Shown piece by piece: positions 1-64,000 of a stretch of 64,000 nt of DNA. The position numbers and the translations under genes are program-made. Each line of letters begins with the position of its first letter. Position 1 is the first letter of the stretch. Location of the stretch: contig NZ_AHTH01000005.1 in the NCBI RefSeq assembly GCF_000245735.1, positions 310,001 through 374,000 on the forward strand, given 5' to 3'. This DNA is from Alishewanella jeotgali KCTC 22429 (GTDB lineage Bacteria > Pseudomonadota > Gammaproteobacteria > Enterobacterales > Alteromonadaceae). Below the pieces are notes generated by a model. That model was not told the DNA's origin and made no database searches. It saw only the letters and a program-made list of their open reading frames with translations.

Positions 1-892
1 ATATGACGAACCTTACGCCGACAGCTCCGCCATCCCGACTTACCGGGTGTGCCAGTTGGCCCGACAGCATGTTACCGTTGCCTTATCAGGTGATGGCGGC
101 GATGAGCTGTTTGCCGGTTACCGTCGCTACCGCTTTCAGTTACATGAAGAAAAAATGCGCAGCATGTTGCCGGATGCTATGCGCCGTCACATCTTTGGCC
201 CCCTGGGCCGGCACTACCCGAAACTGGATTGGGCACCGCGCTTTGTCAGAGCCAAAACCACCTTTCAATCCCTCGCTATGTCAGCATTAGATGGCTATTG
301 CAACGCCGTTTCTATTATGCGAGCCGATGCGCGCGCTCAGTTATTTTCACCGCAGTTAAAGCAGCATCTGGCTGGCTATAGCGCCAATGAGGTGTTTGAG
401 CGCCATGCCGTTAACGCTAAAACCGATGATCCGCTGAAGCTGGTGCAATATCTGGATATGAAAACCTATCTCGTTGGCGATATTCTGACCAAGGTCGACC
501 GCGCCAGCATGGCCCATTCGCTGGAGGTCCGGGTGCCACTGTTGGATCATAAATTTGTTGAATGGGCCAGCCGCATCCCCTCCGCCATGAATATTCAGGG
601 CCAGGAGGGCAAAGCTGCCTTTAAACAGGCCCTGGAGCCCTATTTGCCGCACGATATCCTGTATCGTAAAAAAATGGGCTTTGCCGTCCCCTTGGCCAGT
701 TGGTTTCGCGGACCATTAAAGCAGGCATTGCAGCAGGCATTGTCGAGTGAGGCTCTGGCCGATGCCGGGCTTTTTAATCAGGCCTATATTCAGCGTTTAT
801 ATCAGCAACACCAGAGTGGCCAGCACGATCACAGTTCGGCGCTGTGGAGCTTACTGATGTTTTCTCAATTTTATCAGCAGCAGTTGGGGTAA
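1..892 (+). CDS. XrtA-associated asparagine-synthase-like amidotransferase (5' truncated)
   Basis: This is the C-terminal synthetase half of an asparagine synthase B-type enzyme, which transfers glutamine- or ammonia-derived nitrogen to an ATP-activated carboxylate. The reading frame is open from base 2 (codons for YDEPYADSSAIPTY), so the start and the glutaminase domain lie outside the window. Visible signatures are SGDGGDELFAGYRRY, the KVDRASMAHSLEVRVPLLDH block and the closing KMGFAVPLASWFRGPL. The tail HDHSSALWSLLMFSQFY fits the exosortase A system-associated amidotransferase 1 family. It is followed after 3 bp by a second amidotransferase gene, so the two are probably co-transcribed. The likely role is amidation of a uronic acid or other sugar carboxylate in exopolysaccharide assembly; the substrate is unknown. 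Confidence 0.9.
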   Translation, partial: YDEPYADSSAIPTYRVCQLARQHVTVALSGDGGDELFAGYRRYRFQLHEEKMRSMLPDAMRRHIFGPLGRHYPKLDWAPRFVRAKTTFQSLAMSALDGYCNAVSIMRADARAQLFSPQLKQHLAGYSANEVFERHAVNAKTDDPLKLVQYLDMKTYLVGDILTKVDRASMAHSLEVRVPLLDHKFVEWASRIPSAMNIQGQEGKAAFKQALEPYLPHDILYRKKMGFAVPLASWFRGPLKQALQQALSSEALADAGLFNQAYIQRLYQQHQSGQHDHSSALWSLLMFSQFYQQQLG

Positions 893-895
893 GCG

Positions 896-2815
896 ATGTG
901 TGGTATTCATGGCCTGGTCGCCCTCAACCGACCCCAACAATTTCCGGCTGACTGGTTGAATCTGATGGGCGATATTACTGCCCACCGAGGGCCAGACGAT
1001 AGTGGGTATTTTCTGGCGGACAATATTGCATTGGGCATGCGCCGCTTATCGGTGATCGACTTAGCCGGCGGTCATCAACCTATTAGCAGTGATGACGGAC
1101 AGTTGGTGTTGATCTGTAACGGCGAAATTTATAACTATCGGCAACTGCGAGCCGAGTTAGCTGGTTGCCAGTTTAAAACCCAGTCAGACGTTGAAGTGAT
1201 CCTGCACCTTTATCAGCTGCACGGCGTTGATTGCCTGCGTTTTCTTAATGGTATGTTTGCTTTTGCGCTTTGGGATAACCGTAAGCAACAATTATTTATC
1301 GCCCGCGATCGACTGGGTATCAAGCCGTTATATTACGCCGAAAAACAGGGTTACCTGGCTTTTTCAACTGAAAGCAAAGCCATACTGGCCCTGCCCGATT
1401 TTAAAGCCGAAGTCTGTCCGCACGGTTTACAGCAATACCTGCAATTAGGCTATGTACCCGCGCCTTACTCAATGTTTAATGGCATCCGCAAACTTGAAGT
1501 AGCTAGCTACCTGCTGATTGACAAAGACAGTATCAGACAACAGCAATACTGGCAGCCAGATTTTCAGCAGCATGAACACGACTCGGAACAAAGCTGGGTG
1601 CGGCGTATTCGCGAGCAACTGGAACAGTCGGTCGCGATGCAAATGGTCAGCGACGTGCCCTTGGGCGCGTTCTTATCCGGCGGCGTTGACTCCAGCGCCG
1701 TCGTGGCCTTGATGTCCAAACATTCCAGCCAGCCGGTGAAAACCTATGCTATCGGTTTTGATACCGGCGGTGCCGGCCAGTTTTATAATGAATTGCCTTA
1801 CGCCCGAGCGGTAGCCGAATTATTTGGCACCCAACACAAAGAAATTCTGGTAAAACCCGATGTCGTGGGCTTACTGCCAAAACTGTTATGGCACCTGGAT
1901 GAGCCCGTCGCCGACAGTGCCTTTATTACCACCTATCTGGTGTCTGAGTTTGCCAGAAAAGAGGTGACAGTGATCCTGTCCGGTGTCGGAGGTGATGAGT
2001 TATTTGGTGGCTATCGCCGTTATCTGGGTGAACATTACTTACAGAAGTACCAGAAAATTCCAGCCTGGTTGCGCCAACGATTGATCAGCCCACTGGCGAA
2101 AAAGCTACCCAGTGACCGCCATTCTAAATGGTTAAACACCCTGCGGTTAACCAAAGCCTTTGTGCAAAGTGCAGAGCTATCTGAGGATGAACGTTATCTG
2201 CGTTATATGCAGGTGTTTAGCCCGCAACAAAGCCAGCAGTTGCTGCAACAGCCGCTGGCAGCAGGCAGTTTGTTACAACAACGCTATCAGCACAGCAAGG
2301 CCGAACAAAGTTTATGGCGGATGTTTGATACCGATCGGCAAACACAACTGGCCGACGATTTATTACTGCTGACCGATAAAATGACCATGGCTACCTCCCT
2401 GGAGTGTCGGGTCCCCTTTTTAGACCATCAATTGGTTGAATTAGCTGTGCAGATGCCACAGCAATTAGTGATGAAAAACGGCCGGTTAAAACATCTGTTA
2501 AAAGAAGCATTAAGCGATATGTTGCCAACCACTATTCTCGATAGAGCCAAACGCGGTTTTGGCGCGCCCTTGGGTGCCTGGCTTAAACAAGAGTTAGCAG
2601 GTTTATTAACCCTGTTTGTTAACCAGCAACGGGTTGAGCAACGCGGCCTGCTGAGCTGGCCTCTGATCGCCCATACCTTGCAGTTACATCAGTCGGGGCA
2701 GGAAGATCATACCGATCATTTGCTGGCATTGCTGAATCTGGAAATTTGGTGCCAGCTTTACCTTGATGGCCAAACGGCTGAACAAATCAGCCAGACAATC
2801 AAGAGGTCATTATGA
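896..2815 (+). CDS. Asparagine synthase (glutamine-hydrolysing) family amidotransferase
   Basis: A complete class II glutamine amidotransferase of 639 residues. It begins MCGIHGLVAL, so the catalytic Cys2 nucleophile is present, followed by HRGPDDSG, a CNGEIYNY block and RDRLGIKPLYY of the glutaminase domain (about residues 1-210). The ATP-pyrophosphatase loop FLSGGVDSS appears near residue 260, and the C-terminal synthetase domain contains SGVGGDELFGGYRRY and KMTMATSLECRVPFLDH. Family knowledge: glutamine is hydrolysed and ammonia is channelled to an adenylated carboxylate. The gene overlaps the next by 4 bp (ATGA). It is a second, divergent copy beside the truncated one upstream, so the locus may amidate two different substrates. 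Function in polysaccharide modification is inferred from context. Confidence 0.92.
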   Translation: MCGIHGLVALNRPQQFPADWLNLMGDITAHRGPDDSGYFLADNIALGMRRLSVIDLAGGHQPISSDDGQLVLICNGEIYNYRQLRAELAGCQFKTQSDVEVILHLYQLHGVDCLRFLNGMFAFALWDNRKQQLFIARDRLGIKPLYYAEKQGYLAFSTESKAILALPDFKAEVCPHGLQQYLQLGYVPAPYSMFNGIRKLEVASYLLIDKDSIRQQQYWQPDFQQHEHDSEQSWVRRIREQLEQSVAMQMVSDVPLGAFLSGGVDSSAVVALMSKHSSQPVKTYAIGFDTGGAGQFYNELPYARAVAELFGTQHKEILVKPDVVGLLPKLLWHLDEPVADSAFITTYLVSEFARKEVTVILSGVGGDELFGGYRRYLGEHYLQKYQKIPAWLRQRLISPLAKKLPSDRHSKWLNTLRLTKAFVQSAELSEDERYLRYMQVFSPQQSQQLLQQPLAAGSLLQQRYQHSKAEQSLWRMFDTDRQTQLADDLLLLTDKMTMATSLECRVPFLDHQLVELAVQMPQQLVMKNGRLKHLLKEALSDMLPTTILDRAKRGFGAPLGAWLKQELAGLLTLFVNQQRVEQRGLLSWPLIAHTLQLHQSGQEDHTDHLLALLNLEIWCQLYLDGQTAEQISQTIKRSL

Positions 2816-4038
2816 AGATTTTGTATCTGTGCCACCGATTTCCATTTCCGCCTAAGCGCGGCGGTAAAATTCGCCCCTTTAATATGATCAGCCACTTTCA
2901 CCGACAAGGCCACCAGGTGTATGTCGCGTCGCTCGCCCGAAATGCGGCGGAAGCTGCCGAGGGCCGCGGAATTACCAACCACTGCACGCATTACTTCGCT
3001 GCGGTGGTGTCGGAGCCCTGGCAATTTTGCCGCATGCTGTTGCGCTTACCGCTATTAACGCCGTCTTCTATGGGCTACTTTTACAGCCGCGACTTACAGC
3101 GCCACGTCAATCAATTACTGCAACAACATCAATTTGATCTGATTTTTGTACATTGCTCGTCAGTGGCTCAATACGTTGCCCATGTAACTGATATCCCTAA
3201 GTTATTGGATTTTGGTGATATGGACTCACAAAAATGGCTGGCGTACCGGGCCTTTAAGCCGTTCCCACTGAGTCTGGGCTATTGGTTGGAAGGGCAAAAG
3301 ATGCTGCGGGCAGAAAAGCAGTTAGCCACCCGGTTTGACCTTTGTACTACCACCACCAAAGCTGAGTTGGCGACTTTACAAAGCTATCAAACCGATGTTC
3401 CTACGGCCTGGTTTCCTAATGGTGTCGATTCAGACTATTTCAGGCCCACGCCAAACAGCTATGAAAACCACAGCCTGTCTTTTATCGGTCGCATGGATTA
3501 TTACCCAAATCAGGAAGCTATGCTGCAGTTCTGTCGACACACCCTGCCATTAATCCGCCAGCAAGTGCCTGATGTTAAGCTTTATATCGTCGGAGCCGAA
3601 CCGAGTAAAGCCATTCGCGATCTGGCGTTAATACCAGGTGTCATTGTCACCGGTTCAGTCGATGATGTCAGGCCCTATATTTTGCATACCGCTGCTATGG
3701 TCGCGCCACTGAATATTGCCCGGGGCACCCAGAACAAAATTCTGGAAGCCATGGCGATGGGTGTGCCAGTGGTATGCAGCAGCCAGGCCGCCGGAGGCAT
3801 TGATGCTGTTGCTGGCCAGCACTTTTTAATCGCCGATACGCCAGCACAATATGCGCAGGAACTCTGCCGTTTAATGTTAGAGCCAGCGCTCCGGCAACAG
3901 CTGTCACAAGCAGGCCGGGAGCGCATGCTCAGCCATCATCAGTGGCATTTGTCGATGCAACAGTTAGACAGCATAGTGCAGCAATGCCTAAACTTATTTC
4001 AGGAAACCCAACAGACACAACGGGAAGTGCAATTATGA
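2812..4038 (+). CDS. Glycosyltransferase, PEP-CTERM/EpsH1 system-associated (GT4-like)
   Basis: A 408-residue GT-B glycosyltransferase. The N-terminus MKILYLCHRFPFPPKRGGK, with its conserved RFPFPP..GGKIRP motif, is typical of the sugar transferase family associated with exosortase A loci (TIGR03087, as remembered). The C-terminal half holds the donor-binding domain: FIGRMDYYPN, VIVTGSVDDVRPY and the EAMAMGVPVV block with an acidic residue of the EX7E type. No signal peptide or transmembrane segment is seen, so it probably acts at the cytoplasmic face of the inner membrane, adding a sugar to a lipid-linked intermediate. Start overlaps the preceding stop (ATGA), and its own stop overlaps the next start in the same way, indicating translational coupling. 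The sugar specificity cannot be read from the sequence. Confidence 0.9.
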   Translation: MKILYLCHRFPFPPKRGGKIRPFNMISHFHRQGHQVYVASLARNAAEAAEGRGITNHCTHYFAAVVSEPWQFCRMLLRLPLLTPSSMGYFYSRDLQRHVNQLLQQHQFDLIFVHCSSVAQYVAHVTDIPKLLDFGDMDSQKWLAYRAFKPFPLSLGYWLEGQKMLRAEKQLATRFDLCTTTTKAELATLQSYQTDVPTAWFPNGVDSDYFRPTPNSYENHSLSFIGRMDYYPNQEAMLQFCRHTLPLIRQQVPDVKLYIVGAEPSKAIRDLALIPGVIVTGSVDDVRPYILHTAAMVAPLNIARGTQNKILEAMAMGVPVVCSSQAAGGIDAVAGQHFLIADTPAQYAQELCRLMLEPALRQQLSQAGRERMLSHHQWHLSMQQLDSIVQQCLNLFQETQQTQREVQL

Positions 4039-5351
4039 ATATCAGTATTTTTGGTCTGGGCTATGTTGGTGCGGTATCGCTAGCCTGCTTGGCTCGCGAT
4101 GGTAATACAGTGATCGGGGTCGACATTGATCCGGTAAAACTGCAGTTGATTATGGATGGCCGCTCTCCTGTGATAGAGGAAGGCATGCCCGAGTTGATGG
4201 CAGCCATGGCGGCCAGTGGCCGGGTGCAGGTGACGCAAGATGTGCAACAGGCGGTCAACCAAACTGAGGTATCTTTTATCTGTGTCGGCACACCGTCGCA
4301 GGCGAATGGCAGTCAGGATCAAACGGCGGTTTTACGACTGGCCGAGCAACTAGGTAAGGCGCTGGCCAGTAAAAGTACTCACCATACTATTGTATTTCGC
4401 TCAACTCTGTTACCCGGCACCGTTGAAGGCAAGTTAAAAACTCTGCTGGAACAACATTCAGATAAAAAAGATGGCGTTGATTTTGATATCTGCTTTCAAC
4501 CAGAGTTTCTGCGAGAAGGCAGCTCAATTAAAGACTATGACAACCCACCTTTTACCATTGTCGGCGCCAATACTGAGCGCGCGCATCAGCAAATGCAGCG
4601 GCTGTTTGGTCATTTACCAGGCCAGTACCATAAAACTGATGTCAAAACGGCAGAAACCGTAAAGTACTTCTGTAATATCTTTCATGCGCTGAAAATCACC
4701 TTCGCCAATGAAGTGGCGCGGCTGTGTGAGGGCCTGGCGGTAGATCCCTTTAAAGTGATGGATTTAGTCTGTGCTGACAAACAGCTCAATATTTCCACCG
4801 CCTATTTAAAGCCAGGGTTTGCTTTTGGTGGTTCTTGTTTACCCAAAGATCTGCGTGCAATGCAATATGTCGCCAAACAAGCAGATATCCAAATCCCGAT
4901 GCTGGGACATGTTTTAAGTTCCAACCATATTCATTTACAACAAGCCTGCAAAAAGATTTTAGCCCTGGGCTGTCGGCAAATAGGCATGATTGGTCTGAGC
5001 TTTAAATCCGGTACCGACGATTTGCGCGAAAGTCCGCTGGTTGATTTAGCCGAATACCTGATTGGTAAGGGTATGCAACTGAGTATTTATGATCCGGAGG
5101 TCAACTTGTCGCGCCTACTCGGGGCCAATAAAAAATATATTGAAGAGTCCATCCCGCATATCGGCCAACTGATGAGTGAGGATGTTGCCGCCGTGCTGGC
5201 GAATAATAGCGTTATCATCTTGGGTTTGAACGATAAAGCCTTAGTGGAGCAAGTGCTGGCCGGCTTAACTGCTGAACATACGCTAGTTGATTTGGTGCAC
5301 CTGAAACAGCCCGAGCAGGTTAAAGGCAAATATATTGGGATGTGCTGGTGA
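4035..5351 (+). CDS. GDP-mannose/UDP-glucose 6-dehydrogenase family, AlgD-like
   Basis: An NAD-dependent nucleotide-sugar dehydrogenase of 438 residues that oxidises a sugar C6 alcohol to the uronate. It has the Rossmann start MNISIFGLGYVGAV, then SFICVGTP, NPPFTIVG, the catalytic-cysteine motif FAFGGSCLPKD, and GLSFKSGTDDLRESPLVDLAE. The sequence ending KYIGMCW is very close to the C-terminal EGICW of Pseudomonas AlgD, and the overall pattern resembles AlgD (GDP-mannose 6-dehydrogenase) more than UDP-glucose dehydrogenase. I therefore favour GDP-mannuronate as product, but this rests on remembered family features. The ATG at 4035 overlaps the upstream stop by 4 bp; an in-frame upstream start inside the previous gene is rejected. 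It supplies an acidic sugar donor to the cluster. Confidence 0.9.
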   Translation: MNISIFGLGYVGAVSLACLARDGNTVIGVDIDPVKLQLIMDGRSPVIEEGMPELMAAMAASGRVQVTQDVQQAVNQTEVSFICVGTPSQANGSQDQTAVLRLAEQLGKALASKSTHHTIVFRSTLLPGTVEGKLKTLLEQHSDKKDGVDFDICFQPEFLREGSSIKDYDNPPFTIVGANTERAHQQMQRLFGHLPGQYHKTDVKTAETVKYFCNIFHALKITFANEVARLCEGLAVDPFKVMDLVCADKQLNISTAYLKPGFAFGGSCLPKDLRAMQYVAKQADIQIPMLGHVLSSNHIHLQQACKKILALGCRQIGMIGLSFKSGTDDLRESPLVDLAEYLIGKGMQLSIYDPEVNLSRLLGANKKYIEESIPHIGQLMSEDVAAVLANNSVIILGLNDKALVEQVLAGLTAEHTLVDLVHLKQPEQVKGKYIGMCW

Positions 5352-6343
5352 TGAAATGGACCCCATGGCGCAGCTGTAGCTTACTCATCGTCCTGATGTT
5401 AAGCCCGCTGTTGCTTTTGATAAGCCTTTATCCCAGCGCCACTGAACTGGTGAAGCTTCGCAACGCACTGGTCTTTAATGTCATCACCGAAGCAGAGGCC
5501 GATTGGCCTGGTACGGCCTTTCCGGCGAGCTTTCGCCAGGAGCAAACGCCTTTGCCGCTAGCCTTAACGGGCCTGATGCAACCTGTGATGACGGAGCATG
5601 CTGCCAAAGATCTGGAGTTCGTTCTGGCCAATGCACAGCGTCTTAATTTGCACCACAAGCGTAAAGGCGGTGCCATTCAAGCCAATACCGCTCACACCTT
5701 TAATATCATTGCCGAGCAACAACAAGGCTATTGTGCAGATTACACCCAGGTGATAAATGTTCTGGCTTATGCCATAGGGGTGCCCGTTCGTGAATGGGCG
5801 ATTGCTTTTGATGGCTTTGGCGGTCATGGCCATGCCTTTAATGAGATTTGGGATGACCGACGCCAGCAATGGATTATGCTGGATGTATTTAATGGCTTTT
5901 ATCCGGTAAGGCGCGACGATCAGCAACCACTATCAGTGCTGGCATTTCGCCAACTACTGCAACAGTCCCCCGAGCAAATCCAACTGCAATTGATTCCTGA
6001 CTCCGCCTTTGGTTTCCGTGATGAGGCAATGGCTATCCGCTATTTTCAACGCGGCACCGATCAGTTTTATTTGTGGTGGGCAAATGATCAGCTCACACAG
6101 GAATCGACAGCAATAGTGCGGCATTTGGCAGCTATTTCGATACATCTTAGTCAACTCGCGGCAATAGTCAGCGGCCAATATCCGCAAATTAAAGCCATTA
6201 GCCAAAGTGATAATCAGCAGCTGCTTGAGGAAATGTTGCAGCTAAAACGCTGGCTGTGGCGACTGTTTTATCTGGAACTGTTGCTGCTTGTTTGCCTGCT
6301 TATCTGTTTATATCGGGCGCTAACCTCGCGCAGTGGGAGTTAA
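5351..6343 (+). CDS. Membrane-anchored transglutaminase-like protein
   Basis: A 330-residue protein with a hydrophobic segment near the N-terminus (LLIVLMLSPLLLLISLY) and another near the C-terminus (LFYLELLLLVCLLICLY), enclosing a periplasmic transglutaminase-like core. The papain-like triad is visible: Cys in QGYCADYTQV, His in GGHGHAFNEIWDD and Asp in IMLDVFNGFYPV. Such proteins act as peptidases, amidases or amide ligases; the partner here is unknown. The ATG at 5351 overlaps the upstream TGA (TGATG), favouring it over a GTG at 5342. It sits between the nucleotide-sugar dehydrogenase and glycosyltransferases, so a role in processing or cross-linking exported polymer or protein is inferred. 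Transglutaminase-like genes recur in exopolysaccharide loci of this type. Confidence 0.8.
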   Translation: MKWTPWRSCSLLIVLMLSPLLLLISLYPSATELVKLRNALVFNVITEAEADWPGTAFPASFRQEQTPLPLALTGLMQPVMTEHAAKDLEFVLANAQRLNLHHKRKGGAIQANTAHTFNIIAEQQQGYCADYTQVINVLAYAIGVPVREWAIAFDGFGGHGHAFNEIWDDRRQQWIMLDVFNGFYPVRRDDQQPLSVLAFRQLLQQSPEQIQLQLIPDSAFGFRDEAMAIRYFQRGTDQFYLWWANDQLTQESTAIVRHLAAISIHLSQLAAIVSGQYPQIKAISQSDNQQLLEEMLQLKRWLWRLFYLELLLLVCLLICLYRALTSRSGS

Positions 6344-6347
6344 AAGG

Positions 6348-7568
6348 ATGTCAGGAACACAATTGAAAGTTCTGCATATTTTTGACCACTCCGCACCACT
6401 GCACAGTGGTTATAGCTTTCGCAGCCTGGCTATTCTGCAGCAACAACGGATACTAGGTATTGACACCCGACAGCTGACCAGTAGCAAACATTATGCCCCT
6501 GGCCCGATGGCAGAGCAGATTGATGATTTGATATTTCATCGCACCGCCCCCGGCTGGCTAGCCAAGGTACCGGTGTTACAACAATGGGATGTGATCCGGC
6601 AACTTGAACGCAGCCTGACTGCATTGGTACTGCGGCAGCGGCCGGATATTTTGCATGCGCACTCCCCATGTTTAAATGCGCTGGCTGCCGCCCGGGTCGC
6701 CCGCCGTTTTAATATTCCTTTAGTATATGAAATGCGCGCTTCCTGGGAAGATGCTGCGGTCAGTCATGGCTCCTGTAAAGAAGGTGATCTGCGCTACCGG
6801 CTGGGCCAGTGGTTAGAAAAAAAGGCACTGCACCAGGCCAGTCATGTGGTGACTATCTGTCAGGGACTGGCCAAACAAATCGCCGATTGGGGCGTTGCTC
6901 CCTCGCGCATCACCATAGTGCCTAATGCTGTCGACCCTGATGCCTTTAGCCCCTGCCAGCACAAAGATGCCGGGTTAGTCGCTGAATTGGGGTTAACTGA
7001 AGCGACTGTGCTGGGATTTTTGGGCTCCTTTTATCGCTACGAGGGCTTGCATATCCTGCTTGATGCGCTGGCATTATTAGCCCCCCGCTATCCGCAATTA
7101 AAAGTGTTATTGGTCGGTGGTGGCTTGCAGGAAGCTGCTCTGCGCGCACAGGCTAAACAGTTGAATATCAGTGATTCGGTGATCTTTACCGGCCGGGTTG
7201 CCCATAAAGATATCAGCCGCTATTACAGTCTGGTGGATGTTTTTGTTTACCCTAGGGAAGCGATCCGCCTGACTGAGTTGGTAACGCCATTAAAACCGCT
7301 GGAAGCGATGGCACAGCAGGGCCTGGTGGTGGCGTCTGATATTGGTGGTCACCGCGAGCTGATCCGTCACAATGATACCGGTATTTTATTTGACGCCGAT
7401 AATCCGAAAAAACTGGCTGAAGTGTTACAGCAGTTACTGCAAAACCCGGCAGACTGGCCAAGATTAAAAGCCAATGGCCGGCGCTTTGTCGAACAAGAGC
7501 GCAGTTGGCAAAATAGCGTCGCCAGAATTTTACCAGTGTATCAGCAACTGACAGAGGCAGCCGGATGA
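6348..7568 (+). CDS. Glycosyltransferase, PEP-CTERM/exosortase A-associated (GT4)
   Basis: A GT-B fold glycosyltransferase of 406 residues. The opening KVLHIFDHSAPLHSGYSFRS matches the exosortase A-associated glycosyltransferase family (Daro_2409 type, TIGR04063, from memory). Donor-site signatures include ITIVPNAVDP, LGFLGSFYRYEGLHILL, VIFTGRV and LKPLEAMAQQGLVVASDIGGH, containing the EX7E-type acidic pair. The first ATG after an aaaagg ribosome site is at 6348; an upstream GTG at 6333 would overlap the preceding gene and is less likely. No membrane segment is seen, so it is probably peripheral on the cytoplasmic side. The stop overlaps the next start by 4 bp. It probably adds one sugar of the repeat unit. 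Confidence 0.9.
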   Translation: MSGTQLKVLHIFDHSAPLHSGYSFRSLAILQQQRILGIDTRQLTSSKHYAPGPMAEQIDDLIFHRTAPGWLAKVPVLQQWDVIRQLERSLTALVLRQRPDILHAHSPCLNALAAARVARRFNIPLVYEMRASWEDAAVSHGSCKEGDLRYRLGQWLEKKALHQASHVVTICQGLAKQIADWGVAPSRITIVPNAVDPDAFSPCQHKDAGLVAELGLTEATVLGFLGSFYRYEGLHILLDALALLAPRYPQLKVLLVGGGLQEAALRAQAKQLNISDSVIFTGRVAHKDISRYYSLVDVFVYPREAIRLTELVTPLKPLEAMAQQGLVVASDIGGHRELIRHNDTGILFDADNPKKLAEVLQQLLQNPADWPRLKANGRRFVEQERSWQNSVARILPVYQQLTEAAG

Positions 7569-8641
7569 AACTTTTACTGGTAGGCCCTGTCCCGCCGCCT
7601 AATGGCGGCATGGCAATGCAAACCGCGCAGTTGCAACAGCTGCTGTCAGCAGAGCCTGGCTACAAAGTCAGCTTGCTGGCAGTCAATGCCCCTTATCAAC
7701 CGGCCTGGCTCGGTCGTGTTCCAATGTTGCGGGCTTTCGGCCGCTTGATTCCCTATTTCTGGCGGGTACATCAGCAGTTAAAAACCCATGACATCGTGCA
7801 TCTGATGGCTAATTCAGGCTGGGCCTGGCATCTATTTGCCAGCCCGGTGCTGTTACTGGCGCGCTGGCACAACAGGCCTGTAGTGCTAAATTACCGCGGC
7901 GGTTCAGCAGAGCAGTTTTTACAAAGACAACAGCGCTGGGTGCTGCCTTTTATGAAGATGGCAGCTGTCATTGTTACCCCAAGCAATTATTTAAAAAGAG
8001 TATTTTCTAATTATCAGCTCAGTGCCCAGGTCATTGCCAACATCATCAACACCAGTATGTTTGTTCCCAGTGAGCGGCCTTTAAATCCAGACGACTTACA
8101 TCTGGTGGTGACCCGTAATCTGGAGCCTTTATATGATATTGCGACCGCTATTCGCTGCTTTTCCCTGTTACTGCAGCAGTATCCTAATAGCCGCTTATCT
8201 ATCGCCGGCTCAGGTCCCTGCCTGGCTGAGCTAAAAACGCTGGTGAGCCAATCGGGGCTAACTGACAAGGTGGACTTTGTCGGCCGGTTGGACCGAACGC
8301 AAATGGTGGCGCTGTATCAAAGCGCCGATATTATGCTCAACCCCAGTACTGTTGATAATATGCCAAACTCTATACTGGAAGCACTGGCCTGCGCCGTACC
8401 TGTGGTCAGCACTGCTGTGGGGGGCATCCCGGATATGGTACAACATAATAAGCAGGCGCTATTAGTGCCGCCCGGCGAGCCCAAGCTAATGGCCACTGCC
8501 TGCCAGCAGCTGATTGAGCAACCAGAACTTACTGCCAGCATAAAAAAACAGGGGTTAGCGTTAGTTAACAGCATGCAGCCTGCCATGGTGTTGCCACTTT
8601 GGTTGCAGCTATACCGGGAGTTAACGCCGAATGACTGTTAG
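7565..8641 (+). CDS. Glycosyltransferase family 4
   Basis: A GT4-type glycosyltransferase of 358 residues. The glycine-rich start MKLLLVGPVPPPNGGMA is the N-terminal nucleotide-sugar fold, and the donor domain shows LSIAGSGPCLAEL, DFVGRLDR, ADIMLNPS and NSILEALACAVPVVSTAVGGIPD with the conserved glutamates. It starts inside the stop of the preceding gene and its stop overlaps the next gene by 11 bp, so it belongs to the same transcript. The specific linkage made is not deducible. Family assignment is firm; placement in exopolysaccharide repeat assembly is inferred from neighbours. Confidence 0.88.
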   Translation: MKLLLVGPVPPPNGGMAMQTAQLQQLLSAEPGYKVSLLAVNAPYQPAWLGRVPMLRAFGRLIPYFWRVHQQLKTHDIVHLMANSGWAWHLFASPVLLLARWHNRPVVLNYRGGSAEQFLQRQQRWVLPFMKMAAVIVTPSNYLKRVFSNYQLSAQVIANIINTSMFVPSERPLNPDDLHLVVTRNLEPLYDIATAIRCFSLLLQQYPNSRLSIAGSGPCLAELKTLVSQSGLTDKVDFVGRLDRTQMVALYQSADIMLNPSTVDNMPNSILEALACAVPVVSTAVGGIPDMVQHNKQALLVPPGEPKLMATACQQLIEQPELTASIKKQGLALVNSMQPAMVLPLWLQLYRELTPNDC

Positions 8642-10043
8642 GGTATTTCTTTTACTAACCTTGACCAGTTTAGCGGTTATTGCTCAACCGCAAGCGGTGC
8701 TCTGGCACGAAGGTAATGAGCGTATCCGCGGCGCAACTAACCGATTTAGTTACAGCCAGGCCTACCTTGAATGGCAAAGTCCGATGGGAGACTGGTACGA
8801 CAAAAATGGACAGTATCTGGGCGATAGCCCTTTTAGTGCTTTGACAGTCGAGGCCCGGGGCGATAACTGGCTTAGCTGGGATTTAAAAGGCTTGTTACCT
8901 CATATCAAACAAAATCCCAAACTGGATTTATTACTCAGGTTGCAACCAGGTAGTAGTGGCTATGCCTTACTTTCCAGTAAAGAGCAAGGCTATCGCACAG
9001 CTCCCTCGCTGGTATTGGAGTTCGCTGATAAACAGCGTCAACGGATCAATGCCACTATGGATACTTATCTTGATAACACGACATTTCGACATTTAGGTAT
9101 GCGCGATACCTTAAAAATTGCCAGGAATAATCCGACTTTACTGGCTTTTGATTTGAGTAAAACCAACATTGCGCAATTGACCTCGGTCAGACTTGAACTG
9201 AATAAGCTTAAGCAGTCTGGCAAACCCAAAATAGGAGTATATTTATTACAGCAACCAGCACTAGTTCATCCGCAGTATCCAGCCAAACTTGCCGCTAGCA
9301 GCTTTTTTAACGAGAGTTTTAGTCAACATAATTGGTCCTCGCGCTGGCAGCATTTGGCTCCGCAAAGCAATATTACGAGAGTTAAAGCACCTCAGCGGGG
9401 CCAAGACAGCTATGCGTTGAAGGTGTCATTTACTCCCCGTCAAAACGGAGCGTTAAACGTCAGCCTTTTTACCAAACCCCTGCTAGGGTTTGAACCGGAA
9501 AGTCTGTTTTTTGAATATGACCTATATTTAGATGCCAATTGGATGCGCGGTGGCGGTGCAGGTAAATTTCCGGGTTTTGCCGGTACATATGGGCGTGCTG
9601 GTTGGGGAGGTCGTAAAGCAGATGGCACCAATGGCTGGTCTGCAAGAGGGCAATTCCTCAGTGTTATTGATAGTGATGATGAACTTAACGGGCTCACGCC
9701 ATTAGGTAGCTACTTATACTTGGTTCATTCCTCTCAGAGCCATGGCGAGGTTCATCCCTGGCGCCAATCCGTAAGTAAACTAGCAAGACAACGTTGGTAT
9801 AAAATTAGCCAACAGCTAACTTTAAATACGCCAGGTAGCGAGGATGGAGAGCTGCTGGTTTGGGTAAATGAGCAATTAGTATTACATAGAACAGAGCTAA
9901 ACTTCCGCACTGTTCCTGATTTAAAAATTGAACGTTTGTGGTTTGATTTTTACCATGGTGGTGTCGATAAACCTAAACATAACATGGATCTCTATATCAG
10001 TAATATCAAAGTCGCACTTCCGGAAAAAAGTGACGAACGCTGA
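8631..10043 (+). CDS. Secreted polysaccharide lyase family 14-like protein
   Basis: A 470-residue exported protein with a signal peptide (hydrophobic VFLLLTLTSLAVIAQPQA at residues 4-21). The middle part (about 90-200), with MDTYLDNTTFRHLG and LKIARNNPTLLAFDLS, resembles DNRLRE/CBM-like beta-sandwich modules. The C-terminal half (about 220-465) has the jelly-roll pattern seen in PL14-like polysaccharide lyases: GKFPGFAGTYGRAGWGG, GWSARGQFL, RWYKISQQLTLNTPG, DGELLVWVNEQLVLH. PL14 enzymes cleave alginate or glucuronan. Its place immediately downstream of an AlgD-like dehydrogenase operon suggests it trims or releases a uronate-containing polymer made here. Lyase activity is inferred from fold-level resemblance; a non-catalytic carbohydrate-binding role is possible. 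Confidence 0.65.
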   Translation: MTVRVFLLLTLTSLAVIAQPQAVLWHEGNERIRGATNRFSYSQAYLEWQSPMGDWYDKNGQYLGDSPFSALTVEARGDNWLSWDLKGLLPHIKQNPKLDLLLRLQPGSSGYALLSSKEQGYRTAPSLVLEFADKQRQRINATMDTYLDNTTFRHLGMRDTLKIARNNPTLLAFDLSKTNIAQLTSVRLELNKLKQSGKPKIGVYLLQQPALVHPQYPAKLAASSFFNESFSQHNWSSRWQHLAPQSNITRVKAPQRGQDSYALKVSFTPRQNGALNVSLFTKPLLGFEPESLFFEYDLYLDANWMRGGGAGKFPGFAGTYGRAGWGGRKADGTNGWSARGQFLSVIDSDDELNGLTPLGSYLYLVHSSQSHGEVHPWRQSVSKLARQRWYKISQQLTLNTPGSEDGELLVWVNEQLVLHRTELNFRTVPDLKIERLWFDFYHGGVDKPKHNMDLYISNIKVALPEKSDER

Positions 10044-10120
10044 GCCGATCTACTTAAACCCATAACGCTAAAAAAATTATACTAGTCTTTAAGGATACTA
10101 AACTTCATGGAGCTGGATAG

Positions 10121-11479
10121 TTGAGTAAAATACTTAGGTCGCTAATCAGTCACATAGCTTTCCCGCTGCATGAGCTTTTAAAGGGGCATAACAGCACGGC
10201 TCGACGCAAACAACTGGAGATGAGTCAGTGGCTTAGTGCAGAAGATCTCAAGAAACTGCAAAATAGAAATCTCAACTCTTTTATTAATCAGGTATACCTG
10301 CAAGTTCCTTATTATCGCCAGCTTATGCAACAACGCAATCTTCTGCCAAGTCAAATCAGCTCAGCCGAAGATTTAGTTTGTTTACCCTTTTTAACCAAGG
10401 CTGATATTGGTAGCCATTTTGAGCAATTAAGAGCACATAACGCCTCGAAATTAAAACGCTATAATACCGGAGGCTCCAGCGGACAACCTCTGATTTTTCT
10501 GATTGATAAACAACGGGTGAGCCATGATGTTGCAGCTAAGTGGCGCGCAACCCGTTGGTGGGGAGTCGATATTGGCGATAAGGAAATTGTTGCTTGGGGT
10601 TCGCCGATTGAATTAGGCGCTCAAGATAAACTTCGTTTATGGCGAGACCGGCTGTTCCGCTCTAGTCTAATTCCGGCCTTTGATTTAACTGAACAAAAAT
10701 TATTGCAGTTCCTGGTTCAAATTCAAACCAGCAAGCCTGCCATGTTATTTGGTTACCCCTCTGTTTTTTATCTGATGGCGCAAACCGCACAGCAACAGCA
10801 GATTGATATGACGCAGTTGGGAATTAAAGTCGTTTTTGTCACCTCTGAGCGACTGTATCCTTATCAACGTGAGCTAATACAGCAAGTGTTTGGCGCACCC
10901 GTAGCCAATGGTTATGGCGGCCGGGATGCGGGCTTTATCGCACATGAATGCCCGGCTGGGAACATGCACATCAGTGCCGAAGATATTATTGTGGAAATCA
11001 TCGGTGCAGATGAAAAGCCGGTAGCCACAGGGCAAAGCGGCGAAATCGTTGTCACCCATCTAGCCACTGGAGCTTTCCCTTTTATCCGTTATAGAACCGG
11101 AGATATCGGCAGCTTGTCTGAACAACCCTGCAGCTGTGGCCGTTGCTTACCCGTGCTGGCCACCGTAGAGGGAAGAAGTACCGACTTTGTGGTAGCTGCT
11201 AATGGCACAAAAATGCATGGCTTGGCGCTGATTTATATTTTACGTGATATACCTGGAATTGCGGCCTTTAAAATTATTCAACATAGTTTGAGCCTCACCA
11301 CAGTGCAGCTCGTCTGGCCTGAAGGCCTGCTTCCTGAAGAGGTAAACCGACGAATCCGCACAGCTTTTAATGCCCGACTTGGGGCAGAAGTTCAGATTGA
11401 AATCGAACAACTTGACGAGATTGGCCCGGAAAAATCTGGAAAATTTCGCTATGTCATTAGCAAGGTCTGTAACCCATGA
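10121..11479 (+). CDS. PaaK/CapK-like AMP-forming acyl-CoA ligase family protein
   Basis: A 452-residue member of the phenylacetate-CoA ligase/coenzyme F390 synthetase family, often annotated CapK in capsule loci. The adenylation signature is KRYNTGGSSGQPL (near residue 115), followed by NGYGGRDAGFIAHECPAGNMHI, GEIVVTHLATGAFPFIRYRTGDIG and a Cys-rich PCSCGRCLP. The family activates carboxylates with ATP; the polysaccharide-locus members have no assigned substrate. Translation apparently starts at a TTG at 10121 after a weak GGA site; no better ATG is present upstream. A 77 bp gap separates it from the previous gene. Its stop overlaps the next small gene by 4 bp. Confidence 0.82.
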   Translation: MSKILRSLISHIAFPLHELLKGHNSTARRKQLEMSQWLSAEDLKKLQNRNLNSFINQVYLQVPYYRQLMQQRNLLPSQISSAEDLVCLPFLTKADIGSHFEQLRAHNASKLKRYNTGGSSGQPLIFLIDKQRVSHDVAAKWRATRWWGVDIGDKEIVAWGSPIELGAQDKLRLWRDRLFRSSLIPAFDLTEQKLLQFLVQIQTSKPAMLFGYPSVFYLMAQTAQQQQIDMTQLGIKVVFVTSERLYPYQRELIQQVFGAPVANGYGGRDAGFIAHECPAGNMHISAEDIIVEIIGADEKPVATGQSGEIVVTHLATGAFPFIRYRTGDIGSLSEQPCSCGRCLPVLATVEGRSTDFVVAANGTKMHGLALIYILRDIPGIAAFKIIQHSLSLTTVQLVWPEGLLPEEVNRRIRTAFNARLGAEVQIEIEQLDEIGPEKSGKFRYVISKVCNP

Positions 11480-11559
11480 TAGATAAATTGTATTTATTAG
11501 TAGTTATCGTATCAGTATGTTATTTGTTTTACTGGGCGAATAAGCAGGATAACTCCTGA
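11476..11559 (+). CDS. 27-residue single-pass membrane peptide
   Basis: A very short open frame with ATG at 11476, inside the stop of the PaaK-like gene (ATGA), and a TGA whose last base is the A of the next gene's ATG (TGATG at 11557-11561). It encodes MIDKLYLLVVIVSVCYLFYW followed by ANKQDNS. Residues 5-20 form one hydrophobic helix flanked by Lys4 and a polar tail, a typical single-span small membrane protein. The exact packing between two genes argues for real translation. I do not recognise a family. It may be a small partner of the O-ligase-like protein downstream, or mainly serve translational coupling. Confidence 0.6.
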   Translation: MIDKLYLLVVIVSVCYLFYWANKQDNS

Positions 11560-12890
11560 TGCGTGACTTATTACTTTTAGGATTTTTAATCGTTACTATA
11601 TACTTTTGCTTTAAACGTCCTTTTATTGGAATAGCCGCCTGGGCTTTTATTGCATTACTAGCACCAGCTAATTGGGCCTTCGGTTTTTCTAATAGTTTAC
11701 GTCTAAATTTTACTGTAGCACTAGTTACCATTTTAAGCTACATATTCGCCCACAAACAAAAAACATTCAAGTTTAATGCGCTTAGCTTTTGGATATTAGC
11801 CTTTGCAGTCTGGACTTTAATCAGCTCAATTTACGCTTTTAATTCATCTTATGCTCTTAGTTACTGGAATCAATTTATTCGAGTGCTGCTTTTCTATTAC
11901 TTTATCACCTTGATCCTTAATAAGAAACTGCATATTGACACTCTAATTTGGGCCATAGTACTTGCTGTTTCTTCCTATGCAGCTATGGAGGCGCTGAAAT
12001 TTATCTTATCTGGTGGGAGTCACATGATAAAAGGTCGCTCCGGAGCATTAGGTGATAGAAATGACTTCGCCGTGGCAGTGAATATGTGTTTACCACTAAT
12101 CTTATATTTAATCTATGTCAGCAAACATTACTATCTAAAGTTAGGCCTGTGGGGGTTATTCATTGCCAATATCATCGCGATTGTCGGCACCGGCTCACGC
12201 GGCGGTTTTATTGGCTTATCTTTGTTGGCATTCGCTTTTTGGTGGAAATCAAAAAGAAAAGTGTTATGGGTTCTATTAGCTGCACTCGTGTTACCTACAG
12301 CTTACCAGCTGACCCCAGAGCACTGGCGCGAAAGGCAAAATACCATTCAAACCGCCAGCACTGAAGATGGTTCCTTTATAGGCCGGTTATGGGCCTGGAA
12401 AATTTCAGTGATGATCGCCCAGGATAACCCTCTAACCGGTGGAGGGTTTAAAGGTGTCACACAGCCTGTGGCATGGCATAGTTATGCGCCTTTTACACCC
12501 TCTTTTGGGCCAATTGAAACACCTCCAATACCTCCGAACCTCAAGCCCAAGGCCGCACACAATATTTACTTTCAAGTCTTAGGTGACCATGGCTTCGTTG
12601 GCTTATTTATTTTTAGCATGATATTACTAAGCATTCTGTGGATAAATTGGAAAAATAAGAGCAGGGCAGAAAAAAATAACCAGCAGTGGTGTGTACAGCT
12701 TTGCAATTGTATAACTTTGTCTATGATAGGCTTTGGCGTAACCGGTAATAACGTTAGCTTAGCTTACTTCGACCTTTTATACGGGGTTGCGGGCATTGTA
12801 TCAGTGATTGCGATTCGTCAGTTATACTTGCCTTGCACTGCAGAAAAGTATGTAACGACAAAGCAACCTATTCAAATTCATACTACTTGA
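11559..12890 (+). CDS. O-antigen ligase/polymerase-like protein, exosortase A system-associated
   Basis: A polytopic inner-membrane protein of 443 residues with about 10-12 hydrophobic segments and a large periplasmic loop (about residues 240-345) of the Wzy_C/O-antigen ligase type. The beginning MRDLLLLGFLIVTIYFCFK and the following PFIGIAAWAFIALLAPANW resemble the putative O-glycosylation ligase of exosortase A loci (TIGR03097, from memory). Other family-like points are KGRSGALGDRNDFAVAVN, a GTGSRGGFIGL turn and PKAAHNIYFQVLGDHG with a loop histidine. It probably polymerises or transfers the lipid-linked glycan to its acceptor in the periplasm. Start is coupled to the preceding small peptide. 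A 153 bp gap follows. Confidence 0.85.
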   Translation: MRDLLLLGFLIVTIYFCFKRPFIGIAAWAFIALLAPANWAFGFSNSLRLNFTVALVTILSYIFAHKQKTFKFNALSFWILAFAVWTLISSIYAFNSSYALSYWNQFIRVLLFYYFITLILNKKLHIDTLIWAIVLAVSSYAAMEALKFILSGGSHMIKGRSGALGDRNDFAVAVNMCLPLILYLIYVSKHYYLKLGLWGLFIANIIAIVGTGSRGGFIGLSLLAFAFWWKSKRKVLWVLLAALVLPTAYQLTPEHWRERQNTIQTASTEDGSFIGRLWAWKISVMIAQDNPLTGGGFKGVTQPVAWHSYAPFTPSFGPIETPPIPPNLKPKAAHNIYFQVLGDHGFVGLFIFSMILLSILWINWKNKSRAEKNNQQWCVQLCNCITLSMIGFGVTGNNVSLAYFDLLYGVAGIVSVIAIRQLYLPCTAEKYVTTKQPIQIHTT

Positions 12891-12998
12891 AATTCTTATA
12901 TTTGCTTTTTAGTACTTGGAGAAATTGTGCTGTAGGAAAATGTATAAATTTAGATTCAGAGAGCTGCAGCATTTACTTTATCTACGCAAGAGTTAGAA

Positions 12999-13014
12999 TG
13001 GTATGCTAAAAGCT
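12999..13014 (+). promoter_or_regulatory. Weak sigma-54-like -24/-12 candidate
   Basis: TGGTATGCTAAAAGCT has the invariant GG and GC separated by 10 bases, and its first six bases equal those of the stronger promoter candidate at 39573. The -12 part (AAGCT) departs from the usual TTGCT, so this is only a possibility. It lies 30 bp before the flippase gene start. Confidence 0.25.
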
Positions 13015-13043
13015 CCTTCGGAACGCAAAATTTTGAGGATTGC

Positions 13044-14477
13044 ATGGAAAGCATATCAAATCGAGCCAGATCTGCTTTCAAATGGACGCTAAGCCTACGC
13101 TTATTAGCCCAAGCGTTTACTTGGCTTTCATCACTTTTTGTTATTCGTCTACTAACGCCTTTAGACTATAGTATTGTTGCTATAGCCGATATGGTACTGA
13201 TGCTTGCATTACAACTAGCAAGTGCTGGACTAGGAAATGTGCTCATCCGGCAAAAAAACCTCGATAGAATTTTCATTCAAAAAGTTCTTTTTCTTCTCAT
13301 TCTGTTAAACGGCAGCCTGGCTCTGCTTCAAATGGCATTAGCCTCAACCATTGCACAGTTTTATCAGCAACCGGCTGTTGAGTATGTACTCTATATTACA
13401 GCTTTGGCTTTTATCGTTATGCCATGGATTACCGTAAGCTCAAATTTACTGGCCCGTGACATGAACTTCAAAAGCCGCTCACAGGTTGATTTCATTGCGA
13501 GCTTATTAAGTAGCATCACAGCACTCAGTCTGGCCTACCTTGGTTTTGGATTTTGGTCATTAATTTTGGCAAATATTCTGATGATTTATACCAAAGCGAT
13601 TGGCTATAACCTAGTGTACGGAAAGTTGCATTTTCCTATTTGGCAACTATCTGATATGGGGGCGGCAGTAAAATTTGGTTTAACCATAATGTCAACCAGT
13701 TTGCTTTTCACCTTATTTATGAAAGTAGATATTTTGATTGCCGCTAGATTTGTTGATGCGACGCAATTAGGTTTTTATGCCGTCGCTATACATTTGGCCC
13801 TGATGCCAATGAGTAAAGTCATGCCGCTAGTTAATGAAGTAGCTTATCCTCTGTATGCTGCTATCCAAGACGATGACCAGAAATATAAAAATACCTTCTG
13901 CTATATTTTACGTATCGTAACGCTGTTCAGTTTTCCATTCTTTTATGGTTTTGCCGTTATTTGTGAAGAGCTCGTTGTGCTAATTTTGGGCGCGCAGTGG
14001 CAACCTGCCGCACTTCCTTTACAATTAATTTTATTGACAATTCCACTCAGAATTATCTCTAACTTATTTACGCCATTGATGAAAGCCTTAGGTTACCCAT
14101 CGACCGGATTAATTCATGTATCCTTTTCTTTAACACTCACTATCATCGCCGTCTTTCTTGCTTCATCTTCAGGTATTGTAGCTATAGCTGCAACCTGGCT
14201 GCTAACCACGCCTATTTTCTTTCTGTTCGCCGTATATCTGTGCGCCAGCCGTTCTAAAATTTCAGGCAAGGCGATTTTCTCCGCAGCACTTCCTCCTTTT
14301 ATTATATCGATTCTGATGTTTATCACCTTATTCACAACAAAAAAATGGCTACTTATTGAAACTGGTCTCATCAGTACAATATTGATTATTATTCCATTAG
14401 GTGTGCTTATTTATGTAGGAAGCATGTGGCTATTTTTTAAAGATCGTTTTGCAGAAGCTATAAAGTTCAGGCTATAG
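13044..14477 (+). CDS. Lipopolysaccharide/exopolysaccharide flippase (Wzx-like, MOP superfamily)
   Basis: A 477-residue integral membrane protein with about 12-14 hydrophobic helices. The start region ARSAFKWTLSLRLLAQAFTWLSSLFVIRLLTP is characteristic of the polysaccharide biosynthesis (RfbX/Wzx) family, and MKVDILIAARFVDATQLGFYAVAI is the typical middle block. It would flip lipid-linked repeat units across the inner membrane. It begins a new transcription segment after a 153 bp non-coding stretch that holds a weak -24/-12 match. Translation appears to begin at the ATG after TTGAGGATTGC. Base composition from here to about 23 kb looks more AT-rich than the first 10 kb. Confidence 0.88.
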   Translation: MESISNRARSAFKWTLSLRLLAQAFTWLSSLFVIRLLTPLDYSIVAIADMVLMLALQLASAGLGNVLIRQKNLDRIFIQKVLFLLILLNGSLALLQMALASTIAQFYQQPAVEYVLYITALAFIVMPWITVSSNLLARDMNFKSRSQVDFIASLLSSITALSLAYLGFGFWSLILANILMIYTKAIGYNLVYGKLHFPIWQLSDMGAAVKFGLTIMSTSLLFTLFMKVDILIAARFVDATQLGFYAVAIHLALMPMSKVMPLVNEVAYPLYAAIQDDDQKYKNTFCYILRIVTLFSFPFFYGFAVICEELVVLILGAQWQPAALPLQLILLTIPLRIISNLFTPLMKALGYPSTGLIHVSFSLTLTIIAVFLASSSGIVAIAATWLLTTPIFFLFAVYLCASRSKISGKAIFSAALPPFIISILMFITLFTTKKWLLIETGLISTILIIIPLGVLIYVGSMWLFFKDRFAEAIKFRL

Positions 14478-14492
14478 AACAAGGAAAATATT

Positions 14493-15398
14493 TTGCGTTT
14501 ATATTACTTTAAAGATAGAGAAGGCAATTTTGGTGATGATTTAAACCCTTGGTTATGGCAGCAGCTATTTCCTGACTTTTTTGATGAGCAACATCAGGAT
14601 ATTTTTGTCGGTGTAGGTACTTTACTGAATCATCGTATCCCACCAGCTCCCAGTGTTACTGTTTTTGGTTCAGGGCATGGTTATGGCGAGTTACCAAACA
14701 GTAATGAAAAATGGAAATTTTACTGTGTGCGCGGTCCCTTAACCGCTAAATCACTGGGTTTGCCAGACAAGCTCGCTATTACAGATCCGGCATCTTTATC
14801 AGCTCAGTTTTATACTACAAAAGCCCAAAAGCGATTTAACATTAGTTTTATGCCTCACTGCGAAAGTGCCCGACTGGGTGATTGGTCAGCCGTTTGTGCA
14901 ATCGCAGGCATCAATTATATTGACCCAAGAAAACATTTTCTTGATGTATTTGACGCCATACGACAATCTGAGCTATTGCTAACTGAAGCCATGCATGGTG
15001 CTATTCTGGCAGATTCTTTTCGGGTTCCCTGGATTCCGGTAAAGGCCTATCCGCATATTTCAAGCTACAAATGGCAGGATTGGTTACAGTCCGTAAGAAT
15101 AGAAGCTAACTTTTCCAATCTGCCTCCAATTTGGCGTGGTGACGTGACAAACAGCGGAACGACTAGGCTAAAAAATATAATTAAGCGCGGATTACTCAAA
15201 ACCCCTTTATGGCAGCCAAGCTGGGGCAAGCCCCCTCAGCCTAGATCACCTGAAGCCCATTTGGTGACGGTCGCTAACTGTTTAATTGAAATTTCGAAAA
15301 GTTCTACTCTCCGTCTTAGCAAAGACGCTATTTTTACTTCTAACACGACAAGACTACAAGAAACTGTGTTTCAATTTAAACGTGATTTTGGTCTATAA
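14493..15398 (+). CDS. Polysaccharide pyruvyl transferase family protein
   Basis: A 301-residue protein starting at a TTG (14493) preceded by AAGGAAA. The opening LYYFKDREGNFGDDLNPWLW carries the GNFGDDL motif seen in pyruvyl transferase/CsaB-like proteins that add a ketal pyruvate to sugars. Later motifs are GSGHGYGELP, CVRGPLTAKSLGLP, ITDPASL and TEAMHGAILADSFRVPW, where the histidine of MHGA-like blocks is expected in the active site. The gene lies between the flippase and two GT2 genes. Pyruvylation would add acidic groups to the exopolysaccharide; the acceptor sugar is unknown. A second, distantly similar family member lies on the other strand at 19222-20235. Confidence 0.78.
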   Translation: MRLYYFKDREGNFGDDLNPWLWQQLFPDFFDEQHQDIFVGVGTLLNHRIPPAPSVTVFGSGHGYGELPNSNEKWKFYCVRGPLTAKSLGLPDKLAITDPASLSAQFYTTKAQKRFNISFMPHCESARLGDWSAVCAIAGINYIDPRKHFLDVFDAIRQSELLLTEAMHGAILADSFRVPWIPVKAYPHISSYKWQDWLQSVRIEANFSNLPPIWRGDVTNSGTTRLKNIIKRGLLKTPLWQPSWGKPPQPRSPEAHLVTVANCLIEISKSSTLRLSKDAIFTSNTTRLQETVFQFKRDFGL

Positions 15399-15399
15399 C

Positions 15400-16356
15400 A
15401 TGGATACGCCTTTAGTCAGTGTTATCATCCCATGTTACAACAACGCAGACTTTATAGTGGCGTCGGTCACCAGTGTGTTAACACAGGATTATCCAAATAT
15501 TGAAGTCATAGTAGTCGATGATGGATCCACTGATAATAGTCTAGAGGTCCTAAAAACTTTTACTGATAAAATTACAATTATTACACAACAAAATCAGGGC
15601 CCCGCAGCCGCGCGTAATGCCGGCATCCGAGCTGCCAACGGCAAATATATTGCTTTTAATGATGGCGATGATATTTGGTTACCTCGTAAAGTTACAGTTC
15701 AAGTAGATTATCTAGAAAGTCACCCAGAAACTGGCTTATGTTACAGCAGCTGGCGGGTATGGAATCAACAAGTTCCATTATCAGAATTTATGGCAAACAT
15801 ACCTGTGAAATCGAATCCTGCGGAGCTGGTCTCAGAAAGTTCAGGCTGGCTATACACTAAATTACTAAGGATGTCTCTAGTATGTACAATTACCGCTATG
15901 ATCAGGACTGATATTGTCCGAGAGGTTGGCCTATTTGACTTAAATTATCTGATTGGCGAAGACCATGATTATTGGATCCGGGTTTCTCGCTTATGCAAAA
16001 TCGACAAGTTAGCCGGAATATTCGCGATTTATCGTGTTAATCCAAACAGCACGACAAAAAAAGTACATAGCCAAAATTATAGCTTAAACGTGTTAACCTC
16101 TGCGCTTGAAAAATATGGTTTAGCCTGCCCTTCAGGCCAAAAGCTACTACAATCAGATGTAAACCGCTACCTCGGCGCAAGACATTTTCATTACGGCTAT
16201 AACGCTATGGTAAAAGGTTACCGAGAAATAGCTTATTCCTCATTTAAAGCTTGTCTCAAACTACGATATCGTTTTTTTAAGGCGCTGTTTTTTACTGTAA
16301 TTTGCTCTACAAACTTAACTTACTCTCTGTTTCACAAAGAAAGTAGAAACATTTAA
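15400..16356 (+). CDS. Glycosyltransferase family 2 (paralogue A)
   Basis: A 318-residue GT-A glycosyltransferase. The N-terminal domain has PLVSVIIPCYNNADF, IEVIVVDDGSTDNS, GPAAARNAGI and the metal-binding region AFNDGDDIWLP, followed by GEDHDYWIRVSRL, the acidic block that often holds the catalytic base. I place the start at the ATG at 15400, one base after the preceding stop; an in-frame start at 15286 would overlap that gene by 113 bp. The next gene is a clear paralogue, indicating tandem duplication. The C-terminal third is basic, with HFHYGYNAMVKGYREIAYSS resembling the same part of the paralogue. The likely role is sugar addition on the cytoplasmic face. Confidence 0.88.
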   Translation: MDTPLVSVIIPCYNNADFIVASVTSVLTQDYPNIEVIVVDDGSTDNSLEVLKTFTDKITIITQQNQGPAAARNAGIRAANGKYIAFNDGDDIWLPRKVTVQVDYLESHPETGLCYSSWRVWNQQVPLSEFMANIPVKSNPAELVSESSGWLYTKLLRMSLVCTITAMIRTDIVREVGLFDLNYLIGEDHDYWIRVSRLCKIDKLAGIFAIYRVNPNSTTKKVHSQNYSLNVLTSALEKYGLACPSGQKLLQSDVNRYLGARHFHYGYNAMVKGYREIAYSSFKACLKLRYRFFKALFFTVICSTNLTYSLFHKESRNI

Positions 16357-16379
16357 GATGAATTTATACGTGATTTATT

Positions 16380-17366
16380 ATGTCCCCACCTGATACAACT
16401 TGGCCATTGGTCAGTGTTATTGTACCTTGCTACAACAATGCTGAGACCGTGATATCAGCCGTCAATAGCGTATTGTTACAAGACTATCCGAACATTGAGG
16501 TTTTAGTTATTGATGACGGTTCAACTGATAACAGCGTGGAAATCTTAGCTACCCTTGAGCGAAAAATCATTCTACTGCAACAGGAAAACAAGGGTTCAGC
16601 CTCGGCCAGAAATACAGGTTTGCTCGCTGCAACAGGTCAATTCATTGCTTTTAATGACAGTGATGACTTATGGTTACCTGGAAAGTTATCAGCACAAGTA
16701 AATTTTCTACAACAGCATCAAGAGATTGGCCTCTGTTATTGTGGCTGGATGGAATGGGATGGTAAAGCTGCACTGATCTCAGAGACAAAAGAACTAGTTG
16801 ACCATGCCCCCAAACTAAGCAAAAAGCAACCAGGCAACGAAGGTTGGTTATACCTTGATTTGTTAAAAGAATCCGTGATCCATACCATAACGCTGGTTAT
16901 GAGGCGGGAGGTCGTAGATGTCGTTGGTCTGTTTAATACAGATTACACCATTGGGGAAGATTACGACTACTGGATAAGAGCCTCGCAATATTATCGCATC
17001 GCAAAACTGAAACAGGTGTTTGCTCTTTATCGCAACAGCTCAGCCGGTATCACAAAGAAGGTGCACAACAAAAACTTCAGATTAATGGTACTCGAGGCGG
17101 CAATTGCCCGTTATGGTTTGAATTGCCCTTCAGGTGAGAAATTTCCTATTTCTACACTAACAAATCATCTAAATGAAGCTCACTTCAGCTATGGTTACAA
17201 TGCAATGCTGCAAGGCCACCGAGTGTTGGCAATGGCTTCACTTAAGATCTGTATTCGCAAAGGCTATAGATTTTCTAGAGCATGCCTTCTCTATAGTATT
17301 TGCGTACTACCTTGGTTCTATAATCATTACATCAAATATAAAAAACGAAAACGTATTATCGATTAA
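16380..17366 (+). CDS. Glycosyltransferase family 2 (paralogue B)
   Basis: A 328-residue GT2 enzyme, paralogous to the previous gene along its whole length. It shows PLVSVIVPCYNNAETV, IEVLVIDDGSTDNS, GSASARNTGL, AFNDSDDLWLPGKL and GEDYDYWIRASQYY, plus the shared C-terminal block HFSYGYNAMLQGHRVLAMAS. The metal-binding motif reads DSDD here and DGDD in the partner. Duplicated GT2 genes often add two chemically related sugars. Spacing from the partner is 23 bp. Which sugar each adds cannot be inferred. Confidence 0.88.
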   Translation: MSPPDTTWPLVSVIVPCYNNAETVISAVNSVLLQDYPNIEVLVIDDGSTDNSVEILATLERKIILLQQENKGSASARNTGLLAATGQFIAFNDSDDLWLPGKLSAQVNFLQQHQEIGLCYCGWMEWDGKAALISETKELVDHAPKLSKKQPGNEGWLYLDLLKESVIHTITLVMRREVVDVVGLFNTDYTIGEDYDYWIRASQYYRIAKLKQVFALYRNSSAGITKKVHNKNFRLMVLEAAIARYGLNCPSGEKFPISTLTNHLNEAHFSYGYNAMLQGHRVLAMASLKICIRKGYRFSRACLLYSICVLPWFYNHYIKYKKRKRIID

Positions 17367-17408
17367 ACGCTAAGTATTAGGTGAACTGAGCAAAAAAGGA
17401 ATGCTAAT

Positions 17409-19184
17409 ATGCAATACGATGAATTGAAAGGTAAGTCTGGACTTGGTTTAAGATATACAGAGTTAATCTTGGACGTGAAAAACTCTACTTCGTTTAGAAC
17501 ATTACACCTGCTCAGTCATCAGAAAGTTTATCAGGCCGAAAATTCCACCTCCATTATTTATATCATAGGCAGGCCAAGACCCTACGGTCAGGACTATCCG
17601 GCATCGAAAAACATGCAATGGCTGTTAGAGCACACTTACACAGATGCTTCGAGCTTTGTCTCTACGATAGCAGGCTACTTCCTGCTCATTCTTATTAACA
17701 AAACTGATGGTTCAATCGAAGTTATTAATGACCATGTTGGCAGCATTCCCTGTTATGTTGATCAGCGCGACAGTAAAGTATTGCGTATTAGTGATAGTCT
17801 GGCTGCATTACAGCCATCAGTAAATAACACTTCAATTAATCCACAGGCAGCATTTAACTATATTTTTTATCACTGTATTCCGTCACCTATTTGTCTCTAT
17901 CGGGGTATATGTAAACTAGAACCTGGCGTCATAGTCAGCTTTGATAATGCCGGAACTTTGCAGCAGTATAACTACTACCAACCAGATTTTAGCCCTTCAA
18001 ATGACACGCCTGAACAATTAATGCAGCGTTGCCGTCAGCTCATTTCTGAAGCTGTGCGTCGCAATATTACAGATCATTGCGCCGCTTTTTTAAGTGGCGG
18101 CCTGGACAGTTCGACTGTCGCAGGTATGTTAGCCAAACATAGCCAATTGGCACTCACCTATTCTATTGGTTTTGATGCTAAAGGCTATGATGAAACTGAA
18201 TATGCACTAATTACCGCTAAACATTTTGGAACAACACACAAGGTGCACTACCTGCAACCCGAAGAGATACAGCAACACTTTGCGGAAGTGGCCGGTTATT
18301 TTAATGAACCCTTTGGCAACTCCTCAGCTATGGCAGCTTATATGTGCGCCAAAACAGCCAAAACTGATGGTATTAAAGTATTGCTAGCCGGTGATGGCGG
18401 TGACGAAATTTTTGCCGGTAATGAGCGCTATGTAAAACAAAAAGTATTTGAGCATTATAGTGCACTGCCCAGCCCGCTGCAGGCATTACTTAACCTGGGT
18501 TTAAACAATGGTCTAGCAGATAAAATTCCGTTTCTTAAAAAAGGCAGCAGCTATATTCGCCAAGCTAAAGTGCCTCTCCCTGACAGACTGGATAGTTACA
18601 ACTTTGTCAACCACTTTGACATAACACAGATGTTTAGCGCAGAGTTTTTGCAACAGATTGATGTTAACTACCCCGCAGAGCAAAAACGCCGTCGTTATCA
18701 TGCCTGCCCGTCAGCGGATGTAGTGGATAAAATGATGTATCTAGACTGGAAATTTACCTTGGCCGATAACGATCTGGTAAAAGTTAGTCAGATGTGTCAA
18801 TTGGCAGGAGTAGAAGTACGTTTTCCGCTATTTGAAAAAGAGCTGGTTGATTTCAGCTGCAGCGTGCCAGCTAGTCTTAAAGCCCCAGGCCAGTCACTAA
18901 GAGATTTTTATAAACATAGCTTCCGCGGCTTTTTACCCGATGCCACCTTAACCAAAAGCAAACACGGTTTCGGCTTACCTTTTGGCGTGTGGCTAAAGCA
19001 AAACCCAGAGTTAAAACAGCTGGCATTAACGGCATTACAGCAGTTCAAAGAGCGAAATATTTTACAGCCAAATTTTATTGATCAGGCCATAGATACTTTT
19101 GAAAACGGTCATTCAGGCTACTATGGCGAATTAGTATGGATTATAGTCGTACTTGAGCTTTGGCTGCAAAAAAATGCTGAGTAA
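17409..19184 (+). CDS. Asparagine-synthase-like protein without the glutaminase cysteine
   Basis: A 591-residue protein whose C-terminal two thirds is an asparagine-synthase ATP-pyrophosphatase domain: AAFLSGGLDSSTVAGML, TYSIGFDAKGYDETEYA, VLLAGDGGDEIFAGNERY, LADNDLVKVSQMCQLAGVEVRFP and KSKHGFGLPFGVWLKQ. Unlike the amidotransferase at 896-2815, it does not begin with MCG; the N-terminal about 200 residues keep only remnants of the fold (DHVGSIPCYVD in place of RDRLGIKPLYY). It therefore probably cannot hydrolyse glutamine and would use free ammonia, an amine or another nucleophile. ATG at 17409 follows AAAAAGGAATGCTAAT. It ends the plus-strand block and converges with the next gene. Confidence 0.82.
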   Translation: MQYDELKGKSGLGLRYTELILDVKNSTSFRTLHLLSHQKVYQAENSTSIIYIIGRPRPYGQDYPASKNMQWLLEHTYTDASSFVSTIAGYFLLILINKTDGSIEVINDHVGSIPCYVDQRDSKVLRISDSLAALQPSVNNTSINPQAAFNYIFYHCIPSPICLYRGICKLEPGVIVSFDNAGTLQQYNYYQPDFSPSNDTPEQLMQRCRQLISEAVRRNITDHCAAFLSGGLDSSTVAGMLAKHSQLALTYSIGFDAKGYDETEYALITAKHFGTTHKVHYLQPEEIQQHFAEVAGYFNEPFGNSSAMAAYMCAKTAKTDGIKVLLAGDGGDEIFAGNERYVKQKVFEHYSALPSPLQALLNLGLNNGLADKIPFLKKGSSYIRQAKVPLPDRLDSYNFVNHFDITQMFSAEFLQQIDVNYPAEQKRRRYHACPSADVVDKMMYLDWKFTLADNDLVKVSQMCQLAGVEVRFPLFEKELVDFSCSVPASLKAPGQSLRDFYKHSFRGFLPDATLTKSKHGFGLPFGVWLKQNPELKQLALTALQQFKERNILQPNFIDQAIDTFENGHSGYYGELVWIIVVLELWLQKNAE

Positions 19185-19221
19185 CGGTGTCGATGGTTGT
19201 ATTTTAGTCGGAAAACTATTA

Positions 19222-20235
19222 CTAAACCAGTAGGTTAATTATTTTTTCTTTTAGCTTTGATTTGAAGGATATTTTCTTCTTACTAATATTAGCCAGTTTT
19301 ATATCAATTATTGATTTTGTGTGCTCACCTTTAATCTTTAGTTTTTCAGAGACCAATCTGAAATCTTTAGATGCAGATTCATAGTTACTTTTAATTTCAT
19401 ATATCAGTCTTTTAAGACCCTCTGCATCTCCAAGGTTAATACAAAAATTCATAAGTCCATTTTCTTCATAAAATGCTTTCACTTTAGGATGATAATCAAA
19501 ACCAATTGTTGGTATACCGGCTCTAACAGACATCAGCACTGAATGGAATCGCATAGCGACCATTACATGACATCTCTCAAGCGCTTTGGCAGAAAAACAA
19601 GGGAAAACATTTTCAAAACCTAATTCTTTTAATAACTCAAAGTCTGACATAGTTGCAGAAGATTCATGAATTTGGGAACCAAAATACATCGGGAAAGGAA
19701 TAACATCACCAGCGCTATTTACAACTTCGGTGAGATTTTTGTAGTCAGATGTATTATTATTCCAAAGCCTAAAGTTGACCCCTATCGAGAAAGTTTCATC
19801 TATATTGGTTCGATCTATTTCATACGGCATGGTCCAAAACAAATCTGTACCCGTCATTATTTTTTCAAGATCACCAAGGACATACTTGCTCGCATCGTCT
19901 CTGACCAAGAATAGCTCAGCTTTTTCAATCAGCCTTTTATTTTTAGACAGTATGGATTGATTTGCGTTTTTCGTCGACACACCAATTATCATATATGGCG
20001 TCTTTAGTTTCTTGATCAAAGAGTCACCCAATTGAAAGAAATAATTACCCGGCCAGATACTCCCACCACCAACCAAAATAAGATCACTGGCATTTAGCAA
20101 CGACAGACCGGGAAACCAACTGGTAAACATTAAATTATGCTCTTTAAAAAGATAACTGATCGCCTGCATCAAGATATCATCTCCAGCATTTAGCTTTCCG
20201 TAGTAACCAATTACAACGATATTGAGTTTTTTCAA
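19222..20235 (-). CDS. Polysaccharide pyruvyl transferase family protein
   Basis: A 337-residue protein beginning at a TTG (20235) after AGGTGTG. The start KKLNIVVIGYYGKLNAGDDI contains the GD-D motif of CsaB/WcaK-like pyruvyl transferases; further family points are DLILVGGGSIWPGNYF, IIGVSTKN, LVRDDAS and HVMVAMRFHSVLMSVRAGIPTIGFDYHPKV, the conserved RFH active-site region. It is the last gene of a minus-strand operon with the 2OG oxygenase, WaaA-like and TPR genes. It is only distantly like the family member at 14493. The likely role is pyruvate ketal addition to a glycan; the AT-rich composition hints at acquisition separate from block 1. Confidence 0.82.
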   Translation of the reverse strand: MKKLNIVVIGYYGKLNAGDDILMQAISYLFKEHNLMFTSWFPGLSLLNASDLILVGGGSIWPGNYFFQLGDSLIKKLKTPYMIIGVSTKNANQSILSKNKRLIEKAELFLVRDDASKYVLGDLEKIMTGTDLFWTMPYEIDRTNIDETFSIGVNFRLWNNNTSDYKNLTEVVNSAGDVIPFPMYFGSQIHESSATMSDFELLKELGFENVFPCFSAKALERCHVMVAMRFHSVLMSVRAGIPTIGFDYHPKVKAFYEENGLMNFCINLGDAEGLKRLIYEIKSNYESASKDFRLVSEKLKIKGEHTKSIIDIKLANISKKKISFKSKLKEKIINLLV

Positions 20236-20265
20236 TTAACACACCTAACACTAATATTTGATAGA

Positions 20266-21165
20266 TCAATTTGAAATAAATTTAGCTAGACGCCAGATTA
20301 CTGGCTTATCAGCTAACCAATTTTTTAGCCTTTTATCGGTACGATGTACTACCTTAAAAAGCCCTTTATCATTTAACGAAAATAAATCCGCTGTAAAATT
20401 AATATGCTTGCGTGGAGTTTTCGTAGCAGTTCTAGGGGATACTGCATGAATCGACTTTTCTGAATTGATAAATAAAACCAGCGTGTTGGCCTCATACTCT
20501 GCGGTGCGCACTACCGAAACTTTTTTCGGCTCTACTTCCATAGGCAAATGATCGACCAGAATTTTTTTACCGGGGTGCACATGCGCAGGATCAATTGCCT
20601 GACATACATCAAGATTACTACCTATGGAATCATCGTCATCTTGACGGAAATACAACAACGCCGCGAACAACTCTGTTGGCCGGTCAACATGAGGCCCTCG
20701 CACTGCTTTTGACTGCTCGGTATAATTCACATAGAACTGGCATTCCAGTGATACGTCTGACAAATAGTTTTTCGGGTTATCTGCTGCACCGTTTTGTCGC
20801 ATACTAATGGAGAAATCTTCCAGCCTCTTACCAAACGTCTGCTCTAGCTGCGGATGCCATTGCTTGATAATATCGCCAAACAGCTGTAATAACTCCTGAT
20901 AAAAAGCAGAAGAAGTGTGATAAGCCAAAAATTCTTGCCAAATTGGCGATATATTATTATTTTGCAGAGCAGAACATGCAGGATAATCGTACCAAGTATC
21001 TTTTTTCTCTCTTCCATTTAGTACTATAGCGGGATCAGGATATTCATCTGCTAGTCTCTTAAACACTGTTGGGTCTAGCGCATTCTTTATAATAATATGA
21101 GGATAAGGTTCACTAAAAATATCAGCTTTACTAGCATTTGACAGTATACTGAGTCTGTTTTTCAT
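20266..21165 (-). CDS. 2OG-Fe(II) oxygenase-like protein
   Basis: A 299-residue protein with the metal-binding pattern of non-haem Fe(II)/2-oxoglutarate dioxygenases of the prolyl-4-hydroxylase type: His159 and Asp161 in GPHVDRP, the distal His240 in KSIHAVSP, and an Arg at 245 suited to bind 2-oxoglutarate. Around it, CQFYVNYTE and ALLYFRQDDDDS are typical beta-strand segments. There is no signal peptide, so it acts in the cytoplasm. Related proteins occur in surface glycan loci, where they may hydroxylate a sugar or acyl substituent. It is preceded by the WaaA-like gene with a one-base gap, so the two are cotranslated. Substrate unknown. Confidence 0.75.
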   Translation of the reverse strand: MKNRLSILSNASKADIFSEPYPHIIIKNALDPTVFKRLADEYPDPAIVLNGREKKDTWYDYPACSALQNNNISPIWQEFLAYHTSSAFYQELLQLFGDIIKQWHPQLEQTFGKRLEDFSISMRQNGAADNPKNYLSDVSLECQFYVNYTEQSKAVRGPHVDRPTELFAALLYFRQDDDDSIGSNLDVCQAIDPAHVHPGKKILVDHLPMEVEPKKVSVVRTAEYEANTLVLFINSEKSIHAVSPRTATKTPRKHINFTADLFSLNDKGLFKVVHRTDKRLKNWLADKPVIWRLAKFISN

Positions 21166-21166
21166 A

Positions 21167-22444
21167 TTAATTGCCTTTTATGCTAACTAACATACTAATC
21201 TGCTCTAAATTACGGGAAAACGCACCTGACAAAATCTGTAGTTTATTAAGCACTTTTTGTGATGAATACCTATTCCCTGCAGACTGAGTAAGGAATTCTG
21301 CCAAGTCCTCTTCAGATTCCACCAGAAAAATCATGCTGTTGCTCTCTGCAATCTTAAATACGGGATAACTTGGATAACGAGGCTCCCAATTTTCAAGCAC
21401 CGCAACCGACTTACCTAGGCTAAGTGGTTCAAGAATATTATGGTTAATACCGACGTAACATAAGCTGGCTATAGAGTAAAAAGCTTTAAGCTCGCCAAAA
21501 GTATCTATGATCAGTACGTCTTTTAGCTGCCAAGATGCTGCTATCATGCTTCGGAAATCGTATTGCAAGATATTTTGCTGCAGTATTCCCACCAGTGCCG
21601 CTAACTGCTCTGGTTTTTCAGGGTGACGAGGCGCTATAATCAGTTTAAGATCAGGCTGATTTTGCCTAGCTTTGACAAAAGCTGAGACAACAAAGTTATA
21701 CTCCCACACATCTGTTACACAACCGGCTACAAACAACTGGTTGTAGTGTTTAAGCATATCAAGCAACTCTTGCGTCTGAGCCGTCAATACTAAGTTGGCA
21801 TTCAAGTTGTCGTATTTCATATTGCCAGTGACCACTACCCTGTGGGCATAGGCACCTTGCGAAATTAACACCTGTTTTACCTCATCGGTTTGTACAGACA
21901 GAATATCAAAGCAGTTAAGGTAATCCTGCTCAAACAACAGTTTTTCTATGTAATCTTGCTTACACGCTGGTTTATAACCATACAACCAGCCGTTTACCAG
22001 ACAGATACGAACCTGATATTTTTTTAAAGCTCGTAGTACGCCATAAGATAATCGACAAGGAGCATCATGAAGTAACACTGGTATTTCACATACTATGGCT
22101 AAGTGCGGCGGATAGCGGCTAATTGTCAGCGCAGTTTTACGGAAGTCTATATCTGCAACTGCAACTTCAGCCATCGGAAATTGACTTTTAAAACTATCAA
22201 CATAGATTTCCCTGTCTGTTAGAAGCAGTACTTTACCGGTACTACAGTAATGTTGTATTAATAATTTACAGGCATTGAGCTCGCCAATGGTAGAGCAAAA
22301 AATCCAGCAAAATGATTCTGTCTCTTTTGGGGGAGCGGATCTAAAAATCGCTTTATCGCACCGGCCATGCAATATACGGTGAAGGATAGAATAAACAAGC
22401 CACCGGACGATTTCTGGAATAATTGTCACTTTATTCAAGACCAC
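21167..22444 (-). CDS. WaaA/KdtA-like (GT30-type) glycosyltransferase
   Basis: A 425-residue protein with the layout of 3-deoxy-manno-octulosonate transferase (WaaA). The segment CSTIGELNACK carries Glu55 where WaaA has its catalytic glutamate (consensus S-V-G-E). Further matches are a beta-strand VCEIPVLLHDAPC in the place of VETELWP, VTGNMKYDN (TGN-K-D), LIIAPRHPEKPEQL, and DTFGELKAFYSIASLCYVG followed by NHNILEPLSLGKSV, parallel to GGHNPLEP. It starts at a GTG (22444) overlapping the upstream stop by 10 bp. The N-terminus has a weakly hydrophobic stretch, as in membrane-bound WaaA. This seems to be a dedicated paralogue for exopolysaccharide rather than the core lipid A enzyme. Confidence 0.72.
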   Translation of the reverse strand: MVLNKVTIIPEIVRWLVYSILHRILHGRCDKAIFRSAPPKETESFCWIFCSTIGELNACKLLIQHYCSTGKVLLLTDREIYVDSFKSQFPMAEVAVADIDFRKTALTISRYPPHLAIVCEIPVLLHDAPCRLSYGVLRALKKYQVRICLVNGWLYGYKPACKQDYIEKLLFEQDYLNCFDILSVQTDEVKQVLISQGAYAHRVVVTGNMKYDNLNANLVLTAQTQELLDMLKHYNQLFVAGCVTDVWEYNFVVSAFVKARQNQPDLKLIIAPRHPEKPEQLAALVGILQQNILQYDFRSMIAASWQLKDVLIIDTFGELKAFYSIASLCYVGINHNILEPLSLGKSVAVLENWEPRYPSYPVFKIAESNSMIFLVESEEDLAEFLTQSAGNRYSSQKVLNKLQILSGAFSRNLEQISMLVSIKGN

Positions 22445-23157
22445 TGCAAGCTTAAAGTCTCAAAGTACTTTGTAGAGCCTTTATTATCAGTCGAATTTTC
22501 CTGTTCAGGTTCTCTCCAGACTCCTCTTTGTTTAAGTAAATTACGTAAGCCAGGTAGTGGATAGCCCAGTGAATAGGCTATATGAGCATGCTTTAATGCG
22601 TCATCAAGTTCATTCATAGTGTTCAGTAGTAAACCCAAATTGTAATGAGCTTCGGCAGCATTAGGTTTAAGCTGTATTGCATTAAGATAGCTAGTTTTAG
22701 CTTGCTGGTACTGTTTCTGTTTATGCAAATGAATCGCCATAACCAAATGGACCCCAGCATCAGTTGGCGCAATCTGTAATGCTCTTTGAAAGTAACAATT
22801 AGTTGTAGGGTAATAGTAGTCTCTTCGCAACGGATGCTGTCTCGAAAACCCTGGCCGTTGCTGAACATCTGCCATTATTGCAAGAGCATGTGGATGGTTG
22901 GGGAAAACAGTGAGTACAAAGTGCAAATCGCCAATTAGCGAACCCGAGTTTCCAGAGATCCCTGAACGAACACTTTGTGTAAAGTGAGCTCCTTCCGCTA
23001 AACGTAAACGTTCGCGTGCTTGCGCCGAGTAGTCGTGATAACTAAAGGGGGGGCCATTCTTATTTATTGTTAGCGGTTCGCATTGTTCCGTAAAACTCGC
23101 GTACGCCCCATAAAATGGAAAAAAAGTGCCTAAAACAAACGCAATCGACTTAAACAT
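22435..23157 (-). CDS. Periplasmic TPR-repeat protein
   Basis: A 240-residue protein with a signal peptide (hydrophobic FKSIAFVLGTFFPFYGAYA, residues 2-20) and tetratricopeptide repeats in the C-terminal half. The best repeats are NCYFQRALQIAPTDAGVHL, then YQQAKTSYLNAIQLKPNAAE and AHYNLGLLLNTMNELDDAL. A central stretch GNSGSLIGDLHFVLTVFPNHPHALAIM is similar to TPR proteins that accompany polysaccharide export genes. It is the first gene of the minus-strand operon and lies 243 bp from the divergent deacetylase gene, which should hold both promoters. It probably acts as a scaffold in the periplasm; no catalytic feature is seen. Confidence 0.78.
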   Translation of the reverse strand: MFKSIAFVLGTFFPFYGAYASFTEQCEPLTINKNGPPFSYHDYSAQARERLRLAEGAHFTQSVRSGISGNSGSLIGDLHFVLTVFPNHPHALAIMADVQQRPGFSRQHPLRRDYYYPTTNCYFQRALQIAPTDAGVHLVMAIHLHKQKQYQQAKTSYLNAIQLKPNAAEAHYNLGLLLNTMNELDDALKHAHIAYSLGYPLPGLRNLLKQRGVWREPEQENSTDNKGSTKYFETLSLQWS

Positions 23158-23400
23158 TAACGACCCTCCATGCTGGCCTTTAGCTTAAAGTGTAAGCATA
23201 ATCCCGGTTAATTTCCAGCCAATTGGTCAACACTGCTAGTAATATCCATCTTGGAAACTTAAGGTTCATTTTTGAATTTATGATAACTTTTAAGGTGTGT
23301 AACTTTAAGTAGATAAGCAGCTTGCATGGTATTAGGATATCCGTCATTGATGTCGGAGCACAGCTAAGTAAAACAACTTCGTTGTTTAAAGGAAATTATC

Positions 23401-24330
23401 TTGCTACATAACGCATTAGAAAAACTGGCAAACCAGCTTAGCCGAAACAAGCTTAGCATTCTTATTTATCATCAGGTGCTGGCCGAACCCGACCCTATGC
23501 GCCCCAGCGAGCCAACTGCAGCGGTGTTTGACTGGCAAATGCAATTATTAAGTAAGTATTTTTGTCCATTATCGCTTGACCAGGCGTTACACCATCTTGA
23601 ACAAAATACCCTACCAAGAAATTCAGTTTGCGTGACCTTCGATGATGGGTACCTGAACAATCTGACGGTAGCCCAGCCGATACTGGCTAAATATGGTATA
23701 CCGGCTACGGTGTATGTTGCTACCGGTTTTAGCCACGGCCGCAATATGTGGAACGACCGGTTAATCCATCTGTTTGCAGATCCACAGAAACAGCAGTTAC
23801 AGCTAAATGACGAAATCCTGACACTGGGCGATTGGGATGATAGACGCACTAAAGCCCAGCAATGGTTAAAAAAGCTAAAATATCTACCTTTGGCTCAGCG
23901 ACTAGAACAAATTGACCTGCTTTATCAACAAAATAATGCGAGCGAGCAAAGTGCTTTGATGATGACGGCAGAACAAATCAGGCAACTGTCTGAATGCGGC
24001 ATAACTATTGGCGCTCATACGGTTAACCACCCCATTTTAAAAGTACTGCCAGAACACGAGCAGCTTGCAGAAATTCAGAAATCAAAACAACAGCTTGAAA
24101 CTTGGTTAAAACAGCCGGTACTGCATTTTGCTTATCCAAATGGAGTTGAGGGAGTCGACTTTGATGATGTAACGGTAAAATTGGTACAAAATGCCGGTTT
24201 TAGTAGTGCGGTAGTCACCAACTGGGGTATTTCAACGCCAGTAACACAACGCCTAAAGCTAAAGCGCTTTACTCCCTGGGATAAGACACCACTGCGGTTT
24301 CATCTAAGATTAGTCATGAGGTACTTCTAA
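23401..24330 (+). CDS. Polysaccharide deacetylase (NodB homology)
   Basis: A 309-residue carbohydrate esterase family 4-type protein. It has the NodB motif 1 VCVTFDDGYLNN (Asp81, Asp82), a motif 2 TIGAHTVNHP with the H-x3-H metal ligands, and the later FAYPNG motif. It starts at a TTG (23401) 8 bases after AAAGGA. No signal peptide is seen; the N-terminus ALEKLANQLSRNKLSILIYHQVL resembles exopolysaccharide-associated deacetylases. A second family member is at 32015-33070. The likely role is N-deacetylation of an amino sugar in the polymer, perhaps before amidation or acylation by other locus enzymes. Confidence 0.85.
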   Translation: MLHNALEKLANQLSRNKLSILIYHQVLAEPDPMRPSEPTAAVFDWQMQLLSKYFCPLSLDQALHHLEQNTLPRNSVCVTFDDGYLNNLTVAQPILAKYGIPATVYVATGFSHGRNMWNDRLIHLFADPQKQQLQLNDEILTLGDWDDRRTKAQQWLKKLKYLPLAQRLEQIDLLYQQNNASEQSALMMTAEQIRQLSECGITIGAHTVNHPILKVLPEHEQLAEIQKSKQQLETWLKQPVLHFAYPNGVEGVDFDDVTVKLVQNAGFSSAVVTNWGISTPVTQRLKLKRFTPWDKTPLRFHLRLVMRYF

Positions 24331-24358
24331 TCCGTCCTCTCGATGCCATTACCTGTGT

Positions 24359-25405
24359 TTACTCTGCTTGTGGTTGAGTAGGAATTTTGCTTTGTTTGCG
24401 CTGCTTTAATTTTCGCACCATCCACTTTAACAATCGGGTAGATTGCCAACTTAAATGCACTATTGATCTCAGATCAGAGTTTAACCTTTTATGCCAGTCC
24501 ATTGCTTTACCATAAAACTCAATATTATTTACCCCAAGCTCAGGATGAGCGGCATAGTGCTTCAGCATATCCAGCTTAAGCAGTAGCGCAGGTGAATAAC
24601 GGGAGTATTGCTCATCAAAAGTCGTTTTCAAAATAATCAGGCTTTTATCTTTAATCACGCATAAATCCACTGCAGCAACCTTTCCAGAGACCATAAAATA
24701 CCAGATGCAAGCAGCGTTACGCCGCGCCAGGGTTGTCATCATCTCTTGGTAAAATCTACTTTGAGCATTATTAGGACTTAAAGCTGTACCCTCTTTGGCT
24801 TTCCAACTCTGACTCTCTATTTTCGCGTAGCAAAGAACACCATCAGCGATATCATCAACATTAATTATCAATGCGGACTCCAATCTCTCATTGTCACGCT
24901 CAGCTCGGTTATAAGCTTTATTGCAGTTCTGCCGCAAATTCTTACCAATACTTTTTGTAAAATCATCATAGTGAATTGGAACCGCTCTGTTACCGGTTTC
25001 AATATAAAACTGTTGGTAAATATTGACATCTACCTGCAATTGCCGTGAATCTGCTTGCAGTAAATCAACTTGCAAAACAAGACCAGGCAATGCTCTGGCA
25101 ATCTGTTGCAACAAAGATTCAGTTATCTGATGTTGTGCTGCAAGCCATAAGCCTAATGGCGCTTGCGATGGCATAACAGTTTGCCAGCAGCCAAAGCCGC
25201 AACGTTCAAAAAAGCCAATAAAGACCGGCTCATCAGCCTGCTCCACCACCACTAGCTGCTCACTACCCTTAAAAAAGTGCGCTATCAGACAACTGACGAA
25301 ATCCGCATCCAGAATGGCTTGGTTTTGAGTTTGTTGATTCAGCGTATCCCATCGACGACTAAAATCAGCAAATTTTTCTATACTATATAGAGTGCTTCTC
25401 ATCAA
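24359..25405 (-). CDS. GNAT/FemAB-like acyltransferase (BioF2-type acetyltransferase domain)
   Basis: A 348-residue protein whose C-terminal two thirds follows the Acetyltransf_6/FemAB-like pattern: KSIGKNLRQNCNKAYNRAERD, then ESQSWKAKEGTALSPNNAQSRFYQEM, WYFMVSGKVAAVDLCV and LKTTFDEQYSRYSPALLLKLDML. Such proteins attach acyl or aminoacyl groups to sugars or peptides. It overlaps the upstream aminotransferase by 4 bp (ATGA), so the two work together, probably making and then acylating an amino sugar. There are no membrane segments. The gene converges on the deacetylase at 23401 with 28 bp between. The acyl donor is not known. Confidence 0.72.
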   Translation of the reverse strand: MMRSTLYSIEKFADFSRRWDTLNQQTQNQAILDADFVSCLIAHFFKGSEQLVVVEQADEPVFIGFFERCGFGCWQTVMPSQAPLGLWLAAQHQITESLLQQIARALPGLVLQVDLLQADSRQLQVDVNIYQQFYIETGNRAVPIHYDDFTKSIGKNLRQNCNKAYNRAERDNERLESALIINVDDIADGVLCYAKIESQSWKAKEGTALSPNNAQSRFYQEMMTTLARRNAACIWYFMVSGKVAAVDLCVIKDKSLIILKTTFDEQYSRYSPALLLKLDMLKHYAAHPELGVNNIEFYGKAMDWHKRLNSDLRSIVHLSWQSTRLLKWMVRKLKQRKQSKIPTQPQAE

Positions 25406-26520
25406 TTTTCACCGAGGTTATGTATTGCGTTGATGATGTAATCTAAATCAGCTGGTTTTAATTTATGATGACAAGGAAGCTGAACCAAGCGGCTACGATA
25501 ACTTTCGCTGACCAAGCAGTCGCTGGCTGCAATCTCCTCCCAACGCAACACCTGAATTCTTTGCATTCGCAGACGCTGAAAATCTTGTTCATTTCGCAGT
25601 AAAAATGGCAATACATAAGGTGCTTCATCACCAACAGCTGGATAGAGACAACGACCTGCTGTGGTATCTGTCAAAGCATGCACCAGATAAAGGTAATTTG
25701 CTTGGCGTCTCGCTTTAACAACGTCCAGATTACTGCATCGCAAGATCTGCTTAGTGTGTCTAAAACTGGCAGAAGTGAGATCTGATGGCTGAAAATACTT
25801 ATAAACCGATCTTTCAGAGCATGTAGAGGCTTTGACATTTAACACGTCAGGCTTGCGCCTACTGACTTTCCTTATCAGCTTGGATATCCTTAGTAAAAAA
25901 GCAATGCCTTTGAGTTCCTCATACCAACTACAGTGCTGCGGCTGCAAGGTTGGTTGGTCGTGCATGTATAACAGACCACCATCTATGGTAGGTAACATTT
26001 TATTAATACTAGTGATTCGGGCGGCAATCCGTGGGTCAGGCTGTTGCAAGCCGGTAATAAAATCATTTAGTGCATGGGCACAGTCTTCAATAATCACTTT
26101 ATTCGCCGCGCTGCCAAGTGCGATTAATTGCTCAATATTTTGCTTAAAGCCAAAAAAACGCACGAGCAAACAGTGAGTAACGTCGGGCGTTAACAAACTT
26201 TGGAACAGCGTTAAATCGACCGTTAAATCAGTTTTCACTGGATAAAATTTAACCTGATATCCTGACCAAAGAAAAGGCTCAACCAAGGCCGGGCAATGAT
26301 AAGCGGGCAGTAGTACGGTATTCGTCAGTCCTTGTTGCATAAGCTGAAGTGCAGCAATGCCAATTGCGGCGCGACCATTGCGGGTAAAAGTACATTGTTT
26401 TAGCGTGTCTGGCTGCCAAAGCGGAAAAATGTCGGTTAAACCAAAGCCTGGTGTAGCTCGGATAACTGCTTCCGGAAAGTTTGTCGCATTTGCAATGACA
26501 GGGGAAAATTTAACATCCAT
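25402..26520 (-). CDS. DegT/DnrJ/EryC1-like aminotransferase
   Basis: A PLP-dependent aminotransferase of 372 residues from the ATG at 26520, which has a strong aggggg ribosome site. Longer in-frame starts to 26637 are possible but add a hydrophobic N-terminal piece and lack a good site. Family-like features are FTRNGRAAIGIAAL, VLLPAYHCPALVEPF, VIIEDCAHALND (the Asp that binds the pyridine nitrogen) and SINKMLPTIDGGLLYM, whose Lys fits the Schiff-base position (S..K.LP..DGG). Sugar aminotransferases of this family make amino sugars for surface glycans. It shares an operon with the GNAT gene. It is diverged, and a non-sugar substrate cannot be excluded. Confidence 0.75.
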   Translation of the reverse strand: MDVKFSPVIANATNFPEAVIRATPGFGLTDIFPLWQPDTLKQCTFTRNGRAAIGIAALQLMQQGLTNTVLLPAYHCPALVEPFLWSGYQVKFYPVKTDLTVDLTLFQSLLTPDVTHCLLVRFFGFKQNIEQLIALGSAANKVIIEDCAHALNDFITGLQQPDPRIAARITSINKMLPTIDGGLLYMHDQPTLQPQHCSWYEELKGIAFLLRISKLIRKVSRRKPDVLNVKASTCSERSVYKYFQPSDLTSASFRHTKQILRCSNLDVVKARRQANYLYLVHALTDTTAGRCLYPAVGDEAPYVLPFLLRNEQDFQRLRMQRIQVLRWEEIAASDCLVSESYRSRLVQLPCHHKLKPADLDYIINAIHNLGEN

Positions 26521-26720
26521 GTGTAACGAGCCCCCTAATAACATAACAGTCATGCTAACATTAAGCACCAAAGCCGTACAACCTTGCTTTATAAGCTTTA
26601 CTTTAAATTGTACTACTTGGTTTGCTGAAGTATGCAAGGTAATATCTAAATTATGGCTTTATTACCTGAAGCGCTGCACATAGCCAAGCATTATAGTGAC
26701 ATAGAATTTCAGGAGAGCAA

Positions 26721-27560
26721 ATGCAAAAGGACCTGGCAATACCTAATAGCGCTCTACGAAATGGCTTTATTGAACTAAGCTGTGGTCGGTGCTTTTTACT
26801 GACACACATATTTCTAGATTCGACTTCAGCCGTTATCGCCCTTCCCCCCTTCGCCGAAGAAATAAATAAAACCCGGCATCTGGTCGGCAACACCATGCGT
26901 CAACTCTCTGCGGCTGGGTTGAGTTGTTTTATGCTGGATAATTATGGCACCGGCGATAGTGAGGGAGATCTGGATACCGCATCTACAGCCATTTGGCGCG
27001 AAGACATCGTACAACTGCTGCGGCAATTGCAACAACAAGGCTTTACCGAAGTTAGCTTTGTCGCCATCCGTTTTGGCGCCTTACAACTATTTGATCTGTT
27101 AAACTCTTCCCCCATGCCACTTACCGTTAAACAGATAGTGTTATGGCAACCCTTTTTTGAAGTGGCTAAATTCTGGCAGCAATTTGCCAGAATTAGAGTG
27201 GCAGAGGCGATGGCTAGAGGCGAGAAACTAAGCCAAAAAGAACTCGAGCAGCAGCTTAATAATGGAAACACTATCGAAATTGCCGGCTATCCAATCAGCC
27301 CGGCGTTTTACCAAAGTTTGCTAAAGATGCAAACGCAGTTACCTACGGCACTTAACTCTCTAGCAGTGAGCTGGTTTGAAACCTCACAACTGGACAGCAT
27401 TGCCCTGCCAGTGCAAAAAATGCGGGATACGCTTCAGCACGTCTGTGAGCTACAATTTTATCAGCTAAAAGCAGATCCTTACTGGCAAACCAATGAGTTG
27501 GCCAGCGCAGATGAACTTATTAGACTTACAATTCATCAGCTCACGACGATGCCAGCATGA
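26721..27560 (+). CDS. Exosortase A system-associated alpha/beta hydrolase 2
   Basis: A 279-residue alpha/beta-hydrolase-like protein. The segment IALPPFAEEINKTRHLVGNTM followed by LDNYGTGDSEGDL matches the hydrolase 2 family of exosortase A loci (TIGR03101, from memory). The nucleophile elbow reads VAIRFGAL, with Arg-Phe where a Gly-x-Ser-x-Gly serine would be expected, so the usual catalytic serine seems to be absent. The start is the ATG at 26721, well placed after AGGAGAG. It overlaps hydrolase 1 by 4 bp. The pair is a recurrent companion of XrtA polysaccharide genes with no proven substrate; ester hydrolysis or acyl transfer is a guess. Confidence 0.85.
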   Translation: MQKDLAIPNSALRNGFIELSCGRCFLLTHIFLDSTSAVIALPPFAEEINKTRHLVGNTMRQLSAAGLSCFMLDNYGTGDSEGDLDTASTAIWREDIVQLLRQLQQQGFTEVSFVAIRFGALQLFDLLNSSPMPLTVKQIVLWQPFFEVAKFWQQFARIRVAEAMARGEKLSQKELEQQLNNGNTIEIAGYPISPAFYQSLLKMQTQLPTALNSLAVSWFETSQLDSIALPVQKMRDTLQHVCELQFYQLKADPYWQTNELASADELIRLTIHQLTTMPA

Positions 27561-28450
27561 CAGAACGTTATATCAATATAAATACCGAAAATTCTGCTCT
27601 CAGTGCAATACTGCATACGCCTGAATTGAATTCGGGTACGGAGTCAATAGATATCGGGGTATTGGTCCTAGTTGGAGGGCCGCAATACCGTGTAGGCAGC
27701 CACCGGCAATTTGTGAAATTAAGTCGGGCACTTGCCGCACAAGGCATAATCTCAATGCGACTGGATACCTCCGGCATGGGCGACAGTGGCGGTAAAGCGA
27801 AGCCCTTTTTTCAACAAAGTGCTGACATAGAACTGGCTATCGAACACTTTTTTATGACCTGTCCACAGCTGAAGCAGCTGGTGCTCTGGGGGCTATGTGA
27901 TGCCGCCAGTGCTATTTTAATTAAGCTAAACCGGCCAGATTCAAGGATTAGCGGAGTCGTTCTATTAAATCCCTGGGTTCGACAAACACAAAGCCATGCC
28001 CAAACCATGCTTAAGCACTATTACCTGAAGCGTTTAATCAGCAAAGAATTTTGGCAAAAACTGCTTAAAGGCGGTTTAAAACTGACAGACAGTCTGGCCT
28101 CTTTAACGCAAACCCTTAAGGCCAGCCGGGCTAAACCTCAAACCAATAACCTTCCTCGCCCCACTACTTTACATGTAACCGAGCAAACTTACGTTTCAGC
28201 AATGCTTAGCGGCTGGCAAAGCTTTGGTGGCAAAGTACTGGTTATCACCAGTGGCAATGATTTAACCGCACAAGAGTTTCTCGAGCTATGTGCTGCTGAT
28301 CAAAATTGGCAGCAATGTTTAAAGCATTCAGCAAGGGAACATTTGCCTGATGCAAACCATACTTTTGCCAGCGCTATCTGGCGCCAGAGAGTTGAACAAT
28401 GCACTATAGGTTTTGTAAAAAATACCTCTGATGTAATAATCGATAACTAG
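27557..28450 (+). CDS. Exosortase A system-associated alpha/beta hydrolase 1
   Basis: A 297-residue alpha/beta hydrolase. VLVGGPQYRVGSHRQFVKLS, LDTSGMGDSGG and LVLWGLCDAASA match the hydrolase 1 family of exosortase A loci (TIGR03100, from memory). The nucleophile elbow position G-L-C-D-A suggests Cys instead of Ser as nucleophile. A late DANHTFAS supplies a His of the expected catalytic triad. It is translationally coupled to hydrolase 2. The IS66 element lies 162 bp downstream and could have separated this pair from the acyl-activation genes beyond 31 kb, which lie on the opposite strand. Confidence 0.87.
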   Translation: MTERYININTENSALSAILHTPELNSGTESIDIGVLVLVGGPQYRVGSHRQFVKLSRALAAQGIISMRLDTSGMGDSGGKAKPFFQQSADIELAIEHFFMTCPQLKQLVLWGLCDAASAILIKLNRPDSRISGVVLLNPWVRQTQSHAQTMLKHYYLKRLISKEFWQKLLKGGLKLTDSLASLTQTLKASRAKPQTNNLPRPTTLHVTEQTYVSAMLSGWQSFGGKVLVITSGNDLTAQEFLELCAADQNWQQCLKHSAREHLPDANHTFASAIWRQRVEQCTIGFVKNTSDVIIDN

Positions 28451-28458
28451 AACTAAAG

Positions 28459-28608
28459 CTACAGCAGAAGACTGAGCATTTTTTTGAGTTCACGCTTAAC
28501 TCTTGGTATTAGTTCGGGTTTTATTGGATGGTTTATTTCTCCACCTGGGTCGCACTTGTCTACAAAAACGCGATCCATTCTTGTGTTATTTGCGACATAG
28601 ACATGCAT
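28459..28608 (-). pseudogene. Small ORF (49 aa) whose ribosome site was displaced by the IS66 insertion
   Basis: On the minus strand an ATG at 28608 opens a 49-residue frame (MHVYVANNTRMDRVFVDK at the start; a KRELKKML helix near the end; stop at 28459). The ATG lies inside the 8 bp target duplication. If the IS is removed in thought, the right flank puts GAGGTGAGGTT directly before that ATG, a good ribosome site that now sits 2.4 kb away at 31071-31087. The ORF would then have been the last gene of the minus-strand operon ending at 31146. No family is recognised, and a chance ORF of this length is quite possible. Confidence 0.35.
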
Positions 28609-28612
28609 AACC
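28605..28612. repeat. Left target-site duplication of IS66 element
   Basis: GCATAACC directly abuts the left inverted repeat and is repeated exactly at 31071-31078 after the right inverted repeat. Eight base pairs is the usual duplication length for the IS66 family, so this defines the insertion precisely. Confidence 0.95.
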
Positions 28613-28648
28613 GTAAGCGTCCGGCGATCACAGGTAGGTGTTCTAATT

Positions 28649-28680
28649 TAAGTGTCCACTTAATTTTTAGTGGACACTTA
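28649..28680. terminator. Perfect 12 bp hairpin at IS66 left end
   Basis: TAAGTGTCCACT (28649-28660) and its exact complement (28669-28680) enclose an 8-base loop. It lies between the tnpC stop and the left end of the IS. It could end tnp transcription or block transcription entering from outside; an arm this perfect might also be a relic of another element's inverted repeats. Confidence 0.6.
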
Positions 28681-28685
28681 GTGTC

Positions 28686-30251
28686 TTAGATCGCATCACC
28701 TGGCTGGACAGATAAGTCGATGTTCCAGGGTAACAGTTCATCAATGCGGTTGATCGGATGATTACCGATACGTTTTAACACGGCAGTTAAATACGCATTG
28801 GGATTGATGCCATTGAGCTTGGCGGTGCCAAGTATCGAATACAGCACGGCGGCCCGTTCCCCTCCGCCAACAGAGCCGGCAAACAGGTAGTTTTTCCGAC
28901 CCAGGGCGATGGGCCGTAATGACCGCTCCGCACTGTTGTTATCTATCTCAGCATAACCATTATCCACGTACGCCACCAACGCGTCCCATTGCTTTAGTGC
29001 ATATTGGATAGCTTTAGACAACGCAGAGCCTTTTGATAAGGTGCGCAGGGTTGTCTGTAACCAGTTGTTAAACTGTACCAGGATAGGTTTTGCCTGCAGA
29101 CTTCGCAGGCGCTGTCGTTCATCCGGTGGTTGCCCTCGCGCCTGTTTCTCAATCACATACAGTGATTGGATTATGGTCAGGGCTTCTTCTGCCAAGGGGG
29201 ACGGGCCGGATTGGGTAATGTCATAGAACTTACGCCGCACATGGGCCCAACAACCATGCTGGGTGATGTGGTTTTGGTATAAGGCATTGTAACCGGCATA
29301 GGCATCAGCCTGCAGCGAACCTTTATACCCGGTTAAATGGGCAGTGGGGTGCAGACTTTTTCTATCTTCACTGTATTGCAGCCACACGGCAGGCGGTGTG
29401 GTATCGCCCCAGGAACGACCATCACGCACATACGTCCAATAGCGACCGGTTTGCGTGCGGCCTTTTCCTGGTGATAAGGTTGGCGCGGTCGTGTCATCCG
29501 CATAGATATGTTGACCGGCTTTGACATGGCGTCCAATCGCCTCAGCAAGGGGCGTTAATAATGCACCGGATTGACCAACCCAGTCTGCCAGCGTCGAGCG
29601 CTCGATATCAATGCCTTCCCGCTCCATCCGCTCAGCCTGACGGTACAGTGGTTGATGGTCGAGGTATTTATCGACAATCACTTGTGTCAGCAATGCTGCG
29701 CTGGCCAGGCCTTTTTTAATCACCCGCTCCGGAGCCTGACCTTGTACCAGCGTGTCGCAGTGCTGGCAGCTGAACTTAGGGCGTACAATGCGGATAACCC
29801 GATAAGATGCGGGTACGACATCCAACATTTCAGAGACATCCTCACCGATATGGGTTAATTCGCCCTGACATGCCGGACACTGGCAAGGTGCATCAACACG
29901 CTTTTCTTCACGTGGTAACTGTGCCGGTAAGGTCACACGACGACGCGCAGTGGCTTTCTCTTCGACAGCGCCATCGGTAAGTTTCGGTAAGGCGGCCGTC
30001 TGCATCTCCAGCTCTTCTAACTGCAATTCCAGTTGATGGATTTGCTTGTCCAGATGCTCCGAGGAACGACCAAAACGGGCGCGCTTTAATACAGCTAATT
30101 GATGGCGTAATGACGCAATAACCGTGTCTTGCTGGGCAAGCGTTTCCTGCAGTTGCAGGATAATCGCCTGCAACTGTTTCGGGTCATTGGGTAAGGTAGG
30201 TGCCAGCATTTTCATGCGGCGTATTATAGCAAAAAGCGATGGATAACTCAT
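28686..30251 (-). CDS. tnpC: IS66 transposase TnpC
   Basis: The DDE transposase of the IS66 element, up to 521 residues. The N-terminus has a coiled-coil LQLQETLAQQDTVIASLRHQL, then a zinc-ribbon CQCPACQGELTHIGE and CQHCDTLVQGQAPERVI. Catalytic acidic residues are visible at IYADDTTAPTL, LQADAYAGYNALY and NNSAERSLRPIALGRKNYLF. The open frame begins at 30251 without an obvious ribosome site; the start may be ATG 30215 (MKMLAPTLPNDP), the usual start in the family. It ends just before the hairpin at the left IS end. Confidence 0.95.
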   Translation of the reverse strand: MSYPSLFAIIRRMKMLAPTLPNDPKQLQAIILQLQETLAQQDTVIASLRHQLAVLKRARFGRSSEHLDKQIHQLELQLEELEMQTAALPKLTDGAVEEKATARRRVTLPAQLPREEKRVDAPCQCPACQGELTHIGEDVSEMLDVVPASYRVIRIVRPKFSCQHCDTLVQGQAPERVIKKGLASAALLTQVIVDKYLDHQPLYRQAERMEREGIDIERSTLADWVGQSGALLTPLAEAIGRHVKAGQHIYADDTTAPTLSPGKGRTQTGRYWTYVRDGRSWGDTTPPAVWLQYSEDRKSLHPTAHLTGYKGSLQADAYAGYNALYQNHITQHGCWAHVRRKFYDITQSGPSPLAEEALTIIQSLYVIEKQARGQPPDERQRLRSLQAKPILVQFNNWLQTTLRTLSKGSALSKAIQYALKQWDALVAYVDNGYAEIDNNSAERSLRPIALGRKNYLFAGSVGGGERAAVLYSILGTAKLNGINPNAYLTAVLKRIGNHPINRIDELLPWNIDLSVQPGDAI

Positions 30252-30264
30252 TGATTAATTGTAT

Positions 30265-30612
30265 TTAAGCTGTGTTTTTTGGCGTATTTTTTCTGGCGGG
30301 CGGACGCCAGTCTAAGCCTTCAAGCAGTAGCGCTAACTCCGCTTGGGTTAAATGCACAGCACCGGATTTTGCGACAGGCCAGACGAACTGTCCCTGCTCA
30401 AGACGCTTGTAGAATAAACACAAGCCCTGACCATCCCACCACAGTAATTTCACCCGGTCACTACGCCGTCCGCGAAAGACAAACACATGACCACTGAAAG
30501 GGTCTTTTTGCAGGACGTGCTGCGCCATGGCAGCCAGGCCATCAAACCCTTTGCGCATATCGGTGAAACCCGCACACAGCCAGATACGCACATCACGCGA
30601 TAACATCATCAT
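30265..30612 (-). CDS. tnpB: IS66 accessory protein TnpB
   Basis: A 115-residue IS66 Orf2-type protein. VRIWLCAGFTDMRKGFDGLA and HVFVFRGRRSDRVKLLWWDGQGLCLFYKRLEQG are the family hallmarks. It overlaps tnpA by 4 bp (ATGA) and needs tnpA and tnpC for transposition in studied members. Length is normal. Confidence 0.95.
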   Translation of the reverse strand: MMMLSRDVRIWLCAGFTDMRKGFDGLAAMAQHVLQKDPFSGHVFVFRGRRSDRVKLLWWDGQGLCLFYKRLEQGQFVWPVAKSGAVHLTQAELALLLEGLDWRPPARKNTPKNTA

Positions 30613-30986
30613 GATAACGCTGCCACCAGTTGCGCTAACAGGGCCGGTGTCGCCTCGTGCAACATCAACTGATGACCACTTCGAAATGACACCGTGATGG
30701 CAGCTTTAGGCAAAACGGGGGCTGCTGCATTAGCCGGGCGGACGCTGACAGGTAGAAAAGCTGAAGCAGCTACAGGCGCATCCGGTTCACCTTTAGCGCG
30801 TCTGACCCACAAAGCCTGACCCGCCTCAGCTTCACGCATCCAGCGAAATACCTGGTTGGTGTTCACATCGTATTTGCGGGCTAATTCAGAAACGGACAGT
30901 GTACGCTCTTTGGATTCTCGGACAATCTGCCATTTAAACTCAGGGGAAAAGACCCGGCGCACATCGGGGTGTTTTAAAGCTGTCAT
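30609..30986 (-). CDS. tnpA: IS66 accessory protein TnpA
   Basis: A 125-residue protein with an N-terminal helix-turn-helix (FSPEFKWQIVRESKERTLSV, then ELARKYDVNTNQVFRWMREAE) as in IS66 Orf1/TnpA. It is the first gene of the IS66 operon; 84 bp separate its start from the right end of the element, where the operon promoter should be. The frame is intact. Confidence 0.93.
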   Translation of the reverse strand: MTALKHPDVRRVFSPEFKWQIVRESKERTLSVSELARKYDVNTNQVFRWMREAEAGQALWVRRAKGEPDAPVAASAFLPVSVRPANAAAPVLPKAAITVSFRSGHQLMLHEATPALLAQLVAALS

Positions 30987-31070
30987 TCATAAGTCCTCAC
31001 AGTTGGCAACAGTGAGCACTATGATGCGTGATCAGTTAGCAAATAAAAGATGTGTTCGCCGGACGCTTAC

Positions 31071-31078
31071 GCATAACC
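31071..31078. repeat. Right target-site duplication of IS66 element
   Basis: GCATAACC repeats the left copy at 28605-28612 with no mismatch. It also contains, on the minus strand, the start codon of the small ORF noted at 28459-28608. Confidence 0.95.
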
Positions 31079-31145
31079 TCACCTCACTATGGACAATAAA
31101 TCACACACGCTTTTTTTGAAAAATCTAAACGTTACTTTAAGGTAG

Positions 31146-32015
31146 TTAAGCTAACACCGCCCAGCGTAATAAAGCTGCTTTCGGCCAGATTAAAAGCACA
31201 CGTTGAGGCTGATACTTACCTTGCTGAAACAACTGCTGCCGATGTCTCGATTTAACCAAGGCATCGCCGCTGGTGTCGATTCCGCAATAGAAAGCTTGGG
31301 CACCGAGCTCGATTAAACCTTGATTCAGATAGGCCAGATGTGGGCTAATCTCCGCCAGTTGAGGATCGCGTAACCAACTAACCGAGAACACCCCTTTAAT
31401 AGATGGATATTGCTTTAACATTTCGGCAATTAATTGGTAAGCATGCTGCCAGCCATTGTGATCAAAAGCCGGTAACAGCGGTAGATGAACATGAGTTTGA
31501 TAGTAACCCACGCGTCCACCCAGCTGCTGAAGTAATCTAATAAAGCGCCAGCTCTGGCGAATATCCAGCGACAAGCCCTGGCGCAAACTAATACCTGAAT
31601 AGCAGTCAACCAAAGCGGGACCGGCTGGAAATAACTTTAAGCGTGCCAGGGCCAGATCTTTATAGAACACATCCGGGGCATAATCTTGCCACTGTGACGT
31701 GACAACAAATTGACAAATTCTCTCGATCTGGCGACGAAACTCAGCCTGAATACCTTGCGGATAAGCTGTTGAGAACATCTGAGCAAGATGTTGCTGTAAA
31801 AATGCCAGGATCAACCAGCTTTTTGCCGCAGACACTTGCTCAGAAGTATTGTTCTGGTTGAGCGATGCTAATACCTGCGCAATAGCATGATCATGATAAG
31901 GGCTAACCCGGTTGAATTGCGTTTGACACTCTTGTACTAACTGTTGCAGCTGAATACGAGTCACTTCCGGCACAGCGGGCTGTAAGTCGGCGAGCTGCTG
32001 CGCTAAACTGTCCAT
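31146..32015 (-). CDS. Unrecognised protein linked to the XrtA acyl-activation operon
   Basis: A protein of 289 residues from the ATG at 32015, which overlaps the deacetylase stop (TGATG) and has GTGAGG 7-8 bases upstream; a longer start at 32063 would add 16 residues. No family was recognised. It is soluble and Gln/Leu-rich in the N-terminal half. The C-terminal half has distinct conserved-looking blocks: ARLKLFPAGPALVDCYSGISL, GYYQTHVHLPLLPAFDHNGW, GVFSVSWLRDPQLAEISPHL and GAQAFYCGIDTSGDALVKSRH, ending with RVLLIWPKAALLRWAVLA. Several His, Asp and Cys residues in these blocks could be catalytic. Operon position suggests it uses or modifies the product of the ligase and decarboxylase upstream. 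Confidence 0.7.
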   Translation of the reverse strand: MDSLAQQLADLQPAVPEVTRIQLQQLVQECQTQFNRVSPYHDHAIAQVLASLNQNNTSEQVSAAKSWLILAFLQQHLAQMFSTAYPQGIQAEFRRQIERICQFVVTSQWQDYAPDVFYKDLALARLKLFPAGPALVDCYSGISLRQGLSLDIRQSWRFIRLLQQLGGRVGYYQTHVHLPLLPAFDHNGWQHAYQLIAEMLKQYPSIKGVFSVSWLRDPQLAEISPHLAYLNQGLIELGAQAFYCGIDTSGDALVKSRHRQQLFQQGKYQPQRVLLIWPKAALLRWAVLA

Positions 32016-33070
32016 CAGCGCCTCACTAAGCGCAGAGTGCGCCGTTTTATCAGCCGTAAACACTCCAGCACACCGGTAACCTCAGCCTCAAACAACAATT
32101 GGCTAATATTCTCACCATCTAAAAACCGTGGCAAAAAATAACGATCAGTGTGTTTGGTGACAAAACCGGGGGCACAGGTCGTTGCGGATTGTATACCAGC
32201 TTGCTGCAGTAGCATGGCCGCCTGGCGAGTATGCTGACCGGACGGGTAACAAAAGTGTTGAAAATCCCCCGCGCAGATCCGAGTTAAGCTGGCTCTATTG
32301 TCTGCTATGTCCTGTAAAAACGACTCCGCTGATGAAAATTCCATTCTATGCCGATGGGTATGTAATTGTAAGTCGACACCTTGCTCTGCCAATTTCGTTA
32401 GCTCTGAGCTAGTTAATAAATTAAAACAACGTTGTTGCAAGTGATGCTCAATATCGACCCGCAGGCTTTGCGCTAACAATCGAACATAGTCTAGTCGCTC
32501 GCTAAGCCCTGGCAAGCTGGTAAAGTATGCAAAAACTTGAACATAGAGGATTTCTCGCTCAGCTTTGCTGGTAAAGGGTACCCACTGGGGCTGTTGCTTA
32601 AGCTGCAGTTGGCTTAAATCCACTTGCTCTAGTGAGCTCTTATAAAAAATATAACGCATCACCACATTTAGCACTGGCTGATTTTTTTCTACATAGTAGC
32701 TGGTGACGTAAAGTGTAAACGGCATCGACAACTCGGCTAACAACGGTGCCGCTTTGGCGCCGGTAGAGTACCAACCATCATCAAAGGTAATCACAACTGT
32801 ATTAGCTGGCAATTGCTGGCGATCTAATGCCTCTAGTGCTGCACTCAACGGCATTACTGTATAGCCTTGCTGTTTAAGATAACGCAGCCGCTGTTGTAGG
32901 GTGTCGGGGGTAATAAACAGATTGGGGTTAAAACCAGCCTCGTCAAACAAGGACACGCCATGGTAAGCCAGGATCAGCAAACGTCGGCGCATTAACAAGC
33001 GTGTCAATCTGAAAACGCCAGCTGCACGCAGTAGCAACAACAGCCGCTCTTTCAGCTTTTCCGTGTTCAC
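32015..33070 (-). CDS. Polysaccharide deacetylase family protein
   Basis: A 351-residue carbohydrate esterase family 4-type protein. NodB-like motifs are LAYHGVSLFDE, VITFDDGWYSTGAKAAPLL with the Asp pair, DLQLHTHRHRM with His ligands, and CYPSGQ. I place the start at a GTG (33070) overlapping the decarboxylase stop by 4 bp (GTGA); a longer frame to 33160 would lie within the upstream gene. It overlaps the downstream unknown gene by one base. The long central insertion (about residues 130-220) and the decarboxylase linkage set it apart from the deacetylase at 23401, so its substrate may be a small activated amino compound instead of a polymer. Confidence 0.83.
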   Translation of the reverse strand: MNTEKLKERLLLLLRAAGVFRLTRLLMRRRLLILAYHGVSLFDEAGFNPNLFITPDTLQQRLRYLKQQGYTVMPLSAALEALDRQQLPANTVVITFDDGWYSTGAKAAPLLAELSMPFTLYVTSYYVEKNQPVLNVVMRYIFYKSSLEQVDLSQLQLKQQPQWVPFTSKAEREILYVQVFAYFTSLPGLSERLDYVRLLAQSLRVDIEHHLQQRCFNLLTSSELTKLAEQGVDLQLHTHRHRMEFSSAESFLQDIADNRASLTRICAGDFQHFCYPSGQHTRQAAMLLQQAGIQSATTCAPGFVTKHTDRYFLPRFLDGENISQLLFEAEVTGVLECLRLIKRRTLRLVRR

Positions 33071-34302
33071 AACAAAACTTCCACCACCGCCGGATGCCCT
33101 AAAAACTGTTGAGGGCTGGCCGTGGGACCATAAGCGCCGGACTGATACACGACGACCCAATCGCCGGGCTCAGTTATAGGTAACAACACTTTATCCGCGA
33201 TAATATCCAAAGGTGTGCATAATGGGCCAACTATGGTGACCTGCTCCTGCTCGGTAGCGCTGAGTTTATTACCAATCGCCACCGGGTAGTTTTTCCGTAT
33301 CACCTGACCAAAGTTGCCGGAGTTAGCCAGATGATGATGTAAGCCTCCGTTACAAACCAGATAAGTGGTACCGCGTGAGACTTTTTTATCCAGTACCTGA
33401 CAGACGTATACCCCGGCCTCCGCCACCAAGTAACGACCTAGTTCAATCACTAACTCGATATCAGCCAACGCAACCTGATACTGCTGTAATAAAAGTTGTA
33501 GTGATTGGCCCACTGGCGTCAGATCCAGGCGCCGCTCACCACTAAAATAGGGTATACCAAAACCACCACCTAAATTGATCATCTCGGGTCGGTAAGGACA
33601 AGCCGCCACCAGTTTAGCGGCCAGCGCAAAAGTATGTTGATGAGCGTCGATTAAGGCTTCCGCCTTTAAATTTTGTGAGCCGCAAAAAATATGAAAACCA
33701 CGTAATTTCACCGGCATCTTGGCAATCTGTGGCAGTAACTGCAGAACCTGCTCTTCATCTATACCAAAGGGTTTAGCACCGCCTGCCATTTTCATACCAG
33801 AAGCTTTAAGTTCAAAGGCCGGATTAACTCTTAACGCCACTTGAGGGGTAATATTAGCGTGCCGGCCCAGTTGGCTAATTCGCGCCAGCTCACCGACAGA
33901 TTCAACATTAAGGGTAACGCCAGCGACAATAGCAGATAGTAATTCGGCGTCTTCCTTACCCGGGCCGGCAAAGCTAATATCCTTTACCGGCATACCACTT
34001 TGCAGAGCCAACAGCATCTCTTGTTGTGAAGCAACATCAAAGCCATCAACCAGCGATTTTAAACACTGCACCACCGGCCAGTAGGGGTTAGCTTTAATCG
34101 CATAGTGTAACTTTATACGTTCAGGTACATGGGCTCTGAATTTTTGCACCTGTTGCAACATGATTTGCCGGTCATAAGCATAAAACACTGTTTTACCCAG
34201 CAGTTGACTAATCGCGTTAAGACTAAAGCCGCCAAGCAACAGTTGATTATCGCGCTGCGCAAATTGTGACATCGATTCATGTTGTATTGTCGTGTCACTC
34301 AT
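33067..34302 (-). CDS. PLP-dependent decarboxylase, exosortase A system-associated
   Basis: A 411-residue fold-type III (ODC/DAP decarboxylase-like) enzyme. The PLP lysine is in LHYAIKANPYWPVV; the glycine-rich phosphate loop is MINLGGGFGIPYF; the second active-site block is GPLCTPLDIIAD with the conserved Cys. DVASQQEMLLAL and FHIFCGSQNL are also family-typical. It matches the decarboxylase of exosortase A loci (TIGR03099, from memory). The start (34302) overlaps the acyl-CoA ligase stop by 8 bp. It probably decarboxylates an amino acid, or a derivative carried by the neighbouring ACP, to give an amine. Confidence 0.9.
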   Translation of the reverse strand: MSDTTIQHESMSQFAQRDNQLLLGGFSLNAISQLLGKTVFYAYDRQIMLQQVQKFRAHVPERIKLHYAIKANPYWPVVQCLKSLVDGFDVASQQEMLLALQSGMPVKDISFAGPGKEDAELLSAIVAGVTLNVESVGELARISQLGRHANITPQVALRVNPAFELKASGMKMAGGAKPFGIDEEQVLQLLPQIAKMPVKLRGFHIFCGSQNLKAEALIDAHQHTFALAAKLVAACPYRPEMINLGGGFGIPYFSGERRLDLTPVGQSLQLLLQQYQVALADIELVIELGRYLVAEAGVYVCQVLDKKVSRGTTYLVCNGGLHHHLANSGNFGQVIRKNYPVAIGNKLSATEQEQVTIVGPLCTPLDIIADKVLLPITEPGDWVVVYQSGAYGPTASPQQFLGHPAVVEVLL

Positions 34303-35932
34303 TCGGCTTTGCCTCGCTAAAATAATGCTGGTATTCTTGCGCCAGGGCTTTGCGATCAATTTTTCCATTCGGATTTTTCGGCAAACCGTCTTTTAATACT
34401 ATCGCCCTGGGTATCATAAAATTGGGTAAACTGCGTTTTAATTGGATCAGCCATTGCCCCGTGATGACGTCGGTGTTTTTACTGGCACCACCGGCTAACG
34501 CAACCAGTACTAAAATGCCCTGATCAGTCCCATCGTAGATACCTAATGCCGCTACATCCTGAATAGCCGGGTCAAGCCGATATACGGCCTCTTCCACTTC
34601 GGTTGGGCTAACCCGATAACCGGAGGTTTTGATCATCTCATCACGCCGGCCAATAAAATACAGAAAACCCTCTTCATCATATTTCACGGTATCACCGGAA
34701 AAAACTGCCAGCGGCGCCAGCTGAATGCCCGATGCCGCCAGAGGGTCCGGTTTAAAGCGCTCAGCCGTTTTTTCTGGAGCATTCCAGTAGCCCAGACTCA
34801 CCAAAGGACCGCGATGAACCAATTCACCCGGCTCGTTAGGGCCGCACAGGCTGCCGTCCTCCCGCACAACTAAAATTTCAGCATTGGGTATCGCTCTTCC
34901 CATAGAGCCAGGCCTGCGTAACAACTCGGACGGCGGTAAATAGGTTGAGCGAAAGGCCTCGGTTAGCCCGTACATTAAGTAGGGTTCAGCCTTATTGAAA
35001 ATAATCTGCAATTGACTTAGCAAGGCCTGGGGCATAGCGCCACCAGAGTTTGTAAAATAACGCACTGAACTGGCGCTTCCCTCCGGCCAATTTGCCTTGG
35101 CTAACTGAGCCCATAACGGTGGTACAGCGGCGATACCGGTAACCTGATAATGTTCAACTGCACGTACAACATCTTGCACCAACAGAAAATCTAACAGTAC
35201 AACACTGGCACCAACGCTAAAGGCGGTGGTTAGTTGGCTTAAGCCATAATCGAAGCTTAAGGGTAAGATCCCAAGCAGCACATCGTCAGGCGTGTTTTGC
35301 AGGTAACTGGCGACACTGGCAGCGCCACACAGCAAATTTCGCTGCGACAATACTACACCTTTAGGCTTACCGGTGCTGCCTGACGTGTATAAGATGGCGG
35401 CCATATCGGCATCAGTCATACTTTGATGTCTGGGTGTTAGGTTCGGAGTACTCAGCTCTTCTCTTTGTTCTAACCAAGCCATTACCCGGTAATGGCTATG
35501 TAATGGCTGTAACTGTTCAACCGCGGTCAAACTGGCACTGTCAACGACTAATACTGTGTGCAAATCAGGACAAGCTGTCAGCACTTCCGTTAACCCATGC
35601 AACCGCTCAACACTGGTGATCAAACAACGTACATTACAATCATTGAGAATATGCTGAACCTGAGCCGCTTTCAGTGCAGGGTTAACTGGTACGAAAACGG
35701 CGCCACCACTATTGCAGGCGAATAAAGCGACAACCGTTTCAAGCTGTTTGGGTAAATAAATGGCAACCCGGTCAAAGCGTTGTAAACCGAGTAGCGATAA
35801 CCGCTCGGTTTGCTGCTGCACCCAAAGTTGCAACTGCGCATAGCTAATATGCTGATTTTTATAATGAAGTGCCGGCCGTTCAGCGAAGCGACGGGCTGAG
35901 AAGGAAAGTAGTTCAGCTAAACTGTTGGTCAT
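34295..35932 (-). CDS. AMP-forming acyl-CoA/ACP ligase, exosortase A system-associated
   Basis: A 545-residue ANL-superfamily adenylating enzyme. The phosphate loop is ILYTSGSTGKPKGVVLS, the adenine motif MYGLTEAFRST, and the C-terminal hinge and catalytic region GDTVKYDEEGFLYFIGRRDE, MIKTSGYRVSPTEVEEA and NPNGKIDRKAL, whose Lys is the adenylation lysine. Match to TIGR03098 (acyl-CoA ligase, exosortase A-associated) is from memory. Start at ATG 35932 has AAAGGACTG upstream; a longer frame to 35968 lacks a site. It heads the minus operon and diverges from an ACP gene across 145 bp, an arrangement like a ligase/carrier pair, so the activated acyl group may be loaded onto that ACP. Confidence 0.92.
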   Translation of the reverse strand: MTNSLAELLSFSARRFAERPALHYKNQHISYAQLQLWVQQQTERLSLLGLQRFDRVAIYLPKQLETVVALFACNSGGAVFVPVNPALKAAQVQHILNDCNVRCLITSVERLHGLTEVLTACPDLHTVLVVDSASLTAVEQLQPLHSHYRVMAWLEQREELSTPNLTPRHQSMTDADMAAILYTSGSTGKPKGVVLSQRNLLCGAASVASYLQNTPDDVLLGILPLSFDYGLSQLTTAFSVGASVVLLDFLLVQDVVRAVEHYQVTGIAAVPPLWAQLAKANWPEGSASSVRYFTNSGGAMPQALLSQLQIIFNKAEPYLMYGLTEAFRSTYLPPSELLRRPGSMGRAIPNAEILVVREDGSLCGPNEPGELVHRGPLVSLGYWNAPEKTAERFKPDPLAASGIQLAPLAVFSGDTVKYDEEGFLYFIGRRDEMIKTSGYRVSPTEVEEAVYRLDPAIQDVAALGIYDGTDQGILVLVALAGGASKNTDVITGQWLIQLKRSLPNFMIPRAIVLKDGLPKNPNGKIDRKALAQEYQHYFSEAKPNE

Positions 35933-36077
35933 ATCAGTCCTTTCTGACCTGTTATCTAGACTCCGCAATTGTTTAATAATACATCAACTTCTCAAAAAAA
36001 ATAGCCAGCTTGTCACTAATGTTGTTGAATTTTTTAGCAGCTTGCGTAGATTAAAAGTGAGACCGTCAAGGATAGAA

Positions 36078-36323
36078 ATGATGAACACACAGCAAATAGT
36101 TAGCGACATCTTGCGATCCGTTTTACAAATTGACCGCCCCTTTACCGCCACGACTCCGCTACTCGGTGCGATCCCGGAATTTGATTCTATGGCGGTAATA
36201 GCTATCCTGACCGAACTGGAAAATCAGCTGGGAATTGCCATCAGTGATGATGAGATTTCAGCCGAAATTTTTGAGAATTTCGGGCAGTTACAACAATATG
36301 TTGACTCTAAACTTGCGGCTTGA
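36078..36323 (+). CDS. Acyl carrier protein
   Basis: An 81-residue ACP. The phosphopantetheine attachment serine is Ser37 in PEFDSMAVIAILTELEN, in the expected place for a short four-helix carrier; the usual acidic helix II follows with DDEISAEIFENFGQL. Two adjacent ATGs (36078 and 36081) follow an AAGGA at 36068-36072; either could start it. It is divergent from the acyl ligase gene across 145 bp, so both share a control region. It probably carries the activated group used by the decarboxylase and/or the acyltransferase encoded at 41552. Confidence 0.9.
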   Translation: MMNTQQIVSDILRSVLQIDRPFTATTPLLGAIPEFDSMAVIAILTELENQLGIAISDDEISAEIFENFGQLQQYVDSKLAA

Positions 36324-36647
36324 AGTTAGCGTTGTGGCGAAGTGATGTTATTAGGTCTTAGTGTTACTTTAGGGCTCAAGGCACGCTGGAAAGAAGCGTA
36401 GCTCAGATGCAGGAATTCTTTGTCCGACAGCTTAACATTATGCATTTACCTGCTAAACTGGCTAAATAAAATACAGAATTTATCTGTCTGTCGAAACAGC
36501 GCATCAGTGATTAGTGACACTGACAGTGGTAGTCAGATCTCGACGGTATTCCGCTTTTAGTTACGGCTGGCTAAGTGGTAGTGCGGCTTGCTTTGCCGCA
36601 ACACCCGCTTGCTCAGCGTTGTTGATTACCACATGGAGTGTTGTTAG
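36324..36647. other. Non-coding gap before prsT
   Basis: A 324 bp stretch without a convincing gene. It contains a small hairpin, TGCGGC-TTGCTTT-GCCGCA (36582-36600), and a near sigma-54 pattern TGGTAGTGCGGCTTGC whose GG and GC are 11 rather than 10 bases apart. The prsT promoter should lie here. No riboswitch or RNA gene was recognised. Confidence 0.5.
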
Positions 36648-39398
36648 ATGAAAAAAATCACCTTGGTCGCAGCGAGTTTAATGCTGGCTTTAACAATAGG
36701 CTGCAGCAAAAAAGATAGTGCAGCTCACTATCAGGATGCCCTCGCTTTTATCGCTAATCAACAGTACAACTCCGCAATAATCGAGCTCAAATCAGCAGTG
36801 CAACAAGCTCCGGATAACGCTGAGTATCGCTTAGCATTGGGTTTGACCTACTTACAAATAGGTGATGCGGTGTCGGCTGAAAAAGAGCTACAGTTGGCTA
36901 AGCAGGGAGGTATTACCGCCGCCGACATTGCTGTACCACTGGTAAGAGCGAGCTATATCGCAGGCAATTTTAGTGAAGTGTTGGCTCTGTATCCGGAAGC
37001 AGAAGAGCTAGAGCAGCCGATAGCCGACTATATCAAACTTTATCGGGCCTTGGCCGAGTTAGAGCTTGGCGCTGCCGACCGGGCCGTTTTTTTATTTCAT
37101 GAGCTGTCATTGTCAGAATATCAAGACATTCAGGCATTTGCTCAAAGCAATTTGATGATAACCACGACCCAGTATGAAGAAGCCATCAATCTGCTGCAGA
37201 GTATTCCAACAACCAGCCCACATTACGCTGAAACACTATCACTCATTGGTAATCTGCATTTAGTTAACGATAAGTTCGCACCGGCCAGCGAAGCTTTCTC
37301 TGCCTTAATCAAGCTACAACCCCGTAATTTCAAAGCCCGTTTACTCGCCGGCCAAGCATTAATCCGTGATAACCGTTATCAGGAAGCAAATCAGCATATT
37401 GAGATGATTTTACGCGCGCTGCCAGAACAGGCTTATGCAAACTACTTAAAGTCGTTAATTGAATATGATGCAAAAGATTTTGTAAAGGCCAAAGAATTCG
37501 CGGAAAAAGCCATTACTAGTGGTTATCGGGCACCTCAACCGCGGCTGATCGCCGGCTTATCTGCTTTCCAGTTGGGTTTAGAGTCGCAGGCCCTACATAA
37601 CTTCTCAGCTATGGGCCAGGCATTGGACGCTTTTCCTTCTGCAAAGCGACTTTATGTTGCATTACAGCTTAAAGCCGGTGAACCGGGTATCGCCAGAGAT
37701 GCCTTAAGTTCTACTCCTCCCAGCGCTGAAGATTTAAACCTGTATGCAACCACTGCTTTTAATTTGGCTCAGGCTGGTGACAACCGTGCCGCTGCAGAAC
37801 TTATCGCTAAGTACGATAGTGCAGGCTTTAATGACATCAATTCGTTACTGACCATGGGGCAATTGAAACTGAGTGTGCCTGGCCAGGAAATGGCTGGCAT
37901 CCGCGATCTGGAGCTGGCCTTGATGATGGAGCCTGGGCATCATCAAACGCGACTCATTCTTGCCAGCAGTTACATGCGACAACAACAATATGAAAAAGTT
38001 TACCAATTAGCTGATGGTTGGATAAAAGACCCGGAAACCGCCTTTATGGGGCATAATCTGAAAGCCTATGCCGAGTTGGTACAATTTAAACCCGAAAACG
38101 CAAAAGTTCATTTAGCCGCAGCGAAGGCAACCGGAAGCGATAATCCATTTACACCGCTAATGCTAGCCTCTGTCGCCGCTTTTGAAACAAACTATACCGA
38201 AGCCAAGAATATCCTGGATCAGTTACTAAACTCACACCCCGATTATATTCCGGCAATAACACAAGCCTTTATCGTCAATCATCGTTTAGGCGATACATCG
38301 TCAGTAATAAAACATACCAAGGCGCAATTGGCTAAAAATCCGCAAAACTATCATCTTCGGCTTGCTTTTGCCCGCTATCTGCACAGTGCCGCCGATTTCA
38401 ATGAGGTGATAAACCTGTTGCAAGCGGTGGATACCAGTCAGCAATTACCCGTTGCTCATTGGATGATTCTGGTTGATAGCTATGTACAGCTAGGTAATAG
38501 CTCTGAAGCGAGCAAACTCAGTCAAGCATGGCATCAGCAAGACCCTGACAATATTCAGGCAACCTTACTATATGTTGAGATCCTCCGGCGAAATAATAAC
38601 GTAACCGAAGCCTTACAAATCCTTGATCGACACCTGCTACGTCAAACACAACATCCGCAATTGCTAATGGCTAAATTGAAACTCCAGACCGAGTATCGCA
38701 TGCCGGATAAAGCTATTGAGACGATCAAACAAAGCCCGGCTGAATTTCAGGGACTCGCTGAGGTAAAATTTCTACATGGCCGTAACCTAATGGCTTTGGG
38801 GCAAAAAAGTGCTGCGCTGAATTTATTTTTGGAAAGTTATAAAGATGACGCCTCAGCACAAACTGCGATGTTTATCGCTGAAATTTACAGGCAAGATGTC
38901 TCGCTGCGCCAAGCCATAGGCTTTGTCGAAAATCATATTGCCAAACACGACACCACGCCAGGCTTACAAATGGTATATGCCAACTTACTGATGCAAACAG
39001 ATATCAGTAAGTCCGTATCCATCTATCAACAACTGGTAGAGTCAAGCCCCGATAATCTGGTGTTGTTGAATAACTATGCCTGGATGTTAATTGAGCATGG
39101 AGAGGCGGAGAAAGCTCTTACTTATGTTAGTCGGGCCATGCGTCTGGACGATAAGAATCCGGACATACTGGATACCTATGGTGCTGCTTTGCTAAAACTG
39201 CAACGTTATCAAGATGCCTTAAGCTATTTTGAAAGATCCCTGGCGATCCGGCCAGAACATGATGAGGTTAAATTGAACTACGCTGAAGCACTTATTTTAG
39301 TGGACAATAAAGCCAAAGCCTCACAAATCCTAAATTCGATAAATAGCCACGATGCCCGCTTGACACAGCGCAAACTCCAGCTTAGCCAACAGCTCTAG
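36648..39398 (+). CDS. prsT: XrtA/PEP-CTERM system TPR-repeat lipoprotein PrsT
   Basis: A 916-residue outer-membrane-type lipoprotein: the signal peptide MKKITLVAASLMLALTIGC ends in a lipobox with Cys19, and the rest is almost entirely tetratricopeptide repeats, e.g. QDALAFIANQQYNSAIIELK and YQDALSYFERSLAIRP near the C-terminus. Length and design match the PEP-CTERM system lipoprotein PrsT (TIGR02917, from memory). It probably forms a periplasmic scaffold that links polymer export to the outer membrane, in the manner of AlgK. It lies between the ACP gene and the PEP-CTERM substrate, with an 8 bp GC-rich hairpin just downstream. Confidence 0.93.
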   Translation: MKKITLVAASLMLALTIGCSKKDSAAHYQDALAFIANQQYNSAIIELKSAVQQAPDNAEYRLALGLTYLQIGDAVSAEKELQLAKQGGITAADIAVPLVRASYIAGNFSEVLALYPEAEELEQPIADYIKLYRALAELELGAADRAVFLFHELSLSEYQDIQAFAQSNLMITTTQYEEAINLLQSIPTTSPHYAETLSLIGNLHLVNDKFAPASEAFSALIKLQPRNFKARLLAGQALIRDNRYQEANQHIEMILRALPEQAYANYLKSLIEYDAKDFVKAKEFAEKAITSGYRAPQPRLIAGLSAFQLGLESQALHNFSAMGQALDAFPSAKRLYVALQLKAGEPGIARDALSSTPPSAEDLNLYATTAFNLAQAGDNRAAAELIAKYDSAGFNDINSLLTMGQLKLSVPGQEMAGIRDLELALMMEPGHHQTRLILASSYMRQQQYEKVYQLADGWIKDPETAFMGHNLKAYAELVQFKPENAKVHLAAAKATGSDNPFTPLMLASVAAFETNYTEAKNILDQLLNSHPDYIPAITQAFIVNHRLGDTSSVIKHTKAQLAKNPQNYHLRLAFARYLHSAADFNEVINLLQAVDTSQQLPVAHWMILVDSYVQLGNSSEASKLSQAWHQQDPDNIQATLLYVEILRRNNNVTEALQILDRHLLRQTQHPQLLMAKLKLQTEYRMPDKAIETIKQSPAEFQGLAEVKFLHGRNLMALGQKSAALNLFLESYKDDASAQTAMFIAEIYRQDVSLRQAIGFVENHIAKHDTTPGLQMVYANLLMQTDISKSVSIYQQLVESSPDNLVLLNNYAWMLIEHGEAEKALTYVSRAMRLDDKNPDILDTYGAALLKLQRYQDALSYFERSLAIRPEHDEVKLNYAEALILVDNKAKASQILNSINSHDARLTQRKLQLSQQL

Positions 39399-39402
39399 CA
39401 GT

Positions 39403-39426
39403 AACGGGCCTATGACCGGGCCCGTT
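39403..39426 (+). terminator. Hairpin after prsT
   Basis: AACGGGCC (39403-39410) pairs with GGCCCGTT (39419-39426) around an 8-base loop, 4 bp after the prsT stop. No T-run follows, so termination may be weak or rho-assisted. Confidence 0.6.
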
Positions 39427-39572
39427 CCTAGCCTCCTTAACCACGATATCACTGACTAATACTGGCGCAGGTGTCAGCTTTATTTACACTCACACTTCCC
39501 CCGGCAAATCCACAACATCCAAACTTAACGCAAACTATTGTTTTTATTTAAAAAAAATACAAGCGACAATGT

Positions 39573-39588
39573 TGGTATAGTTTCTGCT
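39573..39588 (+). promoter_or_regulatory. Sigma-54 (-24/-12) promoter of the PEP-CTERM gene
   Basis: TGGTATAGTTTCTGCT has GG and GC exactly 10 bases apart (-24 TGG, -12 TGC), close to the RpoN consensus TGGCACG-N4-TTGCW. The start of transcription would be near 39600, giving a leader of about 50 bases with AGAAGGAAA before the ATG. An AT-rich stretch upstream (39535-39560) could hold activator sites. The PrsR activator is encoded 6 kb away. Confidence 0.7.
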
Positions 39589-39649
39589 TATTACTAACGG
39601 GAATCACGAGAGTGGTTTAAACAGAATGCGTCTTTAGAAGGAAATTACC

Positions 39650-40573
39650 ATGAAAAAATTAATCTTGGCTGCCTTTGCCGCATCGGGTTTGATGCTAAGT
39701 AGTGCAGCGTCAGCGGGAATGATGTATATAAATGTTGGCACAAATGATTATGATTTAGCTCGTTTACATCCAGTTTTGGCTGATGCTGATTTCAGAACAG
39801 GTAATTTTCGCGAGTTAAGTTATAACTTCCTTTGGGCAACATCGGTCTATCAGCAAGTCGGTGGTGTTTTAACCGGTACGTTCTTTGACACTAATAATTC
39901 AGCCACATTATTAGCTCTAGGTATTCCACTTGCAGGTATTACCGTGCCCAATTTATCTGAAAACGGTACTGTTAATTTACGGCATCCCGACTGCTCGCTA
40001 CTAGCTGGTGAGTGTGATATTGATGCGTTAAGTCCACTGGTACCACCATTAGCATCAAATAATGAGGGATTCTTGCAATCTTGGGATATGCAGCTGTTAT
40101 ACACCTTTAACGGTATCCTAACTGCTACTGGTCCAAAATTTACTGGAGGCCAGATTGATTTCATTTTCAATGATTTTGCAAATCCAATAAATAATAGAAC
40201 CGTACTCACTGCAACAGTAGTCGGCTCAAAAATTGACTTGGCAAATTTAGATATTTTCTTTGATGTTACCTATGCTGAAACAGGTTTCTTATGGGTGGAA
40301 AATAGTAAAGGGGTTTTCGTAGACGCGGCAGCCGGTATACCTGATGGAAAATTTGTAAGACTAGCTCTTAATACCAATGTTAGCCCACCAATCCCAACAC
40401 CAACAAGTCTAGGGGTAATCGGCAACAATGCTATCCGCCAGTCGTCTCTAAATGGAGGTTTCAGTGCTAGTATCCCAGTTCCAGAGCCAATGTCAGTAAC
40501 TTTATTAGGTTTGGGTTTACTGGGCATGGGCGCAGCTGGACGTAGACTACGTAGAACTGCGAAATCGGCATAA
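39650..40573 (+). CDS. PEP-CTERM sorting-domain protein (exosortase substrate)
   Basis: A 307-residue exported protein. It has a Sec signal peptide (KKLILAAFAASGLMLSSAASA, cleavage near residue 22) and a C-terminal sorting signal: VPEP at 277-280, a hydrophobic stretch MSVTLLGLGLLGMGAAG and a basic tail GRRLRRTAKSA. This tripartite end is recognised by exosortases such as XrtA, which is not encoded in the window. The body is Asn/Asp/Thr-rich beta-type sequence with two Cys (HPDCSLLAGECDI) that could form a disulfide. It is the only PEP-CTERM protein found here. A sigma-54 promoter lies upstream and a perfect terminator downstream. The function of the secreted domain is unknown. Confidence 0.95.
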   Translation: MKKLILAAFAASGLMLSSAASAGMMYINVGTNDYDLARLHPVLADADFRTGNFRELSYNFLWATSVYQQVGGVLTGTFFDTNNSATLLALGIPLAGITVPNLSENGTVNLRHPDCSLLAGECDIDALSPLVPPLASNNEGFLQSWDMQLLYTFNGILTATGPKFTGGQIDFIFNDFANPINNRTVLTATVVGSKIDLANLDIFFDVTYAETGFLWVENSKGVFVDAAAGIPDGKFVRLALNTNVSPPIPTPTSLGVIGNNAIRQSSLNGGFSASIPVPEPMSVTLLGLGLLGMGAAGRRLRRTAKSA

Positions 40574-40601
40574 ACCAATACAAATTTCGTATTCAGTTAT
40601 A

Positions 40602-40625
40602 AAACGCCAGAGTGATCTGGCGTTT
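40602..40625. terminator. Bidirectional intrinsic terminator
   Basis: AAACGCCAGA (40602-40611), loop GTGA, and the perfect complement TCTGGCGTTT (40616-40625). It lies between the convergent PEP-CTERM and ThiF-like genes and can serve both. Confidence 0.85.
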
Positions 40626-40657
40626 CTATTTCAGCTAATAGCAGCTGAACAACAAAA

Positions 40658-41542
40658 CTAGTTTATACCTAACTGGCGCTTCGCCAGTTTAACTTTTAAC
40701 TTAAACCATGGGTTAGCGGCACCAAAGGGCATCCAGCTGTATGCAAGCTTATTGCAATAGCCATCAAACTGCATACCTCTTGGTGCACAAATAAGTTCGC
40801 CACGACCAAGTAAAATCTTACTGGCATAGGCCGCTGCAATACCCGCACTTAAGGTACAGCCCACTATGGTAGACGGGCCACGTTTATTCGCAAGATCTAC
40901 CCGACTAGGATCAACCAGATAACTTCGCTGTAATCCTTTGGGCGCCAGCCCGAGATAGAACCGGACAAACTGTTCTGACTCCGTATGTTGGGCTAAGCCA
41001 AAATACTCTTCAAAGCTCATTTCTCCCGGCATAAAACAAAGAAAAGCAGTTCCCATTCCCAGCGGCGCCGCCGTAATAGCAGGGATCTGTTTGCGATGAC
41101 AAATCTCAAACATTAACCGTCGTGCTTTAACCGCAAAGAAATCCAGACTATCAACATAGAGGTCAACACCTTCTAAAAAGGCCTCTGCGTTTTGTTCATT
41201 TACACCCTGTGGAAAATCCGCTAATTGGACTTGCGGATTAATGTCCCTCAACATTTGACTGATCACCGCCAATTTAGGTTTATCCAAGGTGCTCATGGTC
41301 GCGCCGATCTGACGGTTAAAGTTTTCAATGCCGAAGCTATCAAAATCCGCCAGGGCAAAGTGTCCAATACCCAGTCTGGCGAGCGTGAGTGTATGAATAC
41401 CACCCACCCCACCACAGCCCGCAATGGCGACTTTTTTACTGCTTAAAATTTGCTGTTCTTGTTCAGTAAACCAGCCAATATTGCGGGAAAAGGCAGCATG
41501 ATAATCAAACGGTGGAGATAATTCTGCGTGCGTTGTTGTCAT
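40658..41542 (-). CDS. ThiF/MoeB/E1-like adenylyltransferase
   Basis: A 294-residue E1-like ATP-binding protein. It has the nucleotide loop KVAIAGCGGVGGIHTLTLARLG, then ALADFDSFGIENFNRQ with the Asp and Arg that bind ATP, and DLYVDSLDFFAVKARRL. These proteins adenylate a C-terminal carboxylate of a small protein or peptide, or another acid. The usual catalytic-Cys region is not clear, and no zinc-binding CxxC pairs are present. It follows the exosortase-associated acyltransferase by 9 bp in the same operon and converges with the PEP-CTERM gene. The two genes together likely act on one substrate, which is unknown. Confidence 0.85.
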   Translation of the reverse strand: MTTTHAELSPPFDYHAAFSRNIGWFTEQEQQILSSKKVAIAGCGGVGGIHTLTLARLGIGHFALADFDSFGIENFNRQIGATMSTLDKPKLAVISQMLRDINPQVQLADFPQGVNEQNAEAFLEGVDLYVDSLDFFAVKARRLMFEICHRKQIPAITAAPLGMGTAFLCFMPGEMSFEEYFGLAQHTESEQFVRFYLGLAPKGLQRSYLVDPSRVDLANKRGPSTIVGCTLSAGIAAAYASKILLGRGELICAPRGMQFDGYCNKLAYSWMPFGAANPWFKLKVKLAKRQLGIN

Positions 41543-41551
41543 ACCGTTCTC

Positions 41552-42328
41552 TTAACGCTCTAGATAAGGTAACAAGAGGACCTGTGGATGGAGGCTATTA
41601 AACAGATACTGATACAGCTCCAGTATTTCCGGCGACAACTTCGCGGTGTAATTTTCCTTGCGCAAATAAAACAAGGCTCTAACGCCGTGATAATCCATTT
41701 CATCCCCTAATTGCTCAAACGGAAATCCAATTCGTTCGAGCCGTTTCTTTAATCTGGGTTCTACCACAACAAACATTGCGCGGTGATGGCACATCTCAGA
41801 CAAAGCGATAATACTCAGATACAATCCGACGGCAATATTTGGAAAATTACGTCTCTCCTCTTCGCTAAATACCGCTTCGTCACTACTAAATTCATTAACA
41901 ACAAAGGGAGTATTTTGTTCACCCAAGCGTCGTCTAAAGGTCTCTGGCACTGCTAATCTGGAAATTTCACTATAAGAGCCTCTTTTATAGTCTGCTAAAT
42001 TTATAGCACCAGGTCTTATGGAATTAAGGCAATGCGCTTCAAATGGCAATAAACACTCGGGTCTGTTTGGTGGTGATATCACCAATCTTGCAGTACCGGC
42101 ATAACGTTTACTGGTTTTATGTCTGAGCAACAACGTAAACGAATAGCTATCACACTCATCGGTTTCCATCCGATCTTCCCGCTCTGGCTCCCAGCCTAAT
42201 TCCTCACAATACACGGCATGACGGATCCGATAAGCCTCTTCCTGCAACGCCTTGGTATTGGCAAATTCGATATCAAAATACTGAGCAAAGTTTTCTGCCA
42301 GTGTTTTGCTGGTCATAGCGGCATCCAT
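41552..42328 (-). CDS. PEP-CTERM/exosortase system-associated acyltransferase (GNAT, autoinducer-synthase-like)
   Basis: A 258-residue protein of the acyl-homoserine-lactone-synthase-like GNAT type. The N-terminal block EAYRIRHAVYCEELGWEPE, followed by ETDECDSYSFTLLL, YAGTARLVISPP and EISRLAVPETFRRR, matches the putative PEP-CTERM/exosortase system-associated acyltransferase (TIGR03694, from memory). It should use an acyl-ACP or acyl-CoA donor; an ACP gene lies 5 kb away. The start at 42328 follows AAAGGAAAC. Despite the resemblance to LuxI, its neighbours suggest a role in exopolysaccharide or substrate acylation and not quorum sensing. Confidence 0.9.
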   Translation of the reverse strand: MDAAMTSKTLAENFAQYFDIEFANTKALQEEAYRIRHAVYCEELGWEPEREDRMETDECDSYSFTLLLRHKTSKRYAGTARLVISPPNRPECLLPFEAHCLNSIRPGAINLADYKRGSYSEISRLAVPETFRRRLGEQNTPFVVNEFSSDEAVFSEEERRNFPNIAVGLYLSIIALSEMCHHRAMFVVVEPRLKKRLERIGFPFEQLGDEMDYHGVRALFYLRKENYTAKLSPEILELYQYLFNSLHPQVLLLPYLER

Positions 42329-42624
42329 TAAAAGTTTCCTTTACTTAGTTTAGTGTAAAAGCCGCTACCACGCATTAGAACGGCGCTAAAGTTGTTGTTA
42401 TGTCAGACATTCCAAGCATGACTACTATCATAGTATCCGAGGTTAAGTTCAACGGTATCACTCTAATTTGTAGGCTGATTTTCTACCATCTAACGAACTC
42501 ATTGCTATACTGACTTTAGTATGCGCTAATCCGTCTAATATTCCAGCATCAAGCCGCGCATTTTTTCACCAGCTAAGCTAGTATTGAGCTGTTTATCAGG
42601 AACTAGAAACGGGCAGCTACGGAT

Positions 42625-43380
42625 ATGCATTTGGGGAAACTAACTTTACTCTTTGTTGTTATACTCTCTTTTCAAAATAGTGCAGAGCCACTGGTTAATA
42701 CTATAGCCGCAGTAAAACCTTCAATTGTGGCCATAGGGGTATATAATCCCACCAGTTCTCCACGGATCCGCTTAGTTGGCACCGGTTTTGTTGTTCAGCC
42801 CGGCAATCAAGTCGTGACTAATTATCACGTAATAGCCTCAGCGCTGGATCAGAATCGCCAGGAAGTTTATGTTGTATTATCCGGGCATGGTCAGCAAATG
42901 AGTCGACATAATATTACCCAGCAACGCTCAGCGCCCGCCTACGACCTCGCAGTACTAACCATAGAGCAACGGCTACCAGCCCTTTCCCTTTATCAGCAGG
43001 CATCACTGATTGCTGAAGGAACAAGCGTTGCTTTTACCGGCTATCCGATCACCCAGGTGCTTGGCTTATATCCCGCGACACATCGCGGTATAATAGCAGC
43101 GCAAACACCTGTAGCCATTCCGGCCGATCACTCAGCTAACCTACAAGCAGCGGCTATCCGCAGACTCGGAGCACCCTACTTAGTTTATCAACTTGATGCG
43201 ACTGCTTACCCAGGCAATAGCGGCAGCCCCCTCTATTTACCCGCAACGGGCCAAGTGATAGCGATTATAAATCAGGTACATATCAAATCAACACGGGAAG
43301 CTGTACTAAGTGACCCCAGTGGCATTACCTACGCCATCCCGGTGCAACATCTGTTGCCACTATTAGAAAGTTCAAATTAG
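42625..43380 (+). CDS. Trypsin-like serine protease (periplasmic)
   Basis: A 251-residue exported S1-family protease without a PDZ domain. A signal peptide (hydrophobic KLTLLFVVILSFQNSA) is followed by TGFVVQPG, the His in VVTNYHVIAS, the Asp in APAYDLAVL and the Ser in YPGNSGSPLYLP, so the catalytic triad is complete. It lies 2 bp from prsK, making a probable protease-prsK-prsR operon. It may process a secreted signal, or respond to envelope stress, upstream of the PrsK sensor; this is inference from context. Confidence 0.85.
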   Translation: MHLGKLTLLFVVILSFQNSAEPLVNTIAAVKPSIVAIGVYNPTSSPRIRLVGTGFVVQPGNQVVTNYHVIASALDQNRQEVYVVLSGHGQQMSRHNITQQRSAPAYDLAVLTIEQRLPALSLYQQASLIAEGTSVAFTGYPITQVLGLYPATHRGIIAAQTPVAIPADHSANLQAAAIRRLGAPYLVYQLDATAYPGNSGSPLYLPATGQVIAIINQVHIKSTREAVLSDPSGITYAIPVQHLLPLLESSN

Positions 43381-43382
43381 CT

Positions 43383-45452
43383 ATGTCATCGCTGTTTACC
43401 GCTTCCCCTGAGCAAATTGGTTTTGCTATCGCTGCCTTAGCCTATAGCATGCTGCTGCTACTACTCTTAACCACCAGAAAAACCAGTGTTCCTAAGCTGC
43501 TGCTACTTGCCTACACCGCCGGCTGTATTTCCTGGGCTCTCTGGTACACCGTGACTAATGCAATACCCTACTCAGGAACGGCGAGTAAATTTTTCGAATG
43601 GTTAAGGCAGCTACTGCTGATACTATTTCTTCTTGCGGCATTACAGTTACAAAACAGTCTAAAGCAGTTTCTACTCCGTCCTCACGTTATATTGGCCTTA
43701 GGCTTAGCCCTGGCATGGATGGGGTTAGCCTGGCTTTTGCCAGACACCAACAGCTTGCTATACACCGGTAGCTTGGCATTTTGTATTATACAGTTGGCCT
43801 TACTTGAAACCCTGTATCGTAAAGCTTCAGTTGCAGAACGGTGGCAATTTAAACCCCTGGTCATCGCACTGGGCGCGACCGCTGTGTTTGACTTCGTACT
43901 TTTGGCTGAGTCTGCTTTGTTCGCCAGAATTGATATGCAACTGTGGCAAGCAAGAGGTTTTGTTTTTGCGTTACTGGTGCCAGTATTAACACTATCCATC
44001 CGGCGCATCAAAGTCTGGGAGATAGAAGTGTACATCTCCCGCGATGTGGTGTTACAGAGCACCCTAGTATTGGCCGCGGGCATCTATCTCTGCTTGTTAG
44101 CGCTTACTGGATTTTACTTGCGCTATATTGGCGGAAGTTGGTCGGAGTTACTGCAAACCAGCTTTATGGTGCTGGGGTTCGTCCTGATGTTGCTGCTGCT
44201 GTTCTCAGGTACCGTAAGAAGAAAGCTTAAAGTTTTTATTGAAAAACACTTCTTTGCAAACCGCTTCGATTATCGTGAACAATGGCTAAAATTAACACAG
44301 GGCTTACGTCAGGTTGATTTGAACCAGCCTAATCGCTATCAGCAAATTCTCAGTGTTTGGTTGGAATCTATCCATTACCAACAGGGTGCGCTATTGCAGT
44401 TTCAAACTCCCACGCAAATTAAAGTGCTGGCATTGCTGCAACGCCCGGCGATAACAGAGTCGGAACAGCAATTACTTTACAGGTACTATCAGCAACACCA
44501 GGCTGATGCCTGGCAGTTGGATTTGAACCAATCAGAAGAGAGTTTGACGGCAGGGCTGGAGCGAAGTGAGTTAAAGTTTCAACTCCTGATGCCTATACGA
44601 ACCAAAAGTACATTATGGGGAGTGTGTTTGATGCAAAGCAGCCCAGGTCAACAATTAACATTAAACTGGGAATTACGCGATTATCTTTCTGTCGTCTCAG
44701 AACAAATCGTCGCTTTGCTACAACTTATTCAAAGTAGCGATAAGTTGAGCGAAAATGCTCAGTTTGCAGCCTTTAGTCGGATGTCAGCCTTTGTGTTACA
44801 TGATTTAAAAAATGTAAAAGCTCAACTAGACCTGTTATTAAGAAATGCCGTAAAACACAAGCATAACCCGGAGTTTATTGAGGACAGCTTTACTACGCTC
44901 GCCGCCATGCAGCAGCGACTCGATCATATGTTAGCACAACTTAACTCTAAACAAGCCCCGGTGCCAAGCGCGCGCAATTTCTCAGTGGCCCCCCTACTTG
45001 AAAACGTTATCAAGCAACGTTGTAGTAATAAGCTACCAAGCCCTCAGCTTAGCGTACACAGTAACACCAACTTAAATCTTGATCCGGAGCGTTTTGCCAA
45101 CATCATGTTTCATCTGTTGGACAATGCGCAACATGCCACAGCTGAAGATGGAAAAATTGTGCTCGACCTGGATACGACTGCTAATGAGGTCATCATAGTT
45201 ATTAGCGACACTGGCTGCGGCATGACCAGTGATTTTATCGAACAGCGCCTATTCAGGCCCTTTGATACCACCAAAGGCAATGCCGGTATGGGCATAGGAG
45301 TGTACGATGCCAAGAACTATATTGAGCAAGCTGGTGGTTCACTTTCCGTATCAAGTGAACCTGGTGTAGGTACTACCTTTACTATCAAACTTCCGCTACA
45401 CTCAAATGAGCTTAGCGAGTCAATACCTGCGATTCAGGCACAAGGATTGTAG
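43383..45452 (+). CDS. prsK: XrtA/PEP-CTERM system sensor histidine kinase PrsK
   Basis: A 689-residue membrane sensor kinase. The first about 280 residues hold eight or so hydrophobic helices; a GAF-like region follows (about 300-440). The dimerisation helix has His473 in SAFVLHDLKNVKAQLDLL, and the ATPase has N-box LLDNAQHAT, G1 DTGCGMTSDF and G2 GMGIGVYDAKNY. This domain order and the location before prsR fit the exosortase-linked PrsK family. It presumably phosphorylates PrsR in response to a membrane or envelope signal. A 1 bp gap separates it from prsR. Confidence 0.95.
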   Translation: MSSLFTASPEQIGFAIAALAYSMLLLLLLTTRKTSVPKLLLLAYTAGCISWALWYTVTNAIPYSGTASKFFEWLRQLLLILFLLAALQLQNSLKQFLLRPHVILALGLALAWMGLAWLLPDTNSLLYTGSLAFCIIQLALLETLYRKASVAERWQFKPLVIALGATAVFDFVLLAESALFARIDMQLWQARGFVFALLVPVLTLSIRRIKVWEIEVYISRDVVLQSTLVLAAGIYLCLLALTGFYLRYIGGSWSELLQTSFMVLGFVLMLLLLFSGTVRRKLKVFIEKHFFANRFDYREQWLKLTQGLRQVDLNQPNRYQQILSVWLESIHYQQGALLQFQTPTQIKVLALLQRPAITESEQQLLYRYYQQHQADAWQLDLNQSEESLTAGLERSELKFQLLMPIRTKSTLWGVCLMQSSPGQQLTLNWELRDYLSVVSEQIVALLQLIQSSDKLSENAQFAAFSRMSAFVLHDLKNVKAQLDLLLRNAVKHKHNPEFIEDSFTTLAAMQQRLDHMLAQLNSKQAPVPSARNFSVAPLLENVIKQRCSNKLPSPQLSVHSNTNLNLDPERFANIMFHLLDNAQHATAEDGKIVLDLDTTANEVIIVISDTGCGMTSDFIEQRLFRPFDTTKGNAGMGIGVYDAKNYIEQAGGSLSVSSEPGVGTTFTIKLPLHSNELSESIPAIQAQGL

Positions 45453-45453
45453 C

Positions 45454-46818
45454 ATGCAAACCGTTCTAGTTATTGAAGACGATCTGGGTATCCAAAAGCA
45501 ATTAAAATGGAGCCTAAGTGATTACGAGCTAATATTTGCCGGCGACCGTCAGCAAGCCATGACGCAGCTTCGTCGTTACGAGCCAGCAGTTGTCACACTC
45601 GACTTGGGGCTTCCTCCTGATCCGGCTAATGCGTCTGAAGGTCTGGCGTGCCTTACCGAAATACTTAGTGCCAAACCTGAAACTAAAGTTATCGTCATAA
45701 CCGGTAGTACAGATAACAGCCATGCTCTACAGGCTATTGCGCTGGGTGCCTATGATTACTATCAAAAACCACTAGATGCGGAAGTGTTGAATATCATTAT
45801 TCAGCGTGCTTTTAAACTATCGTCGCTAGAGTCAGAAAATCGGGCGCTAAGAGCAAGTTACCAACAACAGTCTGAAATCATAGGTAATAGCGACGCTATT
45901 GTTAAAGCGTGTCGAACCGTTGAAAAGATTGCACCCACCGAAATCACTACCCTCTTGTATGGTGAGAGTGGCACTGGCAAGGAAGTATTTGCCCGGGCTA
46001 TCCACCGACAAAGCCCGCGACTAAATAAACCCTTTGTTGCCATCAACTGCGCCTCAATCCCAGAAAACTTACTGGAAAGTGAGCTATTTGGTTATGAAAA
46101 GGGCGCTTTTACCGGAGCGGTTAAAACTACGCTTGGTAAAATTGAGTGCGCCAATGGTGGCACCTTGCTACTAGATGAAATTGGCGATATGCCTATGTCA
46201 TTACAGGCAAAAATGCTGCGTTTTTTACAAGAGCGCGTAATCGAAAGGATTGGTGGGCGTCACGAAATAGAAGTGGATGTAAGAGTGATTTGTGCAACAC
46301 ACCGTGATCTGCCAGACATGGTAGCACAGCAAAGCTTTCGTGAAGACTTATACTACCGCGTTAGTGAGATCGTGTTACAAATCCCGCCACTACGCCAACG
46401 CGGCTATGATGTTATCCTGATAGCTAAAGCTCTGTTGCATCGATTTAATCAGGAATACAAAACCGAGATCCAAGGTTTTACGGATTGTGCTACGCGGGCT
46501 ATGTTAAGTCACAATTGGCCCGGTAACATCCGGGAATTACAAAATAAATTGAAGTCAGCCGTTATCCTCGCTGAAAGTAAGTTTCTAACAGCTGGCGATC
46601 TCGGCTTTAGAACAACAGAGCTTAATCAGCAGCAAACATTGCGCCAAGTACGGGAACACGCTGAATCGGCAGCTATCAGGCACGCTTATATTCTTGCTAA
46701 TAACAACTTATCAAAAACTGCAGATGTGCTGGGTATCACTCGCCCTACTCTGTACGCATTAATCGATAAATATCGACTTTACGACTTACGGCAAACGGAT
46801 AATGAAGCCAATTTCTGA
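45454..46818 (+). CDS. prsR: PEP-CTERM-box sigma-54-dependent response regulator PrsR
   Basis: A 454-residue NtrC-type activator from ATG 45454, one base after the prsK stop; a longer frame to 45406 lies within prsK. The receiver domain has Asp50 in VTLDLGLPP and IEDD at the N-terminus; Walker A YGESGTGKE (about 169-177), the sigma-54-contacting GAFTGA loop (217-222), Walker B LLLDEIGD and the second region NWPGNIREL mark the AAA+ domain. The C-terminal helix-turn-helix reads NLSKTADVLGITRPTLYALI. It probably drives the sigma-54 promoter at 39573, and perhaps other locus genes. It ends before a bidirectional terminator. Confidence 0.97.
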   Translation: MQTVLVIEDDLGIQKQLKWSLSDYELIFAGDRQQAMTQLRRYEPAVVTLDLGLPPDPANASEGLACLTEILSAKPETKVIVITGSTDNSHALQAIALGAYDYYQKPLDAEVLNIIIQRAFKLSSLESENRALRASYQQQSEIIGNSDAIVKACRTVEKIAPTEITTLLYGESGTGKEVFARAIHRQSPRLNKPFVAINCASIPENLLESELFGYEKGAFTGAVKTTLGKIECANGGTLLLDEIGDMPMSLQAKMLRFLQERVIERIGGRHEIEVDVRVICATHRDLPDMVAQQSFREDLYYRVSEIVLQIPPLRQRGYDVILIAKALLHRFNQEYKTEIQGFTDCATRAMLSHNWPGNIRELQNKLKSAVILAESKFLTAGDLGFRTTELNQQQTLRQVREHAESAAIRHAYILANNNLSKTADVLGITRPTLYALIDKYRLYDLRQTDNEANF

Positions 46819-46853
46819 TCCCCGGACGGTGCATTTAATGTTTATCGGAGATA

Positions 46854-46879
46854 AAAAAACCCGCCGCAGCGGGTTTTTT
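46854..46879. terminator. Bidirectional intrinsic terminator
   Basis: AAAAAACCCGC, loop CGCA, GCGGGTTTTTT: a perfect 11 bp arm with T-runs on both strands, between the convergent prsR and TPR genes. Confidence 0.93.
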
Positions 46880-46892
46880 ATTAGCACTTGCT

Positions 46893-48158
46893 TTACAGAG
46901 TAATGCCTTTTACGCGGGCTTTTTCTCTAATATAGCCTTCATAACTATTCGCTTGACGCGCTGTCGTTGAATCTCGCTTAGCTTGCTGCAAAGAAGCATA
47001 AGCTTCACGCAACTTACCTTGATTCAGGAAAGCATCTACCATGCTCATATGAACGCGGCCTGAGTTACTTGAATCACGAGCCAGTGCTGCTTCAAACGCC
47101 TTAATGGCATCGTTGTAACGCTGGATCGACATAAAGGCAAAGCCTTGACGACGATAAGCATCTGCTTCGTTGGTCAGAGCTGCTAGCTCACCGTAGTACT
47201 GTGCAGCCTTGGCAAACTCACGAGCCGCCTGAAAGTTAGAAGCCACAGCAGCCAACATAGTGCGGTCTTTCTTAATCTTACCGCTCTTGAGATATTTCTC
47301 ATAAATTGTTGCTGCTTTGTATGGAATATTATTATTCGCATACATTTGACCCATCATCTTCAGCTCTGACTCCAATTCCAGATAGCCATTATTGTAGGCA
47401 ATTTGGAATGCGCTCAGCGATTTCTGATAATCTTCGACTAACGTGTAAAAGTTAGCCAAGTAAACCCAGAACTGCCGCTCTTCCGGGAACAGTTGTACCA
47501 TAGTCTCTACAGTTTCAATTGTTTTCGGATAATTACGAGATTCGTAAAGCGCACCCATTTTCAACATATAATGCTGTCTGTTTGGCTCGCGTGCATAACG
47601 AATAGCGTTATCAATTGGTGTCAGAACTTTCTGATACTCTTGTAACTGGTAGTAGGCATTCGCAATACGTAAATAAACGTCCGGGTCATTCTCTCCGGTA
47701 AACCGGATCCATGCCTCATAGTTTTTAATCGCATCACGATGCATATTTTCCATCGACTGCAAGTCAGCAACCAGCTTCAACGATGAAGCTTGGTCGGTGA
47801 AGCTTAATAAATCTGGCTTAGTCGCTTGTTCCAGATACTTAATGGCTTGCTTCGGATCCTTTGTCGCGTAAAGATTACCGATAAAGCGTGCTAAAAACGC
47901 ATTATCGAAATCGCTTCCGCCGCGGATCTCCAGCAGGACCTTTAATGCCTCATCAACCTTTTCTTCGTTATAAAGCTCAAAAGCCCGGGTAACACCCCGA
48001 CCAACCCGTTCACCGGGTAAGGTCGTACGACGATTCTTGCGCTCTTCGATGCGAGCACGATCAGCATCAGTTAATGTCACCTGAGCTGAAGCCGGCACTG
48101 TAAAACTAAAGCTTGCAGCAACCAACAGCGCAGAAGAGATAAGAGATAATTTCTTCAT
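46893..48158 (-). CDS. TPR protein of the TonB2-type operon
   Basis: A 421-residue periplasmic protein with signal peptide (KKLSLISSALLVAASFSFTVPASA) and many TPR motifs, e.g. AIKYLEQATKPDLL, YLRIANAYYQLQEYQKVLTP and YNDAIKAFEAALARDSSNSG. It is the last gene of a six-gene minus operon with tonB, exbD, two exbB-like genes and DUF3450, the arrangement known in Vibrio and Alteromonads. It likely helps position the TonB2 complex at the outer membrane. Start 4 bp from the tonB stop. Confidence 0.88.
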   Translation of the reverse strand: MKKLSLISSALLVAASFSFTVPASAQVTLTDADRARIEERKNRRTTLPGERVGRGVTRAFELYNEEKVDEALKVLLEIRGGSDFDNAFLARFIGNLYATKDPKQAIKYLEQATKPDLLSFTDQASSLKLVADLQSMENMHRDAIKNYEAWIRFTGENDPDVYLRIANAYYQLQEYQKVLTPIDNAIRYAREPNRQHYMLKMGALYESRNYPKTIETVETMVQLFPEERQFWVYLANFYTLVEDYQKSLSAFQIAYNNGYLELESELKMMGQMYANNNIPYKAATIYEKYLKSGKIKKDRTMLAAVASNFQAAREFAKAAQYYGELAALTNEADAYRRQGFAFMSIQRYNDAIKAFEAALARDSSNSGRVHMSMVDAFLNQGKLREAYASLQQAKRDSTTARQANSYEGYIREKARVKGITL

Positions 48159-48161
48159 AAA

Positions 48162-48779
48162 TTAACCTCCCTGAGCCATGTCTAAAGTAAAGTCCAGCTG
48201 CACTTGCTGACCAGGCTGACGCACTGGTTTACCGTCCACAACTTTCGGGCTGTACTTCCAACGACGTAATGCGCGGATAGCTTCACGGTCAAACACGCGG
48301 CGTGGTTCAGCTTCGATAACTTCAACTTCATCTACACTGCCATCTTCCATAATGGTAAACCGCAAACGAACCCAGCCTTGCAGACCATCACGAGCGGCCT
48401 GAACCGGATAACGTGGTTCAATCCGTACGATTGGCGTCGCGTCACCGTCACGTAATAACGAGCCCGGATCGCCCAAACCGGTGTTAGCACCTAAGTCCAA
48501 GCCTGGCATATTGAATGACACTGCACCGGCAGTATTACTCATTTCAGGCTCCGGCTGCGGCTGCTGCGGCGGCTGTGCCGGCGGCGGCGGTGGTGGCGGT
48601 GGCGGTGGATTCCGCGTCTGTGTATCTGAGTCCGGCGGCGTGGTATTAATCTCGATGACAATACGCTCCTGCTCAGGAGGCCGGCGGTCGCCGCTGCCCT
48701 CAATGAGCAGCGCCATAATCAGAAACAACAGGAACGTTACCACGGCACCGATAATTAACGATGTTAGGAAACGTACCAT
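48162..48779 (-). CDS. tonB: TonB protein (TonB2-type)
   Basis: A short, 205-residue energy transducer. One N-terminal membrane helix (LIIGAVVTFLLFLIMALLI), a polyproline stretch around residues 60-75, then the TonB C-terminal domain with IEPRYPVQAARDGLQGWVRL, DGSVDEVEVIEA and ALRRWKYSPKVV. It carries proton-motive-force energy to TonB-dependent receptors. It is 2 bp from exbD. The glycine-rich frame on the opposite strand is just the reverse of the proline codons. Confidence 0.95.
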   Translation of the reverse strand: MVRFLTSLIIGAVVTFLLFLIMALLIEGSGDRRPPEQERIVIEINTTPPDSDTQTRNPPPPPPPPPPAQPPQQPQPEPEMSNTAGAVSFNMPGLDLGANTGLGDPGSLLRDGDATPIVRIEPRYPVQAARDGLQGWVRLRFTIMEDGSVDEVEVIEAEPRRVFDREAIRALRRWKYSPKVVDGKPVRQPGQQVQLDFTLDMAQGG

Positions 48780-48781
48780 AG

Positions 48782-49186
48782 TTAGTTATTCTCCCCGGCA
48801 ACAGTAATAACCAGCGATGGGTCAGCAGCTTTAATCTGATCCATTACTTCCATTACTACACCGTGTTTCGCTTCTTTGTCAGCCTGGATAATGATGGTAT
48901 CCGTCGGTGACTCCGCTCTTAAACGCTCAATGTTGGCAGAAACCCGCTCAACATCAACTGGCCGTTTGTCCATCCAAACTTCACCATTAGCACGGATCGC
49001 AATAAAGATCGTAGCGCTTGGCTTTTTCACAGCTTGGGTGGCTTCGGGTTTGTTGACATCAATACCGGCTTCCTTCACGAAAGAGGTCGTCACGATAAAG
49101 AAGATCAACATAATGAAAACGATGTCCATCATCGGCGTAATGTCGATTGCGGCCTCTTCGTCTTCGCGTATACGTTTACGTGCCAT
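48782..49186 (-). CDS. exbD: ExbD/TolR family proton channel protein
   Basis: A 134-residue protein with the signature DITPMMDIVFIMLIFFIVTTS: one membrane helix with the proton-carrying Asp. It partners the ExbB-type proteins encoded just upstream. Periplasmic domain of normal length. Coupled with tonB (2 bp gap). Confidence 0.95.
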   Translation of the reverse strand: MARKRIREDEEAAIDITPMMDIVFIMLIFFIVTTSFVKEAGIDVNKPEATQAVKKPSATIFIAIRANGEVWMDKRPVDVERVSANIERLRAESPTDTIIIQADKEAKHGVVMEVMDQIKAADPSLVITVAGENN

Positions 49187-49198
49187 AAAAATTCTCTC

Positions 49199-49726
49199 TT
49201 AATGATGCGGTAAGCTGTCAACGAGATCTGCTTTTTCCCGTTTGACTTTCACTTCCAGCCGCGAACTGAAAAATACACCCGACAAGGCAGCAACCATACC
49301 GGCCATTGTTGGAATAGTTGCCATGGAAATACCCGCCGCCATAGTGCGAGGGTTACCGGTACCTTGGGTGGCCATAATATCGAACACCGCAATCATACCT
49401 GTTACCGTTCCAAGCAGGCCCACTAACGGGCACATTGCAACTAGTGTCTTTATCAGTAACATTCTTTGATCGAGTTTATCCGTCGCTTCAGAAATCCAGC
49501 AGTCACGGATCTTATGCGCATACCAGGAAGTGGTGTCTTCCCGGGCATCCCACTTCGCAACAATTTCCCGTTTCATTTTCGGAAAAATCGAAGTGACATA
49601 CCAGTAGCGCTCAATCATCAATACCCACATAATGAAGAGCACCGCGGCGACAACGTACAAGACGTTGCCACCCGTATGGATAAAATCCTGTACCGATTCC
49701 CACAGCCCTATTAGCTGGAGCATCAT
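49199..49726 (-). CDS. exbB: ExbB/MotA/TolQ family proton channel protein
   Basis: A 175-residue ExbB with three membrane helices: VLYVVAAVLFIMWVLMIERYW, MCPLVGLLGTVTGMIAVFD and ISMATIPTMAGMVAALSGVFF. The LGTVTGMI region is the conserved channel motif. It starts inside the stop of the upstream ExbB-like gene (TAATG). It forms the proton channel with ExbD. Confidence 0.95.
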   Translation of the reverse strand: MMLQLIGLWESVQDFIHTGGNVLYVVAAVLFIMWVLMIERYWYVTSIFPKMKREIVAKWDAREDTTSWYAHKIRDCWISEATDKLDQRMLLIKTLVAMCPLVGLLGTVTGMIAVFDIMATQGTGNPRTMAAGISMATIPTMAGMVAALSGVFFSSRLEVKVKREKADLVDSLPHH

Positions 49727-51093
49727 TAGGCTTTCTCCTTCTCCGCGTGAGCCGCTACGATACCAGCGCTTTGCTCATCCAGAACTTGCAGAATTGATTT
49801 AGCACGAGATTGTACAATGCTGTGTACGAATAACAGTGGCAGTGCAGCAATCAGACCCAGAGCGGTAGTTACCAGCGCCAGAGAGATTGAACCGGCCATC
49901 AGTTTCGGGTCACCAGTACCGTACAGGGTAATTTGCTGGAACGTCAGGATCATACCGATAACAGTACCTAACAGACCCATCAGCGGCGCTACAGCAGCAA
50001 ACAGTTTGATTAAGCCGATACCACGGTCAACTTTTGGCGTTTCGCGCAGGATAGCTTCGTCCAGTTTCAGTTCCAGGTTTTCTACGTCAGCATCTTTGTT
50101 GTCGTGGTAAACTTTCAGGATCCGGCCCAGTGGGTTGCCAGTAGACGGGTTGTTCAGGTTTTTCAGCTGAGCACGCATCTTGGCACCAACAGCAGACAAT
50201 ACCAGTACCCGCTCTAACGCGATCAGTAAGCCGATGAACAGTAATACCGTGATCAGGTAACCTACAGTGCCACCCTGGTGGTAGTATTCCATCAGTGTTG
50301 CACGTTGCTGGTTCAGACGTAACAGTGAGTTACCCTTAGTCGGGTCAACGTACAGGCTGGTTAATTCACCGGCGCGGGCGTTGTGGAACGCTGCTACTGA
50401 ACTATGGATTTTTGACTGTGGAGCACGGCCCAGTGGTTGGATCTGGTCAGTGTCTACGTTACGAATTAAATAATCAGTGCCAGTGGTCAGGTGGAAAGCA
50501 CCGAAACGGGTTACGCGCTGGGTAGAAGTACCACCAGCCAGTTCAACCACTTCAGCATCAAACTTAGCAATCTTACCTGATTCAGTCATTTCAGTTAACA
50601 TCGCTACCCATAGCTCTTCCATTTGCTCAATGGTTGGCAGTTCAGTAGCTGCAGCGATATCACGCAGTACTACGTCACGACCTGGGTACTGAGCACTAAC
50701 GATCGAGCTTGAAATAGTACCAACGGTTTTGTTCGCTGTTTGACGAACCACACCGAATACCTCACCCATAGTACCCAGGGCGCTTTGCAGCTCCTGTTGT
50801 TTCTGAGCAATAGCGATATCGTTTTGGGCATATTGTTGCTGTAAACGCTTACCACGGGCTTCTTCTTCAGCCAGTTGGCGCTTAGCAGTGTTTAACAGGG
50901 CTTGCTTGTCTGCACGCTCAGCCAGGAAAGCACGCTCACGCTCTTGGTTGATCCGGCCTTCCACAGTGCGCTGTTGTTGGATTTGCTGTAATAACTGATC
51001 CAGCTTCTGAGTGTTTGCAGTCGCGTTAAAGGCTACTGATGCAGAAAGTGTTACTGCCGCAGCGACGACTAAACTTTTAATTGCCAATTTCAT
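49726..51093 (-). CDS. Long ExbB-like MotA/TolQ protein (TtpC-like)
   Basis: A 455-residue protein: a signal peptide (residues 1-26), an extended coiled coil (QQIQQQRTVEGRINQERER onwards), a periplasmic domain, then a C-terminal ExbB domain with YLITVLLFIGLLIALERVLVL and APLMGLLGTVIGMILTFQQIT. Length and layout match TtpC of Vibrio TonB2 systems, an extra factor needed in place of direct ExbB-TonB contact. It lies 6 bp from the DUF3450 gene. Confidence 0.92.
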   Translation of the reverse strand: MKLAIKSLVVAAAVTLSASVAFNATANTQKLDQLLQQIQQQRTVEGRINQERERAFLAERADKQALLNTAKRQLAEEEARGKRLQQQYAQNDIAIAQKQQELQSALGTMGEVFGVVRQTANKTVGTISSSIVSAQYPGRDVVLRDIAAATELPTIEQMEELWVAMLTEMTESGKIAKFDAEVVELAGGTSTQRVTRFGAFHLTTGTDYLIRNVDTDQIQPLGRAPQSKIHSSVAAFHNARAGELTSLYVDPTKGNSLLRLNQQRATLMEYYHQGGTVGYLITVLLFIGLLIALERVLVLSAVGAKMRAQLKNLNNPSTGNPLGRILKVYHDNKDADVENLELKLDEAILRETPKVDRGIGLIKLFAAVAPLMGLLGTVIGMILTFQQITLYGTGDPKLMAGSISLALVTTALGLIAALPLLFVHSIVQSRAKSILQVLDEQSAGIVAAHAEKEKA

Positions 51094-51099
51094 CTATTC

Positions 51100-51870
51100 T
51101 TACTCCGCTGCGAAAAGTGGTACACGATCCATTTCAAGCGTGGCTTCACGACGTGCCATCTTGATAAAGTTACCGATTGACGGTAAGTATGAATCCGCTA
51201 ACTTATCCCAGCTACCAGTGCTCTTGTTATACACCCAGCCTGAGCTGCCATCTAATGCCAGCGCCATCAGCGCTAAACGGCCCAGATGTACGAAATCAAC
51301 AGTAATGTCGCTACCGCCAGTGCTCAGTGTGCCCTGGAAGGCAGCCAGCTCTGTGCCGTAACCCATTTCGATTTCATAGGCTTCTAAAATTTGACGGAAT
51401 TGCTCAGAACGCTGCACGTCTGAACGGGCCATCAGATCACGTAAACGTTGTACGCGCTCTAAACGACGGTCGGTACGCAGCGGGATGTCAGCCTGAATAA
51501 ATTGCTCTAATGAGTCAATCATGCGGAACATCAGTGGCACTGTGCCTTGGTTGGTCTTTTCTAAGCCGTCGATCTGACGCTGGATGCGGTCAATTTGACG
51601 TTGCTGGTCAGCAACCAGTGTAGCCAGGAAATCGTTGTAAACTTTCAGGTTGTCGGTTTGGTCAACGACAACACGATATTCGCCCAGCAGTTCCTGAGTC
51701 TGCTCATAAATAGTATTGATTTTTTCCTGAGACTGTACTGCTGCACGCTGGATTTGTGCATTTGCCTGATGCAGATCTTTTAAATCTGTCGCTGCAGCTG
51801 AACCAGCCAGGGCAAAACTGCCCGCCAGTGCAGAAGCAACAAGGCTCATATGGATTTTTTTATTAAACAT
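51100..51870 (-). CDS. DUF3450 periplasmic protein of the TonB2-type operon
   Basis: A 256-residue exported protein; ATG 51870 precedes the signal peptide MFNKKIHMSLVASALAGSFALAGSAAA. The mature part starts with a long coiled coil (QRAAVQSQEKINTIYEQTQELL and VADQQRQIDRIQRQIDGLE), then the DUF3450 block EIEMGYGTELAAFQGTL and VHLGRLALMALALDGSSGWVY. It heads the operon. A -35/-10 pair lies about 100-130 bp upstream. Confidence 0.9.
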   Translation of the reverse strand: MFNKKIHMSLVASALAGSFALAGSAAATDLKDLHQANAQIQRAAVQSQEKINTIYEQTQELLGEYRVVVDQTDNLKVYNDFLATLVADQQRQIDRIQRQIDGLEKTNQGTVPLMFRMIDSLEQFIQADIPLRTDRRLERVQRLRDLMARSDVQRSEQFRQILEAYEIEMGYGTELAAFQGTLSTGGSDITVDFVHLGRLALMALALDGSSGWVYNKSTGSWDKLADSYLPSIGNFIKMARREATLEMDRVPLFAAE

Positions 51871-51969
51871 AGTTCCCAACCAATTATTGCTGATTAACGT
51901 AACCTGATGTTGTAAGGGGTCGCCGTATAGCACGGCAGCAGCCCTCGTTTTAGAGGGTAAACCGCCCGC

Positions 51970-51998
51970 ATCATTACAGGTAAAACGCCGGATGTCAA
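51970..51998 (-). promoter_or_regulatory. Sigma-70 promoter of the TonB2-type operon
   Basis: On the minus strand TTGACA (51998-51993) is followed after 17 bp by AATGAT (51975-51970), a perfect -35 with a fair -10. The leader to ATG 51870 is about 90 bases and contains a small hairpin CCCTC-TAAAAC-GAGGG. No clear Fur box was recognised. Confidence 0.65.
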
Positions 51999-52066
51999 CA
52001 GACAGCCAGCGCTGATAAGGCTTTCACCACCTGCCCTGTACGGAGGGTTTAGCACCAATTTTAAGC

Positions 52067-52100
52067 CGCGTTAAACAGAGCACTCACCTTGTTTAACGCG
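52067..52100 (-). terminator. Intrinsic terminator after fba
   Basis: A perfect 11 bp inverted repeat, CGCGTTAAACA (52067-52077) and TGTTTAACGCG (52090-52100), loop 12 bases, 16 bp past the fba stop. On the minus strand it is followed by GCTTAAAATT, a moderate run. Confidence 0.75.
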
Positions 52101-52115
52101 CATTAAAAATTCTGG

Positions 52116-53180
52116 TTATTTAATGTTCGGCGTTAATTTACCCGCCACATATAAATCAACCATCTTATCCAATGACAACGGCTTGATTTTACTGCCTTGC
52201 CCGGCGCAGCCAAAGGCTTCATAGCGGGCAATACAGATATCCGCCATTGCTTTTACGGATTCCTGTAAATATTTACGCGGATCAAATTCGGCCGGGTGCT
52301 TCGCCAGATAGCGACGGATCGCACCGGTCGACGCCAGACGCAGGTCGGTATCAATATTGACCTTACGCACTCCGTATTTGATCCCTTGCTGGATTTGCTC
52401 TACCGGCACACCATAGGTTTCCGGGATAGCACCGCCATATTCGTTGATAATTTCCAGCCAGTCTTGCGGCACCGAAGAGGAGCCGTGCATCACCAGATGG
52501 GTATCCGGGATCCGCTCATGAATGGCTTTAATACGGTCAATCGCCAGAATATCATCTGTTGGTGGCCGGCTAAACTTGTAAGCACCATGAGAAGTGCCAC
52601 AAGCAATAGCCAGGGCATCAACCTGGGTTTCACGCACAAACTGCGCGGCTTCTTCCGGATCAGTCAGCATCTGATCATGGCTGAGCTTACAATCTGCACC
52701 TATGCCATCTTCTTCACCTGCCTCACCGGTTTCCAATGAGCCTAAACAACCTAACTCACCTTCTACTGAGACACCACAAGCATGCGCTATTTCGACAACC
52801 CGGCGGGTTACTTCGACGTTATAAGCATAGTCCATTGGCGTTTTACCGTCTTCGCCAAGAGAGCCATCCATCATCACTGACGAGAAGCCCAATTGAATGG
52901 AGCGCTGACACACGGCTAATGAGGTACCGTGATCCTGGTGCATCACCACCGGAATATGCGGAAACTCTTCCACTGCCGCCAGGATTAAATGACGCAGGAA
53001 AGGCGCACCGGCGTATTTGCGGGCACCGGCTGATGCCTGCACTATTACTGGGCTATCCGTTTTATCGGCAGCCAGCATAATGGCACGCATCTGTTCAAGG
53101 TTATTTACGTTAAACGCCGGCACGCCGTAGCCGAATTCGGCGGCGTGATCGAGCATTTGCCGTAAGGAAATCAGAGCCAT
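52116..53180 (-). CDS. fba: Class II fructose-bisphosphate aldolase
   Basis: A 354-residue zinc-dependent aldolase, cleaving fructose-1,6-bisphosphate in glycolysis and acting in reverse in gluconeogenesis. Motifs: [12 protein letters not shown], the metal site [36 protein letters not shown] and [15 protein letters not shown]. The sequence resembles the class IIB (CbbA-like) subgroup more than E. coli FbaA. It is the last gene of the epd-pgk-fba cluster, 62 bp after pgk. Confidence 0.96.
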
Positions 53181-53242
53181 TGCTTCCTCTCTTTTATACT
53201 AAGGTACAGTTTTAGGTAAAAAGTTTTCTTTTTTGTTATTGT

Positions 53243-54421
53243 TTAATTCTGAGCGCGTTCTTCTAAAATTGCTACTGCTGGCAGCGTTTTTCCTTCCAGA
53301 AATTCCAGAAATGCTCCACCACCGGTCGAAATGTAGGAAATTTGAGCCGCAACATCGTATTTATCAATTGCCGCCAGGGTGTCACCGCCACCGGCAATTG
53401 AAAACGCCTCGCTTTGTGCGATAGCTTCAGCCAGCGCCTGGGTGCCGGCACCAAACTGCTCAAATTCAAACACTCCGACCGGGCCATTCCAGACAATGGT
53501 ACCGGCATTTTTCAAAATAGCCGTTAATTCGGCGATGGTGGCCGGGCCAACATCAAAAATCATATCGTCAGCGGCTACCGCAGCGACGTTTTTCAGCTCC
53601 GCCTTTGCCTCGGCACTAAAGGCTTTACCTGTTACCACATCGGTTGGTACCGGGATATTACCACCACGGGCTTTCGCCTGTGCCATTAAGCGCTGCGCTT
53701 CCGGGATCAGATCATTTTCACACAGTGACTTACCGACATTGTGACCTTGAGCTGCAATAAAGGTATTGGCAATACCGCCACCAACAATCAGCTGATCAAC
53801 AATACCAGACAGTGACTCCAGTACGGTCAGCTTGGTGGAGACTTTAGACCCCCCGACGATAGCGACCAGTGGCCGTTTTGGATTTTTCAGTGCAGCGGAT
53901 AACGCATCCAGTTCTGCGGTCAGTAACGGACCGGCGCAGGCGACCTTAGCATACTTGGCGACACCATGAGTCGATGCCTGAGCGCGGTGCGCTGTACCAA
54001 AGGCATCCATCACAAACACATCGCAAAGCGCAGCCAGTTTTTGCGCCAGCTCATCGTTGTTTTTGCCTTCGCCTTTATTAAAGCGCACGTTTTCAAACAC
54101 CACGACTTCGCCCTGCGCAACCTCAACACCCTTTAGGTAGTCTGCAACCAGCCGCACCGGTGCCGTTAACGCTTTAGCCAAATAGTCTGCTACCGGCTGC
54201 ATTGAGGATTCGGCGTCAAACACGCCCTCTTCCGGCCGGCCCAGATGCGACATCACCATCACTTTCGCGCCCTTGGCCAGCGCCAGTTCAATGGTGGGAA
54301 TTGCGGCTTTTAAGCGTGCATCTGAGGTTACCACGCCGTCTTTAACCGGTACGTTTAAATCTTCGCGGATCAATACACGTTTGCCGTGCAGATCTAAGTC
54401 GCTCATACGGATCACAGACAT
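53243..54421 (-). CDS. pgk: Phosphoglycerate kinase
   Basis: A 392-residue enzyme converting 1,3-bisphosphoglycerate and ADP to 3-phosphoglycerate and ATP. Typical motifs are [55 protein letters not shown] and [13 protein letters not shown], with GGGDTLAA and [13 protein letters not shown] near the end. Normal length. It lies 39 bp after epd and before fba. Confidence 0.98.
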
Positions 54422-54460
54422 CTTTCTCTCCCTGGGATTAAACTCGAATTAAAGTTGCAA

Positions 54461-55474
54461 TTAAAAATCCTGGCTCATCACTCTGGCGGTATCCAACATC
54501 CGGTTGGCAAAGCCCCATTCGTTATCGCACCACACCAGGCATTTCACTAATCTTTTGTGGCTGACCCGGGTTTGGCTGCCATCGACAATGCAGGAGTGCG
54601 GATCATGGTTAAAGTCGACCGACACTAATGGCGCTTCAGTGTAATCTAAAATGCCGCTCAGTGCGGTCTGACCGGCTGCGCGCAATACCCGGTTAATTTC
54701 GGCGATGGTCACGTCCTGATGCAGGGTAACGCTAAGGTCCATCGCCGTAACATTAATAGTGGGCACCCGCACCGCTATGGCTTCAAAACGCCCGGCCAGA
54801 TGCGGCATAATCCGCTCGATCCCCAGTGCCAGCTTGGTATCCACCGGAATAATCGAATGGCTGGCAGCACGGGTGCGGCGTAAATCCGGATGGTAGGCAT
54901 CAATCACCTGCTGGTCATTCATTGACGCATGAATGGTCGTAATAGTACCGCTTTCAACACCAAAGTGCTGATCCAGTACCTGGATCACCGGTACAATACA
55001 GTTAGTGGTACAGGAACCGGCCGAAACCACCTGCATCTGCGCGTCTAACAAATGCTGATTAATGCCGTAAATTACTGTGGCATCGATATCGGCGTCCGCC
55101 GGGTGCGAAAATAACACTTTTTTGGCACCGGCCTGCAAATGCCAGTTGGCGTGCTCCCGGCTGTGAAAAACACCGGTACACTCCAGCACAATATCCACCC
55201 CAAGCTCGCGCCAGGGTAACTCCAGCGGATCAGGTTCATTAAAGAGTGCAATCTTGTCGCCGGCGACACTCAAGCCACCCGGGATCGCCGCAACCGGATA
55301 GCGAAAACGGCCATGGGCACTGTCGTAACGTAGCAGATGCGCCACACCTTCGGCTTGCGCCAGCTCATTAATCGCAACCACCTGCAACTGCTGTTGCCAG
55401 CCGTTTTCATAAATGGCGCGCAAAATGTTGCGACCGATACGGCCAAAGCCGTTTATTGCCAGTTTAATTGTCAT
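54461..55474 (-). CDS. epd: D-erythrose-4-phosphate dehydrogenase
   Basis: A 337-residue GAPDH-like enzyme. The nucleotide loop is [14 protein letters not shown], the active-site Cys lies in [14 protein letters not shown], and the [23 protein letters not shown]-type region (ASMNDQQ) is the feature that separates erythrose-4-phosphate dehydrogenase from GAPDH. It feeds pyridoxal phosphate synthesis. Its place in tktA-epd-pgk-fba order is typical of gammaproteobacteria. The C-terminal [16 protein letters not shown] is intact. Confidence 0.95.
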
Positions 55475-55484
55475 AAGCTCAGCA

Positions 55485-55513
55485 TGAAAAAACGGGCCCG
55501 GTAAGGGCCCGTT
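55485..55513 (-). terminator. Intrinsic terminator between tktA and epd
   Basis: AACGGGCCC (55491-55499) pairs with GGGCCCGTT (55505-55513), loop 5 bases. On the minus strand it is followed by TTTTTT, so tktA transcription should end here and epd may need its own start. Confidence 0.88.
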
Positions 55514-55525
55514 ACAAAACCAGAA

Positions 55526-57523
55526 TTACGCCAGCAAGTTTCTGGCAGTCGCCAGCACGTTAGCGGCGGTAATACCAAAGTGTTCAAATAGCTGCTCAGC
55601 CGGTGCCGACTCACCAAACGTCTGCATACCAATCACGGCGCCATTTAAACCAACGTATTTATACCAGGTATCCATAATACCGGCTTCCACCGCAATCCGC
55701 TTGCTGACACTGGCTGGCAGCACGGCTTCACGGTAACTGGCGTCCTGTTGCTCAAACACATCCGTCGATGGCATAGACACAACTCGCACGGCCTTACCTT
55801 CGGCTTGCAACGTTTTAGCAGCCTGCATCGCCAGCTCTACTTCGGAGCCGGTAGCAATGATAATTAGCTCAGGCGTCGCGGCAGAGTCCAGCAGCACATA
55901 GCCGCCGCGCTTAATCGCGGCCAGTTGTGCTGCGGTACGCGGCTGCTGTACCAGGTTCTGGCGGGTAAAAATCAGCGAACTTGGGCCATCTTGGCGCTCA
56001 ATCGCTTGCTGCCAGGCCACCGCTGATTCTACCTGATCGCAAGGGCGCCAGTTCATCAGATTCGGGGTAACACGTAAGCTGGCCAGCTGCTCGACCGGTT
56101 GATGCGTTGGACCGTCTTCACCCAAACCAATTGAATCGTGGGTATAAACAAAGATCACTCTTTGCTTCATCAACGCAGCCATCCGCACGGCATTACGGGC
56201 ATATTCCATAAACATCAGGAAGGTCGCGCCGTAAGGGACAAAGCCACCATGCAGCGCGATACCATTCATCATGGCAGACATACCAAATTCGCGCACTCCG
56301 TAGTAAACATAGTTACCGGCGGCATCGTCTCTGGTCAGCGGCTTAGAGCCAGACCAAATGGTCAGGTTAGAGCCGGCTAAGTCGGCCGAGCCACCCATAA
56401 ACTCCGGTAATAGCGGGCCAAAGGCATTTAACGCATTTTGTGATGCCTTACGGGTGGCAATGGTTGCCGGGTTGGCTTGTAATTGTTCAATATAAGCCTG
56501 GCTTTGTGCCGCCCAATCGGCAGGTAAAGTACCGGCATGACGACGCTTAAACTCAGCAGCCAGTTCCGGATAAGCTTTTTCGTATTCAGCAAAGCGCCGT
56601 TGCCAACTTTGTTCTGCTGCCGCGCCAGTCGCCTTGGCATCCCAGTCAGCATAGATATCCGCCGGGATTTCAAAGGGGGCGTAAGGCCATTGTAAAAATT
56701 CGCGGGCAGCGGCAATTTCCGCTTCACCCAGTGGTGCACCATGGCAGTCATGGCTGCCACCTTTATTCGGTGCGCCATAACCGATCACGGTTTTGGTGCA
56801 GATCAGTGTCGGTTTGTCGGTCACGGCGCGTGCCTGTTCAATCGCCGCTTTAATCGCTTCCGGATTATGGCCATCAACATTGGCCACCACATGCCAGCCG
56901 TAGGCTTCAAAGCGCGCAGGGGTATTATCGGTAAACCAGCCTTCAACATGGCCATCAATCGAGATACCGTTATCATCCCAGAACGCAATCAGCTTTCCTA
57001 AACCAAGAGTACCGGCCAAGGAGCAGGCTTCGTGCGAAATCCCTTCCATTAAACAGCCATCGCCCAGGAACACATAAGTATAGTGGTCAACAATGTCAAA
57101 ACCGGGGCGGTTAAACTGCGCCGCCAGCGCTTTTTCGGCCAGCGCCATCCCCACGGCATTGGTAATACCCTGCCCCAGCGGTCCGGTGGTGGTTTCTACG
57201 CCCGGCGCATAACCGAACTCCGGATGACCCGGGGTTTTAGAATGCAGCTGGCGGAACTGCTTTAGATCATCCAGTGACAATTGATAGCCGCTCAGATGTA
57301 ACAGCGAATAGATCAGCATCGAGCCGTGACCATTCGACAGTACAAAGCGGTCGCGGTCGGCCCAGCCTGGGTTTTGCGGGTTATGTTTCAGATAGTCACG
57401 CCATAACACTTCGGCAATATCGGCCATCCCCATTGGGGCGCCCGGGTGGCCTGATTTAGCTTTTTGCACCGCGTCCATACTTAAGGCACGGATGGCATTG
57501 GCGAGTTGTTTACGAGATGGCAT
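55526..57523 (-). CDS. tktA: Transketolase
   Basis: A 665-residue thiamine-diphosphate enzyme of the pentose phosphate pathway. Motifs are [19 protein letters not shown], the ThDP-binding [13 protein letters not shown] and [11 protein letters not shown], and the pyrimidine-domain [22 protein letters not shown] use the ATG at 57523, which has AGGAG upstream, not a longer frame at 57538. It lies 51 bp from epd with a terminator between. Length is normal. Confidence 0.98.
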
Positions 57524-57619
57524 GCAGACTCCTGACAAATTGCGCTGATTATTCAGACTTGAGGTTTGCAGTGTAACCCGACACAGGCTGTTACTAAAAC
57601 GATTACTGTGGGGGTTTAG

Positions 57620-57742
57620 ATGGCTGTATTTTCACCCAGCCGCCGTCAGATGGCAAATGATTATCTGCGACCTTTTTTGCAGCGCGGTGATCTGGTAGCT
57701 CGCGTTTACGTAATTTCCGGCATGAAAGACGTCTGGGCGTAA
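57620..57742 (+). CDS. Possible 40-residue ORF upstream of metK
   Basis: ATG at 57620 preceded by GGGGG encodes [20 protein letters not shown] and 20 more residues ending KDVWA. No family is recognised. It includes the MetJ-type box at 57727. It might be chance, a decayed gene, or a leader peptide. Confidence 0.25.
57727..57734. promoter_or_regulatory. Candidate MetJ operator (met box) upstream of metK
   Basis: AGACGTCT is the exact 8-base MetJ consensus, 169 bp before the metK start. MetJ normally binds two or more adjacent boxes; the next 8-mers (GGGCGTAA, ATTTTTCT) match at only 4 of 8. Repression of metK by MetJ with S-adenosylmethionine is known in gammaproteobacteria. The site lies inside the possible small ORF. 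Confidence 0.5.
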
Positions 57743-57850
57743 ATTTTTCTGGTAATCGCCGGGGGCTTTCACTAAAATAAGCGGCTATTTTTTTGGCGCC
57801 TGCCGGCTAAACTGAACTGGCAACAGCTGCGCCTGCTTAATCTCAGCGCT

Positions 57851-57863
57851 GTGACAGTGTCAC
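57851..57863. promoter_or_regulatory. Palindrome in metK leader region
   Basis: GTGACA-G-TGTCAC is a perfect 6 bp-arm palindrome 39 bp before metK. Function unknown; it could bind a dimeric regulator. The rest of 57524-57902 shows no convincing gene beyond the small ORF. Confidence 0.3.
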
Positions 57864-57902
57864 GGCGCTTTATGTATTAACTAACGTGGTGGAAACTAAC
57901 AG

Positions 57903-59051
57903 ATGGCACAACATATTTTCACGTCTGAGTCTGTATCTGAAGGGCATCCGGATAAAATCGCTGATCAGATTTCCGATGCGGTACTGGATGCGATCCTGGA
58001 ACAAGACAGCAAGGCGCGTGTTGCCTGTGAGACCTTCGTTAAAACAGGTATGGTGTTAGTCGGTGGCGAAATCACGACTTCTGCCTGGGTTGATATCGAA
58101 GAGCTGGTACGCAAAACCGTACGTGAAATTGGCTACACCCATTCTGATATGGGTTTTGACGCCGACTCCTGCGCTGTATTAAATGCGATTGGTAAACAAT
58201 CACCCGATATCAATCAGGGTGTAGATAAAGCTGATCCGCGTGAGCAAGGCGCGGGTGACCAGGGTTTAATGTTTGGCTACGCCAGTAACGAAACCGACGT
58301 GCTGATGCCGGCCCCTATTACCTATTCACACCGCTTGGTACAGCGTCAGGCCCAGGTGCGTAAAGACGGTACCCTGCCGTGGTTACGCCCGGATGCCAAG
58401 TCGCAGTTAAGCTTTATTTACGAAGACGGTAAGCCAGTCGGTATCGATGCCGTAGTATTATCTACCCAGCACTGTGACACCATCAGCACCGCTGATCTGC
58501 GTGAGGCGGTAATGGAAGAAATCATTAAGCCAGTATTACCGGCGGAGTGGTTAAACAGCAAAACCAAGTTCTTTATCAACCCAACCGGTCGTTTTGTGAT
58601 CGGTGGCCCTATGGGTGACTGTGGTTTAACCGGCCGCAAGATTATCGTAGATAGCTACGGTGGTATGGCGCGCCATGGTGGTGGTGCTTTCTCTGGTAAA
58701 GATCCATCAAAGGTTGACCGCTCAGCGGCTTATGCTGCTCGCTATGTCGCGAAAAACCTGGTTGCGGCTGGCCTGGCAGAGCGTCTGGAGCTGCAGGTAT
58801 CCTATGCTATTGGTGTTGCCGAACCCACTTCAATCAGCCTGGAAACCTTCGGTACCAGCAAACTGAGTGAAGACGAGCTGATCAAACTGGTACGTGAGCA
58901 TTTCGATCTGCGTCCTTATGGCCTGATCCAAATGTTGGATCTGGAACGACCAATTTATCAGCCTACGGCGGCTTACGGTCACTTCGGCCGTAACGAGTTC
59001 CCGTGGGAGAAAACCGATAAAGCTGAGCTGTTACGTCAGTACGCAAAGTAA
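57903..59051 (+). CDS. metK: S-adenosylmethionine synthetase
   Basis: A 382-residue enzyme making S-adenosylmethionine from methionine and ATP. Motifs are [71 protein letters not shown] and the C-terminal [16 protein letters not shown]. Length is typical. Start follows a weak purine-rich site (gtggaaac). Perfect terminator downstream. A MetJ-like box lies upstream. Confidence 0.98.
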
Positions 59052-59073
59052 GCGACTTAATGCTTAACGGCTG

Positions 59074-59100
59074 AAAAAGGAGAGGAGACTCTCCTTTTTT
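59074..59100 (+). terminator. Intrinsic terminator after metK
   Basis: AAAAAGGAGAG, loop GAGA, CTCTCCTTTTTT: perfect 11 bp stem with T-run, 22 bp past the metK stop. Confidence 0.95.
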
Positions 59101-59235
59101 CTTTTTAATTTGGCGCTTCAGCCGATTTGCCGCTTACCCGCAGCGCGCTTTTGTGTATTATTAGGGCGTTTTAGCCTCCAGGGTCTGATTGCTGCTGGCA
59201 ATCACACAATAAAAAAGCAAGAAAAAGGAACTGCT

Positions 59236-60816
59236 ATGTCAGAACAAACCGCCGCCGTGAATAACGGCTGGATGAACCGTGCGCTCAATACCATTGAGGT
59301 GATCGGGAATAAATTACCCGATCCGGCCGTGCTCTTTGCACTGTTAATGGTGATCGTCTGGGGCCTGTCCTGGTTATTTTCCGGAATGACCTTTACCGAA
59401 ATCGACCCTCGCAGCGGACAGCAGGTGCAAATTGTTAACTTGCTATCCGGGGCTGCTCTTACTCAGTTTGCCTCCAATATCGTGACAACCTTTGTTAACT
59501 TCCCGCCATTAGGTGTGGTATTGGTCGCGATGTTAGGTTTAGGTGTCGCGGAATATACCGGCTTTATTAATGCCGGTTTACGCTCTATTCTGGCCGTAAC
59601 ACCCAAGATGTTACTAACCCCGGTGCTGATTGCCGTGGGTGTACTAAGCCATGTGGCGGTAGACGCCGGCTATGTGCTGGTTATTCCGCTGGGTGCGGTA
59701 ATTTTCTATGCTGCGGGCCGTCATCCACTGGCAGGTATCGCAGCGGCCTTTGCCGGTGTCTCCGGTGGTTTCTCTGCCACTTTCTTTGTGCCCTCCAGCC
59801 TGGACCCGTTACTGGCCGGTATGACTCAGGTTTCAGCTCAGTTGCTGGATCCAACTGTTACCATCAATCCGCTAAATAACTATATCTTTACCACCGCATC
59901 TACCTTCCTGATCGTATTAGTCGGCTGGTTTTTAACGGATAAAGTGATTGAACCGCGCCTGCAAGCCACTAAGGTTGATGGCGATACGTCACAGATGGTG
60001 AAAATGGATGCACTGAGTGCACAAGAGCGGAAAGGCTTACGCGCTGCCGTGATTTCGATGTTTGTCGTGGCCGCCCTGCTGGCACTGAGTATTGTTGTAC
60101 CTGCCGCAACGCCTTGGGCAGCACCCGCTGAGCAAGTTGCCGAGGGGATGAACCCGCTGCTGGTTGCCGCCTCGCCACTGATGAAGTCGATTGTAACGCT
60201 GATTTTTGTATTCTTCCTGGTACCGGGTATCGTCTATGGTTATGTTGCCGGTACAGTGCAAACCCACCGCGATGTGATTAAAGGCATGAGCAATGCTATG
60301 AGTGGTATGGGCTACTATATCGTGATGGCGTTCTTCTGTGCGCTGTTCCTGTATGCCTTTAACCAGTCGAATCTGGGGGTATTACTGGCGTTAAAAGGCG
60401 CCAATGCGTTAAAAGCCATGGGACTACCACTGGCAATGACGCTGGTAGGTATCGTGTTTTTATCCGGTTTAGTTAACCTGGTTGTCGGCTCTGCTTCTGC
60501 CAAATGGGCTCTGATTGGCGCTATCATGGTACCGATGCTGATGGAACTGGGTATTTCACCGGATCTGACCCAGGCAGCTTACCGCGTTGGTGACTCTTCG
60601 ACCAACATTATCACCCCACTGCTGCCGTACTTCCCACTGATCGTCGTGTTCTGTCAAAAGTATGTGAAGAACAGCGGCATTGGTACTCTGGTAGCGTTAA
60701 TGCTGCCCTACTCTATTGCGATGCTGGTACTCTGGACTGCCTTCCTGCTTGGCTTCTGGGCACTGGATATTCCGCTGGGCTTAGGTGCCTCATACGAGTA
60801 TATTCCTAACCGCTAA
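59236..60816 (+). CDS. AbgT family transporter
   Basis: A 526-residue inner-membrane protein with about 11-13 hydrophobic helices. LPDPAVLFALLMVIVWGLSW, VSGGFSATFFVPSSLDPLLAG and SASAKWALIGAIMVPML are typical of AbgT (aminobenzoyl-glutamate transporter) proteins; some members export sulfonamides. ATG 59236 has AAAAAGGAACTG upstream; longer frames from 59110 are rejected. It is a single-gene unit between terminators. Confidence 0.92.
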   Translation: MSEQTAAVNNGWMNRALNTIEVIGNKLPDPAVLFALLMVIVWGLSWLFSGMTFTEIDPRSGQQVQIVNLLSGAALTQFASNIVTTFVNFPPLGVVLVAMLGLGVAEYTGFINAGLRSILAVTPKMLLTPVLIAVGVLSHVAVDAGYVLVIPLGAVIFYAAGRHPLAGIAAAFAGVSGGFSATFFVPSSLDPLLAGMTQVSAQLLDPTVTINPLNNYIFTTASTFLIVLVGWFLTDKVIEPRLQATKVDGDTSQMVKMDALSAQERKGLRAAVISMFVVAALLALSIVVPAATPWAAPAEQVAEGMNPLLVAASPLMKSIVTLIFVFFLVPGIVYGYVAGTVQTHRDVIKGMSNAMSGMGYYIVMAFFCALFLYAFNQSNLGVLLALKGANALKAMGLPLAMTLVGIVFLSGLVNLVVGSASAKWALIGAIMVPMLMELGISPDLTQAAYRVGDSSTNIITPLLPYFPLIVVFCQKYVKNSGIGTLVALMLPYSIAMLVLWTAFLLGFWALDIPLGLGASYEYIPNR

Positions 60817-60834
60817 GCAACACGCGTTTTGACT

Positions 60835-60857
60835 AAGGCCCTGCGGGGCCTTTTTTT
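60835..60857 (+). terminator. Intrinsic terminator after the AbgT gene
   Basis: AAGGCCC, loop TGCG, GGGCCTTTTTTT, 18 bp after the stop. Confidence 0.92.
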
Positions 60858-60933
60858 ATGGATTAGCGCTGGGTTAAGACAAAACACTGTTAATATTAGC
60901 CTCAGGCTTTTTTCAGTTAAACAGAACCACAAG

Positions 60934-61662
60934 ATGCGAACAATACGAATCTACCAACCATTAGCCTTGCCAGCCGGCGCTAAGCTTGCCCTGAGTGACG
61001 ACGCGGCCAACCACGTCGGCCGGGTGCTGCGAATGCAAGCGGGACAGCCATTACAATTGTTTAATGGCGATGGCAAAAACTATGCCGCTACCATCAGCGA
61101 AGTCGGCAAGAAACAGCTATGGGTTACTATCGACAGCAGCAGCGACAATCCGGTCGAATCACCGCTGCGTATCCACTTAGGTCAGGGCATTTCCCGCGGT
61201 GACCGGATGGATTTTGCCATTCAAAAGGCGGTAGAGCTTGGCGTGACCGAAATCACCCCGCTGTTTACCGAGCGCTGCGGTGTAAAACTGGATGCCGAGC
61301 GTTTGGCAAAACGTACCGAGCAGTGGCAAAAAATTGCGATCAGCGCCTGCGAGCAAAGCGGACGCAGTGTGGTGCCCACAGTGCACACGGCGGTGAGTCT
61401 GCAACAATGGCTGACCACCCCAACAAAAGCTTTACGGCTGACCTTGGATCCGCGCGCTGCCGCCACCATTAAGACCCTAACTCCGGCCAGCGATATTCAG
61501 TTGGTAATAGGTCCGGAAGGTGGCTTTACCGATACCGAAGTCAGCCAGACCGCGGCCGCCGGCTTTACCGGTATTACGCTGGGTCCGAGAATTTTGCGCA
61601 CTGAAACGGCAGCGCTGACCGCGATCAGCGCCCTGCAACTGCAATTTGGCGATCTCGCCTGA
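60934..61662 (+). CDS. rsmE: 16S rRNA (uracil(1498)-N(3))-methyltransferase RsmE
   Basis: A 242-residue SPOUT methyltransferase that methylates U1498 of 16S rRNA. Motifs are HVGRVLRMQAGQPLQLFNGDG, the knot core GISRGDRMDFAIQKAVELGV, SACEQSGRSVVP, IGPEGGFTDTEV and LGPRILRTETAALTAISAL. I use ATG 60934; the frame to 60829 would run into the terminator. It is followed 8 bp later by gshB, as in many gammaproteobacteria. Confidence 0.97.
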   Translation: MRTIRIYQPLALPAGAKLALSDDAANHVGRVLRMQAGQPLQLFNGDGKNYAATISEVGKKQLWVTIDSSSDNPVESPLRIHLGQGISRGDRMDFAIQKAVELGVTEITPLFTERCGVKLDAERLAKRTEQWQKIAISACEQSGRSVVPTVHTAVSLQQWLTTPTKALRLTLDPRAAATIKTLTPASDIQLVIGPEGGFTDTEVSQTAAAGFTGITLGPRILRTETAALTAISALQLQFGDLA

Positions 61663-61670
61663 GGATAAGC

Positions 61671-62630
61671 ATGACAGCAATTAAACTTGGCATCGTGATG
61701 GACCCGATTGCGGACATCAATATCAAAAAAGACTCCAGCTTTGCTATGCTGCTGGAAGCGCAGCGCCGCGGCTATGAAATTCACTATATGGAAATGGCGG
61801 ATCTGTATTTACTGCAAGGTCAGGCCCGCGCCCGTACGCGCTTACTCAGTGTCGAACCCAACCCGGCGCGCTGGTATCACTTTGGTAGCGAACAGGATCT
61901 GGCGCTGAGCGAGCTCAACGTGATTCTGATGCGCAAAGATCCGCCCTTTGATACCGAATATATCTACTCCACCTATATGCTGGAGCGCGCCGAAGATGCC
62001 GGCACTCTGATTGTCAATAAGCCGCAAAGTCTGCGCGATGCCAACGAAAAGCTCTATACCAGCTGGTTTAGTCAGTTTACGCCAAAAACCCTGGTTAGCC
62101 GCGATCCTAAGCGCTTAAAAGCCTTCTATCAGCAAGAACAGGATGTGATTTTAAAACCACTGGATGGCATGGGCGGCGCCTCGATCTTCCGCTTAAAACC
62201 TGAAGATCCGAATGTCAGTGTAATTTTAGAAACGCTCACCGCCCATGGCAGTCAGTATGCGATGGCGCAGCGCTATATTCCGGAAATTGTCGATGGCGAT
62301 AAACGAATCTTAGTGGTTGACGGCGAACCTGTGCCATACTGCTTAGCACGGATCCCCGCTTCGGGTGAAACCCGCGGTAATTTAGCCGCCGGCGGCCGTG
62401 GCGAAGCCCGTCAGCTGTCAGACAGCGACTGGGCCATTGCCAAAGCCATAGGCCCAACCTTAAAGGCCAAAGGTTTAATCTTCGTCGGTCTGGACGTGAT
62501 CGGTGACAAACTGACCGAAATTAATGTCACCAGCCCGACCTGTATCCGGGAAATCGAAGCCGCCTTCCCGATCAGTATTACCGGTATGTTATTTGATGCT
62601 ATTGAGCGTCGCCTGGCAGCAGGTTCGTAG
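61671..62630 (+). CDS. gshB: Glutathione synthetase
   Basis: A 319-residue ATP-grasp enzyme joining gamma-glutamylcysteine and glycine. KLGIVMDPIADINIKKDSS, DLYLLQGQARARTRLL, LKPLDGMGGASIFRL and ATP-grasp residues in LAAGGRGEARQLS and EINVTSPTCIREIE are family-typical. Full length. Between rsmE and yqgE in the conserved order. Confidence 0.98.
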   Translation: MTAIKLGIVMDPIADINIKKDSSFAMLLEAQRRGYEIHYMEMADLYLLQGQARARTRLLSVEPNPARWYHFGSEQDLALSELNVILMRKDPPFDTEYIYSTYMLERAEDAGTLIVNKPQSLRDANEKLYTSWFSQFTPKTLVSRDPKRLKAFYQQEQDVILKPLDGMGGASIFRLKPEDPNVSVILETLTAHGSQYAMAQRYIPEIVDGDKRILVVDGEPVPYCLARIPASGETRGNLAAGGRGEARQLSDSDWAIAKAIGPTLKAKGLIFVGLDVIGDKLTEINVTSPTCIREIEAAFPISITGMLFDAIERRLAAGS

Positions 62631-62668
62631 TGAGTTGGTCGCACCACAGGTTGATCAAGGAGAACAGT

Positions 62669-63226
62669 ATGCAAGGTTTCCAGAATCATTTTTTAATCGC
62701 AATGCCATCACTGGACGATCCGATGTTTAAACGCAGTGTCACTTACCTGTGTGAACATAACGAAGAAGGCGCCATGGGCATAGTGGTCAATCACCCGATG
62801 AATGTGTCACTGGCTGAGCTGTTAGAGCAGCTGGAAATCAGCTACGATGCCAAGAGTCCGGCGGCACAAGCCAAGGTGGTTGCGGGTGGGCCGGTACAGC
62901 ATGACCGTGGCTTTGTATTGCATACCGCCAAGCCAGGTTATCACAGCAGTTTACAGCTGGAAAATGGTTTAATGGTTACCACCTCGAAAGATATTTTGCA
63001 GGATCTGACTACCGAGCAGGCACCGGAGAAGTTCTTACTGGCGCTGGGCTATGCTGGCTGGACTGCCGGCCAGTTGGAGCAGGAAATCGCCGATAACAGC
63101 TGGTTGGTGATCCCGGCCGACAACCGGATTATTTTTGATCTCAGCCATGCCGAGAAATGGCAAAAGGCCACTGCCAGTATCGGTATTCAACCATGGCAAC
63201 TGACCGGTGAGGCAGGACACGCCTGA
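62669..63226 (+). CDS. yqgE: YqgE/AlgH family protein
   Basis: A 185-residue UPF0301 protein. [40 protein letters not shown] and [16 protein letters not shown] are diagnostic. Its ATG (62669) has AAGGAGAAC. AlgH in Pseudomonas was linked to alginate regulation, but this gene belongs to the core gshB-yqgE-ruvX cluster, so that link should not be read as a tie to the exopolysaccharide locus. The stop overlaps ruvX (TGATGA). Confidence 0.96.
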
Positions 63227-63645
63227 TGACCGCCCGCACTATTTTATGTTTTGATTATGGCACTAAAAGTATCGGCGTGGCCGTAGGCTCAGAGCTTACT
63301 GGCAGCGCCACCTTGCTCGCAGCTTTAAAGGCCAAAGACGGGATCCCGGATTGGCAGCACATTGAACGTTTAATTCAGGAATGGCAACCACAGCTGTTGT
63401 TAGTGGGCTTGCCACTGAATATGGACGGCAGCGAGCAGGAGTTTACCGCCCGTACCCGTAAATTTGCCAACCGCTTACATGGCCGCTTTGGTTTACCTAT
63501 TGCTTATCATGATGAGCGCTTATCCACCGCCGATGCGCGTAGCCGCTTATTCGCCGAGGGCGGCTATCGCAATTTAAGCAAAGATAAGGTGGATAGCCTG
63601 TCGGCGCAGATTATTTTTGAAGGCTGGTATGAACAACAAGGCTAA
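63226..63645 (+). CDS. ruvX: Holliday junction resolvase-like/pre-16S rRNA nuclease YqgF
   Basis: A 139-residue RNase H-fold nuclease. [32 protein letters not shown] and [15 protein letters not shown] carry the acidic active-site residues. Family members process the 16S rRNA 5' end. Coupled to yqgE by a one-base overlap. Confidence 0.96.
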
Positions 63646-63895
63646 ACCGGCGTTAGCGCCGGGTTATTATCAGCATTATAAAGGCGCTTATTATCAGTTG
63701 CTGGACCTGGCTCGTCATAGTGAAACCGAGGAATGGCTGGCGATCTACCGGGCACTGTATGCTGACTTTGGCCTTTGGGCCCGCCCTGCCACCATGTTTG
63801 CCGAGAACGTTGAAATTGCCGGTGAGCTGATCCCACGTTTTCAGTATATCGGCACTGAGCCGCCGGCAGGTTTAACGCTGCCAGTTGCCGATTAG
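63629..63895 (+). CDS. DUF1653 domain protein
   Basis: An 88-residue protein. [41 protein letters not shown] and PRFQYIG are the DUF1653 pattern. It starts at ATG 63629, overlapping the ruvX end by 17 bp. Function unknown. Confidence 0.85.
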
Positions 63896-63905
63896 GCTGC
63901 CAGCA

Positions 63906-64000
63906 TTAACCTTGCTGCTGCCGGTACCACTCGCCTAAAATCAGGCTGGCCGCAACACTGACATTCAGTGACTCTACCTTGCCCGAGCCCGGAATTTGCA
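63906..64000 (-). CDS. SpoU/TrmH family RNA methyltransferase (3' end only)
   Basis: The minus strand encodes QIPGSGKVESLNVSVAASLI and ten more residues, then TAA at 63906. IPG-G-VESLNVSVAA is the C-terminal SAM-binding knot motif of 2'-O-ribose methyltransferases. The sequence recalls YfiF-type more than RlmB, but 30 residues are too few to decide. It converges on the DUF1653 gene with 10 bp between. Confidence 0.8.
   Translation of the reverse strand, partial: QIPGSGKVESLNVSVAASLILGEWYRQQQG

Follow-up and report, generated by a model that had tools for sequence, protein, structure and literature searches.

The 64,000-nucleotide stretch of DNA analysed here (the window) carries the genes in question between positions 26721 and 42328, and protein families were called by the curated cut-offs of NCBIfam (TIGR03098, TIGR03099, TIGR03100, TIGR03101 and TIGR03694). 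Four genes on the minus strand follow one another: an AMP-forming ligase (34295..35932; TIGR03098, 708 bits, cut-off 592), a PLP decarboxylase (33067..34302; TIGR03099, 585 bits, cut-off 478), a polysaccharide-deacetylase-like protein with a GTG start (32015..33070; PF01522, 67.7 bits) and a partner of the deacetylase that has no family match (31146..32015). They overlap by 8, 4 and 1 bases, respectively, and an ACP gene on the plus strand (36078..36323; PF00550, 25 bits; attachment site Ser37, numbered from the first Met) diverges from the ligase across 145 bp; the coordinates thus bear out the overlapping run and the divergent ACP of the original prediction. Also on the plus strand are two paralogues of the alpha/beta-hydrolase type: hydrolase 1 (27557..28450; TIGR03100, 294.5 bits, cut-off 168), a candidate acyl transferase, and hydrolase 2 (26721..27560), a candidate non-hydrolytic partner whose 185.8 bits stay just below the TIGR03101 cut-off of 202.75. 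Ligase, decarboxylase and hydrolase 1 hence exceed the cut-offs of their exosortase A system-associated families. An exosortase-associated acyltransferase (41552..42328, minus strand; TIGR03694, 237 bits, cut-off 112) may be a further associate.

The overlapping four-gene run is two units joined. The conserved unit is the ligase, the decarboxylase, the divergent ACP and the two hydrolase-type proteins; the deacetylase and its partner are, judged by homology and gene order, a separate polysaccharide-locus cassette outside this module. The partner protein had no match in NCBIfam, Pfam or PHROGs and nothing significant in the PDB, and its predicted structure, with a pLDDT of 50, was set aside. 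A search of 97 other genomes gave homologues in six, every one of the same genus. In these six the gene directly precedes a deacetylase homologue at another place in the polysaccharide locus, and the 20 kb covered there contained no match to the ligase or the decarboxylase. In the window it is the deacetylase gene that comes first in the cassette. Since the partner gene also had no match in 80 related loci, the single four-gene pathway that had been proposed is rejected. The sole deacetylase-type match just after the decarboxylase in these 80 loci (locus L099) is on the opposite strand and scores as another deacetylase family; an iterated deacetylase profile drifted into this second family, and its remaining counts were set aside.

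Between hydrolase 1 and the partner gene lies an insertion element (28613..31070, minus strand), which we take to be of the IS66 type from its three-gene layout. Its ends are 21-nt repeats, 95% complementary, and it is flanked by a perfect 8-bp target duplication, GCATAACC, at 28605-28612 and 31071-31078. The element now parts the hydrolases from the rest of the module. It did not truncate the partner gene, whose stop codon is 67 bp away from the target duplication and whose homologues stop at a similar residue.

In 72 of the 80 loci, which include Nitrosomonas, Methylomonas and Zoogloea, the ligase gene immediately precedes that of the decarboxylase. ACP and hydrolase 2 adjoin on one strand in 22 of the 30 loci having both, and in the window as in many loci the hydrolases and ACP adjoin polysaccharide genes. 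Of the 55 loci in which each flank reached 8 kb or more, the ACP was not found in 21 and the hydrolases were not found in 29; both may lie elsewhere in those genomes. The module is associated with the exosortase XrtA yet separable from it: at the thresholds used, the decarboxylase is missing in 47 of 76 XrtA genomes, and of the 16 genomes that carry the decarboxylase but no XrtA, 11 gave no exosortase match, so that an obligatory exosortase component is rejected. The class count covers 43 decarboxylase genomes, 38 of them over the curated cut-off; three are just below it at 455 bits (G331, G425 and G497, three of the 11 exosortase-free genomes) and two have a partial gene (G274 and G496, both among the 29 with XrtA). 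In one exosortase-free genome (G107, locus L122) ligase, decarboxylase and ACP are co-directional, and a glycosyltransferase and a weak O-antigen-ligase match lie next to them. In three further exosortase-free genomes (L114, L116 and L117) most of the scanned neighbours have housekeeping roles (aromatic amino-acid synthesis, LpxA, LpxB, LpxK, UvrB), and a polysaccharide target is therefore unsupported there. L114 also has a FemAB-like protein near the module.

The pocket of the ligase suggests a substrate type. Searched against the PDB, the pocket segment gave VinN as top match; with the full-length protein the NRPS domain of gramicidin synthetase came first and VinN seventh. A review lists D230, S299 and R331 as pocket residues of VinN, which accepts 3-methylaspartate as a beta-amino acid: D230 holds the amino group and R331 lies in the beta13-beta14 loop. 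These residues align with D228, S296 and R328 of the ligase, and across this loop, which has a short form in VinN, the alignment is ungapped throughout. A ligase match was present in 79 loci, of which 77 were kept at a threshold of at least 600 bits, and counts are given over 78 rows: D228, M320, R328 and K524 are invariant (78/78), and position 296 is always Ser (46) or Thr (32). The pocket Asp or Arg of the VinN type is carried by none of the five other AMP-forming ligases of the genome. The bulky F231 of VinN, which like S299 faces the loop from the opposite side, corresponds to Tyr229 in the window; since the family has Tyr in 47 and Ala in 31 of 78 rows here, a single substrate for all its ligases is doubtful. 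No glutamate mutase match was found in the genome, which makes 3-methylaspartate itself a less likely substrate. Taken together, the pocket suggests an aspartate-type beta-amino-acid adenylation enzyme resembling VinN.

The decarboxylase points to a carrier-bound substrate. Its top PDB match is BtrK, an enzyme whose amino-acid substrate is decarboxylated while attached to a carrier protein, with 252 bits vs 125 bits for the best diaminopimelate decarboxylase. The motifs CTPxD, KMxG and HHH are common to both proteins, and the LysA-type motifs CE[S/T]xD, THPxxSTG and MND are absent from the decarboxylase. In a tree from which one misframed LysA row was left out, 10 LysA-type rows split from the 44 others, BtrK included, at 100/100; a constraint placing BtrK and LysA together gave a p-AU of 0.45, which leaves room for BtrK as the deepest branch among the 44. 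The resemblance suggests an ACP-substrate decarboxylase of the BtrK type.

The ACP, with 2LKI as best PDB match, conserves its attachment Ser in 42 of 42 rows. The unusual nucleophile positions of the hydrolases that had been noticed earlier are real and conserved. In hydrolase 1 (predicted structure with pLDDT 89 and alpha/beta-hydrolase fold matches) C114 is found in 32/32, D235 in 31/32 and H268 in 31/32 rows, at the triad-like places of nucleophile, acid and His; by their position, D235 and H268 would complete the triad. Hydrolase 2 bears Arg117 at the nucleophile place in 31/31 rows and has no His among the positions conserved in at least 90% of them. An active alpha/beta-hydrolase has a Ser, Cys or Asp nucleophile and a His, and no such triad is recognisable in this protein. 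The suggestion that both hydrolases do transfer chemistry has partial support, from the Cys, Asp and His of hydrolase 1.

From family membership, conserved pocket and motif residues and gene linkage, all read from sequence, we infer a pathway, from its substrate and the order of its reactions to the product, the transfer step and the target (polysaccharide or protein), and give it a probability of roughly 55%, a value slightly lowered by the gene contexts described above. The ligase would adenylate an amino-dicarboxylic acid, most likely L-aspartate via its beta-carboxyl and less likely glutamate, and the acid would then be bound as a thioester to the phosphopantetheine of ACP Ser37. The PLP decarboxylase would strip the free alpha-carboxylate from the ACP-bound amino acid, which would leave an omega-aminoacyl-ACP: beta-alanyl-ACP from aspartate, gamma-aminobutyryl-ACP from glutamate. 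Hydrolase 1 may accept this group on its Cys nucleophile and pass it to an acceptor, perhaps exopolysaccharide or a lipid-linked precursor, and hydrolase 2, with Arg replacing the nucleophile, might assist it. There are published precedents for this order of reactions in VinN/VinL/VinO and BtrI/BtrK. In outline this agrees with the original prediction of an acid activated on a carrier from which a decarboxylase then makes an amine, as the BtrK-like decarboxylase and VinN-like pocket suggest; membership of DltA/DltC is not supported (see below).

The fate of the aminoacyl-ACP could differ. It is conceivable, if a good deal less probable than transfer to a polymer, that the group is N-acylated by the TIGR03694 acyltransferase or freed by the hydrolases, yielding a free or lipid-bound N-acyl-amino acid and no polymer decoration. 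In 11 of the 80 loci a TIGR03694 homologue follows closely on the decarboxylase, the window protein matches the Pfam FeeM and autoinducer-synthase families, and the modules of L116 and L117 lie outside polysaccharide loci. A genetic link between N-acyl amino acid synthases and exosortase systems is also reported, as cited in PMC4897644. However, just 21 of the 80 loci showed TIGR03694 anywhere within their limited flanks, and polysaccharide genes adjoin the hydrolases and ACP as described above.

Somewhat less probable still is that the substrate of the decarboxylase is a free diamino acid (lysine, ornithine or diaminopimelate) and that the resulting diamine is the acceptor for an acyl group activated independently by ligase and ACP. 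The enzyme does share its fold family with LysA and ornithine decarboxylase, and the lysA model TIGR01048 gives 217 bits, below its cut-off of 298. The Glu of the LysA signature CE[S/T]xD contacts the far amine of the substrate. All 81 family rows, however, replace this signature with CTPxD, as in BtrK; the genome encodes a separate LysA, and the tight linkage of ligase and decarboxylase also speaks against independent reactions.

We consider it improbable that the amine placed on a polysaccharide or lipid-linked precursor releases the exosortase acyl-enzyme, so that in species with both systems the module would build the PEP-CTERM anchor. PMC7157517 offers a proposed archaeal parallel: proteins of the phosphatidylserine synthase and phosphatidylserine decarboxylase types take part in maturing the substrates of archaeosortase A, for which archaetidylethanolamine, through its amine, is the suggested acceptor. 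The anchor reading is weakened by the XrtA genomes without decarboxylase and the decarboxylase genomes without exosortase match counted above. Least probable of all is that the ligase charges the ACP with D-alanine or another simple amino acid for transfer to the polymer while the decarboxylase serves another reaction: ligase and ACP are both present and the amino-acid adenylation model TIGR01733 gives 252.5 bits (short of the 317.4 it requires), but the DltA and DltC models reach 170 vs 476 and 18.7 vs 68 bits, no MBOAT match was found among 20 window proteins scanned against Pfam, the pocket Arg is invariant and the ligase is linked to the decarboxylase.

Loading, decarboxylation on the ACP and transfer, the reading we prefer, can be compared with several known systems. 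The vicenistatin enzymes VinN/VinL/VinO likewise combine an adenylation enzyme, a stand-alone ACP and a PLP decarboxylase, and the three pocket residues recur in the window's ligase, whose loop aligns ungapped with that of VinN; in contrast, the window has no macrolactam polyketide context, its genome no glutamate mutase match, and two hydrolase-fold proteins stand in place of VinM, VinK and VinJ. Butirosin biosynthesis, with the ACP BtrI and the glutamyl-ACP decarboxylase BtrK, shares the decarboxylase likeness in PDB match and motifs. There the ACP is loaded by BtrJ, a ligase of the ATP-grasp type, whereas here the ligase is AMP-forming, and the butirosin product is an aminoglycoside. With DltA/DltC of teichoic acid D-alanylation the module shares an amino-acid-type adenylation enzyme that would load a small carrier protein for a surface polymer, but it differs in the unmet models, the decarboxylase, the pocket Arg and the missing MBOAT match. 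A further comparison is with TIGR03098 to TIGR03101, whose cut-offs ligase, decarboxylase and hydrolase 1 exceed, while hydrolase 2 stays below its own. These families carry no assigned reaction ('hypoth_equivalog' in NCBIfam) and so far take their names only from the exosortase A loci in which they occur across many environmental bacteria. What is new here is the nearness in sequence of the decarboxylase to BtrK, without diaminopimelate-decarboxylase signatures, and the match of the ligase pocket to VinN. The predicted conversion of amino-dicarboxylate-ACP to omega-aminoacyl-ACP makes of them a pathway that can be tested by exact mass shifts, in a module separable from protein sorting; groups carrying an amine would be expected in biofilm polymers or close to them. 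If true, it would give a first chemical role to families known mainly from their neighbourhood, and the antibiotic-type logic of VinN/VinL/VinO and BtrI/BtrK would be carried into cell-surface chemistry.

The window belongs to a polysaccharide/exosortase A locus. On the same contig, ∼2.9 kb ahead of the window start, is the gene for exosortase XrtA; the window itself carries genes for asparagine-synthase-type amidotransferases, glycosyltransferases, a Polysacc_synt_3 family protein, PrsT, PrsK and a PEP-CTERM-box response regulator. The original prediction joined four translationally coupled genes and an ACP (36078–36323, plus strand) in one acyl/amine activation pathway. Its positions for these genes hold, and the overlaps of 8, 4 and 1 bases between AMP-forming ligase (34295–35932), PLP decarboxylase (33067–34302), deacetylase (32015–33070) and a fourth gene for an unknown protein (31146–32015, all minus strand) were confirmed. 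Among named relatives, the decarboxylase is closest to those of Arsukibacterium and Rheinheimera (72–78% identity). Between hydrolase 1 and the fourth gene we found an IS66-type element (28613–31070; 28605–31078 with target duplication), recognized by end repeats of 21 nt that are 95% complementary and by a perfect 8-bp duplication of its target, GCATAACC; it is intergenic and its insertion broke no gene.

The four overlapping genes are not borne out as one unit. We mapped the best 80 of 573 decarboxylase loci: by a distance rule, 72 have the ligase just ahead of the decarboxylase, and eight fall outside this rule, among them L078, which starts ∼100 bases ahead of the decarboxylase match. In 55 loci both flanks reach 8 kb or more. 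Of these, 34 contain the ACP, which was not seen within reach in the other 21; 26 contain it together with both hydrolases, the complete set not being seen within reach in 29. The two hydrolases are neighbours in all 30 loci having both, and the ACP adjoins hydrolase 2 on the same strand in 22 of 30 loci having both. This linkage defines a conserved module of ligase and decarboxylase, often with ACP and hydrolase pair. One locus, L119 from genome G254, carries an aspartoacylase/succinylglutamate-desuccinylase-type domain (PF24827; 4094–5362, plus strand) beside decarboxylase and ligase. The fourth gene has no match across the 80 loci. Of 98 genomes selected as relatives, six besides its own have it, all of the same genus; in 6/6 it directly precedes a deacetylase homologue elsewhere in the polysaccharide locus (L150–L155, about 10.0–12.7 kb), and the 20 kb taken gave no ligase or decarboxylase match. 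The overlap of four genes in the window thus reflects a two-gene cassette that has locally become joined to the module. An HxH motif is invariant in the family of the fourth gene (7/7).

The decarboxylase passes TIGR03099, and its clearly top match against all PDB sequences is BtrK (252 bits), followed by 6knh (166 bits), labelled a probable diaminopimelate decarboxylase and presumably SbnH, and then by diaminopimelate decarboxylases (125 bits at best). BtrK and the family have CTPxD, KMxG and HHH in common, where LysA has CE[S/T]xD, THPxxSTG and MND. A 54-row tree separates 10 rows of LysA type from the other 44, BtrK among them, at 100/100; the LysA-like gene of this genome is located elsewhere. 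In two outlying loci (L025:247–2739, minus strand; L026:1459–3945, plus strand) a BtrK-like decarboxylase carries a fused acyl-CoA dehydrogenase-type domain. These fusions suggest that decarboxylation of a carrier-bound product is followed by its oxidation, and fit thioester chemistry.

The ligase passes TIGR03098. At whole length its first PDB match is an adenylation domain from linear gramicidin synthetase, and VinN ranks seventh; for the pocket segment alone (124 residues) VinN comes first (7.8e-9). VinN holds the beta-amino group through D230, has in F231 and S299 bulkier residues than alpha-amino-acid enzymes do at these places, and carries K330 and R331 on a loop one residue shorter, according to the part of a review consulted (PMC11253843). 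In the window ligase, an ungapped alignment places D228, Y229, S296, F327 and R328 opposite these five residues. We aligned 78 ligases, the window's and 77 others of at least 600 bits (79 loci gave a match): Asp228, Arg328, Met320 and Lys524 never vary, every row has Ser or Thr at position 296, and position 229 is occupied by Tyr in 47 rows and by Ala in 31. Ala229 pairs with Thr296 in 31/31, Tyr229 with Ser296 in 46 and with Thr in one. These two correlated pocket versions suggest two substrate classes, which we infer to be one for aspartate and one for glutamate. In a coarse comparison including some distant sequences, none of five other AMP-forming ligases of the genome has either the Asp or the Arg. 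VinN takes 3-methylaspartate; as this genome gave no glutamate mutase match, the simplest substrate to propose here is aspartate.

The ACP serine is kept in 42/42 rows; the top PDB match, 2LKI (5.9e-14), is labelled only ‘putative uncharacterized protein’. Within the hydrolase pair (26721–28450), hydrolase 1 (27557–28450, plus strand) conserves C114 (32/32 rows), D235 and H268 (31/32 each), and its predicted model (pLDDT 89) has its best matches among esterases and lipases; an acyl-ACP thioesterase ranks lower. Hydrolase 2 (26721–27560, plus strand) has Arg117 at the nucleophile place in 31/31 rows and no His among positions conserved at ≥90%. From these residues we read hydrolase 1 as a probable active Cys enzyme and hydrolase 2 as its putative non-hydrolytic paralogous partner.

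We propose that an amino-dicarboxylate would first be loaded onto the ACP and then decarboxylated there, aspartate giving beta-alanyl-ACP and glutamate GABA-ACP. In the weakest step, the amine-tipped acyl group would be handed to an acceptor, most likely the polysaccharide. An N-acylated or lipid-bound product stays a rival, since a TIGR03694-type acyltransferase, which could provide an N-acylation step, lies just downstream of the decarboxylase in 11/80 loci (L041, L042, L043, L049, L054, L065, L070, L084, L087, L102 and L108).

Of 370 genomes from the class, 76 have XrtA (1e-60, each above the curated cut-off), 43 have the decarboxylase (1e-110; 38 above the curated cut-off, three just below, two partial) and 29 have both (Fisher p = 7.6e-13, kinship uncorrected); the decarboxylase is missing from 47 of the 76 with XrtA. 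At curated cut-offs, each occurs in 13 of 199 genomes from the phylum, with 11 shared. The link is real but loose. Sixteen genomes with the decarboxylase show no XrtA above its thresholds (14 of the class, plus G107 and G146 of the phylum). Five of them gave an exosortase match of some kind at 1e-5; the other 11 gave none, and of these four are single-contig and three have a decarboxylase just below the family cut-off. The surroundings of exosortase-free modules point both ways on the target. In G107 (L122), ligase, decarboxylase and ACP run in one direction beside a glycosyltransferase, with weak deacetylase-model and O-antigen-ligase matches as further neighbours; in L114, L116 and L117 the scanned neighbours are mostly housekeeping genes, L114 also having a FemAB-like protein. 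A fumarase/aspartate ammonia-lyase family protein lies ∼2 kb from the decarboxylase in the exosortase-free L116 (12986–14395, minus strand). That the new amine serves as exosortase acceptor in some species, for which an archaeal parallel has been proposed (in the part seen of PMC7157517), is very improbable, its standing lowered by the co-occurrence counts. An obligatory role in protein sorting is argued against by these counts and the mixed surroundings; a polysaccharide target is likely in the window and no more than possible in general.

The gene neighbourhood is already known, its families being without an assigned reaction. In agreement with the original prediction that no product had been assigned to them, we found no functional assignment in open-licence full text, including the parts consulted of the 2006 PEP-CTERM paper (PMC1569441), PMC4897644 and PMC9850573; other literature could contain one. 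The new element is the substrate-level prediction, backed separately by two module enzymes. Its proposed order is that of VinN, VinL and VinO, by which an amino-dicarboxylate is loaded on an ACP and decarboxylated there (as excerpted from PMC11284099), and the glutamate that BtrK decarboxylates is likewise carrier-bound, attached to the protein BtrI (PMC7857480, in the portion seen).
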